Source: Calditrichota bacterium
Lineage (GTDB): Bacteria; Calditrichota; Calditrichia; RBG-13-44-9; J042
Length of the DNA: 64,000 nt
Reading direction: 5' to 3'
Assembly: GCA_013150955.1 (NCBI GenBank)
Contig: JAADJD010000043.1
Location: 62,001 to 126,000, forward strand
Positions 1 through 64,000 of the stretch are shown piece after piece. The position numbers were made by a program, and so were the translations under genes. The notes beneath the pieces were generated by a model that was not told the origin of the DNA, ran no database searches, and saw nothing but the letters and a program-made list of their open reading frames with translations. The stretch's first letter is position 1. Each line of letters opens with the position of its first letter.

Positions 1-1134
<1,134 letters not shown>

Positions 1135-1272
1135 TTAGTAAACATTTTAACATTCAGGATTTAACGGAGGGCGGAAGATCTCGTTCGCCAGTGGTACCCA
1201 GCGCTCAATTCAAATTGTGTTTGATTTTTAGGAGATGGGGGTATTACATTTTTGCAATAAACTGGAGGCGAT

Positions 1273-1725
1273 ATGAGCATTGGGGAGTTATTAACGGAAT
1301 CTCTCATCGATCTGGATGTGCATGCCTCGGACAAATATCAGGTCATCGAACAGTTGCTGGATTTGCTGGTCAAGGCGGGTAAGGTAAAGGATCGGCAACA
1401 GGCGCTGGAGGATTTGATCGAGCGGGAGCAGTACCTTTCCACGGGACTGGAGAATGGCCTGGCGGTTCCCCATGCCAAGACCGATGCGGTGGACGAATTG
1501 TTGATCGCCTTTGGTTTAAGCCGGGAAGGCGTGGAATTTGATTCCGTGGACGGGAAGCCGGCCCATTTTATTTTCCTGGTGCTTTCCCCCCGGGAGACCA
1601 GCGGACCTCACATCAAGGCGCTGGCCCAGATTACGCGCAATTTTCGGGAGTCCGATGTGCCCCAGCGATTGATGCAGGCGAAAAGCCGTGCCGAAGTGCT
1701 TGAGATTATTCGCTCATTTAAATAA
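1273..1725 (+). CDS. PTS EIIA (PtsN/fructose-type) domain protein
   Basis: This 150-residue protein is a stand-alone EIIA type-2 phosphotransferase domain. The phospho-acceptor histidine is expected at residue 67 in GLAVPHAKT, and the family segment SGPHIKALAQI is present near residue 117. No transporter or other PTS gene is adjacent, so a regulatory PtsN-like role is more likely than sugar uptake; that is inference. The RBS TGGAGG lies seven bases before the ATG. The next gene, a prenyl synthase, starts 21 bp downstream in the same direction. The length matches typical PtsN (about 150-160 residues). Confidence 0.85.
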   Translation: MSIGELLTESLIDLDVHASDKYQVIEQLLDLLVKAGKVKDRQQALEDLIEREQYLSTGLENGLAVPHAKTDAVDELLIAFGLSREGVEFDSVDGKPAHFIFLVLSPRETSGPHIKALAQITRNFRESDVPQRLMQAKSRAEVLEIIRSFK

Positions 1726-1728
1726 TAT
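1700..1728 (+). promoter_or_regulatory. Possible promoter of the prenyl synthase gene
   Basis: TTGAGA (1700-1705) and TAATAT (1723-1728) are 17 bp apart at the end of the ptsN-like gene. The leader to the GTG start at 1747 would be very short, so this call is weak. Confidence 0.25.
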
Positions 1729-1746
1729 AATCCGTTCGGATATCCG

Positions 1747-2718
1747 GTGAATATTTTAGAGGAAAGCAAACCCCTGCTCACGGCTGTGGAGCAACGCCTG
1801 ATGGCAGTTGTCCGCCCGGAGATGCCTTCCAACCTGAAAGATCCCATTCAATATTTTCTGGAAACCCCCAGCAAAAAGATTCGGCCGCTGTTGACCCTTT
1901 ACGCCTGCCAGATGGTGGGGGGGCGGGTAGAGGATGCGCTGCCCGCAGCGGCGGCAGTCGAGCTGTTTCACGATTTTACCCTGATTCACGACGATATCAT
2001 GGATCAGGATGAATTGCGGCGGGGTCGACCCACCATCCACGTGCGCTGGGACGCCAGCACCGCCATTCTGGTGGGCGATGCCCTGATTGGCCTGGCGTTT
2101 CAGGAATTAATGCAATCGCCACCTGACCATCTGATGGAAGTTACCCGGATTTTCAGCGAAGCGCTGGTGAAGGTGTGCGAGGGCCAGGGATTGGATAAGG
2201 CGTTTGAGAGCCGGCCCCGGGTTTCGCTGGAAGAATATCTGGAAATGATCCACAAGAAAACCGCCTGGCTCATTCAGGTGTCCTGCCATCTGGGGGCCTT
2301 GATTGGTGGTGGCAGCCACGAGCAGATCGAGGCCCTTAAAACCTTTGGTTATCAGATCGGCATGGGGTTTCAGATCCAGGATGATTTGCTGGACGTGGTG
2401 GCCGATCCCGACAAACTGGGCAAAAAAGTGGGCAGCGACTTCCTCATGCACAAAAAAACCTATCTAACCATTCGTTACGACGAGTTTCTGGAGGCCCATC
2501 CCGAGTGGCAGCAGCGTTTGCCGGCACGGAGTACCCAGTTTACCCAATTCGAGGCCTTTCGGAAGGCCCTGGAGGATCTTGGCATCCTGGACAGCACCCG
2601 GCGGGTGGTCGATACCTATTTGCAGGAAGGGCTCCGGGCGCTGGAAACCGTGTGTCCCCTTTCTCCGGACAATCCCCTTTATCGATTGACCCGTTTTCTG
2701 GCCCAGCGGGATTATTGA
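1747..2718 (+). CDS. Short-chain polyprenyl (farnesyl/geranylgeranyl) diphosphate synthase
   Basis: This 323-residue all-alpha prenyl transferase condenses isopentenyl diphosphate with allylic diphosphates. The first aspartate-rich motif DDIMD is at residues 82-86 and the second, DDLLD, at 212-216; both bind Mg-diphosphate. The GSDFLMHKKTYL segment near 234-245 is also typical. The fifth residue before the first motif is Phe77. A bulky residue there is known to limit chain length, so a C15-C20 product is inferred. The start is GTG with no clear RBS. The 3' end overlaps the convergent XRE gene by seven bases. The product could feed UppS (18061-18852) and quinone synthesis. Confidence 0.88.
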   Translation: MNILEESKPLLTAVEQRLMAVVRPEMPSNLKDPIQYFLETPSKKIRPLLTLYACQMVGGRVEDALPAAAAVELFHDFTLIHDDIMDQDELRRGRPTIHVRWDASTAILVGDALIGLAFQELMQSPPDHLMEVTRIFSEALVKVCEGQGLDKAFESRPRVSLEEYLEMIHKKTAWLIQVSCHLGALIGGGSHEQIEALKTFGYQIGMGFQIQDDLLDVVADPDKLGKKVGSDFLMHKKTYLTIRYDEFLEAHPEWQQRLPARSTQFTQFEAFRKALEDLGILDSTRRVVDTYLQEGLRALETVCPLSPDNPLYRLTRFLAQRDY

Positions 2719-3089
2719 GATCGTTCCTGCATGGACCGGACCAGCTGGCGCAGGAAATTTGTCAGGGCCGTTTGCAGGGAGGGCGGCAATTGCCGATAGA
2801 GCGCCAGCAGGGCGGCTTCCCGGCCGTAGCCGGGACGATCTTCGTGAACCGCGGGTCCGGGTTCCGATGCCCCATGGCCGGTCAGAATCCATTCCATGGT
2901 CGTCTGTCCCAGACGGGCCAGCTGGTACAAAATGGGTGCCGGGGGGATGCGACCCTTCAGGTATTGCGAGACCGCCGGCTGGGTGACCCCTAACGCCGCG
3001 GCCAGCTCCTCCTGGGTCCAGCCCAGCGCGTTCAGGATCTGCTCAATGCGCCGGGCAATCTGTTGGGGGTGCAGGGATTCCTCCTTCAT
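2712..3089 (-). CDS. XRE-family helix-turn-helix transcriptional regulator
   Basis: This 125-residue cytoplasmic DNA-binding protein has a Cro/C1-type HTH at about residues 10-66. The segment GWTQEELAAALGVTQPAVS carries the two helices. The C-terminal 55 residues are rich in Pro, Ala and Leu and match no domain I recognise. It converges on the prenyl synthase gene, sharing seven bases at the 3' ends. Its target is unknown; no palindrome sits in its own upstream region. RBS-like GGAG is present in the coding strand just inside the start rather than ahead of it, so the start is not certain. Confidence 0.8.
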   Translation of the reverse strand: MKEESLHPQQIARRIEQILNALGWTQEELAAALGVTQPAVSQYLKGRIPPAPILYQLARLGQTTMEWILTGHGASEPGPAVHEDRPGYGREAALLALYRQLPPSLQTALTNFLRQLVRSMQERSQ

Positions 3090-3136
3090 GGCGGTTTTTT
3101 AGATGCCCTCCTTTTTGGTTATCCGATGGACCGTTT

Positions 3137-3306
3137 AACCCAAATAATGTATTAAACCGCGAATTACGCGAATGAAGCCAAAAAATATCTACAAAATCGC
3201 GAATAAACCCTGAAACACATTTTCATCCCGATATCATCAAATGGACGTTATAATGTTTATTCGTTTTAATTCGTGTCATTCGTCGGCTTTTGCATCATCG
3301 GGGTTT
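3137..3306 (+). repeat. Intergenic ~175-bp inverted-ended repeat, copy 1 (forward)
   Basis: The left end reads AACCCAAATAATG, then CGCGAATTACGCGAATGAA. The core has CTACAAAATCGCGAATAAAC and ACATTTTCATCC. The right end has AATTCGTGTCATTCG then GCATCATCGGGGTTT. The two ends are roughly reverse complements of each other. It fills most of the 3090-3477 gap; the rest holds only the DUF2851 promoter. Confidence 0.9.
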
Positions 3307-3411
3307 ATTCCGGTTGCCGCGCTGGCGCCGGTATTTTTTTCAGCATTCCATGACCGCTGGAAAAGCGTCCGCTCCCCGCGCGATTCCCGTCTTCCAGATG
3401 GATGAAAAAAC

Positions 3412-3440
3412 TTGAAACCGAATATAACAATTGTTATATT
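3412..3440 (+). promoter_or_regulatory. Promoter with overlapping 20-bp perfect palindrome, upstream of DUF2851 gene
   Basis: TTGAAA (3412-3417) and TATATT (3435-3440) are separated by exactly 17 bp. Bases 3421-3440 form a perfect 20-bp palindrome, AATATAACAATTGTTATATT, which covers the spacer and the whole -10 box. A repressor bound there would block RNA polymerase. This placement also argues that the DUF2851 gene starts at 3478, not at the in-frame TTG at 3412. Confidence 0.6.
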
Positions 3441-3477
3441 ACAAATGCAATGGCGATTGCAAAAACCGGAGCCACGC

Positions 3478-4851
3478 ATGGCAATTCAAGGCCGTTCTAT
3501 TACCTCCATACCCGAGCACTGGATGCACCTGACCTATCGGCATCCCGAGTGGTTGCAGGAGGTATGGTTCACCATCGATCGAAAGCCGCTTCGGGTGCTG
3601 CAGCCGGGCACCTGGAATCGGGACAACGGACCCGATTTTCTGGACGCCCTGATCGAAGTCGATGGCGTGCGGTATCGGGGCGATGTGGAATGCCATCTGC
3701 GCCTGGCGGACTGGTACGGCCATGGCCACCATCAGGATCGCCGCTACCAGCGTGTGGTGTTGCACCTGCTGTGGGAACCCCCCTCCGCCGTTCCCCCCGA
3801 TCTGACTGCGCGCTGCTTTCATGTGGTGCTTTCCCGTCAGCTCCGGATACCGATTGCCCACTGGCGGGCATCCCTTCAGCGGCTGGAACAACCCGCGTTG
3901 CCGCTGAACCCGCTGCCGGAATTTCCTTCGCCAGAGACGCTGGCCAGGCTGGCCTGGCAACGGCTGGAAAATAAGGTCACCCGCCTGGCCAGCTGGGTTC
4001 GCCAGCACGGCTTTGGTCACACGCTGTATCTTGTCCTGGCCGAGGCACTGGGGTATACCCGGAACAAGGACCCCTTTCGCCAGCTGATGGTGGCGGTACC
4101 GCCCGGTCGCCTGAGCGAATATTTCGGGCCCCTGGAATACACGCCCTGGCGCATCTGGCTGTACCTGGCCATGCGGGCCGACCTGCTCCCCACCATCCCG
4201 CAACGAACCCACAAACTCCACCCCGAAGAGCAGCAGTGGTTACAGCGCTTTCGTCAGCAGGGGCACCTGCCGGTGCTTCGCCGATGGGACTGGCATTTTT
4301 CCCGGATGCGGCCCCTCAATCAACCCGCGCTCCGGCTGGCCCTGCTGGCCAACTGGCTTTCCCGCTTTCCCGGCGATCAGCTCTTCGAACATCTGCTGGA
4401 AGCCGGCATCCAGCGCCAACCATTTCGCGATGTTTTGGCCCGCTGGCGGCAGGCACTTTGCCAGCCGGTTCCGGTTCACGTGGGGCGCCGGATTCAGCAA
4501 CTGTTCGACTGGCATCTTCCCCAGCCCCTTCAGGTGGGCGAACAGCGATTCCGCCAGCTGATCATCAACGGCCTGCTGCCGCTACTGCTTTTATGGGCCC
4601 GTCGCACCGACAGCCTCGGGTTCGAAGTCTACCTGGAGGCGATGTACGAAGCCTTCCCCTCCTGCGAAACCGCCGCCCGCTTACGGCAGTGCCTGGCGGC
4701 CGTCCCTTCCCCGGTATATCGCCCACCGCTGGAACGCAGCGGGTTTTTTCAGCAGGGGTTGTATCAGTGGCTGGCCCTGAACGCGGCCCCGGCATCCGCA
4801 CAGGTCCCAATCACGGCGAGCCGTCCTCCCGAAAATGCCACCCCAGCATAA
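3478..4851 (+). CDS. DUF2851 family protein
   Basis: This 457-residue protein shows the conserved DUF2851 block: NRDNGPDFLDALIEVDG, then RGDVECHLRLADWYGHGH and YQRVVLHLLW in the first 120 residues. The pattern of conserved Asp, Glu and His resembles nuclease-like active sites, but the function is unknown and I do not assign one. No signal peptide or membrane segment is seen, so it is probably cytoplasmic. The ATG at 3478 follows GGAG by six bases and lies 38 bp after a promoter with an overlapping palindrome. Repeats flank it on both sides, so it is probably monocistronic. Confidence 0.82.
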   Translation: MAIQGRSITSIPEHWMHLTYRHPEWLQEVWFTIDRKPLRVLQPGTWNRDNGPDFLDALIEVDGVRYRGDVECHLRLADWYGHGHHQDRRYQRVVLHLLWEPPSAVPPDLTARCFHVVLSRQLRIPIAHWRASLQRLEQPALPLNPLPEFPSPETLARLAWQRLENKVTRLASWVRQHGFGHTLYLVLAEALGYTRNKDPFRQLMVAVPPGRLSEYFGPLEYTPWRIWLYLAMRADLLPTIPQRTHKLHPEEQQWLQRFRQQGHLPVLRRWDWHFSRMRPLNQPALRLALLANWLSRFPGDQLFEHLLEAGIQRQPFRDVLARWRQALCQPVPVHVGRRIQQLFDWHLPQPLQVGEQRFRQLIINGLLPLLLLWARRTDSLGFEVYLEAMYEAFPSCETAARLRQCLAAVPSPVYRPPLERSGFFQQGLYQWLALNAAPASAQVPITASRPPENATPA

Positions 4852-4881
4852 CACGGGGTGTCCTGAGCGGCGAAGTCATTC

Positions 4882-5375
4882 ATCCCAAATCATGCATTTA
4901 ATTCAAATCATGCGTTAAACCGCGAATCGTGCGAAAATCCCAAATAAAGCGTTAAACCACGAATCACGTGAATGAATTCGAATAATCCTAAATAATGCTT
5001 TAAACCGCGAGTCACACGAATGAAACCAAAAAATATCTACAAAATCGCGAATAAACCCTGGAACACATTTTCATCCAGATACAATCCAATGTACTTTATT
5101 TGTTTTATTTGTGTAAATTCGTGTCATTCGTAGGCTAATGCATAATCTGGGATTATTTTTATTTGTGTTAATTCGTGTAATTCGTAGGCTATCGCATAAT
5201 TTGGGTTAATAAAATCGCGAATAAACCTCAAAACGAATTTTCATCCAGATATAATCCAATGTATTTTATTAATTTATTAGTGTTCATTCGTGCAATTCGT
5301 GGTTTAATGCGTCATCTGGGTTTATTTGTGGGAATTTGTGTCATTCGTGGTCGAATGCATCATCGAAGTTTAAAT
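4882..5375 (+). repeat. Compound cluster of the ~175-bp repeat, copy 2 (forward, nested)
   Basis: At least three left ends (around 4907, 4945 and 4985), two cores (around 5038-5095 and 5213-5262) and four right ends (around 5115, 5175, 5285 and 5340) lie head to tail. The arrangement looks like repeated insertion or slippage of one element. It fills most of the 646-bp gap; only the mgtC promoter follows it. Confidence 0.85.
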
Positions 5376-5454
5376 TCCGGAAACGGAATGGCTCCCGAAT
5401 GGGTAAAACCATCGGTGCATCCGGATGCCGATGCGGGAAATTCCAGATTGTTAT

Positions 5455-5483
5455 TTGACAAGTTGGGTGCGATTTCGTAATAT
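5455..5483 (+). promoter_or_regulatory. Sigma-70 promoter of the mgtC-DUF350-transglycosylase cluster
   Basis: A perfect TTGACA (5455-5460) is followed after 17 bp by TAATAT (5478-5483). It lies about 15 bases ahead of the proposed ATG at 5498, so the leader is short. Confidence 0.6.
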
Positions 5484-5497
5484 GCAGAAAAACGCTT

Positions 5498-5926
5498 ATG
5501 GAAGAACTCATCAGAATGCTGGATAGCGCGTTGGTGAACGTGCTGAAGATTGTGGTGGCGGGATTGTGCGGCGGACTGATTGGCCTGGAGCGCGAAAAGG
5601 ATCAGAAGCCCGCGGGCATACGGACCCAGATGCTGGTGGCCATCGGTTCGGCGATGTTCATGGTGGTGTCGCTTTCGGTGGGGAGCGATTTCCGGGTCGA
5701 CCCTTCCCGGATTGCCGCGCAGGTGGTGACGGGTATTGGATTTCTGGGTGCGGGTGCCATCATTCGGGAGCGCGGGTCGGTGCGGGGAATGACCACCGCG
5801 GCCTCCATCTGGGTGGTGGCTGCCATTGGATTGACCATTGGAGCCGGCCTGTTTCTGGAAGGCGTGGTCATCACCATGCTGACCTATTTAATCCTGGGCT
5901 GGTTGCATCGTCAGATCGAGAGTTAA
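5498..5926 (+). CDS. MgtC/SapB family membrane protein
   Basis: This 142-residue protein has four hydrophobic segments and the hallmark motifs GGLIGLERE (about residues 25-33), GIRTQMLVAIGSAMF and GIGFLGAGAIIRE. It matches the N-terminal membrane domain of MgtC and lacks the C-terminal ACT-like domain of the virulence-linked forms. That is the usual short environmental version. The family is linked to magnesium limitation and membrane-potential control, but the transport activity is not established. No clear RBS precedes the ATG. The DUF350 gene follows after 49 bp. Confidence 0.87.
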   Translation: MEELIRMLDSALVNVLKIVVAGLCGGLIGLEREKDQKPAGIRTQMLVAIGSAMFMVVSLSVGSDFRVDPSRIAAQVVTGIGFLGAGAIIRERGSVRGMTTAASIWVVAAIGLTIGAGLFLEGVVITMLTYLILGWLHRQIES

Positions 5927-5975
5927 CATTCGGCGGAATGATCCGATAATCCATCATAACAGAAAGGGATGAGGC

Positions 5976-6212
5976 ATGTTTCAGGTCTGGTACGAGTCGC
6001 CCCTGTTTCTAAACACCCTGTATGCGGTGGGTGGGGTCATCCTGGGCATTGCTGCGGCAATCGTCACCTATCGATTATTTAACCGGGTGACCCATTTTGA
6101 TATTCCCAATGAACTGGAGAAAGGGAACCTGGCTGTGGGGGTTGTGGTTTGTGGTATTTTCATCATGATTGGCCTGATTGTGGGATTAATTATCGGGATG
6201 AGTTTAAATTAA
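5976..6212 (+). CDS. DUF350 family small membrane protein
   Basis: This 78-residue protein has two transmembrane segments, about 13-33 and 50-74. The conserved EKGNLAVGVVVCGIFIMIGL stretch of DUF350 spans the second. Its function is not known. It lies between the MgtC-like gene and the lytic transglycosylase gene, which begins only seven bases after its stop, so the three are probably co-transcribed. An RBS, AAAGGGATGAGG, precedes the ATG. Confidence 0.78.
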   Translation: MFQVWYESPLFLNTLYAVGGVILGIAAAIVTYRLFNRVTHFDIPNELEKGNLAVGVVVCGIFIMIGLIVGLIIGMSLN

Positions 6213-6219
6213 CATTTTT

Positions 6220-6972
6220 ATGATACGATTCTGGCCACATGGGATCGGGGCCTGGCTCCTGATCGCCTTTTTGATGGGAGGGTGTGCCCAGCAGGAGGTG
6301 CAAACGCCGGCCACCAGCGAACCGGATACCCTCATTTCGCTGGTGAAGCGAAAGATTGAGGAAAAGAAGCGGCTGGAGGAATTTCGTCGGCGTCGGTTAC
6401 CCCGCGACTTTTTTATCAAGATTGAACAGTACTATCCCATCATCCGCAAATATTCCAAGCGATATGGTCTGGACTGGCGCCTGATCGTGGCTCAGATTTT
6501 AAAGGAATCGCGGTTCCGGGAAGACGCCCGCAGCCATGTGGGGGCCATGGGATTGATGCAAATCATGCCCTACACGGCGCGGGAAATCACCCGCGAGCTG
6601 GACATCGAGTATATTGAGAAGGATCCCCGGGAAAATATCACCGCGGGCATCTATCACATGTACAAGCAGTTGAAGTATTTCCCGGAAGCCCGTCGGGTGG
6701 AGCGCATCAAGCTGGCGCTGGCGGCTTACAACTGTGGTCCGGGACACGTGTTCGATGCGCAGGATATCGCCCGTTATCTGGGCATGGATCCCAATACCTG
6801 GCGGGCGGTGAAGGCCTGCCTGCCCAAATTGACCAGCAAGGACTGGAAACTGCACCTGGAAGTGTGGGAACTGGGTGTGCCCAACTACGGCTATTTCTAC
6901 GGTTTCGATCAGACCATCGATTACGTGGACGATATCTGGGAAATTTATTCCTACCTGCGAAAAATGTTTTAA
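6220..6972 (+). CDS. Lytic murein transglycosylase lipoprotein (SLT domain, MltF-like)
   Basis: This 250-residue protein begins with a lipoprotein signal ending LMGGC, with the lipidated Cys at residue 22. A charged linker follows to about residue 65. The SLT domain follows, with catalytic Glu95 in QILKESRF, the GLMQIMP motif at 110-116 and LAAYNCGPG at 166-174. The enzyme cleaves the MurNAc-GlcNAc bond and forms 1,6-anhydro ends in the periplasm. It lacks the solute-binding domain of full-length MltF. The next gap carries a repeat and no obvious terminator. Confidence 0.9.
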   Translation: MIRFWPHGIGAWLLIAFLMGGCAQQEVQTPATSEPDTLISLVKRKIEEKKRLEEFRRRRLPRDFFIKIEQYYPIIRKYSKRYGLDWRLIVAQILKESRFREDARSHVGAMGLMQIMPYTAREITRELDIEYIEKDPRENITAGIYHMYKQLKYFPEARRVERIKLALAAYNCGPGHVFDAQDIARYLGMDPNTWRAVKACLPKLTSKDWKLHLEVWELGVPNYGYFYGFDQTIDYVDDIWEIYSYLRKMF

Positions 6973-7083
6973 TCCCCGGGACGCCTCAACGCCATTCCGA
7001 ATGACCGGATGTCTCCTGGTAGATCCGGGTACTGGTCCCATCGAACAGCGCCCATTGCTCCGTTTACCCCGAATTTTGTATTG

Positions 7084-7203
7084 ACCTACGAATGCCACGA
7101 ATTCACACAATTAAAAACAATAAAATACATTGGATTGTGTCTGGATGAAAATGTGTTTTTGACTTCATTCGCGTGATTTACGGATTCGTGCATCATTTGG
7201 GTT
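7084..7203 (-). repeat. ~175-bp repeat, copy 3 (reverse, internally shortened)
   Basis: Read on the minus strand it has both inverted ends and the TTTTCATCCAGA core. The segment that in other copies carries AAAATCGCGAATAAACCC is missing. The rest of the gap from 6973 to 7280 shows nothing else. Confidence 0.85.
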
Positions 7204-7280
7204 GAACAGAAAATTTTCCGGGGGCTTTTTTTCTCACCCGAATGTTCCTTAAATTGCAGCTTCAAAATGGGGGTGGTTTT

Positions 7281-8117
7281 ATGGTGAAAATGTGGTGGAT
7301 GGTGTGCCTTTTGGGATGGGCCAGTTTGTGGGCCCAGGAGCGTCTGGCCGATTTTCAGAATCGGGTCGATGGGTATTACCAGTACCTGACACAATCCGAC
7401 ATTCAGAACTTTTCCTGCTCCATTACCACCGCGTCCTACATTGAATACATGAAGAGCCGTCAGGATACGGTGCATCTGTATCCATTGCGATTTACCTGGA
7501 TGCGCGATGGACGGGCGTTTTACATTTTGCAGGCGCTTCCGGAATTTAAGGACGAAAACGACCGTCAGGAGGTCCTCACCCGGATTCAGGAGGTGAAGCG
7601 GATTTTCCAGGGGATTTTCATGGACTGGCAGAAATACAACATATACTCGCCGGTACGCGAGTTTACAGAGAATGCCCGTTTTCGGGCGGGTACCGATACC
7701 GTGGCCATTGTGGATCGCCTTCTGGAAGGTGATCAGGAGATTATCATTCATAAGACCTATACCCGGGCGGGACTGCTGGTGCGCGATATCTGGCAGTCCG
7801 GTGACCTGAAGATCGTGAATTATCCCCTGTTTCAGGAAGTGGATGGCCGCTGGGTATGTCTGGGATGGCGATCTCAGATCTACCAGAAGGGCGAAGTCAC
7901 CAGCGGGATGGACGTCCGCATGGAACTGGTGCGACGCGAAGGCCAGTGGATGCCCATTCAATTCGACATTCTGGCTCAGTCCCGCGAATTGGGCGATCAG
8001 CAGGTGTTGACCCAGATTTTTCTAAAGGATTACGTGTTTAATCAGGACATTCAGATCCGTTACCCGGCTGCCCAGGCCGATACCACCGCCCGGGAGCCCG
8101 CTCCAGAACAACAATGA
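7281..8117 (+). CDS. Secreted protein of unknown function, LolA/LppX-like fold possible
   Basis: This 278-residue protein starts with a signal peptide (MVKMWWMVCLLGWASLWA, cleaved near AQ|E), so it is periplasmic or outer-membrane associated. The mature part has alternating beta-strand patterns such as QDTVHLYPLRFTWMRDG, DIWQSGDLKIVNYPLFQ and MDVRMELVRREGQWMPIQF. These are reminiscent of lipoprotein-carrier folds, but this is a weak inference. An in-frame ATG at 7242 would put extra residues ahead of the signal, so 7281 is preferred. It is a single gene between repeat-bearing gaps. Confidence 0.7.
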   Translation: MVKMWWMVCLLGWASLWAQERLADFQNRVDGYYQYLTQSDIQNFSCSITTASYIEYMKSRQDTVHLYPLRFTWMRDGRAFYILQALPEFKDENDRQEVLTRIQEVKRIFQGIFMDWQKYNIYSPVREFTENARFRAGTDTVAIVDRLLEGDQEIIIHKTYTRAGLLVRDIWQSGDLKIVNYPLFQEVDGRWVCLGWRSQIYQKGEVTSGMDVRMELVRREGQWMPIQFDILAQSRELGDQQVLTQIFLKDYVFNQDIQIRYPAAQADTTAREPAPEQQ

Positions 8118-8335
8118 TCCTTCCCGCTTGTTGCGGCCTTTGATGGAGGGGGAAAGAGCTTGCTTTTTTGCCGCGAACAGTGTCATTCCGCTATCAGCCG
8201 AAATGCTTGCCGGTGATCCTGTGCCACCCGGTTGTCCTCGAGAAAACCCGGCCCCGGTCAGGAGCATTCCTTTTCGCCAATCGTTCCAACATCAAAAATT
8301 TTTCAAAGCGGCTTCGATTCGTTCCCAGCCGCATT
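8118..8335. other. Gap without a recognisable gene
   Basis: Between the secreted protein gene and repeat copy 4 no coding pattern, strong hairpin or promoter is seen. Bases 8621-8852, after the repeat, are likewise empty. Confidence 0.5.
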
Positions 8336-8620
8336 CATCCCAAATAATGCGCGAAACCGCGAATCACACGAATAAACCCCTATAATGTGTTAAACTTAAA
8401 AAATGCATCAAACCACGAATCACACGAATGAAACTAAAAGATATCTACAAAACCGCAAATTAACCCTGAAACAAATTTTCATCCAGATCTGATCGAATGT
8501 ATTTAATTATTTTTATTTGTTTAATTCGTGTCATTCGTGGTTCTAATGCATAATCTGGGTTTATTATTTCTTTTGTGTTTATTCGTGTAATTCGTAGGCT
8601 AAAACATGATCCGGGATAAA
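8336..8620 (+). repeat. ~175-bp repeat, copy 4 (forward, with extra ends)
   Basis: Two left ends (about 8336 and 8395), one core (CCGCAAATTAACCCTGAAAC, then TTTTCATCCAGATC) and two right ends (about 8525 and 8575) are present. Confidence 0.87.
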
Positions 8621-8852
8621 TCGTTCATTTTGGATGATCGAATGGGTAAGGACCAACGGTCAGTTCCAGATAAAGTAGTTCTTCAGCACATCTTTGAAAT
8701 AGGTCACCCGGGGTGGTGGAAAGATTTTGCGGAAATTGTGACGCCAGTGGAGAGGACTGCTGGAGCGTCCCCATGCCAGGCGGGCAAAAATCAGCCAGAT
8801 GGTAAAACGGGAGCGCACCCGCCGCGATCGCTGTCGAAAACCGCGCTTCATG

Positions 8853-9563
8853 CTACAGTTTACCGTACATTTTAATTTCCGTTCCCGAAAGGGAGCGAAT
8901 GTCATCCCGGCAGAGCTGGACCAACAGACGGGCAATGTCTTCCGGGGTGACCCATTTGCTGTAATCGGCGTCGGGCATGGCCTGGCGATTGGCCGGTGTA
9001 TCGATGATGCTGGGGAGGATCACATTGGCGGTGATGTTGTATGCTTTGCCCTCGTTGGCCAGTACCTGTGTCAGGGCAATGACCCCGGCTTTACTGACGC
9101 TGTAGGCGCCCATGCCGGCGGGAAGATCCAGTGCCGTGCGCGAAGCGACGGTGAAGATCCGGCCTCCCAATTGCTGTTTCATGACCTGAAACGCTTTCCG
9201 GGTGCACAGGAAGGTGGTCAACAGATTCAGGCGCATCATTGCATCCCATTTGCCCAGTGGGGTGTCGGCAATTTCGCCGCCCATCCAGAACCCGCCAGTC
9301 AGGTGGATCAGTACGTCCACGTGCCCGTCCACCTGCAAAACGCGGTCGAAAAACTGCTGCACCTGCTCCTCATCTGTCAGGTCGGCCGATATTCCCTGCA
9401 AGGCAGGGGATGCTGAAACGGCCTGCTGCAGGTCCTGGAAGCGGTCCTCCCGACGGTAATTGGTCCACACGCGGGCACCATCTGCTAAAAATGCGGCCAC
9501 CACCGCTCGACCCAGGCCTCCGGTTCCGCCGGTAATGACCACCGTTTTTTGCGTTGGCTTCAT
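8853..9563 (-). CDS. Short-chain dehydrogenase/reductase
   Basis: This 236-residue classical SDR has the nucleotide-binding TGGTGGLG at residues 11-18, catalytic Ser141, Tyr154 and Lys158 (YSVSK), and the NVILPSIIDTPANR segment after the active site. It binds NAD(P)H and would reduce a carbonyl or oxidise an alcohol; the substrate cannot be told from sequence. RBS GGGAG lies nine bases before the ATG. It begins 51 bp after the rnr stop on the same strand, so it is probably the last gene of the prfA-prmC-rnr run. Confidence 0.85.
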   Translation of the reverse strand: MKPTQKTVVITGGTGGLGRAVVAAFLADGARVWTNYRREDRFQDLQQAVSASPALQGISADLTDEEQVQQFFDRVLQVDGHVDVLIHLTGGFWMGGEIADTPLGKWDAMMRLNLLTTFLCTRKAFQVMKQQLGGRIFTVASRTALDLPAGMGAYSVSKAGVIALTQVLANEGKAYNITANVILPSIIDTPANRQAMPDADYSKWVTPEDIARLLVQLCRDDIRSLSGTEIKMYGKL

Positions 9564-9614
9564 GCTTGTTGCTCCCTGAATGGTTCCTTAAGTTAACCGC
9601 TGGTGGTGGAAGGA

Positions 9615-11765
9615 TCAAGACTCATCATTGACCAGCAGAAAATCTACCTGATTCCGCTCCAGATCCACATTGGCCACTTTCACTTTCACCACATCTCCCA
9701 GGCGGTACCGGCGCCCGGTGTCTTTCCCGATCAGCGAATAGGTTTTTTCTTCGTAAATGTAAAAGTCATCGCCCATACTGTCGATATGGATCAACCCTTC
9801 AATCAGGTATGGGATAATTTCGACAAACATACCGTAAGAGGTGACACCGGAGATGATACCCTCAAACACCTCGCCGGTATGTTTGGCAATCCATTCCACC
9901 TGTTTGATCTTGATGCTTTCTCGTTCGGCTTCCAGGGCCACCCGTTCCCGTTCTGAGGCCACCTGGCAGATGCGCTTCAGGCTCTTTTTGAGTGCCCGCA
10001 GGCGCTTTTTGGGGACCGGCCGGGCGTATTCCTTCAGCAGGCGGTGAACCACCAGATCCGGGTAACGCCGGATGGGCGATGTGAAGTGGGTGTAATATTC
10101 AAAGCCCAGGCCAAAGTGGCCCACGTTGTTTTGCGAATACACCGCCTTCATCATGGTCCGCAGCGCTACCTCTTTGACCAGCACCTCGTCCTTGCTTCCC
10201 TCAATCTTTTTCAAAATGGCCTGAAATTGCATCGGGGTAATGTTGCCCTTAATGGGAATCCGATATCCCAGCGCCTTTAAAAATTCCTTGAATTTGTGCA
10301 GTTTTTCCCGATCCGGCTTTTCGTGCACCCGGTAAATGAAGGGATACGGTTTGCCGTTTCCTGAAATGGCCTGAACGTGAAGGGTGACCATCTGATTGGC
10401 CTTGAGCATGAATTCCTCAATCAGCTGGTGACTGGCCAGTTGCTCAACCGGAATGATGTCGATCGGTTCTCCCCGTTCATTGAGCTTGAATTTGACTTCC
10501 GGGGTGTTAAAGTCAATGCTGCCTTCGGCAAACCGCTTGCGTCGCAACACCTGGCTCAGGTGATGCATTTCCTTCAGTACCGGTCCAAAAACCTCGTCGG
10601 TTTGTTTGTCATCCAGAATGTCCTGAACCTCTTCGTAGGTAAAACGCCGCTTGCTGATGATGACCGAGGGCTGGATTTGGTAGTCCACCACCTCTCCGTC
10701 CGGGGTTAGTTCCATAATGCAACTGAAGGTCAACCGTTCAGTGTTGGGCTGCAGGCTGCACAGCTGGTTGGACAGGCGTTCCGGAAGCATGGGGATTACC
10801 CGATCCACCAGGTATACGCTGGTACCCCGCTGCAGCGCTTCTTTGTCGATGATGGATCCTTCGGGAACGAAATAGCTGACGTCGGCAATATGCACGCCCA
10901 GTCGATAATTGCCGTTCTCCAGTTTGTCCAGGGAAACCGCGTCGTCAAAGTCCTTGGCGTCTTCAGGGTCGATGGTGAACGTCAGCCAGTCGCGCAAATC
11001 CAGGCGGTCTTTTAGCACCTGATCGGTGATTTTTAACTCGATCTGTTCCGCTGCCTCCTCCACCTTGCGGTTGAATTTCAGCGGGAGGCCATAACTTTTG
11101 ATGACCGAGGCGACGTCCACCCCGGGTTCATCGGGATATCCCAGCACCTCCACGATGCGCCCTTCGGGATTCAGATGAGAGGAATCCCATTTTTCCAGTT
11201 CCACCACCACCTTTTGCCCATCCCGGGCGCCGTTGGCGTGCTTATCGTGTATGTAAAAATCGCGGTAGACTTTGGGATCGTCCGGTACCACGAATCCGTA
11301 ATATTCGCTTTTGTGATAGGTGCCCACAAAGGCGGTTCGGCCGCGGGAGATCACCCGGGTGATTTGCCCTTCTTTGTTCCGTCCGCGGGAAACCGCAAAC
11401 AGCTGGACTTCCACCAGATCCTGATCCAGCGCGGTGTTCAAATGCTGGGCGGCGATGAAGATGTCCTCGCCGGTACGCTCGTCGGTCACAAAACCAAAGC
11501 CCTTGCGGGTCATCTGCAGAATGCCCCGGGTTTTGATCAGGCTTCCGGGAACGGTGAGTTTTCCTCCCTTCAGCCGGACCACTTTGCCGGATTTCAACAG
11601 CGTCTGCAGGGCTTCGCGAAACAGATGGTAATTCTCCTTGTGAATGCCAATTGCGCGCGAGATTTCTTTGCGCTTATAGGCATTGCCCTTTTTCTTTTTC
11701 AGGAACGCCAGAATCTTATTTTCCAGCGCAATTTTTTCCTTTTGATGCTTGTCTTTCTTACTCAT
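9615..11765 (-). CDS. rnr: Ribonuclease R
   Basis: This 716-residue 3'-5' exoribonuclease degrades structured RNA in the cytoplasm. In order it has an N-terminal helical RNA-binding domain, two cold-shock domains starting at GILQMTRKGFGFV, and the RNB catalytic domain. The RNB domain contains TFTIDPEDAKDFDDAVSL, whose Asp residues bind Mg. A C-terminal S1 domain (FEGIISGVTSYGMFVEI) follows. The segment FTSPIRRYPDLVVHRLL is diagnostic of the RNase II/R family. Its ATG overlaps the prmC stop by four bases (ATGA), which implies translational coupling. Confidence 0.96.
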   Translation of the reverse strand: MSKKDKHQKEKIALENKILAFLKKKKGNAYKRKEISRAIGIHKENYHLFREALQTLLKSGKVVRLKGGKLTVPGSLIKTRGILQMTRKGFGFVTDERTGEDIFIAAQHLNTALDQDLVEVQLFAVSRGRNKEGQITRVISRGRTAFVGTYHKSEYYGFVVPDDPKVYRDFYIHDKHANGARDGQKVVVELEKWDSSHLNPEGRIVEVLGYPDEPGVDVASVIKSYGLPLKFNRKVEEAAEQIELKITDQVLKDRLDLRDWLTFTIDPEDAKDFDDAVSLDKLENGNYRLGVHIADVSYFVPEGSIIDKEALQRGTSVYLVDRVIPMLPERLSNQLCSLQPNTERLTFSCIMELTPDGEVVDYQIQPSVIISKRRFTYEEVQDILDDKQTDEVFGPVLKEMHHLSQVLRRKRFAEGSIDFNTPEVKFKLNERGEPIDIIPVEQLASHQLIEEFMLKANQMVTLHVQAISGNGKPYPFIYRVHEKPDREKLHKFKEFLKALGYRIPIKGNITPMQFQAILKKIEGSKDEVLVKEVALRTMMKAVYSQNNVGHFGLGFEYYTHFTSPIRRYPDLVVHRLLKEYARPVPKKRLRALKKSLKRICQVASERERVALEAERESIKIKQVEWIAKHTGEVFEGIISGVTSYGMFVEIIPYLIEGLIHIDSMGDDFYIYEEKTYSLIGKDTGRRYRLGDVVKVKVANVDLERNQVDFLLVNDES

Positions 11766-12619
11766 GATGTTCCAATCACCACTCTTTCAATTTGTTGATA
11801 ATCTTTGCGAATTTGCGTTTTCAGGCCGGCCCGGGTCAGCATTTCGGCGACCCGACGGGCCTGATCGTAACCGGTTTCCAGTGCCACCAGGCCCGGATGA
11901 GTTAACACCCGGTTGATGAGGGGCACCAGTTTTCGGTAAAAATCCAGGCCATCGCTTCCACCGTCCAGCGCCGTGCGGGGTTCGTGTTCCCGCACCTCCG
12001 GGGGCAATTGCGCCCAGTCCTTTCGGGCCACGTAGGGCGGATTGCTCACCAGCACCTGGAACCGCTGTGATGTCTGGGTTAAGAAATCGAATGCATCTGC
12101 CACCTGCCATTCGACGTGCACCCTGTATCGCCGGGCGTTTTTTTTCGCCAGTTCCACGGCGGATTTTTCAATATCGATGGCCTGGATTCGAGCCCCCGGA
12201 AACTGTTGCGCCAGAACGATGGCAATACAGCCCGCCCCGGTACCAAGGTCCAGAATGTTTGGATGTTTAAAATCCAGGCGTTTGCATTCTTCTATGACGC
12301 TGTCCACCAAAAGTTCCGTTTCCGGTCGCGGGATGAGCACCCCGGGCTGAACGAAGAAAGGGAGTCCATAGAATTCGGTTTCGCCCAGGATATACGGCAC
12401 CGGTTCTCGCCGCACTCGCCGCTGCACGTATTCCCGAAAGCGTGATCGTTCCTGAAGGGAGAGAATGCGATCAAACTGCAGGTACAGGTCGATGCGGCGG
12501 CATTGCAGCGTGTGGGCCAGCAGCAGCTCGGCACTCAGCCGGGGCTCCGGAACCTGGTGGGCGGTAAAATAGTCGACGGTCCAGTTTAACACTTTTAGCA
12601 CGGTCCAAGGGGTTTGCAT
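11762..12619 (-). CDS. prmC: Release-factor glutamine N5-methyltransferase
   Basis: This 285-residue SAM-dependent enzyme methylates the GGQ glutamine of release factors RF1 and RF2. It has the SAM motif ILDLGTGAGCIAIVLA and the catalytic NPPYVARKDW (NPPY). The start chosen, MQTPWTVLKVLNW, matches the family N terminus and begins eight bases after the prfA stop. In-frame ATGs at 12643 and further upstream would overlap prfA and lack better RBSs. The substrate RF1 is encoded immediately upstream, a widely conserved pairing. Confidence 0.94.
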   Translation of the reverse strand: MQTPWTVLKVLNWTVDYFTAHQVPEPRLSAELLLAHTLQCRRIDLYLQFDRILSLQERSRFREYVQRRVRREPVPYILGETEFYGLPFFVQPGVLIPRPETELLVDSVIEECKRLDFKHPNILDLGTGAGCIAIVLAQQFPGARIQAIDIEKSAVELAKKNARRYRVHVEWQVADAFDFLTQTSQRFQVLVSNPPYVARKDWAQLPPEVREHEPRTALDGGSDGLDFYRKLVPLINRVLTHPGLVALETGYDQARRVAEMLTRAGLKTQIRKDYQQIERVVIGTS

Positions 12620-12626
12620 TGGCCGT

Positions 12627-13697
<1,071 letters not shown>

Positions 13698-13777
13698 GGG
13701 TATTGCCATCTCCATTTTTGCCAGTTCATTAACAGAATGGGCAGGCATGCCACGGGGACGTTCATCCTGAGGGGCAG

Positions 13778-14812
13778 CTAAAGAAACGACTGTGTGGGCA
13801 CGGCCGGACTTTCTTCTTCCCGGGGCAGTAAGTGTTCGTACGGCTCGCCCAGTGCCGCCTTCATGGCGATGATGGCTACCTCCAGCATTGAATCATCCGG
13901 CTCCCGGGTGGTGATGCGTTGCAGGGCCAGCCCCGGTGCAATCAATATCCGCACCAGCGGATGATCGGGCTTTTTTGCCGAGGCCTTGATCGCCTCGTAG
14001 GAAATGCCCCCCAGTATGGGGACCAGCGGAAGGTGAGTGGCCAGACGGATGATCAGATTGATGTGACCATAAAATTGCATGATGAGCGTGTCCACCAGGG
14101 CGAAGAAGAGCAGGGCAATCAACATTACCATGACCAGAAAGCTGGTGCCGCAACGGGGATGCAGCCGCGGTTGTTTGCGGGCGTTTTCAACCGTCAGTTC
14201 CAGTTTTTTCTCGAAAGCATATATGGTTTTGTGTTCCGCTCCATGATATTGAAAGAGCCGTTTCACGTCTTTCAGGAAGGATATGGCATAAATGTACGCC
14301 AGGAAGATGCTGATTCGGATCAACCCGGTGACCAGATTGAACGCCAGTGCATCCCGTTCCAGGTTGAACAGATGGGTGGCAGCGAACAGGGGAAGGGCAA
14401 AAAACAGAGCCAGGCCGATGACCAGAGCAATGGAAACCGTAAAAAAAGCCGAAAGGGTACTCATGCCTTTTTCGGAAGCGGATTTTTTACGGGAGGCCTT
14501 CCCTTTCTGGTGTTCGGCAGCTTCCAGGTCCTGCATGGCCACGTCCGCTGAAAAGTTCAGGTGCTTGATGCCCAGCACCATCACCTCGATCAGCATGATG
14601 GCCCCACGAATGATGGGGATGTTTAGCCATTTGTGGCGCTGGAATAGCGACTGGTAATCCTGGATTTTTAGCTGAATGTGCCCATTTGCCCGACGGACGG
14701 CGGTGGCCACCCGCTCCGGGGATCGCATCATCACGCCTTCGATGACCGCCTGGCCACCAATGGGCAATATTTTTTCTTCAGCCGTGGGTTCCGATGTGGA
14801 TTTGATGGACAT
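13778..14812 (-). CDS. DUF1385 family membrane protein
   Basis: This 344-residue protein has the family signature [23 protein letters not shown] near the N terminus. It also has the central [15 protein letters not shown] and [15 protein letters not shown] segments with conserved His and Cys. Four or five hydrophobic segments span about residues 60-270, so it is an inner-membrane protein. The function is unknown. Placement between rpmE and prfA-prmC is also seen in other bacterial phyla, so it may have a translation-linked role; that is inference. The ATG at 14812 is preferred to the in-frame TTG at 14821. Confidence 0.87.
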
Positions 14813-14947
14813 AGGGTTCAATAGACAACGTGCTTTATTGCCAATTCATGTGGGCCCCATTTAGACGGAAGCCCGCTTCTGGATACCATTCGCGTTTACC
14901 GCTTTTTCGGTACGGGATGTCCGCGTACCCGGCGATATCTCCGCAAT

Positions 14948-14998
14948 GAAATTTAAAAAAAGAAATGGGAATGCCCCGGTTTAATGGGTCATTCCCAT
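14948..14998 (-). terminator. Rho-independent terminator after rpmE
   Basis: On the minus strand ATGGGAATG and CATTCCCAT form a 9-bp stem with a 16-base loop (14965-14998). A T-rich run follows (complement of 14948-14964). It separates rpmE from the DUF1385-prfA transcription unit. Confidence 0.7.
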
Positions 14999-15018
14999 AC
15001 CATGGATGTTTCTTCGCT

Positions 15019-15222
15019 TTAGCGACGGTCGCCATATTTTCTCAAGAATTTTTCCACACGCCCGGCGGAGTCCACCAGCTTCTGCTTACCGGTGAAAAAC
15101 GGATGACAGTTGGAGCAGATCTCCACGTGCATATCGCCCACCGTGGAACGGGTCTGGAAACTGTTTCCGCAGGCGCAGGTTACGGTTCCCAGTTTGTATT
15201 CCGGATGAATGCCCTTTTTCAA
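15019..15222 (-). CDS. rpmE: 50S ribosomal protein L31 (zinc-ribbon form)
   Basis: This 67-residue protein starts MKKGIHPEY and contains four zinc-type cysteines in CAC and CSNC, then the conserved [20 protein letters not shown]. The start is a TTG at 15222: it gives the family N terminus and has a perfect AGGAGG eight bases upstream. An in-frame ATG at 15258 would add twelve residues not found in L31 and would lie at the predicted transcription start. It follows rho and has its own promoter and terminator. Confidence 0.95.
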
Positions 15223-15260
15223 AGATGGATCCTCCTGCGTTTTCTTTTCAAAAGCCAATC

Positions 15261-15289
15261 AAATTACAACAAATCTCTGCTTAAATCAA
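15261..15289 (-). promoter_or_regulatory. Promoter of rpmE
   Basis: On the minus strand TTGATT (15289-15284) and TAATTT (15266-15261) are 17 bp apart. Transcription would start near 15254, downstream of the longer ATG frame, supporting the TTG start of rpmE. Confidence 0.5.
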
Positions 15290-15304
15290 GGCATTGGTGA
15301 ATTT

Positions 15305-16555
15305 CTAAGAGCTCATGCTGTCCAGGAACTCTTCGTTGTTTCGGGTGTTGCGCATTTTATCCAGCAGAAATTCCATGGCCTCGATGGGATTCATCTCGTT
15401 CAACAGTTTGCGCAGGATCCACACCCGGGCCAGTTCCTTTTTGGAGAGCAGCAATTCTTCCTTTCGGGTACCGGATCGATTGATGTCGATTGCCGGGAAG
15501 ATGCGACGATCGGCCAGTCGGCGATCCAGAACGATTTCCATGTTACCGGTTCCCTTAAATTCTTCAAAGATCACTTCGTCCATGCGGGAGCCGGTTTCCA
15601 CCAGCGCCGTGGCGATGATGGTCAAGCTGCCCCCTTCTTCGATGTTTCGGGCAGCACCGAAAAACCGTTTGGGCCGATGCAGTGCGTTGGAGTCCACACC
15701 ACCGGACAGAATTTTACCACTGTGGGGCACCACCGTGTTGTGTGCCCGCGCCAGTCGGGTAATACTGTCCAGCAGGATCACCACATCCTTTTTGTATTCC
15801 ACCAGCCGTTTGGCCTTTTCCAGCACCATGTCTGCCACCTGCACGTGGCGTTCCGGTGGTTCGTCGAAGGTGGAAGAAATCACCTCTGCCTTTACGCTGC
15901 GCTCCATGTCGGTCACTTCTTCCGGACGCTCGTCGATCAGCAACACGATGAGAATGATTTCCGGGTGATTGGTGGTGATGGCATTGGCAATTTTCTGGAG
16001 AATTACCGTTTTACCGGCCCGTGGAGGCGAAACGATCAGCCCGCGCTGCCCCTTGCCAATCGGGGTCAGCAAGTTCATGATTCGTAAGGTGTATTCTTTG
16101 GGATTGGTTTCCAGGTTGATCCGTTCGATGGGATAAATGGGAGTCAGGTTATCAAAGAGCGTAATTTCGCGTTTCTTTTCCGGACTTTCGAAGTTAACGG
16201 CTTCCACGCGGAGCAGGGCAAAGAAGCGTTCATTATCCTTGGGCGGTCGAATCTGCCCGGAAACCGTGTCCCCGGTGCGCAAATCGAAGCGCTTGATCTG
16301 AGATGGCGATACGTAAATATCGTCCGGGCCGGGTAGATAATTGAATTTTGGCGAACGCAGAAAGCCGTACCCGTCGGGCAGCACCTCCAGCACGCCTTCG
16401 GAAAAGATCAACCCTTCCTGCGCCGTTTGTTCTTCCAGTATCTTGAAAATCAGTTCCTGTTTTTTCATGCCGGAAGTGCCCTGAATGCCCAGTTCCTGCG
16501 CAATCTGATTCAGCTCGGATATCTTGAGCGTTTTCAGAGATTCTAAATCTAACAT
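15305..16555 (-). CDS. rho: Transcription termination factor Rho
   Basis: This 416-residue hexameric RNA helicase terminates transcription. An N-terminal SAP-like helical domain (about 1-45) precedes the cold-shock RNA-binding domain ([20 protein letters not shown] at about 54-73). The ATPase domain has Walker A SPPRAGKT at 176-183 and Walker [11 protein letters not shown]. The Q-loop GGVDSNAL and R-loop segments [11 protein letters not shown] are present. An RBS, GAGGTGAT, precedes the ATG. Length and motif order match canonical Rho, with Arg in place of the common Lys in PPKAGKT. L31 is encoded just downstream, a common arrangement. Confidence 0.97.
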
Positions 16556-16695
16556 GTGACATCACCTCGTTTTATGTTTGTTGTTTGCTTGTTTTCATTG
16601 AATTTACTTCAGAGAAGCCCCTTACTTTCCTGGAGGGGAATACCAAAGTGAGCCATCTAAAAGGGATGGGAAATTACAAACCGAATGCAGAAAAA

Positions 16696-17967
16696 TCAAG
16701 ACATTTGCAGAATTTTGTAGGCTTCCCCAGCCAGGTAGTGAGAACCAATGATTATCCACACATACTGTATACCATGGTTACGATGAATTTCATGAATCGC
16801 CTGGGATAGATTGGGAAAGATGGTTGCGCTCCCCCCGTGGTTGCGAATCACCTGTAACAAAACCTCCGGTTTCAGCGCCTTGGGATGTTGAAACCGGGTA
16901 ACAATAGTCTTATCGACGGTTTTGGCCACAAATTTACCGATTTCTTGAAAATTTTTGTCTTCCTGAAGCGCAATGATTGCTGCCAGTGGTGTTTGTGGAA
17001 ATTGTTGTTTTAGAAATTGCAGGGTCGTTCGAAATCCTGCTGGGTTATGAGAAACGTCCACGATCACGATCGGTGACGTGGCCACCTGCTCCAGCCGACC
17101 CCACCACCGTACCGATTGTAAACCCTTTCGAATCGCTGTTTCGGGATCGCTTATTATATTCCCCAGTTGCTGAATGGTTCCCACGGCAAGTAGCGCGTTC
17201 TGAATTTGGTGAGGACCGGCCAGATTGAGCCAGAGGTCGTTCAGTTGCCAGTCGTTCAGGGTCAGGTGAAAGCGATTGCCCTGTAGGTTGGACTGCAGCA
17301 GTGTGGTTCGGGAAATGGAAGGCAGGTAAATGAACGGTGCCCCGCGTTTTTGAGCGGTCTGTTCCAGCACGCGGCGGGCGGCTTCCGGTTGAGTCACCGT
17401 CAGGCAGGGAATGTCGGGTTTTATAATACCGGCCTTCTCAGCAGCGATGGCCTCCAGGGTGTGGCCCAGATAGTGTTGGTGGTCCAGATCGATGGGGGTG
17501 ATCAGGGTTAGCAGCGGGTGAACAATGTTGGTGGAATCCAGGCGCCCGCCCATTCCGGTCTCGATAACCGCCAGATCCACAGCCTCCCGTGCAAAATACC
17601 AGAACGCCAGAGCGGTGGCCACTTCGAAAAACGAGGGTTGAATGGTCTCGATGAGGGAGCGGTACCGCTGAACAAATTCCACCACCACGCGTTTGGGAAT
17701 GGGCTGCCCATTGATGCGAATGCGTTCGGTGAAGTCGATGAGATGGGGCGAGGTGTACAGTCCCACCCGCAGACCGGCCTGTTTGAGGATCGAGGCCAGC
17801 ATGGCCGCGGTGGAGCCCTTGCCGTTGGTGCCGGCAATGTGAATCGCCCGCCAGGACCGGTGGGGATAATCCAGGGCTGCCATGAACTGCTGAATATTGT
17901 CCAGCGTGTATTTAATTCCCACCCGCTGGAGCTGGAAGAGATAGGCGATGGTTTCCGGGTAATTCAT
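16696..17967 (-). CDS. folC: Bifunctional folylpolyglutamate/dihydrofolate synthase
   Basis: This 423-residue Mur-ligase-family enzyme adds glutamate to folates. The P-loop GTNGKGS is at residues 46-52. Other family segments are LYTSPHLIDFTERIRING, the VIETGMGGRLDSTN block and DLDHQHYLGHTLEAIAAEKAGI. The C-terminal domain includes VDVSHNPAG. No clear RBS is seen before the ATG; the uppS stop lies 93 bp upstream on the same strand, so co-transcription is possible. Whether it also has dihydrofolate synthase activity is not decidable from sequence alone. Confidence 0.92.
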   Translation of the reverse strand: MNYPETIAYLFQLQRVGIKYTLDNIQQFMAALDYPHRSWRAIHIAGTNGKGSTAAMLASILKQAGLRVGLYTSPHLIDFTERIRINGQPIPKRVVVEFVQRYRSLIETIQPSFFEVATALAFWYFAREAVDLAVIETGMGGRLDSTNIVHPLLTLITPIDLDHQHYLGHTLEAIAAEKAGIIKPDIPCLTVTQPEAARRVLEQTAQKRGAPFIYLPSISRTTLLQSNLQGNRFHLTLNDWQLNDLWLNLAGPHQIQNALLAVGTIQQLGNIISDPETAIRKGLQSVRWWGRLEQVATSPIVIVDVSHNPAGFRTTLQFLKQQFPQTPLAAIIALQEDKNFQEIGKFVAKTVDKTIVTRFQHPKALKPEVLLQVIRNHGGSATIFPNLSQAIHEIHRNHGIQYVWIIIGSHYLAGEAYKILQMS

Positions 17968-18060
17968 AGAGACAGTAATGGATTTCGGGGATGTTCGGGT
18001 TGCGACCCGTTTGCGCCTGGCAAGCGGGTCCGGTCCGTGTAAAACACCAAGGGGGATGGT

Positions 18061-18852
18061 TTAAAGCACGGTGTTTTTCAATTGCTCGCTGACCATCCCA
18101 AATCGACGTTCCCGCTTCAGGTAACTGATGATGGCCTGGTAAAATTCGGCCTTGCGAAAATCCGGCCAGAGTGTTGGTGTAATGTAAAGTTCCGAATAGG
18201 CAATCTGCCACAGCAGAAAATTGCTGATGCGCTCTTCACCGCTGGTTCGGATTAATAAATCGGGATCGGGCAAGTTGGCCGTGTAAAGATGACCGGCCAC
18301 CACCGATTCGTCGATGTCTTCCGGGTGTAATTCTCCCTGTTGTACTTTTCGCGCAATTTCCTTCACCGCCGCAACGATTTCGGCCCGGCCACCGTAGCTG
18401 AGGGCCAGGTTGAGGGTTAATCCCGTATTGTGCCGGGTTTGCTCAATGCCCCACATGAGTTCCTGATAAACAAATTCGGGCAAATCCTGCAGGTCCCCAA
18501 TCGCGTTCAAACGCACGTTTTTTTCCATTAAATCGTTGATTTCCCGTCGCAGAGTGGTTACGAACAATTTCATTAATGCCGAGACTTCCGTCAATGGTCG
18601 CCGCCAGTTTTCTTTGGAGAAGGTGTACAGCGTCAGCACATCAATGCCCAGCTCTCCGGCTGCTTCCACCACCTCGCGTACCGATTTGACCCCTTCCCGA
18701 TGTCCGGCGACCCGTGGCAGGCCCCGCCGTTTGGCCCAGCGCCCGTTTCCGTCCATAATAATGGCCACGTGGACGGGGAGTTCGTGCCCCTGTTCCAGCA
18801 TTTCCTGTATCCTTTTGCGTTGAACCTCTGCGCTGCCCATGTTTCCGATCAC
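18061..18852 (-). CDS. uppS: Undecaprenyl diphosphate synthase (cis-prenyltransferase)
   Basis: This 263-residue enzyme extends farnesyl diphosphate to C55 undecaprenyl diphosphate, the carrier lipid for peptidoglycan. The diagnostic HVAIIMDGNGRWAKRRGLPR is at about residues 28-47, with the catalytic Asp in MDGNG. Also seen are TLYTFSKENWRRP and the C-terminal RTSGEERISNFLLWQIAYSE. A GTG at 18852 is chosen because GGAGG lies six bases upstream; the TTG at 18858 is too close to it. The substrate could come from the synthase at 1747-2718. Confidence 0.94.
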   Translation of the reverse strand: MIGNMGSAEVQRKRIQEMLEQGHELPVHVAIIMDGNGRWAKRRGLPRVAGHREGVKSVREVVEAAGELGIDVLTLYTFSKENWRRPLTEVSALMKLFVTTLRREINDLMEKNVRLNAIGDLQDLPEFVYQELMWGIEQTRHNTGLTLNLALSYGGRAEIVAAVKEIARKVQQGELHPEDIDESVVAGHLYTANLPDPDLLIRTSGEERISNFLLWQIAYSELYITPTLWPDFRKAEFYQAIISYLKRERRFGMVSEQLKNTVL

Positions 18853-19256
18853 GGTCAACCTCCGTTTTAAATTATTGGTCCCTTCCGGTCACCTTGCTTA
18901 TAATTCGTCACCAAATTTCAAATAATGAGTACCCCGGTTGGCCCTGAAAAACCGCCCAAAAGTAAAACATTTTCCGGGGATTTCGAAACACTTTTTCGAT
19001 TTTTTAAGGGAGTCATTCCGGTAAAAAGTGCGCGCATTTTTGTGAATGCCTCCCGGCTTCGCGCAAATCGATTGATTATGGATTTCCTTCCCGGAAGTGT
19101 ACCGGCAGGGTCTCCCTTCCCTGACCGTTCGGGCCCCATTTTGAAGAAAAAATTTACTGAATAAAGCGCTTTGCATCACAAAGTAATCCATCAAAAATTT
19201 TTTGAACCTATATTATCGGGTCATTATTCCAGTTGGTGAATACTTTCTGGCGCATT
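18853..19256. other. Gap between uppS and the winged-helix gene
   Basis: No convincing gene. The only clear structure is the inverted repeat at 19169-19183 (see that entry). Short open frames here lack RBSs and family features. Confidence 0.5.
19169..19183. promoter_or_regulatory. Inverted repeat CTTTG-N5-CAAAG, putative operator A
   Basis: CTTTG-CATCA-CAAAG lies just downstream of the winged-helix gene and upstream of uppS. It matches the site at 20545-20559 in 13 of 15 bases, so the two probably bind the same protein. Confidence 0.45.
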
Positions 19257-19643
19257 TCAGGCCTCCAGCAGTTTTAAAATCGGAAGCGGTATATCCTTGG
19301 CCGATACCGTCTTGGAATTCACCATGGCCGCCGCTGCTTTTTTTAGAACCTCTTCCAGCGCCTGCAGGTATTCGATAAAGCTTTCCCGCCCCTTCTGGGT
19401 CAGGAAGACGCGTGTGCGGGGTTTGCTCCCTTCAAAGGACTTCTGAATGCGGATAATTTCCGCCTCTTCCAGCGTACGCAGGTGCCGACTGAGATTGCCG
19501 TCGGTCAGTTCGCATTCGCGCTTGAGCTCATTGAACGTCATGCCATCGTGCACGGCAATAAGCGCCGACAGAATGGCCAGTCGGCTGGGTTCATGAAAAA
19601 TTTTGTTGAGCGCATTATATGGCCGTTCAGATTTGTTCGGCAT
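19257..19643 (-). CDS. Winged-helix transcriptional regulator (MarR/ArsR-like, HTH_34 type)
   Basis: This 128-residue DNA-binding protein has a winged helix over about residues 10-90: RLAILSALIAV, then MTFNELKRECELTDGNLSRHL for the HTH, then the wing ending PRTRVFLTQKGRESF. The C-terminal helix probably dimerises. The ATG at 19643 has RBS AAGGAGAG five bases ahead and overlaps the end of the upstream membrane protein gene by 17 bp, so they are coupled. Similar regulator plus membrane-protein pairs occur in other phyla. Two matching inverted repeats near the pair are candidate binding sites. Confidence 0.83.
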   Translation of the reverse strand: MPNKSERPYNALNKIFHEPSRLAILSALIAVHDGMTFNELKRECELTDGNLSRHLRTLEEAEIIRIQKSFEGSKPRTRVFLTQKGRESFIEYLQALEEVLKKAAAAMVNSKTVSAKDIPLPILKLLEA

Positions 19644-20289
19644 GTTTACTCTCCTTATGATTAAATAAGAAGGCAATCAATTCCCGTGGGGAAATGGGAA
19701 ATTCCCCATCGAAGTGGAGGATCACGCCTCCGGTCCATTCGCCAATGAAAAAGACAATGCCCATCACCCAGGGATTGAGAAACGAGATGGACGGTGACAG
19801 CAGACAGATGCTTCCAGCAATGATGTAGTAGACTCCCACAATCCAGATGCGCCGGGGCAACACGTGCCGTGAGGCCAGGTTGGCCACCCCAAATAGGGTC
19901 ATCCAGATGCCAAACAGGTAGCGGTAATCGCCGTTCATGATCATGGTGGCCGTTAGAATGCCGCCGACAAAGAGCGCCGGCAGAGCGTCCAGGGTCGGTT
20001 TGAGCCGCCGGATGTCCCGTTTGACCATCGGATCAAACAGAAACCAGTGGATCATCGCTCCGTAATTCAGCAGGAATCCGAACAGAAAGACCAGACCCCA
20101 TCCGTAAATGTGAGCCTTTACTGTTTGCGGATAAAAGTGGCTGGACATGATCGCGGCGGCCAGCAGTGCCGTGGTGCCACAAATGGCCCGTACCCGGCCC
20201 GAGTATCCCTTAAACCGCTGGCGTTCCAGAATTTTCTGTTGCAGTTCGCGAACCTGTTCCAGTGCGTGATAAATATGGTTTGCAATCAT
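19627..20289 (-). CDS. Multi-pass membrane protein of unknown function, coupled to winged-helix regulator
   Basis: This 220-residue protein starts with an amphipathic cytoplasmic segment of about 35 residues. Roughly six transmembrane helices follow, in pairs (about 38-54, 61-83, 104-118, 125-140, 149-165 and 172-190), then a short charged tail. I recognise no catalytic motif. The stop lies inside the winged-helix gene, so both are translated from one mRNA. It may be a sensor or target of that regulator; this is inference from context only. Confidence 0.7.
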   Translation of the reverse strand: MIANHIYHALEQVRELQQKILERQRFKGYSGRVRAICGTTALLAAAIMSSHFYPQTVKAHIYGWGLVFLFGFLLNYGAMIHWFLFDPMVKRDIRRLKPTLDALPALFVGGILTATMIMNGDYRYLFGIWMTLFGVANLASRHVLPRRIWIVGVYYIIAGSICLLSPSISFLNPWVMGIVFFIGEWTGGVILHFDGEFPISPRELIAFLFNHKESKHAEQI

Positions 20290-20736
20290 TACCGCTCCAT
20301 CAATTTATCGTTCCATCCCTTATTATCGAGTGTTGCGTCGTAATGGATAGCGTTAATTTCCGGGACCCATCATTTTTCCTGCAATGCCGAAACGTCCATG
20401 CGGATCCCCGCTTCCGGCTGTTTTACGAATCGGATGAAATTTGTGTTCATTGGTGGAGAGGGATGAGGCCTGTTATTTTTTACCCGTCCATCCCTCCTGA
20501 CCAAACAACGCCCGGAACGATCGAATTTACGGAAGATTCGTTAACTTTGCAATACAAAGTTCGTATCGGGTAGAAAATTTTCCGGAAAAACCCTCTTTTT
20601 CTCCTGAGGGTTTCCTGCTCCCTGGAAAAAGCCTGCATGGCTACGCGTTGCGGCTTTGAAAATTTGAGGGTGGATTTTTTCGATTCATAATGTAACTTTT
20701 GCACGATCGATGAATTTCATTGAATGTGGACGGGAA
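20290..20736. other. Gap between divergent membrane-protein and sigma-factor genes
   Basis: No gene is supported. It holds the inverted repeat at 20543-20561 and a possible promoter toward the sigma factor, TTGCAA (20547-20552), 18 bp, TAGAAA (20571-20576). The inverted repeat covers that -35 box. Confidence 0.45.
20543..20561. promoter_or_regulatory. Inverted repeat AACTTTG-N5-CAAAGTT, putative operator B
   Basis: The 7-bp arms are perfect. The centre CTTTGCAATACAAAG differs from the site at 19169-19183 at two positions. It lies between the regulator/membrane-protein pair and the ECF sigma gene, and overlaps a candidate -35 box of the latter. Confidence 0.5.
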
Positions 20737-21330
20737 ATGGATAAAGCCCAGATCAGGGAAATTGTAAAGCGTGCGAAAGCCGGGGATCGGGCGGCGTTTA
20801 CCGAACTGGTGAACCTGTACAGCGATCGCATCTACAATCTGGCCCTGCGCATTTTGAAAAATCCCGATGATGCAGCCGACGTCCTGCAGGAGACGTTTCT
20901 GGCGGTCTACGAAAAGATTCATACCTTCGACGGACGGGCGGATTTTTTCACCTGGTTGTATCGGATTGCCACCAATTTCAGCCTGATGAAGTTGCGCAAG
21001 AACAAACGCACCGTGCTGACGGACGAGGACCTGGAGAGCAATTTCGATAATCCGGATCAGATTCAATTGACCGAGTGGCAGGCCCGTCCCCTCCAGGGGA
21101 TGCTTTCTGAAGAATTTCGCCGTCACCTGGACGAAGCGGTGGACTCGCTGCCAGAGATCTACAAATCGGTGTTTGTGTTGCGGGATCTGGAAAATTTGTC
21201 GATCAAAGAAACCAGTAAGATTCTGGGCATTACGGAAAGCAATGTGAAGATACGCCTGAAACGTGCCCGCATGTATTTGCGGGAAAAACTGGCCGGTTAC
21301 ATGAAGGAACTGGTGAAAGAATCAGGATAA
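20737..21330 (+). CDS. ECF-type RNA polymerase sigma factor
   Basis: This 197-residue protein is a group-4 sigma factor. Region 2 spans about residues 18-85 (YSDRIYNLALRILKNPDDA, then TWLYRIATNFSLMKLRKNKR). Region 4 covers about 130-190 (LPEIYKSVFVLRDLENLSI, then ESNVKIRLKRARMYLREKL). The ATG at 20737 gives the usual MDKAQIREIVKRAKAGDR start; an ATG at 20710 in frame is possible. Its anti-sigma partner starts 11 bp downstream. The target promoters are unknown. Confidence 0.9.
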   Translation: MDKAQIREIVKRAKAGDRAAFTELVNLYSDRIYNLALRILKNPDDAADVLQETFLAVYEKIHTFDGRADFFTWLYRIATNFSLMKLRKNKRTVLTDEDLESNFDNPDQIQLTEWQARPLQGMLSEEFRRHLDEAVDSLPEIYKSVFVLRDLENLSIKETSKILGITESNVKIRLKRARMYLREKLAGYMKELVKESG

Positions 21331-21341
21331 ATGGATTGCCC

Positions 21342-21572
21342 ATGAAAGAGCATACGAAAAAAATCATCATCGAATTGTGCAGTTACCTGGGAGAAGACCT
21401 GGACCAGCCCATGTGCATGGAATTGTGGGAGCATGTCCAGAAGTGTCCCCAGTGCCAGGAATACATCCACAGCGTGAAGACCACCATCGAGATCATTCGC
21501 GATCTTCATGAACCGCGGAAGGCCCCGCCTGAAGTCAAAGAACGGATTTTAAAGATTTTAAATTTAAAATGA
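21342..21572 (+). CDS. Small zinc-binding anti-sigma factor (ZAS type)
   Basis: This 76-residue soluble protein has the HxxxCxxC zinc motif of ZAS anti-sigma factors (His31, Cys35, Cys38 in HVQKCPQC), with extra Cys at 13 and 25. No transmembrane segment follows, so it is a cytoplasmic, minimal form. Such proteins hold the adjacent ECF sigma inactive, often in response to redox or metal stress; the signal here is not known. It directly follows the sigma gene. An upstream TTG at 21336 is less likely than the ATG. Confidence 0.8.
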   Translation: MKEHTKKIIIELCSYLGEDLDQPMCMELWEHVQKCPQCQEYIHSVKTTIEIIRDLHEPRKAPPEVKERILKILNLK

Positions 21573-21576
21573 TCCC

Positions 21577-22185
21577 TCACGGCTGAACCCATCGGAAACC
21601 CGAAAATCGGACAGTACCGTTCTCCAGGCCAACGCCAATTTGCTGGATGGCCTCCAGGGGAATACTCCAGGGAATTTCCATCGGTACGCCCTGCACTTCC
21701 ACCTGTATACGGCCGGTTTGGGGGAAAAAGCTCCATTTAATGGCCAATCTTTTTTGCATCGGTACGATCGTGACGGCTTTTGTCCCGTACGGTTGCACAA
21801 TCAGCCGGGTGTGATCATCGTGGCGTTCTGCAGCCAGCCTCCCCACGATGATGCGATGGGTTCGAAAGCTGTAGCCCGCCACCCACAGTTGCAGAATGCC
21901 GCTGGAATCGCGCCCAACCAGAAAATAAATGCCCCCGGGAGGATGGGACGTTTCCCAGTGAAATTTTCCCTCGATGCCGAAACGGTCTGCGGTTAACGGC
22001 TGCGCCTGGCGGAGGGCAATCCCCATGGCTGAATCCGCGGAAAAGTAAATTTCGGCATCACCAATCCCCAGGGAATCGATCCCGTGAGTCCACCACTGGG
22101 CGTGTCCCAACGTTGGGAGAATCCATCCCAGGAACAACAGGAACGTTCCCCATCGGTGGAAGGGTGGTTTAAAAAACGATCTCAT
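21577..22185 (-). CDS. Secreted protein of unknown function
   Basis: This 202-residue protein has a signal peptide from the ATG at 22185 (RWGTFLLFLGWILPTLGHA, cleaved before QWW). The mature part looks beta-rich, with alternating hydrophobic stretches such as GIYFLVGRDSSGILQLWVAG and AIKWSFFPQTGRIQVEVQG, suggesting a jelly-roll or LamG-like fold. I cannot name a family. A longer frame to 22275 would bury the signal peptide. It converges on the anti-sigma gene with a 4-bp gap. Confidence 0.62.
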   Translation of the reverse strand: MRSFFKPPFHRWGTFLLFLGWILPTLGHAQWWTHGIDSLGIGDAEIYFSADSAMGIALRQAQPLTADRFGIEGKFHWETSHPPGGIYFLVGRDSSGILQLWVAGYSFRTHRIIVGRLAAERHDDHTRLIVQPYGTKAVTIVPMQKRLAIKWSFFPQTGRIQVEVQGVPMEIPWSIPLEAIQQIGVGLENGTVRFSGFRWVQP

Positions 22186-22562
22186 ACCGATAACTCCATT
22201 CTGGCGTTTGGGGCCTGACCCGGACGTGGCGGAAAGATCCCTGTCCACCGCGCCAAAAGATAAGGGTTCCTCCAAAAGATACCCCGGGGAAGCGAATCGT
22301 TGGTGACTGACCTGCCAGCATTTACTCCGTGGACGTTGGGATTTTCCGGGGATCCATTACCGGTTGTGAACCCGTCAACGGATCGAACTCCCACCTTTTT
22401 TCTGGAGTGGAAGTTTAACGGATGTCGGATCTGGATACAAGCCATTTGTGGGAATGCGGAGCCTGCGAAGGAGGGCAGAGGCGCAATTTGAAATTTTACT
22501 TAATTTATTGAATTTCAACCGGTTGCTTTCATTCTGTAGAGCCAGAGTGGATGACAATTTTC
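22186..22562. other. Gap upstream of the EF-G2 gene
   Basis: No gene or hairpin is supported in this stretch. The EF-G2 promoter follows directly. Confidence 0.45.
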
Positions 22563-22591
22563 TTGACAGGTCAGGGGGTGTTTATTATATT
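22563..22591 (+). promoter_or_regulatory. Near-consensus sigma-70 promoter of the EF-G2 gene
   Basis: A perfect TTGACA (22563-22568) and TATATT (22586-22591) are 17 bp apart. The leader is about 54 bases and ends in AGGAGG. Confidence 0.75.
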
Positions 22592-22651
22592 CGATTTCTG
22601 TTTAATAATTTGCAAGAATAAACTTTCCAAATTGTAAAGGAGGAACCACCC

Positions 22652-24724
22652 TTGAAAGTGTTTAAAGCGGAACACATTCGAAATGTAGGCATTGCCGGTC
22701 ACAGTGGTTCAGGAAAAACGTCGCTGGCCGAAGCCCTCCTGTTCGGGATGGGGGCCATCAATCGCATGGGAAAAATTGAACAGGGAAGCACGGTTTCGGA
22801 TTACAATGAGGATGAGATCGAGCGTCAGATCTCCATCAATACGTCCCTGCTGCACGGCGAGTGGAAACAGACCAAGATCAATTTGCTGGATACGCCGGGA
22901 TTCAGCGACTTTTTTGGCGATGTGGTCAGTGCCATGCGCGCTGCCGATGTGATGATGATTGTGGTGTCGGCGGCTTCGGGGGTGGAAGTGGGCACCGAGC
23001 GGGTGCGCGAGCTGGCCGACAAGTACGGGTTGCCGCGTTTCTACGTCATCAACAAACTGGATCGGGAAAATCTGGATTTTGACGCCGTTTATGGGGAGCT
23101 GAAAGACCGCTTTGGAAAGAAAATTACCCTGATGCAGTTTCCGGTGGAGACGGGGCCCAATTTTTACAAGATCGTGGATGTTCTGCAAAACAAGCTATTG
23201 ACCTACGAGCACGATGGTTCCGGCAAGGTGAGTGAATCCGATGTGCCTGCAGAGCTGGCCGGTCGGGTGGAAGAATTGCATAATCAACTGGTGGAAGCGG
23301 TGGCCGAAAGCGATGACGAACTGCTGGAAAAGTACTTTGACGAAGGCGATCTGGGACTGGACGATCTGGTGGCCGGTTTTAAAAAGGCCATTATGAGTCG
23401 CCAGGTGGTTCCGGTGCTCTGTACGTCGGCAACCCACAACGTGGGGATTCGGGGATTGCTGGATTTCATCGTTACCTATCTACCGGCCCCCAATGAACTG
23501 CCCCCCATCGAATCGGTGGATGGCAAAAGCCGCCAGCGTTCCGACAGTGAACCGCTGACGGCCCTGGTGTTCAAAACGGTTTCGGAACCGCACGTGGGAG
23601 AACTGTCCTACATTCGGGTTTTTTCCGGCGTGCTGGAGTCAGGTGAAGAAGTGCTGAACGCCACCCAGGATCATGTGGAGCGCATCGGTCAAATCTTTAT
23701 ATTGAATGGAAAACAGAAGGAAGGGGTGGATCGGCTAATGGCCGGAGACATCGGGGCGCTGGTGAAGTTAAAATCCACCCACACCGGCGATACTTTGTGC
23801 GATCGCAAGGAGCCCTTCAAATTGCCCGAAATTGAATTCCCCGAGCCTCTGATCAGCATTGCCGTGGTTCCCAAATCCAAAGGCGATGAGGATAAGATTG
23901 GAACCGGCTTGCAAACCCTGCACGAGGAAGATCCCACCTTCATTGTGCGCTACGATCCCGAGCTGAAGCAGACGATCGTTTCCGGGCAGGGAGAGATGCA
24001 TCTGGATATCATCATCAAGCGCTTGAAACAAAAATTCGGGGTGGATGTGGATATTACCGATCCCCGGATTCCCTATCGCGAAACGATCAAAGGGAAGGCC
24101 GAGGCCCAGGGGAAATACAAAAAGCAAACCGGTGGGCGCGGCCAGTACGGCGATGCGCACCTGCGACTGGAGCCGTTGCCTCGCGGCCAGGGATTTGAGT
24201 TTGTAGACGCCATCGTCGGCGGGGTGATTCCGGGTAAGTTTATCCCGGCTGTGGAAAAAGGCGTGGTGGAAACCATGAAAGAGGGCGTGCTGGCAGGCTA
24301 TCCGGTGGTGGATGTCCGGGTCACCTGTTACGATGGATCGCACCATCCGGTGGACTCCTCGGAAGTGGCTTTTAAAATCGCCGCTTCCATGGCGTTTAAG
24401 AAGGCCTTTATGGAGGCCAAGCCCATCCTGCTGGAACCCATCTACGAAATTGAAGTGAAGGTGCCCGAAGAATACATGGGCGATGTGATGGGGGATATTT
24501 CCAGCCGCCGGGGCAAGATCATGGGCATGGAATCCGATGGGCGGTTTCAGATTATTAAGGCCAAGGTGCCACTGGCCGAGTTGCAAAAGTATTCGACCGC
24601 CTTGCGATCCATGACCCAGGACAGAGGCATTTTCCGACAGAAGTTCTCCCACTACGAGGAAGTGCCTCCGGACATTGCTGAAAAAATCATCGAGCAGGCG
24701 AAGAAAGAAAAAGAAGAATCCTGA
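22652..24724 (+). CDS. Elongation factor G, subfamily II (EF-G2)
   Basis: This 690-residue translational GTPase has G1 GHSGSGKTS at 16-24, G3 DTPGFSDF at 80-87 and G4 NKLD at 134-137. Domains II to V follow, including GRGQYGDAHLRL and HHPVDSSEVAFKIA in domain IV. Canonical EF-G has DTPGHVDF; here the catalytic His is Phe84, and the P-loop is GHSGSGKTS rather than AHIDAGKTT. Both features mark the EF-G II subfamily. Its exact role beside a canonical EF-G is not settled. The TTG start has AGGAGG eight bases upstream. Confidence 0.9.
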   Translation: MKVFKAEHIRNVGIAGHSGSGKTSLAEALLFGMGAINRMGKIEQGSTVSDYNEDEIERQISINTSLLHGEWKQTKINLLDTPGFSDFFGDVVSAMRAADVMMIVVSAASGVEVGTERVRELADKYGLPRFYVINKLDRENLDFDAVYGELKDRFGKKITLMQFPVETGPNFYKIVDVLQNKLLTYEHDGSGKVSESDVPAELAGRVEELHNQLVEAVAESDDELLEKYFDEGDLGLDDLVAGFKKAIMSRQVVPVLCTSATHNVGIRGLLDFIVTYLPAPNELPPIESVDGKSRQRSDSEPLTALVFKTVSEPHVGELSYIRVFSGVLESGEEVLNATQDHVERIGQIFILNGKQKEGVDRLMAGDIGALVKLKSTHTGDTLCDRKEPFKLPEIEFPEPLISIAVVPKSKGDEDKIGTGLQTLHEEDPTFIVRYDPELKQTIVSGQGEMHLDIIIKRLKQKFGVDVDITDPRIPYRETIKGKAEAQGKYKKQTGGRGQYGDAHLRLEPLPRGQGFEFVDAIVGGVIPGKFIPAVEKGVVETMKEGVLAGYPVVDVRVTCYDGSHHPVDSSEVAFKIAASMAFKKAFMEAKPILLEPIYEIEVKVPEEYMGDVMGDISSRRGKIMGMESDGRFQIIKAKVPLAELQKYSTALRSMTQDRGIFRQKFSHYEEVPPDIAEKIIEQAKKEKEES

Positions 24725-24750
24725 TCGGTTATCAATCCATGGAATTATGA

Positions 24751-24780
24751 GCCCTGTGGGTATGCCACAGGGCTTTTTTT
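24751..24780 (+). terminator. Rho-independent terminator after EF-G2 gene
   Basis: GCCCTGTGG and CCACAGGGC form a perfect 9-bp stem with loop GTATG, followed by seven T. Confidence 0.92.
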
Positions 24781-24802
24781 GGGTAGAAGGAAGGGGTGAA
24801 AA

Positions 24803-25330
24803 ATGGCCGGGAAAAAGAAAATGGAAACGCTCTGGGCTCCCTGGAGGATGGAATATATTTTAAGCACCAAAGACGAGGCCGATGCCGCCTGTATTTTTTG
24901 TGAGCGTTTGCCGCAAAAAGAGGATAAGAAAAATCTGATTCTGTATCGGGGGAAACACCTGTTTGTGATCATGAACAAATTTCCTTATAATAGTGGCCAT
25001 TTGATGGTCGTGCCCAACCGGCATACCGGCGATTTGCAAAGCTTAACCGATGAGGAGAATCTGGAATTGATGCGTACCATGCAGCTGTGTGTTCGCGTGC
25101 TGGACGAGGTGATGCAGCCGCACGGCTACAATCTGGGAATGAACATGGGGCGCGTTGGGGGTGCCGGTATCGAAGATCATCTGCATTTTCATATCGTGCC
25201 CCGGTGGAATGGGGACACCAATTTTATGCCGGTGATTGCCAATACCAAGGTCATTTCCGAAGCCCTGGATAAAACCTATGATAAATTGAAAGTCGTATTT
25301 GATCGCTTCCAACAGGGAGAGGCCAGATGA
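24803..25330 (+). CDS. HIT-family nucleotide hydrolase/phosphorylase (AP4A type)
   Basis: This 175-residue protein has the catalytic histidine triad HLHFHIV at 126-132, a CIFC zinc half-site at 30-33, and the family segments WAPWRMEYI and NSGHLMVVPNRHTGDL. The WAPWRMEY start is typical of the diadenosine-polyphosphate phosphorylase-like subgroup. The substrate is a nucleotide phosphate ester. An RBS, AAGGAAGGGG, precedes the ATG. The stop overlaps the hutI start by four bases (ATGA), so the two are translationally coupled although their roles seem unrelated. Confidence 0.9.
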   Translation: MAGKKKMETLWAPWRMEYILSTKDEADAACIFCERLPQKEDKKNLILYRGKHLFVIMNKFPYNSGHLMVVPNRHTGDLQSLTDEENLELMRTMQLCVRVLDEVMQPHGYNLGMNMGRVGGAGIEDHLHFHIVPRWNGDTNFMPVIANTKVISEALDKTYDKLKVVFDRFQQGEAR

Positions 25331-26559
25331 TTCGCATATTGAAGAATGTACGGGGGGTGATTACCCCCACCTCCACCGGAAACCCCTGGGATGTCCAGAT
25401 CCTGGAGGGGGGCACGGTGGTGTTCAATGACGATACCATCGTGGAAGTTGGGTCGTTTGATGAGCTGTCGCGCAAGTACAGCGAAGCCCAGAGCATTGAT
25501 GGGCGCAATGGATGGGCGTTACCGGGATTTGTGGATCCCCACACCCATCCCGTGTTCTACCGCACCCGTGAGGGCGAGTTTGTAATGCGCATTCAGGGAA
25601 AGAGTTATGAGGAAATTGCTGCGGCCGGTGGGGGCATCCGCAACAGCGTGCGGGCCTTTCGGGAAGCGTCCACCGACGAGATTACCGAGTTGACCTACCA
25701 CCGGGTGCGGAAATTTCTGGAATATGGCACCACGACCATCGAAGCCAAGAGTGGATATGGCCTGTCGGTTGAAGATGAAATCCGCAGTTTGCGAATTTTG
25801 AAGAAGGTGCAGCAGCTGGTGCCCATCACCATTGTGCCGACTTTTCTGGGGGCTCATGAAATTCCGGACGAATATCGTCGTCGGCGAGAAGCCTACGTGG
25901 ATTTGATCATTCAGGAGATGATTCCCCGGGTGGCGGAAGAAAAGCTGGCCGTCTTCTGCGATGTGTTTTGCGAGCAGCATGTGTTCACCGTGGAGGAAAG
26001 CGAGCGGATTTTGCTGGCGGCGCGGGATCATGGGTTGATTCCCAAGCTCCATGCGGATGAGCTGGCCTACACCGGGGGAGCCGAACTGGCCGCGCGGGTA
26101 AAGGCCATTTCTGCCGATCATCTGCTACGGGTTTCGGATCAGGGCATTCAGGCCATGAAGGAGGCCGGGGTCATCCCGGTGCTGTTACCCGGTACGGCTT
26201 TCTTTCTGGGAAAAACCGAGTACGCGCCGGCCCGGAAGATGATCGCTGCGGGCTTGCCCGTGGCCCTGGCCACCGATTACAATCCCGGCAGCAGCACCAC
26301 CCACAACATGCAGTTTATGTTCACCCTGGCGGGCATTTACATGAAGATGTTGCCCCGGGAATCGCTGGTAGCGGCCACCTACCATGCCGCACGGGCCATT
26401 CAAATGGATCAGCACGTCGGCTGCCTGGAACCCGGTAAGAAGGCGGACATGGTGCTGCTGGACATTCCCAATCTGGAGTATTTGCCCTATCATTACGCGA
26501 TGAATCACGTCAAGAAGGTGATTCGGCATGGGCGGGTGGTCTACGAGGTCGTCGAGTGA
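25327..26559 (+). CDS. hutI: Imidazolonepropionase
   Basis: This 410-residue amidohydrolase opens imidazolone-5-propionate to N-formimino-L-glutamate in histidine breakdown. Metal-binding DPHTHP is at 70-75 (His72, His74). Further family motifs are TIEAKSGYGLSVEDE, FLGAHEIP, KLHADEL and ATDYNPGSS. No hutH, hutU or hutG gene is in the window, so this is an isolated hut gene. It is coupled to the HIT gene by an ATGA overlap. The annotation rests on strong motif agreement rather than context. Confidence 0.9.
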   Translation: MIRILKNVRGVITPTSTGNPWDVQILEGGTVVFNDDTIVEVGSFDELSRKYSEAQSIDGRNGWALPGFVDPHTHPVFYRTREGEFVMRIQGKSYEEIAAAGGGIRNSVRAFREASTDEITELTYHRVRKFLEYGTTTIEAKSGYGLSVEDEIRSLRILKKVQQLVPITIVPTFLGAHEIPDEYRRRREAYVDLIIQEMIPRVAEEKLAVFCDVFCEQHVFTVEESERILLAARDHGLIPKLHADELAYTGGAELAARVKAISADHLLRVSDQGIQAMKEAGVIPVLLPGTAFFLGKTEYAPARKMIAAGLPVALATDYNPGSSTTHNMQFMFTLAGIYMKMLPRESLVAATYHAARAIQMDQHVGCLEPGKKADMVLLDIPNLEYLPYHYAMNHVKKVIRHGRVVYEVVE

Positions 26560-26930
26560 GGAGGGCGGCTTCCGGCAGAAATCCATGGCAGTAACGATCG
26601 GCCTCATTGTGGGAGAATGTCCATTCGATTAAGGAGATGGGGAACGTGTGCACCTCTGCGCCGTGCACTCCCGGAACCATGATTCTGTAAATCAGCCTGC
26701 AGCAGGGAACCTTTCACCGGGCGATCGTGTTAGTGTTTAGAGCAAAATTTTTGGGATATAAAATGTTAAGGATTTCAAATTTGGATGAACGTTTCCGGTA
26801 ACAACGGGTCTTTGTAAAGAAAATGATTCCCTCTGCAACCAAACCGGTCGGTGGGAATCCAATATAGCATTCGGGTTGATGAAGGCGGCGGGTAAACGGT
26901 AAGATTTCACAAACAGAGAGGATGTTTCGT
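26560..26930. other. Gap between hutI and dsbD
   Basis: No gene, repeat or clear terminator is seen. An AT-rich stretch at 26735-26775 may hold promoter sequence, but no pair of boxes with normal spacing was found. Confidence 0.4.
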
Positions 26931-28820
26931 ATGATGTGGTGGCATTGGCTTAAGTATACAGTGGCGGGTATTTTTCTGGCGGTAACCGTCCTTGCACAAC
27001 CCCTGAGTTTTGGCCCACCCGCAGGTCTCGATATCCTGAAGGTGGAAGTTGTTTCCAGTGTGGATAAGCTCAAGCCCGGTTCCAGTGCAGAACTGGCACT
27101 CCGCATTGAGATTGCCGAGGGATGGCATATCAACTCCGTCAAACCCAACGAGGAATTTCTAATTCCCACCCGCATTGCATTCGATCCGGTGGATGGGGTG
27201 ACCTTTGGTCGCCTGGAATTTCCCGAGGCGTTACAGAAAAAATTTGAATTTTCGGAAGTGCCCATGGCGGTATACGAGGGCACCATCTACGTTTACACCA
27301 CGGTGGCTCTGGCACCCGATTACGAGGCCCCCACTGTTCCTATAAAGGGTACGGTATTTTATCAGGCCTGTGATGATCACACCTGTCTGGCACCAGCGGA
27401 GTTGAATTTTTCGCGGGAGATACCGGTTGCTGCTCCCGATGAAGCGGTAACCGCACTTCATGAAGATGTCTTCCGCCGGGCGGAAGAGGCGCCTCAGCCG
27501 ACTCCCACCGTGCTGGACGAATCCTCGCAGCTGGCCCGAACCATCGAGAGCCGGGGCATGCTGGTGGCCTTTCTGGTCATCTTTGTCAGCGGCCTGGCGC
27601 TGAATCTAACCCCCTGTGTGTATCCCATGATTCCCATCACCATCAGCTATTTTGGTGGACAGGCGGGAGGAAAACGGGGCAGTTTATTGCTGCATGCCGT
27701 GATTTACGTACTGGGTATGGCGGTCACCTATTCCGTACTGGGAGTGTTTGCGGCGCTGACGGGCAGTATTCTGGGGGGATGGTTGCAAAATCCCATTGTG
27801 CTGATTTTCATTGCCGGGGTGATGGTGGCTCTGGCCATGAGCATGTTTGGTCTGTACGAGATTCGGGTACCGGCGGCCCTGGCCAATTTTGCCGGCCAGA
27901 GCAAACGGGGATATCTGGGAACGCTATTTATGGGATTGACCGTCGGCATCATAGCGGCTCCCTGCATTGGGCCCTTTGTATTGGCGCTGTTTACCTACGT
28001 GGGCGAGAAGGGAGATCCCGTTCTGGGCTTCTGGATGTTTTTTGTGCTGGCCATCGGGCTGGGCATTCCCTTCCTGCTGCTGGCCACCTTCAGCGGGGCG
28101 CTGAACCGCCTGCCGCGCTCCGGTGCCTGGATGGTCTGGGTACGCAAGATTTTTGGATTCGTGCTGCTGGCGGTGGGACTGTATTTTGTCAGCCCGCTGC
28201 TGGGAAATTCGCTCTGGTACCTGTGGGGATTGAGCCTCATTTTTCTGATTGGCGGGCTGTATCTGGCCTGGATCGATCCCACACCCGCTTCCGGGCGGGT
28301 GTTTTTTGCGGTGCGCAACCTGGTGGGCGTGGGCTTTCTGATCTTTGGATTGTACCTGGCCATCGCCGGGGTCGAGGGGTATGTGGATCAGCAGCTGGAT
28401 GAATTTGCCCGCTCCCTTGAGGGCGGGGTTCAGGTTACCCGAAACGAGATCGATTGGCAGCCCTACAGTCCCGAGGCGCTTCAGCAGGCCCGGGAACTGG
28501 GGAAGCCCGTTTTCATTGATTTTTATGCCGACTGGTGCATTCCCTGCAAGGAGCTGGACAAATTTACCTTCACCGACGAGCGCGTCATCGCGTTGTCCCG
28601 CAATTTCGTCAATCTGAAAGCTGATTTGACCCGCTTCGACAGTCCCGAAGTGGAGGCCCTCCGCAATCAATTCAGGATTAAAGGGGTACCCACGCTGGTT
28701 TTTCTCACCCCGGATGGGAAGGAGATCCCCGGTACACGGGTGATTGGATTCGTCAATGCGGATGATTTTGTTCCCATCATGGAGAAGGCGCTGGCAGCCG
28801 TTTCGGGCCAGCAGGAATAA
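26931..28820 (+). CDS. dsbD: Thiol:disulfide interchange protein DsbD
   Basis: This 629-residue inner-membrane protein carries electrons from cytoplasmic thioredoxin to the periplasm. It has a signal peptide and a periplasmic N-terminal domain with Cys147 and Cys152. A membrane domain with eight or so helices follows, with Cys229 (NLTPCVYP) and Cys345 (AAPCIGP). A C-terminal thioredoxin domain ends the protein, with Cys536-x-x-Cys539 (DWCIPCKE). All three cysteine pairs needed for the relay are present. The ATG at 26931 is chosen because AGAGAGG ends nine bases before it. A TlpA-like thioredoxin gene follows and may be a client. Confidence 0.93.
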   Translation: MMWWHWLKYTVAGIFLAVTVLAQPLSFGPPAGLDILKVEVVSSVDKLKPGSSAELALRIEIAEGWHINSVKPNEEFLIPTRIAFDPVDGVTFGRLEFPEALQKKFEFSEVPMAVYEGTIYVYTTVALAPDYEAPTVPIKGTVFYQACDDHTCLAPAELNFSREIPVAAPDEAVTALHEDVFRRAEEAPQPTPTVLDESSQLARTIESRGMLVAFLVIFVSGLALNLTPCVYPMIPITISYFGGQAGGKRGSLLLHAVIYVLGMAVTYSVLGVFAALTGSILGGWLQNPIVLIFIAGVMVALAMSMFGLYEIRVPAALANFAGQSKRGYLGTLFMGLTVGIIAAPCIGPFVLALFTYVGEKGDPVLGFWMFFVLAIGLGIPFLLLATFSGALNRLPRSGAWMVWVRKIFGFVLLAVGLYFVSPLLGNSLWYLWGLSLIFLIGGLYLAWIDPTPASGRVFFAVRNLVGVGFLIFGLYLAIAGVEGYVDQQLDEFARSLEGGVQVTRNEIDWQPYSPEALQQARELGKPVFIDFYADWCIPCKELDKFTFTDERVIALSRNFVNLKADLTRFDSPEVEALRNQFRIKGVPTLVFLTPDGKEIPGTRVIGFVNADDFVPIMEKALAAVSGQQE

Positions 28821-28883
28821 GCGGAAACATCCCGGTCAATTTTCAGTAAAGATGACTCACGAACTTAAACGGAAGGAGTGATT

Positions 28884-29396
28884 ATGAAAAAACGATTATT
28901 TTCCATAGGCATTGTGCTGGTTGTGGGATTGCTGGTTTTCTGGGCCGAATTTTCGGCAGCTCCCTCGCCCGCGGATAGCGATTCCGCAAAGGTTATCGAT
29001 TTCACCCTGAAAGATCTGGACGGTAAGGACGTGTCCCTGAAGGATTATCGGGGAAAAATGGTGCTGATCAACATCTGGGCAACCTGGTGCGGCCCCTGTC
29101 GCGTTGAAATTCCCGATTTAATCAAGGTTCGCAAAAAATACAAAGATAAGGGATTCGAAATCCTGGGTGTGGTGGTGTCGTCCAAGCCGCGGGATGTCTT
29201 CGCCATGGTCAAGCAGATGAAGATCGATTATCCCATCCTCTGGGGCACGCCAGAAGCGCTGGCGCAATTCGGCGAGATTAACGCCATTCCCCGAACCTTT
29301 TTACTGGATCGGGAAGGAAAAATTGTGGAAGATATTGTGGGGAGCCGGAATTTCAAATTCTTTGATCAGATGATTGGCAAGTATTTCGAAGATTAA
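28884..29396 (+). CDS. TlpA/ResA-like periplasmic thiol-disulfide protein
   Basis: This 170-residue protein has an N-terminal signal or anchor (about 5-20) and a thioredoxin fold with active site WATWCGPCRVEIP (Cys69, Cys72). The AhpC/TSA-like start VIDFTLKDLDGKDVSL and the cis-Pro segment INAIPRTFLLD are present. Such proteins reduce specific periplasmic substrates, for example apocytochromes, using electrons from DsbD or CcdA. dsbD lies 63 bp upstream. RBS GGAAGGAG precedes the ATG at 28884. Confidence 0.88.
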   Translation: MKKRLFSIGIVLVVGLLVFWAEFSAAPSPADSDSAKVIDFTLKDLDGKDVSLKDYRGKMVLINIWATWCGPCRVEIPDLIKVRKKYKDKGFEILGVVVSSKPRDVFAMVKQMKIDYPILWGTPEALAQFGEINAIPRTFLLDREGKIVEDIVGSRNFKFFDQMIGKYFED

Positions 29397-29406
29397 ACCG
29401 AATGGA

Positions 29407-29443
29407 CCGATCCGCCGCGGGACGGTTCCCGCGGGTGGATCGG
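29407..29443 (+). terminator. Strong hairpin after the dsbD-tlpA pair
   Basis: A 16-bp stem with one bulged G forms from CCGATCCGCC/GGGTGGATCGG and GCGGGA/TCCCGC around the loop CGGT. No T-run follows directly, so it may act as an mRNA 3'-end stabiliser or with Rho. Confidence 0.55.
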
Positions 29444-29509
29444 AATGTGTTTTAACCCGAATGGGATGTTTATCCCCAAACGAGGTGAACGGGGATGATT
29501 CCCATTATC

Positions 29510-29900
29510 CAGGATTTTGTATTTACCCACGAATGACACGAATGAACACAAAATGCACTTAATCCCAGATTAAGCAATAGCCTACGAATGACACGAATTA
29601 ACACAAATAAAACAAATAAAATACATTGGATTGTGTCTGTATGAAAATGTGTTCCAGGGATTATTCGCGATTTTGTAGATATTTTTTGGTTTCATTCGCG
29701 TGTGATTCGTGGTTTAACCCAAATTTTTCTTTCACCTACGAATGACACGAATTAAAACGAATAATGACACTAAAATGCAATAGTTGTATCAGAATGAAAA
29801 TATGTTCCGGGGTTTATTCGCGATTTTGTGGTTATTTTTAGGTTTCATTCGTGTGATTCGCGGTTAAATGCTTTATTTGGGTTTAACGCTTTATTTTGGA
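29510..29900 (-). repeat. ~175-bp repeat, copy 5 (reverse, doubled)
   Basis: Two nearly complete reverse-oriented elements lie in tandem with an extra end at 29521-29570. Each carries the TTCGCGATTTTGT core and the ATTCGTGTGATTCG-type ends. The flanks of this gap (29397-29926) otherwise hold only the hairpin. Confidence 0.9.
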
Positions 29901-29926
29901 CTAAATCATAAATTCGTTCATTGCCC

Positions 29927-30853
29927 ATGCAGGATTTGCCCATCGCCATTGATTGTTTACATGTGACCAAGACCTACCGGGGACAGGATCGGCCTGCCCT
30001 GGATGGGGTGACCTTTCAGATAAAGCAGGGCCAGCGGGTGGGACTGATGGGCGCCAACGGTTCGGGGAAGAGCACGTTATTAAAATTGATCCTGAATTTT
30101 TTACGACCGGACGCGGGCACCATCCGGGTGCTTCAACAGGAAAATCTGGAGGATGCCCGGCGCTTTCTGGGGTATGTTTCGGAACATCAGGTGGGACTGG
30201 AAAATTTTACCCCCAGAGAATTGTTTGGATTTGCTGCCCGGATGTATGCCCTGCCGCCACAACAGGCGGTGGAACGCCGGGACGCCCTGCTGGCGTTTTC
30301 CGGGCTTAAGGACGTGGCCGATGACCTGGTGGAGGGATTCTCCAAAGGAATGGTGCAGCGATTGCAAATTGCCCTGGCCATTTATCACGACCCGCCCATC
30401 CTGTTACTGGACGAGCCGCTATCGGGGCTGGATCCTCAGGGACAGGCAGAAGTCCGCGAAATGCTTGCCCGAATCAATGGGCGAACCATTTTGCTGGCAA
30501 CCCATCAGCTGGATGAAATCGAAACCTTCTGCGATGCGGGGATTATTTTGCACCAGGGGCGCGTACGGGCCATTCTGGACTTGAAAGCCGAGAAGCGAGA
30601 GATTTACCAGATCACCGTGGCGTCCTCGATTCGCCCCCTCCTGGGACAATTCGAGGCCTTGCAACCGCGAATTATTCGGGAGGAACCGGATCGGGTGACC
30701 CTGCAGTTTCAGGCCACCCCGGATACCTTTCAGGAATTTTTACACCGCTGTCAGCAACAGAACATTACCGTTTACCGCATCCGTTCCCGGGGAATTCTGG
30801 AAGACCTGTACCTGAGGTACGTGCAGGGAAATGCCGAGACCCCTTCCCCGTAA
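29927..30853 (+). CDS. Orphan ABC transporter ATP-binding protein
   Basis: This 308-residue ATPase has Walker A GANGSGKST at about 42-50, signature FSKGMVQRLQIA, Walker B PILLLDEPLSGLDP and H-loop LATHQLDE. About 90 C-terminal residues follow the nucleotide-binding domain, as in ABC-2 type (drug or Nod-factor export) ATPases. No permease gene is adjacent; both flanks are repeat clusters. The ATG at 29927 is preferred to the TTG at 29921; neither has an RBS. It must pair with a permease encoded elsewhere or be left over from a broken operon. Confidence 0.85.
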   Translation: MQDLPIAIDCLHVTKTYRGQDRPALDGVTFQIKQGQRVGLMGANGSGKSTLLKLILNFLRPDAGTIRVLQQENLEDARRFLGYVSEHQVGLENFTPRELFGFAARMYALPPQQAVERRDALLAFSGLKDVADDLVEGFSKGMVQRLQIALAIYHDPPILLLDEPLSGLDPQGQAEVREMLARINGRTILLATHQLDEIETFCDAGIILHQGRVRAILDLKAEKREIYQITVASSIRPLLGQFEALQPRIIREEPDRVTLQFQATPDTFQEFLHRCQQQNITVYRIRSRGILEDLYLRYVQGNAETPSP

Positions 30854-30896
30854 CGTTTGATTTTTCCCGCGCTGCCGGATGTGATTTGAAATATTG

Positions 30897-31110
30897 AACC
30901 CGGATTTTGCATTAAACCACGAATTTCACGAATGAATACAAATAAAATAATCCCAGATTATGCATTAGAACCACGAATTAACACAAATAAAAATATTAAA
31001 ATGCACTTGCTTCTACCTGGGTGAAAATGCATTCCCGGATATATTCGCTATTTTGTTGATTTTTTTCGAATTCATTCGCGTGATTCGTGGTTTACTGCAT
31101 TATTTGGGTT
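30897..31110 (-). repeat. ~175-bp repeat, copy 6 (reverse, with extra end)
   Basis: It has a full reverse element with inverted ends, ATTCGCTATTTTGTTGAT core, and one additional CCACGAATTTCACGAATGAA end at 30915-30934. Confidence 0.87.
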
Positions 31111-31199
31111 CATGCATAACCGGAGTTGAAATCGAGGCCCTTCAGACTCTTCATCCAAAATATCGCATCCCCATCATCATTCCACAAACGTTCTATGAT

Positions 31200-31228
31200 T
31201 TGTCCGCTTTAGCCATTAAATTTATATG
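31200..31228 (+). promoter_or_regulatory. Promoter of the CCA-adding enzyme gene
   Basis: TTGTCC (31200-31205) and TATATG (31223-31228) are 17 bp apart. The -10 box overlaps the longer in-frame ATG at 31226, so translation must start downstream at 31265. Confidence 0.55.
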
Positions 31229-31264
31229 TTATTGAATAATTCCGGAGGCAAGGGGTATCGTTTC

Positions 31265-32710
31265 ATGGTGAAGCTGAATGTGCAAAAGGGGCGTGAGATT
31301 CTGGAGAAGATCCATCAGGCAGCGGAAGAACAACAATTGAAGGTTTACGCAGTGGGTGGATTTGTGCGCGATTTGTATCTGGGTAAGGAAGGCACGGATA
31401 TCGATTTTGTGGTGGAAGGCGATGCGGTGGCCTTTGCCCGTTTCGTTCGCAAAAAGTACCGCACAGGTCGGGTGGTGGCTTATCCCCGTTTTGGTACCGC
31501 CATGCTGGTGCTGGATGATTATAAACTGGAATTTGTGAGCGCCCGGGAGGAGCACTACGAGCCCGATTCGCGAAAGCCACGGGTGCGGAAGGCCGATCTC
31601 TACACCGATCTTTCCCGACGCGATTTTACCATCAACTGCCTGGCCATGCACATCGATCCCGAGCATTTCGGGGAGGTCATCGATATTTTTCACGGCATTC
31701 AGGACATCGAGGCCAGGATCATCCGCACGCCGCTGGATCCGGTGGTCACCTTTAATGACGATCCGTTGCGCATTTTACGGGCCATTCGCTTTGCCACCCA
31801 GCTGGAATTCCAGATCGAGGAGAAGACCTACCAGGCCATTCTGGCCACCCGGGAGCGGCTAAAGATTATTTCCCAGGAACGCGTCACGGAGGAGTTTAAG
31901 AAAATCCTGCTGGCCCGGAAGCCGTCCATCGGTCTCAACCTGCTGAAAGAAACGGGCATTTTGAAGATCATTTTTCCGGAACTGGACATGCTATCTGGCG
32001 TGGAGCAGCGGCAGGAGTATCATCACAAGGATGTGTTCAAACACACCCTGCAGGTGGTGGACAACATTGCGCAGAAAACCGATAAATTTGAACTGCGATT
32101 GGCGGCCCTGTTGCACGATATTGCCAAGCCTCAAACCAAACGGTTCGTGGAAGGGATTGGATGGACGTTTCATGGTCACGAAGAGCTGGGCGCACGCATG
32201 GTGGAACGGATTGGGCGGCGCATGCGATTGCCGGTCAGTACCATCAAGTATGTGCAAAAACTGGTGCGCTTGCATTTGCGTCCCATTCAGCTGGCCGATG
32301 AAACCGTAACCGATAGCGCCATTCGCCGGCTGATGGTGGAGGCGGGGGAAGACATCGATGATTTGATGATGCTGTGCCGCAGCGACATTACCTCCAAGAA
32401 TCCCAATAAGGTAAAGCAATTCCTGAAAAATTTTGATCGGGTGGAGCAGCGTATAAAAGAAGTGGAAGAAAAAGATCGCCTGCGGCAGTTTAAACCCGCC
32501 ATGACCGGCAACGACATCATGGAGATCCTGGGCATTCCTCCCGGGCCGCTGGTGGGCAAAATTAAGCAGGCAATTGTGGATGCCATTCTGGACGGAGACA
32601 TTCCCAATGAGTATCAGGCCTGTTACGATTACCTGATGAAAATTAAGGATCAGTTTCTGAAACCATCTGCCGATCCAATGCCCTCAACCACAAAGAAAAA
32701 TATGGAGTGA
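31265..32710 (+). CDS. CCA tRNA nucleotidyltransferase / poly(A) polymerase family protein with HD domain
   Basis: This 481-residue class-II nucleotidyltransferase has VYAVGGFVRD at 27-36, the catalytic DIDFVV at 45-50 and the RRDFTINCLAM motif. The RNA-binding helical block contains DPLRILRAIRFATQL and ERVTEEFKKIL. An HD-type hydrolase segment (HHKDVFKHTLQVVDNI, then LLHDIAKPQT) follows. It adds or repairs the 3' CCA of tRNA; some relatives are A-adding only or poly(A) polymerases. RBS AAGGGG lies nine bases before the ATG at 31265. A Yip1-like gene follows after 53 bp. Confidence 0.9.
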   Translation: MVKLNVQKGREILEKIHQAAEEQQLKVYAVGGFVRDLYLGKEGTDIDFVVEGDAVAFARFVRKKYRTGRVVAYPRFGTAMLVLDDYKLEFVSAREEHYEPDSRKPRVRKADLYTDLSRRDFTINCLAMHIDPEHFGEVIDIFHGIQDIEARIIRTPLDPVVTFNDDPLRILRAIRFATQLEFQIEEKTYQAILATRERLKIISQERVTEEFKKILLARKPSIGLNLLKETGILKIIFPELDMLSGVEQRQEYHHKDVFKHTLQVVDNIAQKTDKFELRLAALLHDIAKPQTKRFVEGIGWTFHGHEELGARMVERIGRRMRLPVSTIKYVQKLVRLHLRPIQLADETVTDSAIRRLMVEAGEDIDDLMMLCRSDITSKNPNKVKQFLKNFDRVEQRIKEVEEKDRLRQFKPAMTGNDIMEILGIPPGPLVGKIKQAIVDAILDGDIPNEYQACYDYLMKIKDQFLKPSADPMPSTTKKNME

Positions 32711-32763
32711 AACAAATCATTTAGAATCACGTCCAAGCAACCATAACTGGAAGGAGGATCCCG

Positions 32764-33723
32764 ATGGAGGACAAGAAGAAAGACAAAGAACACCAGGAAC
32801 CTGATGAGGAGATCAAGAAGGATCTGGATGAAATCCTTGGACAACTTTCCGAAAAGGACACATCCCAGGCGCCCCCTCCCGGTAAACCAGAAACCAAAAA
32901 AAACCCGGAAACCCCTTCACCGGAGTCCCTGTCTTCCGTCGATGATACTGCCGAAGAAGGCGTGGAGGCGATTCTGGAAAAATTATCCGAAAAAGAAGAG
33001 GAGCCGGTTGAAGAGATGGGGGTATTCCAACGCATTGTGGGGATTTTTTTCCAGCCCGTAAAGGTGTTTGAGTATTTGCGGCAAAAACCGGATATCCTCG
33101 TTCCCCTGATCCTGATTCTGGTCATCACTGCTGTGGTCTCGAATCTGGTGGTGGATATTGCCGTAAACGATCAGATCCGATTGATTGAACAAAATGAAAA
33201 CATTCCCGATGAGCAGAAGGATCTGATCATCGATCGGATGGAGGCCTCCAGACAGGGAGCCACCGGGTTTTTATATACCAGTATCTTGCCGGTCATTACC
33301 ACCTTAATTGTGGTCGTTCTGGTCACCCTGATTTTCTGGGGAATTGGCAATTTCATTCTGGGGGGAACGGCGAAGTTCAAGCAGATGTTTTCGGTGTATC
33401 TTTACGCCTATCTGATTGTGGCCTTGCTGGGGAGTGCCATCAAAGTGCCGCTCATTTTGTATCAAAAAACGATCCATGTGCAAACCAGTCTGGCGCTTTT
33501 ATTACCCGCGTCACAAAATAAGACCTTTCTCTACAATCTACTGGCCAATTTCGATGTGTTTACCCTCTGGTTCTTGTTCGTATTTGGGATTGGATTTGCG
33601 ACTCTGTATCGCTTCTCACAAACAAAAGGAATGGTGGCGGTATTTTCTACCTGGTTTGTCTGGGTTATGGTCAAGACCAGCATTGGCAGTCTGCTGCTCA
33701 GTCGCTTTGGGGGTGCCGGTTAA
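32764..33723 (+). CDS. Yip1-family multi-pass membrane protein with acidic N-terminal region
   Basis: This 319-residue protein starts with about 90 charged, Pro/Glu/Lys-rich residues containing two similar motifs, DEILGQLSEKD and EAILEKLSEKE. A Yip1-type domain follows, starting FQRIVGIFFQPVKVFEYLRQKPD, with about five transmembrane helices (about 114-131, 175-205, 213-232, 260-276 and 288-308). Bacterial Yip1 proteins have no fixed function. RBS AAGGAGG lies ahead of the ATG. Probably transcribed with the CCA-adding enzyme gene. Confidence 0.78.
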   Translation: MEDKKKDKEHQEPDEEIKKDLDEILGQLSEKDTSQAPPPGKPETKKNPETPSPESLSSVDDTAEEGVEAILEKLSEKEEEPVEEMGVFQRIVGIFFQPVKVFEYLRQKPDILVPLILILVITAVVSNLVVDIAVNDQIRLIEQNENIPDEQKDLIIDRMEASRQGATGFLYTSILPVITTLIVVVLVTLIFWGIGNFILGGTAKFKQMFSVYLYAYLIVALLGSAIKVPLILYQKTIHVQTSLALLLPASQNKTFLYNLLANFDVFTLWFLFVFGIGFATLYRFSQTKGMVAVFSTWFVWVMVKTSIGSLLLSRFGGAG

Positions 33724-34079
33724 TATTGCAGGAGGCCTTCCAGCGCATGGGGGATCGCTGAAAACCGATCTGACTTTCACAGGTCAGGGTTTTGGAGGTA
33801 CCATTGGGGAGAATGGGAGGGATGGAAAATGGATATTTCCGTGTGCAATCATCTGGCGAATTCTGCCTGCATTCCCCGGAATGATTAAACCGTATCCGGC
33901 AATTGGTCTTTCAAAAGATAACGTTCTTGGCATTGAGTTTTTATTGAAAACGATCGCCTTTTTCGGGACACCGATCGCAGGGTGTCTGGAAAAAGCGTTT
34001 GGGTTTACCCGTCGTTAGAGACAATCACGTTTCCTGAAGCCAATGGAAAAGGAATGGGAAAAATGAATACGGAGGCCAT
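33724..34079. other. Gap upstream of the efflux operon
   Basis: No gene, repeat or convincing promoter was recognised. A weak CTGAC/GTCAG hairpin occurs near 33769-33787. Confidence 0.4.
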
Positions 34080-35423
34080 ATGAAAACACTCGGGGTGTGG
34101 TTTGGGATCCTCGTGTTTGCAGGTTTTGGAATGTTTCCCCTGCCTGCTCAATCCACCCGGCCATTGACGCTGGAGGAGTGCATTCGCATTGCGTTGAAGG
34201 AGAATGCACAGATTAAGATTGCTTCTCAGCAGCTGAGTCTGGCCCGGTATAACTATAAAGGATCGTTTCAAAATATCTTGCCCACGTTGCGGGTCTCTTA
34301 CGGTATGTTCCGGTTTGAGCGTGGCCCCACCTCTTACCTGGGCGGTGAATACGTGGGAGAAGGTATTCCTGCATTGAACCGAATTACCCGGCAAACGGAT
34401 TACAGCTTTAGCCTCAATCTGAATCAGAATATTTACGATGGGGGATTCTGGTGGAATAATATTCGTAAAACGCGGGTAGAGCGGGAAGCCGAGGCCTACA
34501 ATTTCGAATCCGAAAAGCAGAAGACCGTTATGACGGTCATGGAGCGGTACTTTACGCTGTTAAAGGAACAGAAGCTGCTGGAGGTTTACCAGGAGGCGGT
34601 TCGCCGCAGCGAGGAGCAACTGAATCGCGCCCAGAGCATGTACGAACTGGGATCGGTGGCACAGGTGGATGTGTACCGGGCGAAGGTGAATCTGGGAAAT
34701 GATCGCATCCAGTATTTAAATCAGAAAAACGTGGTGGAAAGGGCCCGGCAGGATTTGAACATCGCCATGGGACGGGATCCGCGGGAGCCGCTGGAAATTG
34801 TCACCGAACTGGAATTCCACAAATACCTGGAGAACATCGACAATTTGTTTCAGGAAGCGCTGGAGAAAAATCCTCAGTTAAAAAAATTAAAAATGGATTT
34901 GCAAAGTATGCAACTTCAGGCCAAGCTGGCCTTCAGTAATTTCCTGCCTCAGGTCAGCTCGTTTTTCAGTTATTCGCGTCGGGTACCGGAGTTTGAGGGA
35001 TTGTATCGAGAGCTGGATCGGGAATATACCTGGACGGTTGGGCTGCAATTGAGCTGGAACCTGTTCAATGGATTTGCCGATTATATTAATGTTCAGAAGG
35101 CCAAGGTGAACCAGAAATTGCTGCGGGAGCAGTTGCTGGATTTTCAACGCAACTTGCTGTCCAACATCAAATCGTTGTACGACAATCTGAAAGCCTACGA
35201 TGAAATCATTGCCATCAATCAGGATAACCTGGAGGCCGCCCGTGAGGAATACCGACTGGCGCAGGAGCGGTATCGGATTGGGTCGGGTACGGCGCTGGAG
35301 CTACGGGAGGCCCAGCTGAATTTAACCCGTGCCGAGCAGATCCTGATTAGCGCCGAGTACGATGCCATTATCAATTATGCGCGTCTGCTGGAAGCCATTG
35401 GCCGGCTGGCCGAAATGTATTGA
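34080..35423 (+). CDS. TolC-family outer-membrane efflux protein
   Basis: This 447-residue protein has a signal peptide (cleaved near PLPAQS). Two OEP repeats follow, starting TLEECIRIALKENAQI and, in the second half, LFQEALEKNPQLKKL. Long coiled-coil helices are evident (AQSMYELGSVAQVDVYRAKV, and AQERYRIGSGTALELREAQL). It would form the trimeric outer-membrane channel for the exporter encoded by the next four genes. RBS ACGGAGG precedes the ATG. It starts a tight five-gene operon. Confidence 0.92.
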   Translation: MKTLGVWFGILVFAGFGMFPLPAQSTRPLTLEECIRIALKENAQIKIASQQLSLARYNYKGSFQNILPTLRVSYGMFRFERGPTSYLGGEYVGEGIPALNRITRQTDYSFSLNLNQNIYDGGFWWNNIRKTRVEREAEAYNFESEKQKTVMTVMERYFTLLKEQKLLEVYQEAVRRSEEQLNRAQSMYELGSVAQVDVYRAKVNLGNDRIQYLNQKNVVERARQDLNIAMGRDPREPLEIVTELEFHKYLENIDNLFQEALEKNPQLKKLKMDLQSMQLQAKLAFSNFLPQVSSFFSYSRRVPEFEGLYRELDREYTWTVGLQLSWNLFNGFADYINVQKAKVNQKLLREQLLDFQRNLLSNIKSLYDNLKAYDEIIAINQDNLEAAREEYRLAQERYRIGSGTALELREAQLNLTRAEQILISAEYDAIINYARLLEAIGRLAEMY

Positions 35424-35484
35424 TCAATTATAGAATGCAAAGGTTTGAACGAACCAACGACGATAATGGAAGGAACGAGAACCT

Positions 35485-36720
35485 ATGAAAAAGTTACTGG
35501 TCATTCTCGGGGTGGTGATCCTTGTTGGTGTGATCGTTTTTTTGAATGTGAAACGGGGTGAACAGGCCATTGAAGTCCAGACCGAGAAGGTTTTCCGCGA
35601 TGACATTACCCAGATGGTTACCGGGAATGGAAAGATTTATCCGGTAACGGAGGTAAAGATCAGTGCTCGCATACCGGGAAAGATTGTGGCCATTACGGTG
35701 GACGAAGGCGATTCCGTGAAGGCGGGACAGGTGTTGGTGCGGCTGGAGCGAGCGCAATACCTGGCTTCTCTGGAGAAGGCAAAATCCTCTTTAATGGAAG
35801 CGCAGGCCAATTTGACCCTGGCGGAGAATGAATATCAGCGGGCTCAGGAGCTGTTTAAGCAGAATTTAACCTCCAAGGCGGAACTGGATATTGCAGAGGC
35901 CAAATATCGCCAGGCGCTGGGCCGATTGCGACAGATGGAGGCCAGCGTTCGTGAGGCGGAGGATGCCCTGCGCCGCACCGTGCTGATCAGTCCCATCGAC
36001 GGGGTGGTGATCAAGAAAAACAAGGAAGTCGGTGAAATTGCCCTGGGGTCTCAATTTCAGGAGGATGTGATCCTGGTGGTGGCCGATCTGTCCGAAATGG
36101 AAGCCCGCATCGAGGTGAACGAAAACGACATCATCAACGTGAGTCCCGGAGACACCGCATTCGTGGAGATCGATGCCTTCCCGGATACGCTGTTTAAAGG
36201 GGTGGTCACCGAGATTTCCAACTCCGCCATCACCAAGGGACAGGGCACGGTGGAAGAGGTGACCAATTTCGAGGTGCGGGTCAAATTGTTTAACCGCTTG
36301 CCCGATTTTCGACCGGGAATGTCGGCCACGGCGGACATTGCTACCGAAACCCATCGGAATGTGCTGAATGTGCCCATTCAAAGTGTGACCGTGCGGGAAC
36401 GCAAGGTGCTGGAGCGAAAGCTGAGCCCGGAAGAGGAACGTCGACAGGCATCGCGGGAAACCGAAGAACCGCGCAAAAAGACGCGCAAGGCTAAAGAAGA
36501 TCTGGTAGAAGTGGTGTTTGTGGTAAAGGATGGCATTGTGGAAATGCGACCGGTAAAACTGGGGATTAGTGACGACAGCTATTACGAAGTGCTTTCCGGC
36601 TTAACCGAAGGCGAAGAAGTGGTTACCGGGCCGTATCGGGTGTTGAGCCGCACCCTGAAGGATGGGGATCGGGTGAAGGTCAACAACCGCAAGCGGGAGG
36701 GGGCGTCATCCTCTCCTTAA
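35485..36720 (+). CDS. Periplasmic adaptor (membrane fusion protein), MacA-like
   Basis: This 411-residue protein has an N-terminal membrane anchor (about 4-21). The lipoyl half-motif [20 protein letters not shown] follows, then a helical hairpin (about 90-160) and beta-barrel and membrane-proximal domains. The insertion at about 305-345 is rich in Glu, Arg and Lys ([20 protein letters not shown]) and looks disordered. It bridges the inner-membrane ABC complex and the TolC-like channel. RBS GGAAGGAACG precedes the ATG. The gap to the TolC gene is 61 bp. Confidence 0.9.
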
Positions 36721-36766
36721 TCAACCGGGCAGAGGCGACACATTAAAACGATTGGAAAAACAGCCC

Positions 36767-37480
36767 ATGGCAGAAAATCCTATCATCCGTCTGGAAGATA
36801 TTCATAAAATTTACACGCTGGGTCTCACGCAGGTGCATGCCTTACGGGGGATTACCCTGACCATTGAACGGGGGGAGTATGTGGCCATTATGGGGCCCTC
36901 GGGGTCGGGCAAATCCACCCTGATGAACATCATTGGTTGCCTGGACGTGCCCACCAGGGGCCGCTATTTTTTGAATGGCCATGACGTGAGCCAGCTGAAT
37001 GATGACGAGCTGGCACGTATCCGGAATAAGGAAATTGGATTTGTGTTTCAGACCTTCAACCTGCTGCCCCGCACCACGGCGCTGCACAACGTGGAATTGC
37101 CGCTGATCTACAATGGGTTACCGGGATCCCGACGGCGGGAGAAAGCTCGCCAGGCATTAGAGAAGGTGGGATTGGGAGATCGCATGCATCATAAACCCAA
37201 CGAACTGTCAGGAGGTCAACGGCAGCGGGTGGCCATTGCCCGGGCTCTGGTGAATGATCCATCCATTATTCTGGCCGATGAGCCCACGGGAAATCTGGAC
37301 AGCAAGACCGGTGAGGAGATCATGGAAATCTTTGACCATTTGCATGCCCAGGGCAACACCATCATTCTGGTTACCCACGAAGATTTCATTGCCCGGCATG
37401 CGCATAAGATCATTCACCTCAGGGATGGGAAAATAGAAGATATTGAAGAAATGTCCCAATCCGTAGAGGAGAAGCGGTAA
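36767..37480 (+). CDS. MacB/LolD-type ABC transporter ATP-binding protein
   Basis: This 237-residue ATPase has Walker [10 protein letters not shown], signature [15 protein letters not shown], Walker [14 protein letters not shown] and H-loop VTHED. The segment [19 protein letters not shown] is typical of the MacB/LolD/FtsE group, which powers mechanotransmission rather than substrate passage through the membrane. The ATG at 36767 fits the family length better than the TTG at 36752. Its stop overlaps the first permease start by one base (TAATG), so the two are coupled. Confidence 0.92.
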
Positions 37481-38706
37481 TGTTTTTCTGGGCACGTGTC
37501 CTGGAATATCTGCGCTTTGCCTGGGATGCCCTGATGGCCAACAAAATCCGGGCTTTTCTTACCACCCTGGGGATCCTCATCGGCGTGGCGGCAATCATTT
37601 TTATTTTCACCCTCATTCAGGGCATTAACAAATATGTGGAGGGGGAATTTGCCAATCTGGGATCGACGACGGTGTATGTGAGCAAATTTCCCTGGGTCAT
37701 CACCGGCAATTATTTCGAATTACGCAATCGACCGCCCATTACCATCCGGGAATATCGGGCTCTGGAACGGTATGCCACCTATCCCCGCTGGATGACCCCG
37801 GTGTTTGAGTCCATGCGCACCATCGAGTATCGCAGCAAGACCCTGGAAAGTGTATACGTGGTGGGCTGCAACGAGCAGTATACCGAAACCCACAATACCG
37901 AAACCGAGCTGGGGCGGTGGTTTACCGCTTCGGAAGTCCGTAGCGCACGCCCGGTGTGCATCATTGGACAAAGTGTGAAAGAGGAGCTCTTCGGTAAGGA
38001 AAATCCCCTGGGAAAACGGATTAAGATTAACGGATTCCCCTACAAGGTCATCGGGGTGCTGGAAAAGAAAGGGAGCTTTTTTGGCTTCAACATGGATAAT
38101 CAGACCATCATTCCCTACACCACCTTTCGGGGGTACACCTTCAACCGGCGCAGCATCACCATTGCGCTGAAGGTGGAAAATCCCGACGATCTGGAACCGA
38201 TGAAAGACGAAGTCCGCGGCATCTTACGACGGGTGCGCAAACTATCTCCCCGGGAGAGCGACAATTTTGCCATTAACCAGCAGGATATGCTAACGGATTT
38301 TTATCGGAAATTGACCGGTACCTCTTTTCTGGTGGTGATTATCATTGCCACCATTTCCCTGGTTGTGGGAGGAATCGGGATCATGAACATCATGCTGGTC
38401 TCGGTAACGGAACGAACACGGGAGATTGGCATCCGCAAGGCCGTGGGAGCCACACGCAAACAAATCATGTTTCATTTCATCACCGAGTCGCTGGCAATTA
38501 GTCTGGTTGGGGGATTCCTGGGCGTGGTGATTGGCATTCTGGCCGCTCAGGTACCTTTGAAATATATGCACCTGGAATCGGGGGTGTCTGTGGGAACGGT
38601 GCTGATTGGTTTCTTCTTTGCGGCCGCAGTGGGATTCATTTCCGGATTGTATCCGGCATACAAAGCCGCGCGATTGAATCCTATAGACGCATTACGTTAC
38701 GAATAG
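37480..38706 (+). CDS. MacB-like ABC permease 1
   Basis: This 408-residue protein has an N-terminal transmembrane helix (about 22-45) after FAWDALMANKIRAFLTTLGI. A large periplasmic MacB_PCD domain follows (about 50-275), then three helices of the FtsX domain (about 285-310, 333-357 and 370-395). The hallmark GGIGIMNIMLVSVTERTREIGIRKAVGA-type block spans about 298-325. It forms the inner-membrane part of a tripartite exporter with the MacA-like and TolC-like proteins. Confidence 0.92.
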   Translation: MFFWARVLEYLRFAWDALMANKIRAFLTTLGILIGVAAIIFIFTLIQGINKYVEGEFANLGSTTVYVSKFPWVITGNYFELRNRPPITIREYRALERYATYPRWMTPVFESMRTIEYRSKTLESVYVVGCNEQYTETHNTETELGRWFTASEVRSARPVCIIGQSVKEELFGKENPLGKRIKINGFPYKVIGVLEKKGSFFGFNMDNQTIIPYTTFRGYTFNRRSITIALKVENPDDLEPMKDEVRGILRRVRKLSPRESDNFAINQQDMLTDFYRKLTGTSFLVVIIIATISLVVGGIGIMNIMLVSVTERTREIGIRKAVGATRKQIMFHFITESLAISLVGGFLGVVIGILAAQVPLKYMHLESGVSVGTVLIGFFFAAAVGFISGLYPAYKAARLNPIDALRYE

Positions 38707-38718
38707 GGGATCTGCCTT

Positions 38719-39942
38719 ATGCTGCTGATAGAAATCCTGCGCACAGCCATTGATCAGCTTCTGGCCAATCGCATGCGTTCGGTGTTGACCACCCTGGGGA
38801 TTGTGATCGGGATAGGAACAGTCATTTTAATTGTTTCCGTTCTGGAGGGCTTTCGGGGATCGATTGAGCGTGATTTGAATGTGCTGGGAGCCAACACCTT
38901 TCAGGTGCAACAATATGGCCCGCAGGTGTTCAGTACCGGGGGACGCCGCTTAAAGCCCCGCAAGAAATTGACGCTGGATCTGGTAAAAGCGATTCGCGAG
39001 CGCTGCCCTTCGGTGAAGTTTGTGGGTGCCGAGGTTTACGAAGGGGGTGTGCGCATCGCGTATGAAGGGGAGGAGACCAATCCCAACGTTTTTGTGTTTG
39101 GTGCCACCCCGGAGTTTGCGGTGAACAACGGCCGTTTCATTGCCGATGGCCGATTTTTAACCGAGCGCGATGTGCGTATCCGTGCCCGTGTGGTGGTGCT
39201 GGGAATGGATGTGGTGGATCGGTTGTTTACTTACGAGGATCCCATCGGGAAGACAGTTCGCATTAAGGGGCAGAAATTTAAGGTGGTGGGCATTTTCGAA
39301 AAGCAGGGCAGTTCCACTTTCGGGCAAAGCCGGGACAACATCGCCGCCATTCCCATTACCACCTGGCAGCTGCTGTGGGGGAAACGTTCCATTGCCATCA
39401 CCGTCATGGCCAGGAGTCCGGAACTGTTTCAACAGGCTCAGGAGGAAGTCATCGGCGTGCTACGGAAGGAGCGAAAAGTGCCCCCTGGAGAGGAAAACGA
39501 TTTCGACATTTTTTCCAATGAGTCGCTGGTAGAGTCGTTTAACCAGACGGCGGGGAAGATCCAGCTGGGAGGCATTTTGCTGGGAATCATCTCCCTGCTG
39601 GTTGGTGGCATTGGCGTGATGAACATCATGCTGGTATCGGTGACGGAGCGAACGCGAGAAATTGGCATTCGTCGGGCAGTGGGAGCCCGGAGAGCCCACA
39701 TTTTCCGACAGTTTCTGACCGAGGCGATTGTGTTGTGCCTGATGGGAGGGATTCTGGGAATCATTGGAGGCATCGTGCTGGCGGGGATTATTGCCCTGTT
39801 GTTGCAGTGGCCCATGGCCATCCCGGCCTGGTCGGTGGTGGCGGCGGTGCTAACCACCACGGTGGTGGGACTGATTTCCGGTTTTTACCCGGCTTACAAA
39901 GCCGCCTATTTGAACGTGATTGATGCGCTCCGCTATGAATAA
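38719..39942 (+). CDS. MacB-like ABC permease 2
   Basis: This 407-residue paralogue has the same MacB layout as the preceding gene, and both end in the motif IDALRYE. The periplasmic domains differ clearly, so the two probably form a heterodimer served by a single ATPase. The conserved TERTREIGIRRAVGAR block is at about 310-326. The gap to permease 1 is 12 bp. The substrate is unknown; drugs, lipopeptides or peptides are the usual classes. It closes the operon; a repeat follows. Confidence 0.92.
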   Translation: MLLIEILRTAIDQLLANRMRSVLTTLGIVIGIGTVILIVSVLEGFRGSIERDLNVLGANTFQVQQYGPQVFSTGGRRLKPRKKLTLDLVKAIRERCPSVKFVGAEVYEGGVRIAYEGEETNPNVFVFGATPEFAVNNGRFIADGRFLTERDVRIRARVVVLGMDVVDRLFTYEDPIGKTVRIKGQKFKVVGIFEKQGSSTFGQSRDNIAAIPITTWQLLWGKRSIAITVMARSPELFQQAQEEVIGVLRKERKVPPGEENDFDIFSNESLVESFNQTAGKIQLGGILLGIISLLVGGIGVMNIMLVSVTERTREIGIRRAVGARRAHIFRQFLTEAIVLCLMGGILGIIGGIVLAGIIALLLQWPMAIPAWSVVAAVLTTTVVGLISGFYPAYKAAYLNVIDALRYE

Positions 39943-39985
39943 ATTCAATGGTGCGATCCCAAATAGGATGTGAATCATTCACGAT

Positions 39986-40160
39986 AAACCCAAATAATAC
40001 AATAAACCGCGAATCACGCGAATGAATTCGAATGATATCAACAAAATAGTGAATGTACCCAGGAAAACATTTTCATCCAGATAGAATCAAGTGCATTCTA
40101 TTTATTTTTATTGGTGTTCATTCGTGTCATTCGTGGTTTTCATGCATAATCTGGGATAAA
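39986..40160 (+). repeat. ~175-bp repeat, copy 7 (forward)
   Basis: A single element with left end AAACCCAAATAATAC, core CATTTTCATCCAGATAGAAT and right end TTCGTGTCATTCGTGG then CATAATCTGGG. It is one of the cleanest single copies. Nothing else is seen in the 39943-40258 gap. Confidence 0.92.
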
Positions 40161-40258
40161 CCGGGACAAATGATGGGCTAACCGACTGATGCCCAATGAA
40201 CAAAATTGAACTGTTCATCCGGAATGTTTGCAAACACGTCCGGAGGTTTTGATGGGGA

Positions 40259-40801
40259 ATGGCTATCGGAAAACCCAATGCAGGTAAGGGAGAGATGCGG
40301 GATTCCAGAATAGATCGTCGGTGGGCGGTGGAGTGGGATTCACCGGTGGGGCGATTGCGACTGGTGGCCAATGAACAAGCGCTGGTGGCCATTCAGTTCC
40401 TGACCAACGATCATCTGCAAACCGACCTTCCACCCCCCTTTTCAGGTGGAGAGGATCACCCGGTTTTGCAGACGGCGATTGCACAACTGCAGGAATACTT
40501 TGCTGGGCGCCGTCGCCAGTTTACTGTGCCCGTACATCTGGAGGGAACACCGTTTCAAAGGCGTGTCTGGCAGGCCCTGCAGGAGATCCCGTTTGGACGG
40601 GTCATCTCCTACCGGATGCTGGCGGGGCGGATTGGCCAGCCTGCTGCCGTGCGGGCGGTGGGACAGGCCAATCGGAAAAATCCCATCCCCATCATCGTTC
40701 CCTGCCACCGGGTTATCAACCACAACGGCAAACCGGGGGGCTATGCAGGCGGACTGGACATAAAGCGTAAATTGCTGGCCCTGGAGGGCATCCGCCTGTA
40801 G
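40259..40801 (+). CDS. ogt: Methylated-DNA--protein-cysteine methyltransferase
   Basis: This 180-residue suicide repair protein takes methyl groups from O6-methylguanine. The acceptor Cys149 is in IVPCHRVI; the upstream segments TPFQRRVWQALQEIPFGRVI and SYRMLAGRIGQPAAVRAVGQA form the DNA-binding helix-turn-helix. The C-terminal GGYAGGLDIKRKLLALEG is typical. The ATG at 40259 has GGAGG twelve bases upstream; an ATG at 40295 is an alternative start. The N-terminal domain is short, as in Ogt proteins without the Ada regulatory part. Confidence 0.92.
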   Translation: MAIGKPNAGKGEMRDSRIDRRWAVEWDSPVGRLRLVANEQALVAIQFLTNDHLQTDLPPPFSGGEDHPVLQTAIAQLQEYFAGRRRQFTVPVHLEGTPFQRRVWQALQEIPFGRVISYRMLAGRIGQPAAVRAVGQANRKNPIPIIVPCHRVINHNGKPGGYAGGLDIKRKLLALEGIRL

Positions 40802-40820
40802 GCAAATTTTTGGCTTCCGG

Positions 40821-40849
40821 TTGCACCACAGGATGGGGAAGCATAAATT
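40821..40849 (+). promoter_or_regulatory. Promoter of the M16 peptidase pair
   Basis: TTGCAC (40821-40826) and TAAATT (40844-40849) are 17 bp apart, about 80 bp ahead of the first peptidase gene. Confidence 0.45.
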
Positions 40850-40930
40850 GAAGGGTTAAGAATATCAGGCCATCAACGGGACGTGCCTGAATGAAGCGTT
40901 GAACCGAATCACTAACATAAGAGGAGCGCT

Positions 40931-42265
40931 ATGAAACGCCTGATTGCTGTATTCGCATTCGTTATGATTGCAGGAGGGGTCATGGCCGACCGTCCATCGT
41001 CTTCCTTTTTCCCCTACAAATACGAAACGTATGATCTGCCTAATGGTCTCCGGGCCATTTTGATTCCCATGGAGGGGAGTGGTCTGGTGGCGTACTATAC
41101 CATTGTGCGCACGGGCAGTCGGGATGAGGTGGAACCGGGGCGCAGCGGGTTTGCCCATTTTTTTGAGCACATGATGTTTCGCGGTACCAAGCGCTATCCC
41201 GCCGATGTGTACGATCGAATGGTGACCGAAATGGGCGCCGATGCCAATGCTTACACCACCGACGATTACACCTGCTATTACCTGGTGGTGTCTCGCGAGA
41301 ACCTGGAACGGGTGATGGATCTGGAAAGCGATCGCTTTCAAAATTTGTCCTACGATGAAATTTCGTTTAAAACCGAGGCCGGTGCGGTGTATGGCGAATA
41401 CCGCAAGAGCCGGGTCAATCCCTGGGCCGTGTTGTACGAGGCCATGCTGAATACCGCCTTCGATAAACACACCTACAAGCATACCACCATCGGCTTCGAG
41501 GAAGATATTAAGAATATGCCTACCGGCTATGAGTACAGCCTGAGCTTTTTTAAACGCTTTTACCGTCCGGATAACGTGGTATTATTGATTGTGGGCGATC
41601 TGGATGTGGAAGCCACCAAAAAACTCATCGACAGGTACTACGGCAACTGGGAAAAAGGATACGTTCCGCCTCGCATTCCCCGGGAGCCGAAGCAGAGAGG
41701 CGAGCGGGTAAAGGAAGTGTCCTATCGGGGGAAAACCCTGCCAATCGTTGCCGTTGCCTACAAGGGCGATGCATTTGACCCGGATAATCGGATGGTGGCT
41801 GCAGCGTATATCCTTGGGAATCTGGCCTTCGGACAGACCAGCGATATTTACAAGAAACTGGTCATTCGGGAGCAGAAAGTGCAATTCATTCAGGGCGATT
41901 TTGGTTTCCACCGGGATCCCAAATTGCTGACTATTTTTACCATGGTGAAGAAGGATGAGGATATTCCTTACGTTCGGCAGGAAATTGACCGAACCATCGA
42001 TCGATTTAAAACGGAGCTGGTGGATGTCGATCGACTGGAACGGGAGAAAAAACATACGCGCTATTCCTTTTTAATGGGATTGGATACACCGGACAATGTG
42101 GCCTCGAGGCTGGCGCGCTTTGTGGCGTTGACGGCCGACCTCGATGCCATTGAGCGGTTGCACGAAAACATTTCCCGGTTGACGCCCGAGGACATTCGGG
42201 CAGCCGCACAACGCTATTTTGTGAAAGCCCATCGTACGGTGATTATACTGAAGGGAGAAAAATGA
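40931..42265 (+). CDS. M16-family zinc metallopeptidase, catalytic subunit
   Basis: This 444-residue protein has a signal peptide (cleaved near VMA|D) and the inverted zinc motif HFFEH at 76-80 (HxxEH). The distal glutamate lies in TEAGAVYGEYRK near 149-156. Two M16 halves of about 200 residues follow one another. It should cleave peptides in the periplasm. RBS AGAGGAGCG precedes the ATG. The stop overlaps the start of the second M16 gene (ATGA), which encodes the non-catalytic partner, so they probably form a heterodimer like mitochondrial processing peptidase. Confidence 0.92.
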   Translation: MKRLIAVFAFVMIAGGVMADRPSSSFFPYKYETYDLPNGLRAILIPMEGSGLVAYYTIVRTGSRDEVEPGRSGFAHFFEHMMFRGTKRYPADVYDRMVTEMGADANAYTTDDYTCYYLVVSRENLERVMDLESDRFQNLSYDEISFKTEAGAVYGEYRKSRVNPWAVLYEAMLNTAFDKHTYKHTTIGFEEDIKNMPTGYEYSLSFFKRFYRPDNVVLLIVGDLDVEATKKLIDRYYGNWEKGYVPPRIPREPKQRGERVKEVSYRGKTLPIVAVAYKGDAFDPDNRMVAAAYILGNLAFGQTSDIYKKLVIREQKVQFIQGDFGFHRDPKLLTIFTMVKKDEDIPYVRQEIDRTIDRFKTELVDVDRLEREKKHTRYSFLMGLDTPDNVASRLARFVALTADLDAIERLHENISRLTPEDIRAAAQRYFVKAHRTVIILKGEK

Positions 42266-43776
42266 TGAGCCGAATCTTTCAAATATTTATCTTTTTTGCA
42301 ATAGTGGGATTGATGTTGGGAGCCGGGTGCACCTCAAAAAAAGGATCCGAAAACATGGTCTTATTGCCGGTGAAAGATGATCCCACCATTTCGTTCCGCA
42401 TCCTGTTCAAGGTAGGGTCTCAGAACGATCCGGAGGGAAAAGAAGGACTGGCCGCATTAACGGCAGCGTTGATCACCAATGGCGCCACCCAAAAGCATTC
42501 CTACGAGGAGATCCTGGATTTGCTGTACCCCATGGCGGCGTACATTGGTTACCAGGTGGATAAGGAAATGACCGTCATATACGGGCGGGTGCATCGAGAC
42601 AATCTGGAGGACTATTACGCCCTGTTGAAAGAAGTGATCTTTGAACCCGCCTTTGATGAGAAGGATTTTGAACGCGTAAAGAGCAATTTGTTAAACTATG
42701 TGCAGCGAACGCTTCGTTATGCGGATGATGAAGAGTTGGGCAAAGAGGTGTTGTACGAATATATTTTTCAAGGCACGCCTTATGAACATCTGGAAGAAGG
42801 TCATGTGAAGAGTTTGCAATCCATTACGCTGGCGGACGTGAAGCAATTCTACCAGACGTATTATACGCGGGACAACGTGCTGATTGGAATTGGTGGCGGG
42901 TATGAAGAAGCTTTTCCTGCCCGGGTGAAAGCGGATTTTGACCGTCTGCCCGCCGGAAAACCCGCTCCGGTGCCACCCCCTGATCCCCCACCGTTCGATG
43001 GCCTTCACGTTCGCATTGTGGAGAAGCCGGCCAGTGCCACCGCCATCAGTTTTGGGTACCCGATTTCCATCACCCGGGGCAGTCGGGAATTTTACGCCCT
43101 GGCGCTGGCGACCTCCTGGCTGGGAGAACATCGCAATTCCAGTTCCCATTTGTATCAGGTTATCCGGGAAAAGCGCGGTTTAAATTACGGGGATTACGCC
43201 TACATTGAACATTTCCCCAACGGAGGGCGTCGGCAGTTTCCGCCCACCAATGTGGCCCGCCGGCAACAAATTTTTCAGATCTGGATCCGGCCGGTGCCCA
43301 ATGACGCCCGCCTGTTTGCTTTTCGGGCCGCTTTAAGGGAATTGCAGAAGCTTGTGGATAACGGACTGAGCGAAGAAGAATTTCAATTGACCCGCAAATT
43401 TCTCAAGAATTACATCCTTCATTTTGCGCCCACAACCATGATGAAACTTGGATATGCCATGGACGATGTGTTTTACGGCATAAAAGGACACCATCTGGAA
43501 ATTTTTCGCAAGATGATGGACGAACTTACACGGGATGAGGTCAATGCCGCCATCAGGAAGTATTTTCAATACAAAAATATCAAGGCCGTATTTGTCACCA
43601 ACAATGCAGAAGCGTTGAAACAGGCCCTGGTGAACAATTCGCCCAGTCCCATTCAATATCCGACCCCCAAGCCGCCTGAAATCCTGGAAGAGGACAAAGA
43701 AATTGCCACCTATCCGCTAAGCGTGCGTCCAGAGAACGTGGAAATCGTTCCTATTGATCAGGTATTTGAGAATTGA
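42262..43776 (+). CDS. M16-family non-catalytic subunit, lipoprotein
   Basis: This 504-residue protein has a lipoprotein signal ending LMLGAGC, so it is anchored to a membrane. The first half shows the M16 fold (ISFRILFKVGSQND, then GLAALTAALITNG), but the HxxEH zinc motif is absent at the expected place. The second half has IREKRGLNYGDYAYIE, equivalent to the Arg/Tyr motif that holds substrate in partner subunits. It therefore probably complements the upstream active subunit. RBS AAGGGAG is present; a terminator follows. Confidence 0.88.
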   Translation: MMSRIFQIFIFFAIVGLMLGAGCTSKKGSENMVLLPVKDDPTISFRILFKVGSQNDPEGKEGLAALTAALITNGATQKHSYEEILDLLYPMAAYIGYQVDKEMTVIYGRVHRDNLEDYYALLKEVIFEPAFDEKDFERVKSNLLNYVQRTLRYADDEELGKEVLYEYIFQGTPYEHLEEGHVKSLQSITLADVKQFYQTYYTRDNVLIGIGGGYEEAFPARVKADFDRLPAGKPAPVPPPDPPPFDGLHVRIVEKPASATAISFGYPISITRGSREFYALALATSWLGEHRNSSSHLYQVIREKRGLNYGDYAYIEHFPNGGRRQFPPTNVARRQQIFQIWIRPVPNDARLFAFRAALRELQKLVDNGLSEEEFQLTRKFLKNYILHFAPTTMMKLGYAMDDVFYGIKGHHLEIFRKMMDELTRDEVNAAIRKYFQYKNIKAVFVTNNAEALKQALVNNSPSPIQYPTPKPPEILEEDKEIATYPLSVRPENVEIVPIDQVFEN

Positions 43777-43807
43777 TGTGGATTGCTGAATAAAACGCAT
43801 GGACACC

Positions 43808-43844
43808 GCGGACTGAGAGGTGTTCCCCTCAGTCCGCTTTTTTT
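43808..43844 (+). terminator. Rho-independent terminator after the M16 pair
   Basis: GCGGACTGAG and CTCAGTCCGC form a perfect 10-bp stem with a 10-base loop, followed by seven T. Confidence 0.93.
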
Positions 43845-43965
43845 GGAAGGGTTCGGGTGGAAGGATCCTTTCCGGAATCACCCGTTTTCCAGAAGCAGGG
43901 GAACTTTCCCTTTTTGCTGCCATGTATTAAATTAGTGGCACCCAAAATGTAAGGAGGGCCCGAAG

Positions 43966-44625
43966 ATGAAAATCATATTCTGGGATGTGGATACACAATA
44001 CGATTTCATGATGTCCGATGGAAAACTCTACGTTCCCGGTGCAGAGGAAATCATCCCCAACCTGGAAAAGTTGACCCGTTATGCCCGCGATAAAGGGATT
44101 CCCATTCTGGGATCGGTGGATTACCACAATCCCGATGATCCAGAAATTTCCGATCAACCGGATTTTAAGGAGACGTTTCCACCCCATTGTTTAAAAGGCG
44201 AACCGGGACAGGAGAAAATTGACGCCACCCGACCACAAAACCCCCTCTGGATCGATTCCGATCCCCTCGATCCTGACCGGTTGAAGCAGATGATAGAAGC
44301 GCATCAGGGAGAAATTATTTTTCGGAAACAGCGGTTCGATGTATTCACCAATCCCAACGTCGAACCGGTATTGAACATCGTGCGTCCAGATGTCATTGTG
44401 GTGTACGGCGTGGCCCTGGATGTGTGCGATATGTATGCGATGGAAGGTTTCCTGCGGATCGGGAAGTACCGGTTGTATCTGGTGGAAGATGCCACACGCC
44501 CGATTTATCCGGAACGCGGTCAGGAGTTGATTAAGAACTGGAAGGAAAGAGGGGTGCACATTGTTCAGACCCGCGATGTGGTTGAGAAAGAGATTCTTTT
44601 TCAGTCTCCGGAAACCGTTGCCTGA
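43966..44625 (+). CDS. Isochorismatase-like cysteine hydrolase (nicotinamidase-related)
   Basis: This 219-residue protein starts with MKIIFWDVDTQYDFM, whose Asp9 matches the catalytic aspartate. Lys is in FRKQRFDVF, and the nucleophile is in the segment VVYGVALDVCDMYAMEG. The metal-site pattern and the long insertion CLKGEPGQEKIDATRPQNPL suggest a nicotinamidase-type enzyme that releases ammonia from a small amide. The substrate is not certain. RBS AAGGAGG precedes the ATG. It is a single gene with a terminator. Confidence 0.82.
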   Translation: MKIIFWDVDTQYDFMMSDGKLYVPGAEEIIPNLEKLTRYARDKGIPILGSVDYHNPDDPEISDQPDFKETFPPHCLKGEPGQEKIDATRPQNPLWIDSDPLDPDRLKQMIEAHQGEIIFRKQRFDVFTNPNVEPVLNIVRPDVIVVYGVALDVCDMYAMEGFLRIGKYRLYLVEDATRPIYPERGQELIKNWKERGVHIVQTRDVVEKEILFQSPETVA

Positions 44626-44647
44626 TTTGTACATATAAGCCCTCCGA

Positions 44648-44694
44648 TGCCCGTTCTGTGCGGTAGAATGAACCTGGCAGAACGGGCATTTTTT
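44648..44694 (+). terminator. Rho-independent terminator after the cysteine hydrolase gene
   Basis: TGCCCGTTCTG and CAGAACGGGCA form an 11-bp stem with a 19-base loop, followed by TTTTTT. Confidence 0.9.
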
Positions 44695-44696
44695 AT

Positions 44697-44902
44697 TCCC
44701 AGATTATGCATTCGCCTACGAATGACACGAATGAACCCAGATTATTCATTAGACCACGAATTGCACGAATTATCACAAATAAAACCAATAAAATACATTG
44801 GATTGTGTCGGGATGAAAATGTGTTCCCGGGTTTGTTCACGATTTTCTTGATATTTTTAGATTTATTCGCGTGATTCGCGGTTTCGTGCATCATTTGGGT
44901 TT
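44697..44902 (-). repeat. ~175-bp repeat, copy 8 (reverse, with extra end)
   Basis: A reverse element with GTTCACGATTTTCTTGAT core and TGGGTTT outer end, plus an additional CTACGAATGACACGAATGAA end at 44716-44735. It lies in the gap between convergent genes. Confidence 0.88.
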
Positions 44903-44952
44903 ATTGATGCAGGCGTTAACAAAAGACGGATGGGACAGGCTTCACATTGGTT

Positions 44953-45675
44953 TTAAGCGGAGCCAGAGATGGCCAACCGGGCTTCCTGAATGGCTTTTTC
45001 CAGCCCCACAAGGAACGCCCGATGGATCAGGCTTTTCCCCATGGTGATGTCTTCCAGGTGGGGAATTTGTACCAGATCCGCCAGGTGGGAATACCCGATA
45101 TTCCCGAAGCAATTGATGCCCAGCCCCAGCTTGGCCGCACCCATGGCGGCCGTTTTCAAATTATCCAGTGCCACCAGCTGATCGTTGGTGTCTGTAGCAC
45201 GGGTGTATTCGCTGCAATCCAGTTCGACATAATCAATCTCCAGCTTGCTCAGGGACTTTAACACGTTAATGTCGGGTGCAATCAGCACAGCCACAGAAAT
45301 GTTGTTGGCCTGGAAATCGGGCAGGACTTCGGCTAACGTTTCGTTTAAAATCGCGGTCGAAAGGGGCAGCAGTTGATCGGGATTGCTGCTGGAAATTTCC
45401 ACAAAGGTGACCATGTCGGGAGCAATGGACAGAGCCAGTTTAAAGAGGTCGGTGTGAAAGGGAATGTGCAGGTTCAGGTACGATCGGCGAAGCTCCTTAA
45501 GCAATCGGATGTCTTTTTCCTGAATCCCCCGGCTGGAATGGGACAGGGTAACGGTTAATCCGTCGGCGCCGTACGTTTCGCATAAAATGCCATAGCGTAT
45601 GGGATCCACGGCATCGGTACCAAAAATTTCCTGAATTCTGGCAATATCATCCAGAGCAATCGTTAAGCGCTTCAT
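44953..45675 (-). CDS. Divergent PdxJ-fold protein (pyridoxine 5'-phosphate synthase homologue with altered active site)
   Basis: This 240-residue TIM-barrel protein aligns with PdxJ along its length: DPIRYGILCETYGADGLTV, EKDIRLLKELRRSYLNLHI, DYVELDCSEYTRA and HLEDITMGKSLIHRAFLVGL. Yet the PdxJ active-site motifs are changed: NxDH is ALDD (7-10), HLREDRRHI is TLSHSSRGI (43-51), GHG is FGN (190-192), and NIGH is TMGK (211-214). Glu151 remains. It probably no longer makes pyridoxine phosphate. It is the last gene of an operon with two paralogous lipoproteins, 18 bp after the second. The real function is unknown. Confidence 0.72.
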   Translation of the reverse strand: MKRLTIALDDIARIQEIFGTDAVDPIRYGILCETYGADGLTVTLSHSSRGIQEKDIRLLKELRRSYLNLHIPFHTDLFKLALSIAPDMVTFVEISSSNPDQLLPLSTAILNETLAEVLPDFQANNISVAVLIAPDINVLKSLSKLEIDYVELDCSEYTRATDTNDQLVALDNLKTAAMGAAKLGLGINCFGNIGYSHLADLVQIPHLEDITMGKSLIHRAFLVGLEKAIQEARLAISGSA

Positions 45676-45693
45676 TCCCGGCAGTCTCCTCTT

Positions 45694-46221
45694 TTAAATT
45701 TGTAAATCTTCCCACAGGGTAATATACCACTTCTTCCCCCGCTTTATGAATTTGAAAATGACTTCGCCGTTAAGGGTGGGGATGGATTTCCCCCCATCAA
45801 AGGTCAGGGTGAAGGTTTTCTTCATCTCCGCTTCGGTCTGGGTGGAGTCGTAATACAGATAAATGGTGGAATTCCAGATCAGATCGATGGTGTTAAAGAA
45901 ACGAAACATGCGGGCGGTGGTACGCAATTCGGTGTCCCGCCCCCATTCGATGGGTACGGGCGGCGTCACGTTGTAGTCCCAGCTGCGAAAAATGAAGGTG
46001 CTGTCGAAAAGCTCGCTGTAAATCAACGAATCCTTGTAAGTGTACGCGTAGCGGAAGTTGGTAAGTACGGCTTCCGGGCTTTCCTGATTGGTCAGCAATC
46101 GGGAATAGGATAGGCCTTCTTCCACGGCTGCCGGCGCAAAGGGGTTCACACAGTTTACAATGATCAGATAAGCGGTAAGTAGCAAGAATGCCAGCAATTG
46201 TGTCAATTTCCCGCCACCCAT
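45694..46221 (-). CDS. Lipoprotein of unknown function, CxNPF type, paralogue 2
   Basis: This 175-residue protein has a hydrophobic leader ending IIVNC, followed by VNPFAP. The lipobox has Asn rather than Gly or Ala before Cys. The mature part, with NFRYAYTYKDSLIYSELFDS, FIFRSWDY and KKWYITLWEDLQI, resembles the product of the preceding gene and could have an NTF2-like fold. It starts two bases after the upstream stop. The protein is probably attached to the outer membrane. No function can be assigned. Confidence 0.68.
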   Translation of the reverse strand: MGGGKLTQLLAFLLLTAYLIIVNCVNPFAPAAVEEGLSYSRLLTNQESPEAVLTNFRYAYTYKDSLIYSELFDSTFIFRSWDYNVTPPVPIEWGRDTELRTTARMFRFFNTIDLIWNSTIYLYYDSTQTEAEMKKTFTLTFDGGKSIPTLNGEVIFKFIKRGKKWYITLWEDLQI

Positions 46222-46223
46222 GG

Positions 46224-46826
46224 TTAGTTGTACCGGTAATTGGCTTTCAGCGTCGACCAGGTGTCCTGTTCATCACGGCCGGAATGAAAGTCTTCCCAGT
46301 GGAAGATGTACCATTGCGACAGGGACGAACGCAGAATTTTCATGACCGCCCGTCCCTGGTAACTTTCGACCTGCTTTCGAAACACCAGGTTAATTCGATA
46401 GGCGAACTGGGTGTACAGAGTGTCTGCGGATGTGGGTGCGGCGTTCCACTCGGTCTGGTCGTAAAAGGAAATTTCAATGCGTTCCAGATCGTTTTGATTG
46501 ATGAGGTTGGTGAAGTAATTGATCTCGTCCTGGCGAGACCAGTTGCTGAAGCGAAACGATTCGTTCTTTTCAGGGATGAACACAAAGTTTTTTCCCACTT
46601 CCTGGGAGTCGGCCAGGCATTCCTCATAATAGGTCACGTTTTTCTGAAGGAATGCATACTGCAATTTGGCCAGCAGTGAATCCGGATTGTTCTGAAGGTT
46701 TTTGGATAATTGTTTACCGCCGGTCAGGATGGGTGGCTCCGGCGTCCGAACGGAAAAAGGATTGGTACATTTCCAGAAAAAAAAAGTAAAATAAATGAGC
46801 AAATATGTAAGCAGTTTTTTTCTCAT
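46224..46826 (-). CDS. Lipoprotein of unknown function, CxNPF type, paralogue 1
   Basis: This 200-residue protein begins with a hydrophobic leader and FFFWKC, then TNPFSV. It shares the order of motifs with the next gene: LAKLQYAFLQKNVTYYEECLADS, FRFSNWSRQ and QWYIFHWEDF correspond to similar stretches there. Two tandem paralogues plus the PdxJ-like gene form one minus-strand operon. Its start faces the divergent ligA gene across 76 bp. A weak promoter, TTTCCA-17 bp-TAAATT, precedes it on the minus strand. Function unknown. Confidence 0.68.
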   Translation of the reverse strand: MRKKLLTYLLIYFTFFFWKCTNPFSVRTPEPPILTGGKQLSKNLQNNPDSLLAKLQYAFLQKNVTYYEECLADSQEVGKNFVFIPEKNESFRFSNWSRQDEINYFTNLINQNDLERIEISFYDQTEWNAAPTSADTLYTQFAYRINLVFRKQVESYQGRAVMKILRSSLSQWYIFHWEDFHSGRDEQDTWSTLKANYRYN

Positions 46827-46893
46827 CAGCTTTAATTTAATTTAGCAATCAGGGAATGGAAAGTAAAAAGTCCCCATAAATGAGGATAAATGA

Positions 46894-48924
<2,031 letters not shown>

Positions 48925-49061
48925 AAGCAATTATTCGGGCGGATGTGTGCTGGGTTACAGCGGGTCTGTTGAAAAATGTTAATTTGATGGGAACCACAGT
49001 CTGGTAGTCGAATACATATTAAAATGCTGGATGTGGAAAAAAGAATTTGGAGGAGACTGTT

Positions 49062-50393
49062 ATGAAGCGTTTCATGCTGTTTGCATTGGTGTTCGGGCTT
49101 ATTGTGATGGTGGGTTGTTCAAAGGATACGACCGGCCCTGAACAGGAACCCCCCGTTTTGCCGGAAAATCTGGATCAAAATGTGGTCACCACTCCAACAG
49201 ATGCGCCTGATCAGGTAAAGTTTTATGGAGGCCCCCTAAATACTTTTCGACAGAGGTTTCAATTGGTGTTTCAACAGTGGAGAGCTCTGATTCAGACCAC
49301 GGAAGCGAAATTTGAAGACGGCAAGTGGGTCTGGGAGCAGACTCAGAATAACTTTACGATTCGGCTGGTGGCCTGGATGGAAGATGACGGTACCCAGAAG
49401 TGGGAACTTTATTTTGACGGCACGGATCCCGATACCAAGCTTCAATTCAACAATGTAAAGGTCCTGGAGGCGTCCCTCAGTCCAGATGGCAAATCCGGAA
49501 CATTTAAGGTTTACGATCCGGTAACAAATACCCCGTTGTTTACCTACAGCTGGACGGTAGCGGATAATGGCACCGTTCAGGCAACTCTGGAAACCAGCAA
49601 TAACGAACGCATTGAGGTGGTCAATCGTCCGGATGGATCGGGGAGTCTGGAGGTGTACATTAATGATGTGAAGCGGCTGGAAGCCAGCTGGGATGCCGAT
49701 GGTAACGGAACCTGGACGGCTTACGATGAGAACGGTCAGCAAATTGGAACCGGTAACTGGGGGCCGGGTGGTGTAGCACCGCCCGATGTGTCGACCACCC
49801 TGGAGACTGCTGTGGTGGAGGTTCCCGATAATGCCCCATCCAATGTCCGTGCCATGGGAGCTCCCTATTTTGCATTTCATAATTTGTTTAAGGGATGGCA
49901 TCAGTGGATGAAAACGGTGATGCTCCAGGGACGGATGGTACACCAGGATACCACCTGGACCTGGGAAGTCAGTGCGAATAACTTGACAATACGGCTGGTG
50001 GTTACCGTTGGCCAGGATAGCAGCAAACAATGGGCGCTGTATTTCGATGGTACCGATGCGAGCGGTAATACCTACAATAACTGGAAGGCCATGGAAGGCT
50101 GGATCAGCGCTGATGAGAAAAGCGGCACGCTTACGCTGTATGAGACCAATTCCACCAACGTACTGGTCACATACGAGTGGACAATCGATGACCAGGGCAA
50201 TGTCAGCGCCGAAGTGCAAACCAGTGACGGCTATCGGATCGTGGCCCAGAAAAACGCGGATGGATCCGGTTTCCTGAAATTCTATCTGAACAACGTCCTT
50301 CGGCTGGAAATATACTGGAATGCGGATCGTTCAGGTAACTGGAAGGCATACGATGAAAATGGAAATTTAATTAACCAGGGCAGTTGGGGATAA
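49062..50393 (+). CDS. Lipoprotein with two tandem ~195-residue repeats
   Basis: This 443-residue protein has a lipoprotein signal ending LIVMVGC (Cys19) and a short Pro/Glu-rich linker. Two homologous halves follow, at about residues 41-234 and 250-443. Both contain NNFTIRLV or NNLTIRLV, then YFDGTD, a KSGTF or KSGTL segment and a YDENG motif, and end in NWG or SWG. The halves look beta-rich. No family was recognised. RBS GGAGGAG lies six bases before the ATG at 49062; the ATG at 49047 is out of position. A terminator follows. Confidence 0.78.
   Translation: MKRFMLFALVFGLIVMVGCSKDTTGPEQEPPVLPENLDQNVVTTPTDAPDQVKFYGGPLNTFRQRFQLVFQQWRALIQTTEAKFEDGKWVWEQTQNNFTIRLVAWMEDDGTQKWELYFDGTDPDTKLQFNNVKVLEASLSPDGKSGTFKVYDPVTNTPLFTYSWTVADNGTVQATLETSNNERIEVVNRPDGSGSLEVYINDVKRLEASWDADGNGTWTAYDENGQQIGTGNWGPGGVAPPDVSTTLETAVVEVPDNAPSNVRAMGAPYFAFHNLFKGWHQWMKTVMLQGRMVHQDTTWTWEVSANNLTIRLVVTVGQDSSKQWALYFDGTDASGNTYNNWKAMEGWISADEKSGTLTLYETNSTNVLVTYEWTIDDQGNVSAEVQTSDGYRIVAQKNADGSGFLKFYLNNVLRLEIYWNADRSGNWKAYDENGNLINQGSWG
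49182..50390 (+). repeat. Intragenic duplication in the lipoprotein gene
   Basis: The encoded halves (49182-49765 and 49809-50390) align over their whole length at protein level. DNA-level identity is much lower, so the duplication is old. Confidence 0.8.
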
Positions 50394-50417
50394 ACAATTC
50401 TCGTTGAACCGTCTGAA

Positions 50418-50449
50418 ACGCACCCGTCATTGCGGCGGGTGCGTTTTTT
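50418..50449 (+). terminator. Rho-independent terminator after the duplicated lipoprotein gene
   Basis: ACGCACCCG and CGGGTGCGT form a 9-bp stem with a 9-base loop, followed by T5. Confidence 0.88.
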
Positions 50450-50638
50450 ATTTATAATTGAAATCAGGCATTCGATATCCGGAATAGGAACGGCAGGGTG
50501 CCGTGTTTCCCACAGGTTCAGGAAACGCGCGTTTTTTGGGACGGGACGGATCATTCTACCTGTTACGCAGGATTTAAGGCTGGCTGGATGGGGGAGGGAG
50601 CCTTGAAACAGAAGTGGGACAAACGTGGAGGGTAAAGG

Positions 50639-51970
50639 ATGAAGGGTGTGATTGGAATCCGGAAAGAGACGAAGGATGTTACCGAACGCCGGGCCCCCCT
50701 GACGCCTCATCAGGTGAAGCAATTGATTGAATCCCACGGAGTGCACGTGGTGGTGGAACCGGCAGAAAATCGGTTGTTTCGTGAATCGGAGTATCAGGCA
50801 GTGGGTGCCGAGATTTCGACCGATCTGACAAAATGCAACATCATTTTCGGTGTTAAAGAAATTCCCGTTCCCGACCTGCGACCACGACAGGTTTATTGTT
50901 TCTTTTCCCATACTATTAAGGGGCAACCCTACAACATGCCCATGTTGAAACGGATACTGGAATTTGAGGATACCCTGCTGGATTACGAACTGGTGGTAGA
51001 CAAACAGGGAAAGCGGCTGATTTATTTCAGTGATTTTGCCGGATATGCTGGTATGATTGATACCCTGTGGGTCCTGGGGCAACGTTTATTGTGGGAAGGC
51101 ATCGACACGCCTTTCCGTCACATCCGCCAGGCGATCGAGTACGGCAGTCTGGAAGCCGCCCGGAAGGCCATCCGGCAGGTGGCCCGGCAAATTTCTCGGG
51201 AGGGTTTTCCCCCGGCAATCGTTCCGCTGGTGGTTGGGTTTACTGGAAGAGGGCACGTATCCCAGGGTGCACAATCCATTTTTGATCTCCTTCCTCACCA
51301 GGAAATTTCTCCAGAGGATTTGCCGGGATTTCTCGAAAAAGGGATGTTTTCTCGCCATTGTCTGTACAAAGTGCGGTTCTTAAAGGAGCATCTTTACGAA
51401 CCCATCGATCCCAATCTCCCCTTCGATGCCACCCAGCTGATGGCTCATCCCGAACAATATTGCAGTCGATTTGAGCGGTTCGTTCCCTATTTAACCGTAT
51501 TGGTGAATGGGATTTATTGGGAACCGCGGTTCCCCCACATTTTAACCAGGTCTTTTTTACGGGAATTGTTTCAACAGGCATCGCCACGGCTGCGGGTAAT
51601 TGGGGACATCACCTGCGATGTGGATGGGTCTCTGGAAACCACAGTCAAGGCGACCAATTCGTTAAACCCGGTGTATGTGTATGATCCGGTTCAGGATACG
51701 GTTCGGGATGGATTTGAAGGACGAGGCGTTGTGGTTCTGGCGGTGGATAAATTGCCAACCGAACTGCCCCGGGAGGCCTCCGAGTCGTTTGGGGAGGCCT
51801 TGTTGCCGTTTGTTCCTCAGCTGGCAGTGACCGATTTTTCCAGACCTTACTCACAACTGGACTTGCCGCTCCCTTTTCAAAAGGCGGTAATTGCCCATCA
51901 GGGGAAATTAACCCCGGATTTTCAGTATCTGAAAAAATATTTGGACCGGATTGAAGAGACATCTGAATGA
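50639..51970 (+). CDS. Lysine-ketoglutarate reductase (saccharopine-forming, AASS N-terminal type)
   Basis: This 443-residue protein matches the N-terminal half of animal and plant AASS: GIRKETKDVTERRAPLTPHQ at the start, then VKEIPV, FFSHTIKGQPYNMPML, DYELVVDKQGKRLIYFSDFA, VGFTGRGHVSQGAQ and IGDITCDVDGSLETT. It joins L-lysine and 2-oxoglutarate to saccharopine using NADPH. The saccharopine dehydrogenase is a separate gene 491 bp downstream, with a repeat between them. RBS GGAGGG lies six bases before the ATG. The pathway could run in either direction, but AASS-type enzymes act in lysine breakdown. Confidence 0.88.
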   Translation: MKGVIGIRKETKDVTERRAPLTPHQVKQLIESHGVHVVVEPAENRLFRESEYQAVGAEISTDLTKCNIIFGVKEIPVPDLRPRQVYCFFSHTIKGQPYNMPMLKRILEFEDTLLDYELVVDKQGKRLIYFSDFAGYAGMIDTLWVLGQRLLWEGIDTPFRHIRQAIEYGSLEAARKAIRQVARQISREGFPPAIVPLVVGFTGRGHVSQGAQSIFDLLPHQEISPEDLPGFLEKGMFSRHCLYKVRFLKEHLYEPIDPNLPFDATQLMAHPEQYCSRFERFVPYLTVLVNGIYWEPRFPHILTRSFLRELFQQASPRLRVIGDITCDVDGSLETTVKATNSLNPVYVYDPVQDTVRDGFEGRGVVVLAVDKLPTELPREASESFGEALLPFVPQLAVTDFSRPYSQLDLPLPFQKAVIAHQGKLTPDFQYLKKYLDRIEETSE

Positions 51971-51985
51971 TTCCAATTGATGTAT

Positions 51986-52160
51986 AAACCCAAATAATGC
52001 GTTGAACCACGAATCACGCGAATGAAGTCAAAAAATATCTGCAAAATCGCGAATAGATCCCGGAACACATTTTCATCCAGATTTCATAAAATGGATTTTA
52101 TTATTTTTATTTGTTTTAAATCGTGTCATTCGTAGGCTATTGCATAATCTGGGATAAAAA
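51986..52160 (+). repeat. ~175-bp repeat, copy 9 (forward)
   Basis: A clean single element with left end AAACCCAAATAATGC, core CTGCAAAATCGCGAATAGAT and TTTTCATCCAGATT, and right end ATCGTGTCATTCGTAGGC then GCATAATCTGGG. It separates the two saccharopine-pathway genes. Confidence 0.92.
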
Positions 52161-52334
52161 CCGATCTTTTACAAAGCGTAAAACGGCATCTGAAGAACAC
52201 GTTTTTGCGTTTGTTTTTTCGCAAAGACAGTCATATCGCCTTGAGGTGGGGGAGCACCCTTCTTGTTGGGGAGATGTGGCCACCAGGAAAAATTTGGCAA
52301 CGAGTGGCAAATTTTTCCCAAATTTGAAAATGGC

Positions 52335-52364
52335 TTGATTTCTTTAAAGGATCTCGCATAGATT
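52335..52364 (+). promoter_or_regulatory. Promoter of saccharopine dehydrogenase gene
   Basis: TTGATT (52335-52340) and TAGATT (52359-52364) are 18 bp apart, about 97 bases ahead of the ATG. It suggests the gene is transcribed independently of the reductase. Confidence 0.4.
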
Positions 52365-52461
52365 TGAGGCCGTCCGGGCAGGGGGATCTATGACAGAATT
52401 CCACGGAAATCTCCGTTCGTAATCAAAGGATCTTTAATTTTAGCTGGATAAGGAGGTTCAC

Positions 52462-53784
52462 ATGAAAAATGTGGTGATTTTGGGTGCCGGTCGGGTGGCC
52501 AAACCCATGGTAGATTATTTATTAAAATTCCCGGATTATCGGGTTATTCTGGCGTCGCGTACGGTTTCCAAAGCCGAAAAGCTGATCCATCACCATTCGC
52601 ATGCCGAGGCTCTTCCGCTGGACATTCAAAATGAAACCGAACTGGATCGATTGGTGGAGCGGGCAGACCTGGTGGTCAGTTTGCTCCCTTACACCTATCA
52701 CGAAAAATTTGCTCGCCTGTGTTTGACCCATCAAAAACCTTTTATCACCACCTCTTATCTATCGGAACCCATTCGGCAGATGGATGCCAAGGCGCGGGAA
52801 CGCGGGGTAATCATCCTCATGGAGATTGGTCTCGATCCGGGAATTGATCACATGTCTGCAAAAAAGATCATTGATCAGGTGCACGCGGATGGGGGGAAGG
52901 TGGTAGCATTCCGATCGTATTGCGGAGGTATTCCTGCGCCAGAAGCCAATACCAATCCACTGGGCTACAAATTTTCGTGGAGTCCCCGGGGTGTTTTGAT
53001 GGCCGGACGAAACGGCGCCCGCTTTCTGGAAAATGGTAAGATTGTTGAGATTCCGGGTGAAGATTTATTTCATCATCACTGGAATATCCAGATCGATGGA
53101 TTTGAGCTGGAAGTGTACACCAATCGGGATTCTTTGACTTACATCGACCTGTATCAGATTCCAGAAGTTCAGACCATGTTTCGGGGCACGCTGCGATATC
53201 CCGGATGGAGCGAGGTTCTGGGTGCATTAAGTCAGCTGGGGCTGCTTTCGGAAACGAAATTTGAAGGTGTTAAACAGTTGCCTTATGCAGCAATTCTTAG
53301 GCAAATGCTGGGCATTCCGGAATCGGAGGATTTGAAGGCGGCAATAGCGCGGCGTTTAAAAAGAACGATCGATGATCCTTTGCTGAAAAAGCTGGAGTGG
53401 CTGGGATTTTTTGAAGAGACGCCTTTCCCGGATGATTCCACAACTCCGATCGATTTTCTGACCCATTTGATGCTGGAGCGGATGCAATACGAGCCGGGGG
53501 AACGTGACCTGGTGGTGCTGTTTCATGATTTTCGTGCGGAATATCCCGATCGGGTGGAGCGAATTACCTCCACGTTGATTGAGTATGGTCAACCCGACGG
53601 AGATACGGCCATGGCGCGTACGGTTTCGCTCCCGGCAGCCATTGCGGCCCGGCTCATCCTGGAAGGAAAGTTCCAGCATCCGGGCGTTCACATCCCTGTC
53701 CTCCCCGATCTGTATGTGCCGGTGCTGGAGGAGCTGGAAGCCCTGGGAATTCATTGCAGAGAAAAACGGGAAGTTTTGTCCTGA
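52462..53784 (+). CDS. Saccharopine dehydrogenase (glutamate-forming, AASS C-terminal/Lys9 type)
   Basis: This 440-residue enzyme oxidises saccharopine to glutamate and 2-aminoadipate semialdehyde. The Rossmann motif GAGRVAKP is at 8-15. Family segments include VSLLPYTYHEKFARLC, ILMEIGLDPGIDHMSA, FRSYCGGIPAPEANTNPLGY and YKFSWSPRGVLMAG. The end LEELEALGIHCREK is typical. RBS AAGGAGG lies five bases before the ATG. Its partner reductase is encoded just upstream in the same direction but separated by a repeat. The aminotransferase at 57365-58663 is not clearly part of this pathway. Confidence 0.92.
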   Translation: MKNVVILGAGRVAKPMVDYLLKFPDYRVILASRTVSKAEKLIHHHSHAEALPLDIQNETELDRLVERADLVVSLLPYTYHEKFARLCLTHQKPFITTSYLSEPIRQMDAKARERGVIILMEIGLDPGIDHMSAKKIIDQVHADGGKVVAFRSYCGGIPAPEANTNPLGYKFSWSPRGVLMAGRNGARFLENGKIVEIPGEDLFHHHWNIQIDGFELEVYTNRDSLTYIDLYQIPEVQTMFRGTLRYPGWSEVLGALSQLGLLSETKFEGVKQLPYAAILRQMLGIPESEDLKAAIARRLKRTIDDPLLKKLEWLGFFEETPFPDDSTTPIDFLTHLMLERMQYEPGERDLVVLFHDFRAEYPDRVERITSTLIEYGQPDGDTAMARTVSLPAAIAARLILEGKFQHPGVHIPVLPDLYVPVLEELEALGIHCREKREVLS

Positions 53785-54271
53785 GCGTACAGGCGATCCA
53801 ACCCGCAGCTGAAAAATCTGTGATGGATCGCCTTCCAGAAAAATACAGGCCTCTCCAGGCTGTTCGTATCAGGAAGTGCCGCAGGTGTCTGACCCGTCTT
53901 TCCGTTTTTTCCCCTGGGGCATACACATTCAACTGACATGGCCCGGCGAAGAAGTATGGAAACGTGCTGGTCTGTGAACTTCTGTTCCTGCCGTCAGGCT
54001 CCGAAGCTACCGGACTGGGGCCAACTCCTTCCCCAAAATGGGCCTTGTGTTAGAAAAGTCACTCAAAAAATGAATCCTGCCCGATTAAAATTTATCTTCT
54101 TTTAAGAATATTTCTTGAAGAATATGAATTGTCTTTTGGTAAACATACTGTTTTCCTGCCATGACAAGCGATTTTCCTGCTGCCGAAGAATTCGGTGAAG
54201 GAGTGGGTTCAGCCGGGTTTGTGAAATTGGAACCAGAATTTGAATTTATACAAAAAAATAAAATTTTAGTC
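53785..54271. other. Gap upstream of the TonB-dependent receptor
   Basis: No gene is supported; frames here are short and lack family features. A short AT-rich direct repeat (AAATAAAATTTTAG, AAATAAAATCTTAG) near 54256-54289 overlaps the receptor promoter. Confidence 0.45.
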
Positions 54272-54300
54272 TTGAAAATAAAATCTTAGCGGTTTATCTT
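54272..54300 (+). promoter_or_regulatory. Promoter of the TonB-dependent receptor gene
   Basis: TTGAAA (54272-54277) and TATCTT (54295-54300) are 17 bp apart. The leader is about 62 bases. Confidence 0.55.
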
Positions 54301-54368
54301 AAATTGCGGCCATTTATAAATTGGCCTGGAGGTAATTAAATATTTCACTCAAAAACGTAGGAGGTTCT

Positions 54369-57251
54369 ATGTGGGTTGTTACATGCCGTGGGGGCATCCG
54401 TCGGTTTTTTAGCAGGATACTGGTCTTACTGTTAATGAGCGCCCTGACGTTATGGGCGCAGGAGAAGGGGAAAATCAGGGGGGTGGTTATTGATAAAGGA
54501 ACCGGGGAGCCATTGCCAGCAGCAAACATTGTGCTGGTCGGCACCCTTCACGGTACCACAACGGATGTGGATGGAACATTCATCCTTGATGTGGATCCCG
54601 GCGATTACACTGTCCGGGTTTCTTATCTGGGGTACGAGACCCTGGAGAAAGAAGTGAGCGTGGGGCCGGGTGAAACGGTGACCGTGAATTTTGAAGTGGC
54701 GGAGAGCGTGGCCGAATTTGGCGAAACCATTGTGGTCATCGGTTCGCGTGCGGAACGAACGGCCGTGGAAACGCCGGTGCCCGTGGACGTGATTCCGGAA
54801 GTGGAAATCCGCGAATCGCCACAATACGAGCTGAACCAGGTGCTGCGCGATGTGATTCCCTCCTATAATGCTTCCCATCAAACCATCGCCGATGGAACGG
54901 ACCACATCAATCCGGCCAGTTTACGCGGTCTGGGTCCGGACCAGGTGCTGGTGTTGATTAACGGGAAGCGGCGTCATCCCAGCGCTCTGGTGCACGTGAA
55001 CGGTACGTTTGGTCGGGGTACGGTGGGAATTGACCTGAATGCCATACCCAAATCGGCCATCGAGCGCGTGGAAGTGCTGCGCGATGGGGCCTCGGCCCAG
55101 TACGGTTCCGACGCCATTGCCGGTGTGATCAACATTGTGTTGAAGGAAACGACTGGCAAGATCAACATCAACGCCATGGCTGGCGCCAACAATTTCCTGT
55201 TTCAGCGAAGCATCCAGCTTTCCCCGGAAATTCAAAAAATTCGGACGTCCAATGGCCTGCCGCCCAACGTGAAGTTTGATGACATTGATGGCCAGACCTA
55301 CAGCTTTGATGTGAACTACGGCTTCCGCATTGGTAGCAATGGATTCTTCAACATCACCGGCGAATATCTGCAGCGGGGTCGAACCAATCGGTCCACCACC
55401 TGGACGGGGAAGATTTTTAATGATCTCGATTCGACGATTACTGTCTTCCGCGATGGACGCACATGGAAATTTCTGCCGGACGATCAGGAACTGCAAAGAC
55501 GCGGTCTGACCCGCGATGATTTTTCCATGAAAACCGGTCAATCCGAAGCACGCATGGGCGCTCTGTTTTACAACACCCGAATTCCTTTGAGTGATAACGG
55601 CGAATTTTATTCCTTTGGTGGATTGACCTACCGGGATGGTGTTGCCACCGGCTTTTATCGATTGCCCTATGAAGAGGCAAAAGTTAACCTACATGTTTAT
55701 CCCAATGGATTTCTGCCGGAAATTCATACCAAGATTCGCGACTATTCCGCCGCATTTGGCCTGAAGGGTATCCATAAGGGCTGGATCGTGGATGGTAGCC
55801 TGACGCTGGGGGGCAATTCCTTCACGTTCAATATTGAAAATTCGATTAATGCGTCCATCGGGGAGTCCAGCCCGCTGTCTTTCGATGCCGGGACCCTGCG
55901 GTTCCGCCAGATGGTCGGAAATCTGGACTTTCTGCGAAGCATTGACACTGGCGGTAAGGTGAAATCGCTGTCCGTGGCATTTGGTGCAGAAGTTCGGGTA
56001 GAAAACTATCGCATTGAGGCCGGTCAGTTCGAATCGTATTCACTGGGTAATGGCGGCGACCGACCGGGAATTGATTTTGATACCACCTCCACCGGTGATC
56101 CCAAGAATCCGGGATCGCAGGTGTTTCCGGGATTCCAGCCCTCCAATGAAGTGGATCGCTATCGCAGCAGTATCGGGATGTATGCAGAAGTGGAAAGCGA
56201 TGTCACCGATCAGTTCATGATCAGCGCCGCCGGTCGTTTTGAAAATTACAGCGATTTTGGTAGCACCCTGAATGGAAAGCTGGCTGCCCGTTTCAAGGTG
56301 GCGCCGCAACTGGCAATCCGCGGTGCGGTGAGTACCGGTTTCCGGGCTCCATCTCTGCATCAAATCTGGTTCAATAACGTCAGTATTCAGTTTGTTTTTG
56401 ATGCCAACAACAATTTGGTGCCCGCCCGTGTTCTGAGTGCCAGTAATAAAGATCCGGTCACCCGTGCATTTGGTGTACCCGATCTGAAGGAAGAAACCTC
56501 GGTAAACTTCAGTGCCGGTTTCACCGCGCGTCCAATGGAGAATTTTTCCATTACCGCAGATGTGTATTACATTACCATCAACGATCGTATTGTGTTGACC
56601 AGCCGGTTTACCAATGCGGATTCCATCGTGGCACAGATTTTGAAACCTTTTGAAAAGGCTGGAGTGAACCAGGCACAGTTCTTTGCCAATGCGGTGGATA
56701 CCCGAACCCGGGGATTGGACATCGTGATGGCATACAATACCCGATTGGGACCGGGACGCCTGTATGCGACCGCATCGGCAAACTTTACCAAAACCGAAGT
56801 GCTGCGCACCAACGTACCGCTGAAGATGGCCAGGATTTTTGCGAACGGTGATATTGAAAAAGTGAAGAATACCCTGTTCAACCGGGAAGAACGCAACCGT
56901 CTGGAAGATGCGCTGCCTCAGCAAAAAGGTGCATTTACCCTGCGTTACAGCATGGGGCGTATCACGGCCATGCTGCGCAGCAATTATTACGGAAAAATCT
57001 ATTATAAACCGACCAATCCCGATAATGACGAAGTCTTTAGTGCCAAGGTTCTGTTCGACGTGGACTTTGCCTATGAAGTGATGGAAGGTCTGCGGGTGTC
57101 CATCGGGGCTAACAATGTGCTGAATACCTTCCCCGATCCTCACACCAAAGCATCCAATTACAACAATGGTCGGTTCGTTTTCAGCCGCCGGGTCACCCAG
57201 TACGGGATGAACGGTGGATTCTACTATATCCGCACCTCTTTGACCCTCTAA
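54369..57251 (+). CDS. TonB-dependent outer-membrane receptor with carboxypeptidase-regulatory-like N-terminal domain
   Basis: This 960-residue protein has a signal peptide (cleaved near LWAQ). A CarboxypepD_reg-like domain follows (about 37-115; GVVIDKGTGEPLPAANIVL, GTTTDVDGTFILDV). The plug contains NPASLRGLGPDQVLVLINGKR and ERVEVLRDGASAQYGSDAIA. A long 22-strand-type barrel ends in an aromatic-rich strand (GGFYYIRTSLTL). It takes up a large or scarce ligand using TonB energy. The ligand is unknown; there is no SusD-like partner gene. RBS AGGAGG precedes the ATG. A bidirectional-looking hairpin follows. Confidence 0.94.
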   Translation: MWVVTCRGGIRRFFSRILVLLLMSALTLWAQEKGKIRGVVIDKGTGEPLPAANIVLVGTLHGTTTDVDGTFILDVDPGDYTVRVSYLGYETLEKEVSVGPGETVTVNFEVAESVAEFGETIVVIGSRAERTAVETPVPVDVIPEVEIRESPQYELNQVLRDVIPSYNASHQTIADGTDHINPASLRGLGPDQVLVLINGKRRHPSALVHVNGTFGRGTVGIDLNAIPKSAIERVEVLRDGASAQYGSDAIAGVINIVLKETTGKININAMAGANNFLFQRSIQLSPEIQKIRTSNGLPPNVKFDDIDGQTYSFDVNYGFRIGSNGFFNITGEYLQRGRTNRSTTWTGKIFNDLDSTITVFRDGRTWKFLPDDQELQRRGLTRDDFSMKTGQSEARMGALFYNTRIPLSDNGEFYSFGGLTYRDGVATGFYRLPYEEAKVNLHVYPNGFLPEIHTKIRDYSAAFGLKGIHKGWIVDGSLTLGGNSFTFNIENSINASIGESSPLSFDAGTLRFRQMVGNLDFLRSIDTGGKVKSLSVAFGAEVRVENYRIEAGQFESYSLGNGGDRPGIDFDTTSTGDPKNPGSQVFPGFQPSNEVDRYRSSIGMYAEVESDVTDQFMISAAGRFENYSDFGSTLNGKLAARFKVAPQLAIRGAVSTGFRAPSLHQIWFNNVSIQFVFDANNNLVPARVLSASNKDPVTRAFGVPDLKEETSVNFSAGFTARPMENFSITADVYYITINDRIVLTSRFTNADSIVAQILKPFEKAGVNQAQFFANAVDTRTRGLDIVMAYNTRLGPGRLYATASANFTKTEVLRTNVPLKMARIFANGDIEKVKNTLFNREERNRLEDALPQQKGAFTLRYSMGRITAMLRSNYYGKIYYKPTNPDNDEVFSAKVLFDVDFAYEVMEGLRVSIGANNVLNTFPDPHTKASNYNNGRFVFSRRVTQYGMNGGFYYIRTSLTL

Positions 57252-57274
57252 TGGATTGCAGTAGCGGATAAATG

Positions 57275-57310
57275 AAAGCCCCGCTGTCGAGAGATAGCGG
57301 GGCTTTGTTT
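57275..57310 (+). terminator. Terminator after the TonB-dependent receptor
   Basis: AAAGCCCCGCT and AGCGGGGCTTT form an 11-bp stem with a 10-base loop, followed by GTTTT. It also sits 55 bp beyond the convergent aminotransferase stop. Confidence 0.88.
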
Positions 57311-57364
57311 TCTACGGGCTTTTTCTGACAAAGGACGCCCGGTCCGATCGGCTATCGATTCAGG

Positions 57365-58663
57365 TCAGGAATGTAACCAATCAATCACTCGATCGATGGC
57401 ATCCACGCATTTTTCGCAGTATTGTTTAAGGAAATCTTTCCCCAGTGGTTTGGAGGGGGCGATTTGTTCTGCGGCGGTCAATGCCCGGGCGCCGTCAAAA
57501 TCTACATAAGCAAATCGCGCTGTAAATTCATTTAAGGGGCGGCCAAAGTTCACGCCCGGCAACACCGCTACCCCGGTTTCTTCCAGCAAGCGTTCGGTGA
57601 ATTCTTCGCTGGTGGTGATCCCCCGTCGGTACAGCTTTTCCCGGAATGGACTGAAGTCCGGGAAGAGGTAAAACCCGCCTTTGGGTTCTGGAACAATGAC
57701 GCCAGCATCCCGAAGTTTCTGGTACAGGTAACGTCCCAGGCTGCGCAGAATTCGGCGGGAATTCCACAAATAACGCTCAATTTCCAGTCCCCCCTGAAAA
57801 GCCCGAATGGCGGCGTACTGGATGGGCGCTGAGGTAGAAGTAAACGTTTCCGAAGCCACCACGGCCATGGCATCCCGTAACCAGTGCAGCGATTTGGGGA
57901 ACAGGAATGTTCCCAGTCGCCAGCCGCCCGCGCCACACCATTTACTCAATCCTCCGCTGATAATGGTGCCCTCCGGATAAAATCGGGCGATGGACACGTG
58001 CTGGCCATTGTGGTGCAGTTCGCCGTAAATTTCGTCCGATAGTAACACCACCCGGTAATAGCGGGCAACCCGGGCAATGGCCTTAAGTTCTTCTGTATTG
58101 TAAGTGCAGCCACTGGGATTGGATGGGTAATTTAAAATGATCAATCGCGGGCGCTCGGGGTCCGACTGGCAGAGCCGTTCGATATCCGTGGGCGTAATCC
58201 GCCAACCGGATGTGACCCGGGTTTCCAGCCAGCTGATGTGCCGTCCAATAATATGGGCCTGCGGGGCATAAGAAACCCAGCTGGGATTGGGAATGACCAG
58301 ATCGCCATAATACACCAGTTGCAAAATGAACATCAGCTCCTTGGAACCCGGACCGATCATCACGTCTTCGGCGGAGCAGTGGAGTCCCTGCGTTCGATTG
58401 TAGTAATTGGCCACAGCACCCCGCAATTCACGCAGACCCAGCACCGGCAGATAGTCCTTTTGATGAGCGTTCGCGCGCAGTTCCTCACTCACGGGATTGG
58501 GTACCGGAAATGGGGATTGCCCCAGCCCCATTTTGTAGATGAGCTTGCCCTCCCGCAGCAGACGGTTGCTAATTTCGTTGATGCGCAGGGTGGCGGAATT
58601 GGAGAGGCCGCGTACATTGAGATTTAAATGAATCTGGGGAACATTAATGCGGACGGCACACAT
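57365..58663 (-). CDS. Class I/II pyridoxal-phosphate aminotransferase
   Basis: This 432-residue enzyme has the PLP lysine at 241 in SGGLSKWCGAGGWRLG. Other conserved residues are NPSG at 182-185, the DEIY motif at 210-213 and a C-terminal Arg region. It belongs to the aspartate/tyrosine/kynurenine-like fold-type-I group. The substrate is not predictable; roles in aromatic or aspartate transamination, or 2-aminoadipate from the saccharopine pathway, are all possible. The start at 58663 lacks a strong RBS. It converges with the receptor gene. Confidence 0.87.
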   Translation of the reverse strand: MCAVRINVPQIHLNLNVRGLSNSATLRINEISNRLLREGKLIYKMGLGQSPFPVPNPVSEELRANAHQKDYLPVLGLRELRGAVANYYNRTQGLHCSAEDVMIGPGSKELMFILQLVYYGDLVIPNPSWVSYAPQAHIIGRHISWLETRVTSGWRITPTDIERLCQSDPERPRLIILNYPSNPSGCTYNTEELKAIARVARYYRVVLLSDEIYGELHHNGQHVSIARFYPEGTIISGGLSKWCGAGGWRLGTFLFPKSLHWLRDAMAVVASETFTSTSAPIQYAAIRAFQGGLEIERYLWNSRRILRSLGRYLYQKLRDAGVIVPEPKGGFYLFPDFSPFREKLYRRGITTSEEFTERLLEETGVAVLPGVNFGRPLNEFTARFAYVDFDGARALTAAEQIAPSKPLGKDFLKQYCEKCVDAIDRVIDWLHS

Positions 58664-59306
58664 TGCAGGCTTCCTTGTGGTTATGGTTCATCTGTGTGAA
58701 TTAATATTGGCCAGGTTTGATGTTTGAGATTGATGATTGCTTTCACCGGGATTCCTCGCCTTGTAGGTGCCACATCAACGGATTCCAGCAGGAAACGATT
58801 TGAGGACCGGATGTCAGGCTCTTAAAAAGGTTGTAAATCGGTTGTAAAAAGGGGCTTTTAAAATTGAGGCGGTTATTTAGTAGGGGGTACTGCCATGAGA
58901 TTATTTGTTGCGGAAACGGACATGGTTCGTCGGGTTCGACGTCCGGAGGCTCTCCATCGTTAATCAACGAACGGGGAAAATACTTTAGCACATCCTTGCC
59001 CGAATTATTGAAAGCTAACACGCGTTCCTCTCATTCACGCCTTCAAATCATCGAAAAATTTAGCGGAAAGTATAAGAAATTTTGTTAAAAAAACAAATTT
59101 TCATTTTTAAAAATTTAAAAATATTTCGGGATTCCGTTTCTTTGCTGCAGACTGTTCCGCATTCGAAAAAATCTACCTCCGATGGGAAGTGTGAATTCAC
59201 ATAGTTCCCCTGTAACCATTTATTAAAAAGCTTGCTTTCTATGGTGAATATCGATTTATTTTGTTGTGGATTTTTTAGGACTATAAAAGAAAAAAGGAGA
59301 ATTATT
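58664..59306. other. Gap upstream of pepD
   Basis: No gene is supported; small frames here have no RBS or family features. The 59080-59120 stretch is AT-rich. A possible promoter of pepD is TTGCTT (59232-59237), 17 bp, TTTATT (59255-59260). Confidence 0.4.
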
Positions 59307-60770
59307 GTGAAGGATGTCATTCAGGGTTTGGAACCGCAGCGGCTGTGGGAACACTTCTACGAGATTGCGCAGATCCCCCGGTGTTCGAAGCATGAAGAGA
59401 AGATTCGCGATTATGTGATCTCGGTGGCCAAACGGAACGGAGCCGACTACAAAGTGGACAGTGTGGGGAACATTGTGATTCGCAAACCGGCCACGCCTGG
59501 AAAAGAGAACAAACCCATTGTGGTTTTGCAAAGCCATTTAGATATGGTTTGTGAAAAGAACAAGGATGTCGCCCACGATTTCAGTAAGGATCCCATTCAA
59601 CTCAAGCGAGAGGGCGACTGGATGATGGCCCGGGGAACGACCCTGGGGGCAGACAATGGCATCGGTGCGGCGGCGGCTCTGGCCGTGCTGGAAAGTCCCG
59701 ACATTTCTCATGGCCCCCTGGAGTTGCTGTTTACGGTGGATGAGGAGACCGGTCTAACCGGGGCCACCGGGCTGGGAAGCGATATGCTGGAAGGACGTAT
59801 TCTGTTGAATCTGGATTCGGAAGAAGATGGGGCCATTTACATTGGTTGTGCAGGCGGACGGGACACGGAATTTTTCCTGAAATTGCAGACGGAGGCGGTT
59901 CCGACAGGATATGCAGCGGTCATGGTTGTGCTCGGTGGCCTGCAGGGAGGTCATTCCGGTTTGAATATCCACGAAGGACGCGGTAATGCCATCAAATTGC
60001 TCGCTCGTTTTTTGTGGAAAGTTGCTCCTGAGCTGGGATTCCGTCTGGCGGCCATCGAAGGTGGGAATAAACATAATGCCATTCCGCGGGAGGCAGACGC
60101 GATTGGATATTTGCCTTCGGATAAAGTGGAGCAACTGGTTTCCCTGGCGAATACCTATCAGGATATTTTCCGAAATGAATATCAATTGATTGACAAAGAC
60201 GTTCGGGTGACCATCCGCACAGAGGGATTCCAGGCTCCCGAACAGGTTTTCTCGGAAGATTTTCAATTTCGCCTTTTAAATATGTTGTATGCCATGCCAC
60301 ACGGGGTCATTAGCATGAGTCTGGCGGTGCCGGGCCTGGTGGAGACCTCCACCAATCTGGCGGTGATTAAAACAGAAGCCGATCGGGTTCGCATTTTAAC
60401 CAGTCAGCGGAGCTCCGTGGAAAGCCGGCTGGATGAAATCTGTGAGATGGTCTCCGCCGTCGGGAAGTTGGTTCAGGCGGAAATCCGACACGGGGATGGC
60501 TATCCGGCATGGCAACCCAATCCGGATTCGCATACGCTGAAACTGGCCAAACAGGTTTATCGGGAACTGTATGGAAAGGAGCCGGAAGTGAAGGCCGTTC
60601 ATGCGGGGCTGGAAACGGGGATTATCGGGGACAAATTTCCGGGCATGGATATGATTTCCTTTGGTCCCACTATCCTGGGTGCTCACTCTCCCGATGAACG
60701 GGTGCAGATTTCCACGGTGAAGAAATTCTGGGACTTCATGGTAGCTCTGCTGGAAAAGTTGGCAGCATAG
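59307..60770 (+). CDS. pepD: Aminoacyl-histidine dipeptidase (cytosol non-specific dipeptidase, M20C)
   Basis: This 487-residue dizinc peptidase hydrolyses many dipeptides in the cytoplasm. Metal-site motifs are VLQSHLDMV (His77, Asp79), GTTLGADNGIGAA (Asp116) and the VDEETGLTGATGL glutamates. NLDSEEDGAIYIGCAGG and the lid-domain GGHSGLNIHEGRGNA are also typical. The GTG at 59307 is chosen because AAAAGGAGA lies ahead and the protein then begins MKDVIQGLEPQRLWEHF, as in the family. An in-frame ATG at 59232 would add 25 unrelated residues. Confidence 0.92.
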   Translation: MKDVIQGLEPQRLWEHFYEIAQIPRCSKHEEKIRDYVISVAKRNGADYKVDSVGNIVIRKPATPGKENKPIVVLQSHLDMVCEKNKDVAHDFSKDPIQLKREGDWMMARGTTLGADNGIGAAAALAVLESPDISHGPLELLFTVDEETGLTGATGLGSDMLEGRILLNLDSEEDGAIYIGCAGGRDTEFFLKLQTEAVPTGYAAVMVVLGGLQGGHSGLNIHEGRGNAIKLLARFLWKVAPELGFRLAAIEGGNKHNAIPREADAIGYLPSDKVEQLVSLANTYQDIFRNEYQLIDKDVRVTIRTEGFQAPEQVFSEDFQFRLLNMLYAMPHGVISMSLAVPGLVETSTNLAVIKTEADRVRILTSQRSSVESRLDEICEMVSAVGKLVQAEIRHGDGYPAWQPNPDSHTLKLAKQVYRELYGKEPEVKAVHAGLETGIIGDKFPGMDMISFGPTILGAHSPDERVQISTVKKFWDFMVALLEKLAA

Positions 60771-60783
60771 CGCCGTAAAGCAG

Positions 60784-60816
60784 ACGGCAGTCCTGTCATC
60801 GGGATTGCCGTTTTTT
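60784..60816 (+). terminator. Terminator after pepD
   Basis: ACGGCAGTCC and GGGATTGCCGT can form an imperfect stem around TGTCATC, followed by six T. Confidence 0.65.
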
Positions 60817-60820
60817 GTTT

Positions 60821-60990
60821 AAACTCAGATAATGCATTAGAACCACGAATGACACGAATTAACACAAATAATATTAATGAAATACATTGGATTGTATCTG
60901 TATGAAAGTTTGCTTCGGGGTTTGTTCGCGATTTTGTGAATATGTTTTGGTTTCATTCGCGTGATTCGCTGTTTCGTGTATTATTTGATT
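60821..60990 (-). repeat. ~175-bp repeat, copy 10 (reverse)
   Basis: A single reverse element with outer ends AAACTCAGATAATGCATT and GTATTATTTGATT and a GTTCGCGATTTTGTGAAT core. The remaining 60991-61134 holds no recognisable promoter. Confidence 0.9.
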
Positions 60991-61134
60991 AAATACAAAT
61001 CGGTTAAAGCCGTTTTTTCACGCACGTCCTATCATGTGGATTGTCACCGCCCACCGGGAATGTTATAGCGGTTCGATAGTTTAACGAATTACCGATATCC
61101 TTTAAGAAATTATTAATGAGAATCAGGAGGGGTT

Positions 61135-61995
61135 ATGTTTCAAAAAGAAACGTTGAAAGGAAAGAAGATACTGGTGACGGGAGGTGGAAGTGGTCTGGGC
61201 CTGGCCATGGCCGATCGGTTTGCCGAGTTGGGGGCGGATGTGGCCATTTGCGGGCGCACCGAAAGCAAATTGCAGGCCGCGGTGGAGCGCTTGCGTTCTC
61301 ACGGCACCCGGGTCGAATATTTTGTTTGCGACGTTCGGGATTACGACGCGGTCGGTCGTATGTTTGCCGATATTGAGGATCGAATGGGACGGTTAAATGG
61401 GCTGGTAAACAATGCGGCGGGAAATTTTCTTTCGCCCTCTGAGGATCTGTCGCCCAATGCATTTCGGGCGGTTATTGATATTGTTCTGATGGGGACGTTT
61501 AATTGCACCCAGCATTTTGCCCGTCGGTTGATTGCTGAAAAATCCCCGGGAAGTATCCTGAACATTGTGACCACCTATGTGCATACCGGCTCGGCATTTG
61601 TCATGCCTTCTGCAGCGGCGAAGGCCGGGGTTTATGCCATGACCATGAGCCTGGCCTACGAATGGGCCGAATACGGCATTCGGGTGAATGCCATTGCCCC
61701 CGGGCCGTTCCCTACAAAAGGGGCCTGGTCCCGGCTGATGCCCGATGAAAAGTTCGAACAATTCTACCTTCAACGCCATCCCTTACACCGGTATGGCGAA
61801 AAAAGCGAACTGGCCAATTTGGCCGCATTCATCATGTCCGATATGGCACCTTATTTAACCGGCGAGTGCATTACCATTGATGGGGCGGAACGATTGCAGG
61901 GCGGGCAATTTAATTTTATTACCCAGATGATGCCCCGGGACAAATTAAAAGCCATCTTTCGGGCAATGAAAGAAAAGGCCCGAAAGGGGCAGTGA
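61135..61995 (+). CDS. 2,4-dienoyl-CoA reductase, DECR-type SDR
   Basis: This 286-residue SDR has NADP-binding TGGGSGLG at 15-22 and NNAAGNFLSPSEDLSPNAFR. Instead of YxxxK it has PSAAAKAG (Ser159, Lys163). This, with NAIAPGPFPTKGAWSRL and the END-like tail GGQFNFI, is the pattern of mitochondrial and peroxisomal 2,4-dienoyl-CoA reductase. It reduces 2,4-dienoyl-CoA to 3-enoyl-CoA in breakdown of unsaturated fatty acids. The missing Tyr is therefore normal for this subfamily. RBS AGGAGGGG precedes the ATG. A lipoprotein gene follows after 23 bp. Confidence 0.87.
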   Translation: MFQKETLKGKKILVTGGGSGLGLAMADRFAELGADVAICGRTESKLQAAVERLRSHGTRVEYFVCDVRDYDAVGRMFADIEDRMGRLNGLVNNAAGNFLSPSEDLSPNAFRAVIDIVLMGTFNCTQHFARRLIAEKSPGSILNIVTTYVHTGSAFVMPSAAAKAGVYAMTMSLAYEWAEYGIRVNAIAPGPFPTKGAWSRLMPDEKFEQFYLQRHPLHRYGEKSELANLAAFIMSDMAPYLTGECITIDGAERLQGGQFNFITQMMPRDKLKAIFRAMKEKARKGQ

Positions 61996-62018
61996 GTGCC
62001 TTTTGAACCGGAGGGTTC

Positions 62019-62516
62019 ATGCAATTCCGTCCCGGTGTTATGATTTCCCTTGGCCTGCTCATGGTCACCCTGGTTGCAGGTTGTGTGAGTGTGCGCTTGG
62101 TGGAGGATGCCTCCCTGCCGGATTTAATCATTCAGCGAGCCCACGTCCACAAACGCAGCACGCCGATCTTACGCGGCCAGTTGTTTCCGGCAAAAGGGGT
62201 TTCCTGGGCAGAATATACCATTGAGGTACAGGTGTACAATCGCGGTGTGGCCGATTGGGTTGGTCCTCTGTACCTGGGTATGACCCAGACCAATGACGAT
62301 TTCCTGCGGAATTATTTTGCCAAGTTTGTAAAGCTTACCGATGACGATTTCGTTTTGCCTCCCAGACAATCGCAGACCCTCCAGGTGAAAACGGCTCTGG
62401 CTAATGAGCTCCGGTTTTTACGATTGATTATCAGCTATCGCGCGGATGTGCCCCGTCTGGAAGATGGAAAGGAGTTTTTCACGAACAATAATGAGTACAC
62501 CCTTCGTTTGCGCTAA
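62019..62516 (+). CDS. Lipoprotein of unknown function
   Basis: This 165-residue protein has a lipoprotein signal ending TLVAGC (Cys22). The remainder is predicted beta-rich, with TIEVQVYNRGVADWVGPLYL, LPPRQSQTLQVKTALANEL and LRLIISYRADVP, resembling immunoglobulin-like adhesion or CARDB folds. No family is assigned. An RBS-like GGAGGG lies close before the ATG; an in-frame ATG at 62040 would leave a shorter but workable signal. Probably co-transcribed with the dienoyl-CoA reductase gene. Confidence 0.7.
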   Translation: MQFRPGVMISLGLLMVTLVAGCVSVRLVEDASLPDLIIQRAHVHKRSTPILRGQLFPAKGVSWAEYTIEVQVYNRGVADWVGPLYLGMTQTNDDFLRNYFAKFVKLTDDDFVLPPRQSQTLQVKTALANELRFLRLIISYRADVPRLEDGKEFFTNNNEYTLRLR

Positions 62517-62582
62517 ACCATCGATGGGTTGCGCTGGTTTCCATGGAGAAATCTGACGACATGCAGCCACCGCCGCATTTTC

Positions 62583-62611
62583 TTGTTTGCCCGACCTTTT
62601 GCGGTTATATT
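62583..62611 (+). promoter_or_regulatory. Promoter of hflKC
   Basis: TTGTTT (62583-62588) and TATATT (62606-62611) are 17 bp apart, with a leader of about 70 bases to hflK. Confidence 0.6.
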
Positions 62612-62689
62612 GAATTTTACAATAAATCCGGGGTAAAGTGTATATCCCGAAATGTAAACGTGTCCATAAAACAAAAGGGGTAACGTATC

Positions 62690-63682
62690 ATGCAAGATGA
62701 CATGCCAATTGATCTGAACAAGTTTATACCCCGTCGATTTTCCCCACGAAATCTGCGCTGGGTGGTGCTGGGATTTTTCCTGCTAATCGTGCTGTTTTCT
62801 TCCTTCTTTACGGTAGATCCAGAGGAGGTCGGGGTCATTCTTCGGTTTGGGAAGTTTAATCGGGTGGTCAATCCAGGGTTGAATTTTAAGCTGCCTCTGG
62901 GAATTGAGCAGGTGTACAAAGTCCCTGTGGAGCGCCAGCTCAAACTGGAATTTGGTTTCCGCACCGAGGAAGCGGGCGTGCGCACCCGTTATTCCACCCG
63001 ATCATTTCAGGAAGAATCGCTGATGCTAACCGGGGATCTGAACGCTGCCGAGGTAGAGTGGATCGTTCAGTTTCGGGTGAAAGATCCTTACAAGTTTCTC
63101 TTTCGGGTTCGGAACACCATTCAAACATTCCGGGATATTAACGAAGCGGTCATGCGCGAAGTCATTGGCGATCGTACGGTTAACGAGGTACTGACCATTG
63201 GTCGCCAGGAGATTGCGGATGCCGTTACCCAGAAGTTGCAGAAGTTGTGTGATCAGTACGAGACCGGAATCAAAGTCGATCAGGTCGTACTTCAGGATGT
63301 GAACCCGCCCGATCCGGTGAAGCCAGCGTTTAACGAAGTAAATGAAGCGCAACAGGAAAAGGAAAAGCTGATTAACCAGGCCTGGGCAGAATACAACCGG
63401 GTCATTCCCAAGGCAAAGGGTGAGGCCCTGCGCATCATCGAAGAAGCGCGCGGATATGCCCTGGCGCGGGTCAATCGGGCTCGGGGAGAGGCCGCTCGCT
63501 TCGAAGCCATCTTCCGGGAATATGTAAAAGCCCGTGAAGTGACCCGACAACGCATTTATCTGGAAACCATGGAAGAAGTGTTACAGAAGGTGGGCAAAAA
63601 GTTGATCATTGATGAAAAAGCCACTGGAATTTTGCCCTTGTTTCAAATGGATAGAACCGTAAAATCTGGGGAGACCAAATAA
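62690..63682 (+). CDS. hflK: FtsH protease modulator HflK
   Basis: This 330-residue protein has one transmembrane helix (about 23-42) and a periplasmic SPFH/band-7 domain (FTVDPEEVGVILRFGKFNRV, then NPGLNFKLPLGIEQVYKVPV). A coiled-coil region with Ala/Glu repeats spans about 215-290 (EAQQEKEKLINQAWAEYN, GEALRIIEEARGYALARVNR). HflK and HflC form a cage around FtsH and control membrane-protein turnover. The stop overlaps the hflC start by one base. The start matches an ATG without a strong RBS. Confidence 0.94.
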   Translation: MQDDMPIDLNKFIPRRFSPRNLRWVVLGFFLLIVLFSSFFTVDPEEVGVILRFGKFNRVVNPGLNFKLPLGIEQVYKVPVERQLKLEFGFRTEEAGVRTRYSTRSFQEESLMLTGDLNAAEVEWIVQFRVKDPYKFLFRVRNTIQTFRDINEAVMREVIGDRTVNEVLTIGRQEIADAVTQKLQKLCDQYETGIKVDQVVLQDVNPPDPVKPAFNEVNEAQQEKEKLINQAWAEYNRVIPKAKGEALRIIEEARGYALARVNRARGEAARFEAIFREYVKAREVTRQRIYLETMEEVLQKVGKKLIIDEKATGILPLFQMDRTVKSGETK

Positions 63683-64000
63683 TGCAAACAAAATATCTGA
63701 TTTTTGGAGTTATTGGATTTTTCATCTTCATATTACTGGTTTCCTCCATATTCATCGTCAACGAGACCGAGCAGGTCATTATCACGCAGTTTGGAAAGCC
63801 AGTGGGACAACCTATTGTGGAGCCGGGTATTCATTTCAAATTGCCGTTTATTCAAACAGCTCATTTCTTTGATAAGCGTTTTCTGGAATGGGATGGAGAT
63901 CCCAATCAAATTCCCACCAAAGATAAGCGATTCATCTGGGTGGACACCTACGCCCGCTGGCGGATCAAAGATCCCCTGTTGTTTTTCCAGCGGGTCAAGG
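63682..64000 (+). CDS. hflC: FtsH protease modulator HflC, N-terminal part (runs off window)
   Basis: The frame is open to the window end (106 codons). It begins MQTKYLIFGVIGFFIFILL, a membrane segment, followed by the SPFH start IVNETEQVIITQFGKPVGQP and PGIHFKLPFIQTAHFFDKR. The ATG shares its first base with the last base of the hflK stop (TAATG). Partner of HflK in the FtsH-associated complex. Confidence 0.93.
   Translation, partial: MQTKYLIFGVIGFFIFILLVSSIFIVNETEQVIITQFGKPVGQPIVEPGIHFKLPFIQTAHFFDKRFLEWDGDPNQIPTKDKRFIWVDTYARWRIKDPLLFFQRVK

Follow-up and report, generated by a model that had tools for sequence, protein, structure and literature searches.

The window, a 64,000-nucleotide stretch of a Calditrichota genome, carries on its reverse strand a presumed three-gene operon that ends in a gene related to pdxJ, the gene for PNP synthase. 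The features of the locus are as follows.

44953..45675, reverse strand: PdxJ-like gene, 240 amino acids, ATG start; an open reading frame with a PF03740 match and with the catalytic residues lost
45685..45690, reverse strand: probable ribosome-binding site (AGGAGA) of the PdxJ-like gene, read directly from the sequence
45694..46221, reverse strand: LpB, a 175-amino-acid lipoprotein predicted to have an NTF2/cystatin-like fold and separated by 18 bases from the PdxJ-like gene downstream of it
46224..46826, reverse strand: LpA, a 200-amino-acid lipoprotein paralogous to LpB; first gene of the presumed three-gene operon
46903..48924, forward strand: ligA (NAD-dependent DNA ligase), divergent neighbour, named by inspection of its sequence

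The first-pass annotation had placed the PdxJ-like gene after a pair of paralogous lipoproteins, and this is the arrangement found, with both immediately upstream (45694-46221 and 46224-46826). LpB has a signal sequence and a lipobox cysteine (Cys24), and its AlphaFold2 model (pLDDT 71) matches NTF2-like and CaMKII-hub folds in Foldseek (E 5e-5); neither LpA nor LpB matches a Pfam family. An Rfam search of the locus returned no RNA element, and scans for promoters and terminators there performed no better than on shuffled sequences. A convergent gene resembling isochorismatases and nicotinamidases (43966-44625, forward strand; PF00857, 67 bits) adjoins the PdxJ-like gene, a neighbour seen at this locus in the genome's own family only (G000, G026 and G027). 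Near the locus on the other side is a gene for a 448-amino-acid lipoprotein (49047-50393, forward strand), which consists of two similar halves of ~200 amino acids, i.e. an internal duplication.

The PdxJ-like protein of the window matches PF03740 over profile positions 1-231 of 234 with 145.9 bits (E 1.4e-42; curated cut-off 24.5), and this is the sole Pfam family that it matches, with no further domain. The solved structures closest to it in sequence are without exception PdxJ. The AlphaFold2 model, built from an alignment of four sequences only, is a barrel with a mean pLDDT of 76 and a pTM of 0.78, and its best 16 PDB fold matches in Foldseek are again all PdxJ (TM-score about 0.7-0.84, E 8e-13 or better), bearing out the earlier view that the PdxJ barrel framework is kept. 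Triosephosphate isomerase is the next fold family (E 8e-8), and other barrels trail the best PdxJ match by ten orders of magnitude. Membership of another TIM-barrel family can therefore be rejected, as the profile and structure searches proposed in the first-pass annotation yielded none better than PdxJ. A phage gene was also considered and rejected, since viral contigs carry no related locus. The protein falls under every NCBIfam pdxJ equivalog cut-off, scoring 117.7 against 192.75 for TIGR00559 and 126.2 against 190 for NF003625, and lower still relative to the cut-offs of the remaining pdxJ equivalogs. It is a member of the PdxJ sequence family that lies outside the PNP-synthase function class.

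The active site was assessed at 14 ligand-binding and catalytic positions of E. coli PdxJ, read off the alignment in UniProt numbering; we take these positions, and the catalytic roles of His45, Glu72 and His193, to be those of UniProt entry P0A794. The window protein keeps three of the 14 residues (D11, E153 and G215). The catalytic residues are changed to Thr, His and Gly (H45>T, E72>H, H193>G), and the substrate-binding residues are all replaced (N9>A, H12>D, R20>F, R47>S, H52>G, T102>D, G194>N, H216>K). In addition, residues 95-105, which form the active-site closing loop in PdxJ (PMC10471632), are unrecognisable, VPEKRQEVTTEGG having become VEISSSNPDQLLP. The four motif changes previously claimed are all real in the alignment to E. 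coli PdxJ; the catalytic Glu72 and the closing loop had been missed. The residue named Glu151 in the first-pass annotation is E153 in E. coli numbering. Canonical PdxJs from diverse genomes (n = 26) retain 14 of 14 residues in 25 cases and 13 of 14 in one, so that the loss to 3 of 14 is far beyond chance. A further 26 full-length PdxJs, picked mostly for a low score or for lipoprotein neighbours, have catalytic H45, E72 and H193 intact, the Bacteroidota-type ones among them standing at 11 of 14. Taking the residues together with the pathway context described below, PNP synthase activity has probably been lost.

Vitamin B6 is supplied by other genes. The window gene is the sole PF03740 match in a genome that is 99.7% complete, so the search for another, canonical pdxJ that the first-pass annotation suggested found none. 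pdxS, with pdxT directly downstream, lies on another contig, in agreement with the earlier remark that no other B6 gene is nearby; both proteins clear their NCBIfam equivalog cut-offs (PdxS 520.7 against 395, PdxT 221.5 against 105.55). Profile searches gave zero matches in this genome to PdxA (PF04166), which is also found in none of the 16 genomes of the order, and zero to the C-terminal domain of PdxH (PF10590). With PdxST complete and PdxA and PdxH without a match, the DXP-independent route is the source of PLP in this genome, and any PNP synthase would be without the enzymes that usually act upstream and downstream of it. Because B6 is accounted for by PdxST, the missing canonical pdxJ does not imply that the PdxJ-like protein is a PNP synthase. 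The PLP homeostasis protein YggS/PLPBP is present in the same genome and in 36 of the 40 Calditrichota genomes, and the idea that the PdxJ-like protein stands in for a missing YggS/PLPBP was rejected on that ground.

Among the 40 Calditrichota genomes, the PdxJ-like protein is found in 35, PdxS in 37 and PdxA in 14. The gene is retained across six families, nearly always as a single full-length copy (the G031 copy is split across two contig ends), with reading frames intact almost without exception. Every PdxJ copy in the phylum is decayed: 33 full-length proteins keep 3-5 of the 14 site residues, and the more divergent G027 protein keeps one. In a tree built without G027, the Calditrichota proteins form one clade with support of 100/90. 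Values of dN/dS are 0.08, 0.07 and 0.05 in the three PdxJ-like pairs with measurable dS and 0.19 in one canonical pair; dS is saturated between the window gene and its nearest relative. The gene is under strong purifying selection in Calditrichota. PdxA is confined to genomes outside the window's own order, and groups f4 and f6 carry it (e.g. L062:1393-2406). The PdxH model is negative in 34 of the 40 genomes, including the 14 PdxA-bearing ones and among them G023 and G024, two incomplete MAGs in which a decayed PdxJ and PdxA occur and PdxS was not detected. A partnership between the decayed PdxJ and PdxA in f4 and f6 is weakened as an explanation by f5, which has the same pocket without PdxA.

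The gene order LpA-LpB-PdxJ is conserved across Calditrichota, and in 23 genomes the ligA cluster adjoins the lipoprotein pair, so that ligA marks the ancestral locus. Genes downstream of the PdxJ-like gene differ by order (a weakly GH2-like protein plus SMC, an NAD(P)HX repair enzyme, or an unassigned protein), and across the Calditrichota loci there is no conserved metabolic neighbour that would point to a pathway. A search for LpA over 385 genomes showed that in other phyla the family adjoins intact canonical pdxJ. The order is LpA-LpB-pdxJ in G368, LpA-LpB-PF04748-pdxJ in G040 and LpA-PF04748-pdxJ in G229, and the PdxJs of all three have 14 of 14 site residues; comparable orders are also found in G312, G175, G246 and G173. 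Across such LpA loci in other phyla, PdxJs carry 13 or 14 of the 14 residues. Since the lipoprotein neighbours are the same as those of intact pdxJ, the decayed gene is the old pdxJ locus and a vertical descendant of it. An imported paralogue beside a hidden canonical pdxJ is rejected by this positional orthology together with the single PF03740 match, and the association of lipoproteins with intact pdxJ likewise disposes of the idea that they are tied specifically to the decayed form.

Decay of PdxJ recurs outside the phylum. PF03740 matches were found in 231 of the genomes searched outside Calditrichota, 11 of which also have PdxS (G084, G092, G093, G094, G127, G143, G217, G267, G333, G359 and G367), and in all 11 PdxJ has lost catalytic residues. 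Nine are decayed, with 2-8 of 14 residues; the other two, G267 (L150) and G127 (L152) of one genus, stand at 13 of 14, the sole loss being that of catalytic Glu72 to Gln; these two appear to be at the outset of the same process. PdxS is present with 9 of 13 decayed and 2 of 212 intact PdxJs (Fisher P about 1e-11, for genomes that are not independent); six fragmentary matches were left aside, and the 212 were called intact by score, only about 50 of them by residue. In G150 and G287 (L097/L098), a decayed resident PdxJ upstream of a SecD-like gene is accompanied by a Bacteroidota-type PdxJ elsewhere, and here the resident has been replaced by an imported relative instead of PdxST. Decayed PdxJs are also found in G129 (L099) and G227 (L094), where neither PdxS nor another PdxJ was detected. 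In G129, which is 100% complete, the decayed gene follows genes resembling cdaA-ybbR-glmM. The decayed PdxJ of G359 (L091:8374-9102), which lacks His45, Glu72 and His193, passes TIGR00559 with 202.8 against 192.75. In the tree, G217/G129 and G143/G227 fall amid canonical sequences on long, weakly supported branches. Several of the losses are apparently independent, and for Calditrichota, G359, G084 and G092 the tree is compatible with one or more losses. Three points go beyond what the first-pass annotation had described: the decay extends over the whole phylum, the gene is itself the original pdxJ of the locus, and the same has happened in phyla where PdxST took over.

The conservation pattern within Calditrichota bears on what the protein now does. 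The 14 old pocket positions, taken as a set, are at the top of conservation in canonical PdxJ but do not rise above random sets of positions in Calditrichota (fraction 0.11 in groups f4-f6, 0.25 in the window's own order and 0.20 over all). In a conservation ranking of about 240 positions, the phosphate positions 102, 194 and 216 come at about 160-228, apart from 194 in the own order, which comes at 130. Conversely, about a dozen positions are nearly invariant in Calditrichota and variable in canonical PdxJ: R5, D89, M90, K142, K146, D150, Y151, D164, E168, K184, G188 and N190. Judging from the secondary structure of the model, the new positions lie mostly at or just before the starts of beta-1, beta-4, beta-6 and beta-7 and in helices alpha-5 and alpha-6, which would place most of them on the far side of the barrel from the former active site. 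They could partly reflect fold stability or shared ancestry within one phylum. A pocket set without raised constraint combined with new constrained positions favours a protein that is retained, probably non-catalytic, and has a new interface.

The strongest competing explanation is a new enzyme, in which the PdxJ barrel has been re-tooled for another reaction. Its substrate would be small and might carry a phosphate, and the residues used would be Asp11, Arg/His72 and Glu153 together with a glycine loop at beta-7. Across the Calditrichota proteins D11, E153 and G193 are invariant or nearly so, and position 72 is mostly conserved too, Arg or His having replaced Glu72 phylum-wide. As positions 9, 45, 47 and 52 are conserved in f4-f6 as well, giving the set D9-D11-Y45-R47-T52-R72-E153-G193, this near-invariant pocket core fits a remodelled catalytic or ligand site. 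The change of His193 to Gly yields SGGI or FGNI, a sequence similar to the loop at beta-7 with which other TIM barrels bind phosphate. However, the old pocket set as a whole is without raised constraint and the phosphate-contact positions vary freely, the pocket set differs between the own order (A/S/L9, T45, G52) and the other orders, flanking genes vary between orders with no metabolic neighbour conserved, and the identical pocket of f5 in the absence of PdxA leaves no link to PdxA products. We therefore consider a new enzyme rather unlikely, while giving it more weight than any of the explanations that follow.

A sensor of PLP, PNP or a phosphate ligand was the other role envisaged in the first-pass annotation. 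The ancestor bound PNP, and the protein persists in cells whose PLP comes from a different route, as might be expected of a sensor; yet within the pocket the phosphate-site positions show the lowest conservation and the pocket set does no better than random sets, YggS/PLPBP is encoded separately here and in most of the phylum, the operon contains no B6 gene or regulator domain, and the locus has no Rfam RNA element. A sensor is accordingly improbable, and of the earlier enzyme-or-sensor proposal what stands is that the active site is replaced and a different function likely, the sensor half being so far unsupported. That the protein continues to make PNP through an altered active site, beside or instead of PdxST, is very improbable: PdxA is kept in 14 genomes of the phylum, two of which (G023 and G024) have no detected PdxS, but all three catalytic residues are gone along with both substrate sites, the own order lacks PdxA in all 16 genomes, the PdxH model is negative in most of the phylum, and PdxST is complete in the genome itself. 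Equally hard to credit is a passive relic retained by chance or by its operon position, which would suit a gene without its catalytic function inside an old conserved cluster but is contradicted by dN/dS of 0.05-0.08, near-universal open frames, retention in 35 of 40 genomes over six families, and the newly constrained positions.

On balance, the best explanation, which we hold to be somewhat more probable than all others together, is that the protein is a retained pseudo-PNP-synthase: the old pdxJ, still in place after takeover by PdxST, with a role outside B6 synthesis that is probably non-catalytic. The phylum's original pdxJ has been inherited vertically and still lies behind the LpA-LpB lipoprotein pair. 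Presumably once PdxS and PdxT had taken over PLP synthesis, it lost the PNP-synthase site, including His45, Glu72 and His193, the closing loop and the two phosphate sites, and retained the barrel. The barrel would have been kept for a second role, either independent of PNP synthesis from the outset or arising afterwards. In its present mode the protein would most likely be a binding or scaffold protein that does not catalyse the PdxJ reaction, with an interface formed by the newly constrained residues around the starts of beta-1, beta-4, beta-6, beta-7 and beta-8 and in alpha-5 and alpha-6; a small pocket made of Asp11, Arg/His72 and Glu153 might remain. The non-catalytic mode is suggested by the pattern of constraint. 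Counting against this explanation are the near-invariant pocket core and the four genomes with a decayed PdxJ and no detected PdxS (G023 and G024, which also have PdxA, and G129 and G227). More tentatively, the second function of PdxJ might have predated the decay, such that each replacement by PdxST (or by an imported PdxJ) cost the catalytic residues and the protein was kept; we regard this as plausible, if somewhat doubtful.

A 2023 survey, in which pdxJ served as the signature gene for the DXP-dependent route, placed Caldithrix abyssi in a group of ten genomes that seem to carry both B6 pathways, remarking that the DXP-dependent pathway of those ten might be incomplete (PMC9997740). A decayed PdxJ would explain the Caldithrix abyssi entry if genome G001 of the phylum is that organism. 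Since the decayed G359 copy exceeds the TIGR00559 cut-off, automatic annotation would continue to label that decayed copy a PNP synthase. An enzyme that is catalytically lost and nonetheless kept for the age of a phylum, with repeated parallel cases elsewhere, is a clear, testable sign that PdxJ, an enzyme for an essential vitamin, has or can gain an unrelated job. If the second function did predate the decay, there would be a recurrent class of pseudo-PNP-synthases, phylum-wide in one case, and a hidden second role may also exist in the canonical PdxJ of ordinary bacteria. No account of a PdxJ pseudoenzyme turned up in the literature collection searched.

Compared with PdxJ itself (PF03740; E. 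coli 1HO1/1M5W, Y. pestis 3F4N and P. aeruginosa 5DLC), the window protein shares the fold over its whole length (TM-score about 0.8, 24-25% identity), retains Asp11, Glu153 and Gly215, and has a lipoprotein-pair neighbourhood in common with pdxJ of related phyla. Unlike PdxJ, it is without His45, Glu72 and His193, the binding sites for DXP and amino-acetone-phosphate and the closing loop at 95-105, scores under the pdxJ equivalog cut-offs, and is found in cells with PdxST. The decayed PdxJs of G359, G084, G092, G333, G367, G093, G143, G217 and G150b/G287b have the catalytic loss in common with it, although the residue replacements differ; PdxS is present in eight of the ten genomes and a second, Bacteroidota-type PdxJ in the remaining two, and several of the genes are at an LpA/PF04748 locus. 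Plant PDX1.2 is a catalytically inactive homologue of PdxS/PDX1, a paralogue that acts in complex with active PDX1. The PDX family is treated in PMC11863972. Both PDX1.2 and the PdxJ-like protein are barrels of B6 synthesis in which catalysis was lost and the protein retained, but the PdxJ-like protein is the only PdxJ in its cell, without an active partner of its own family.
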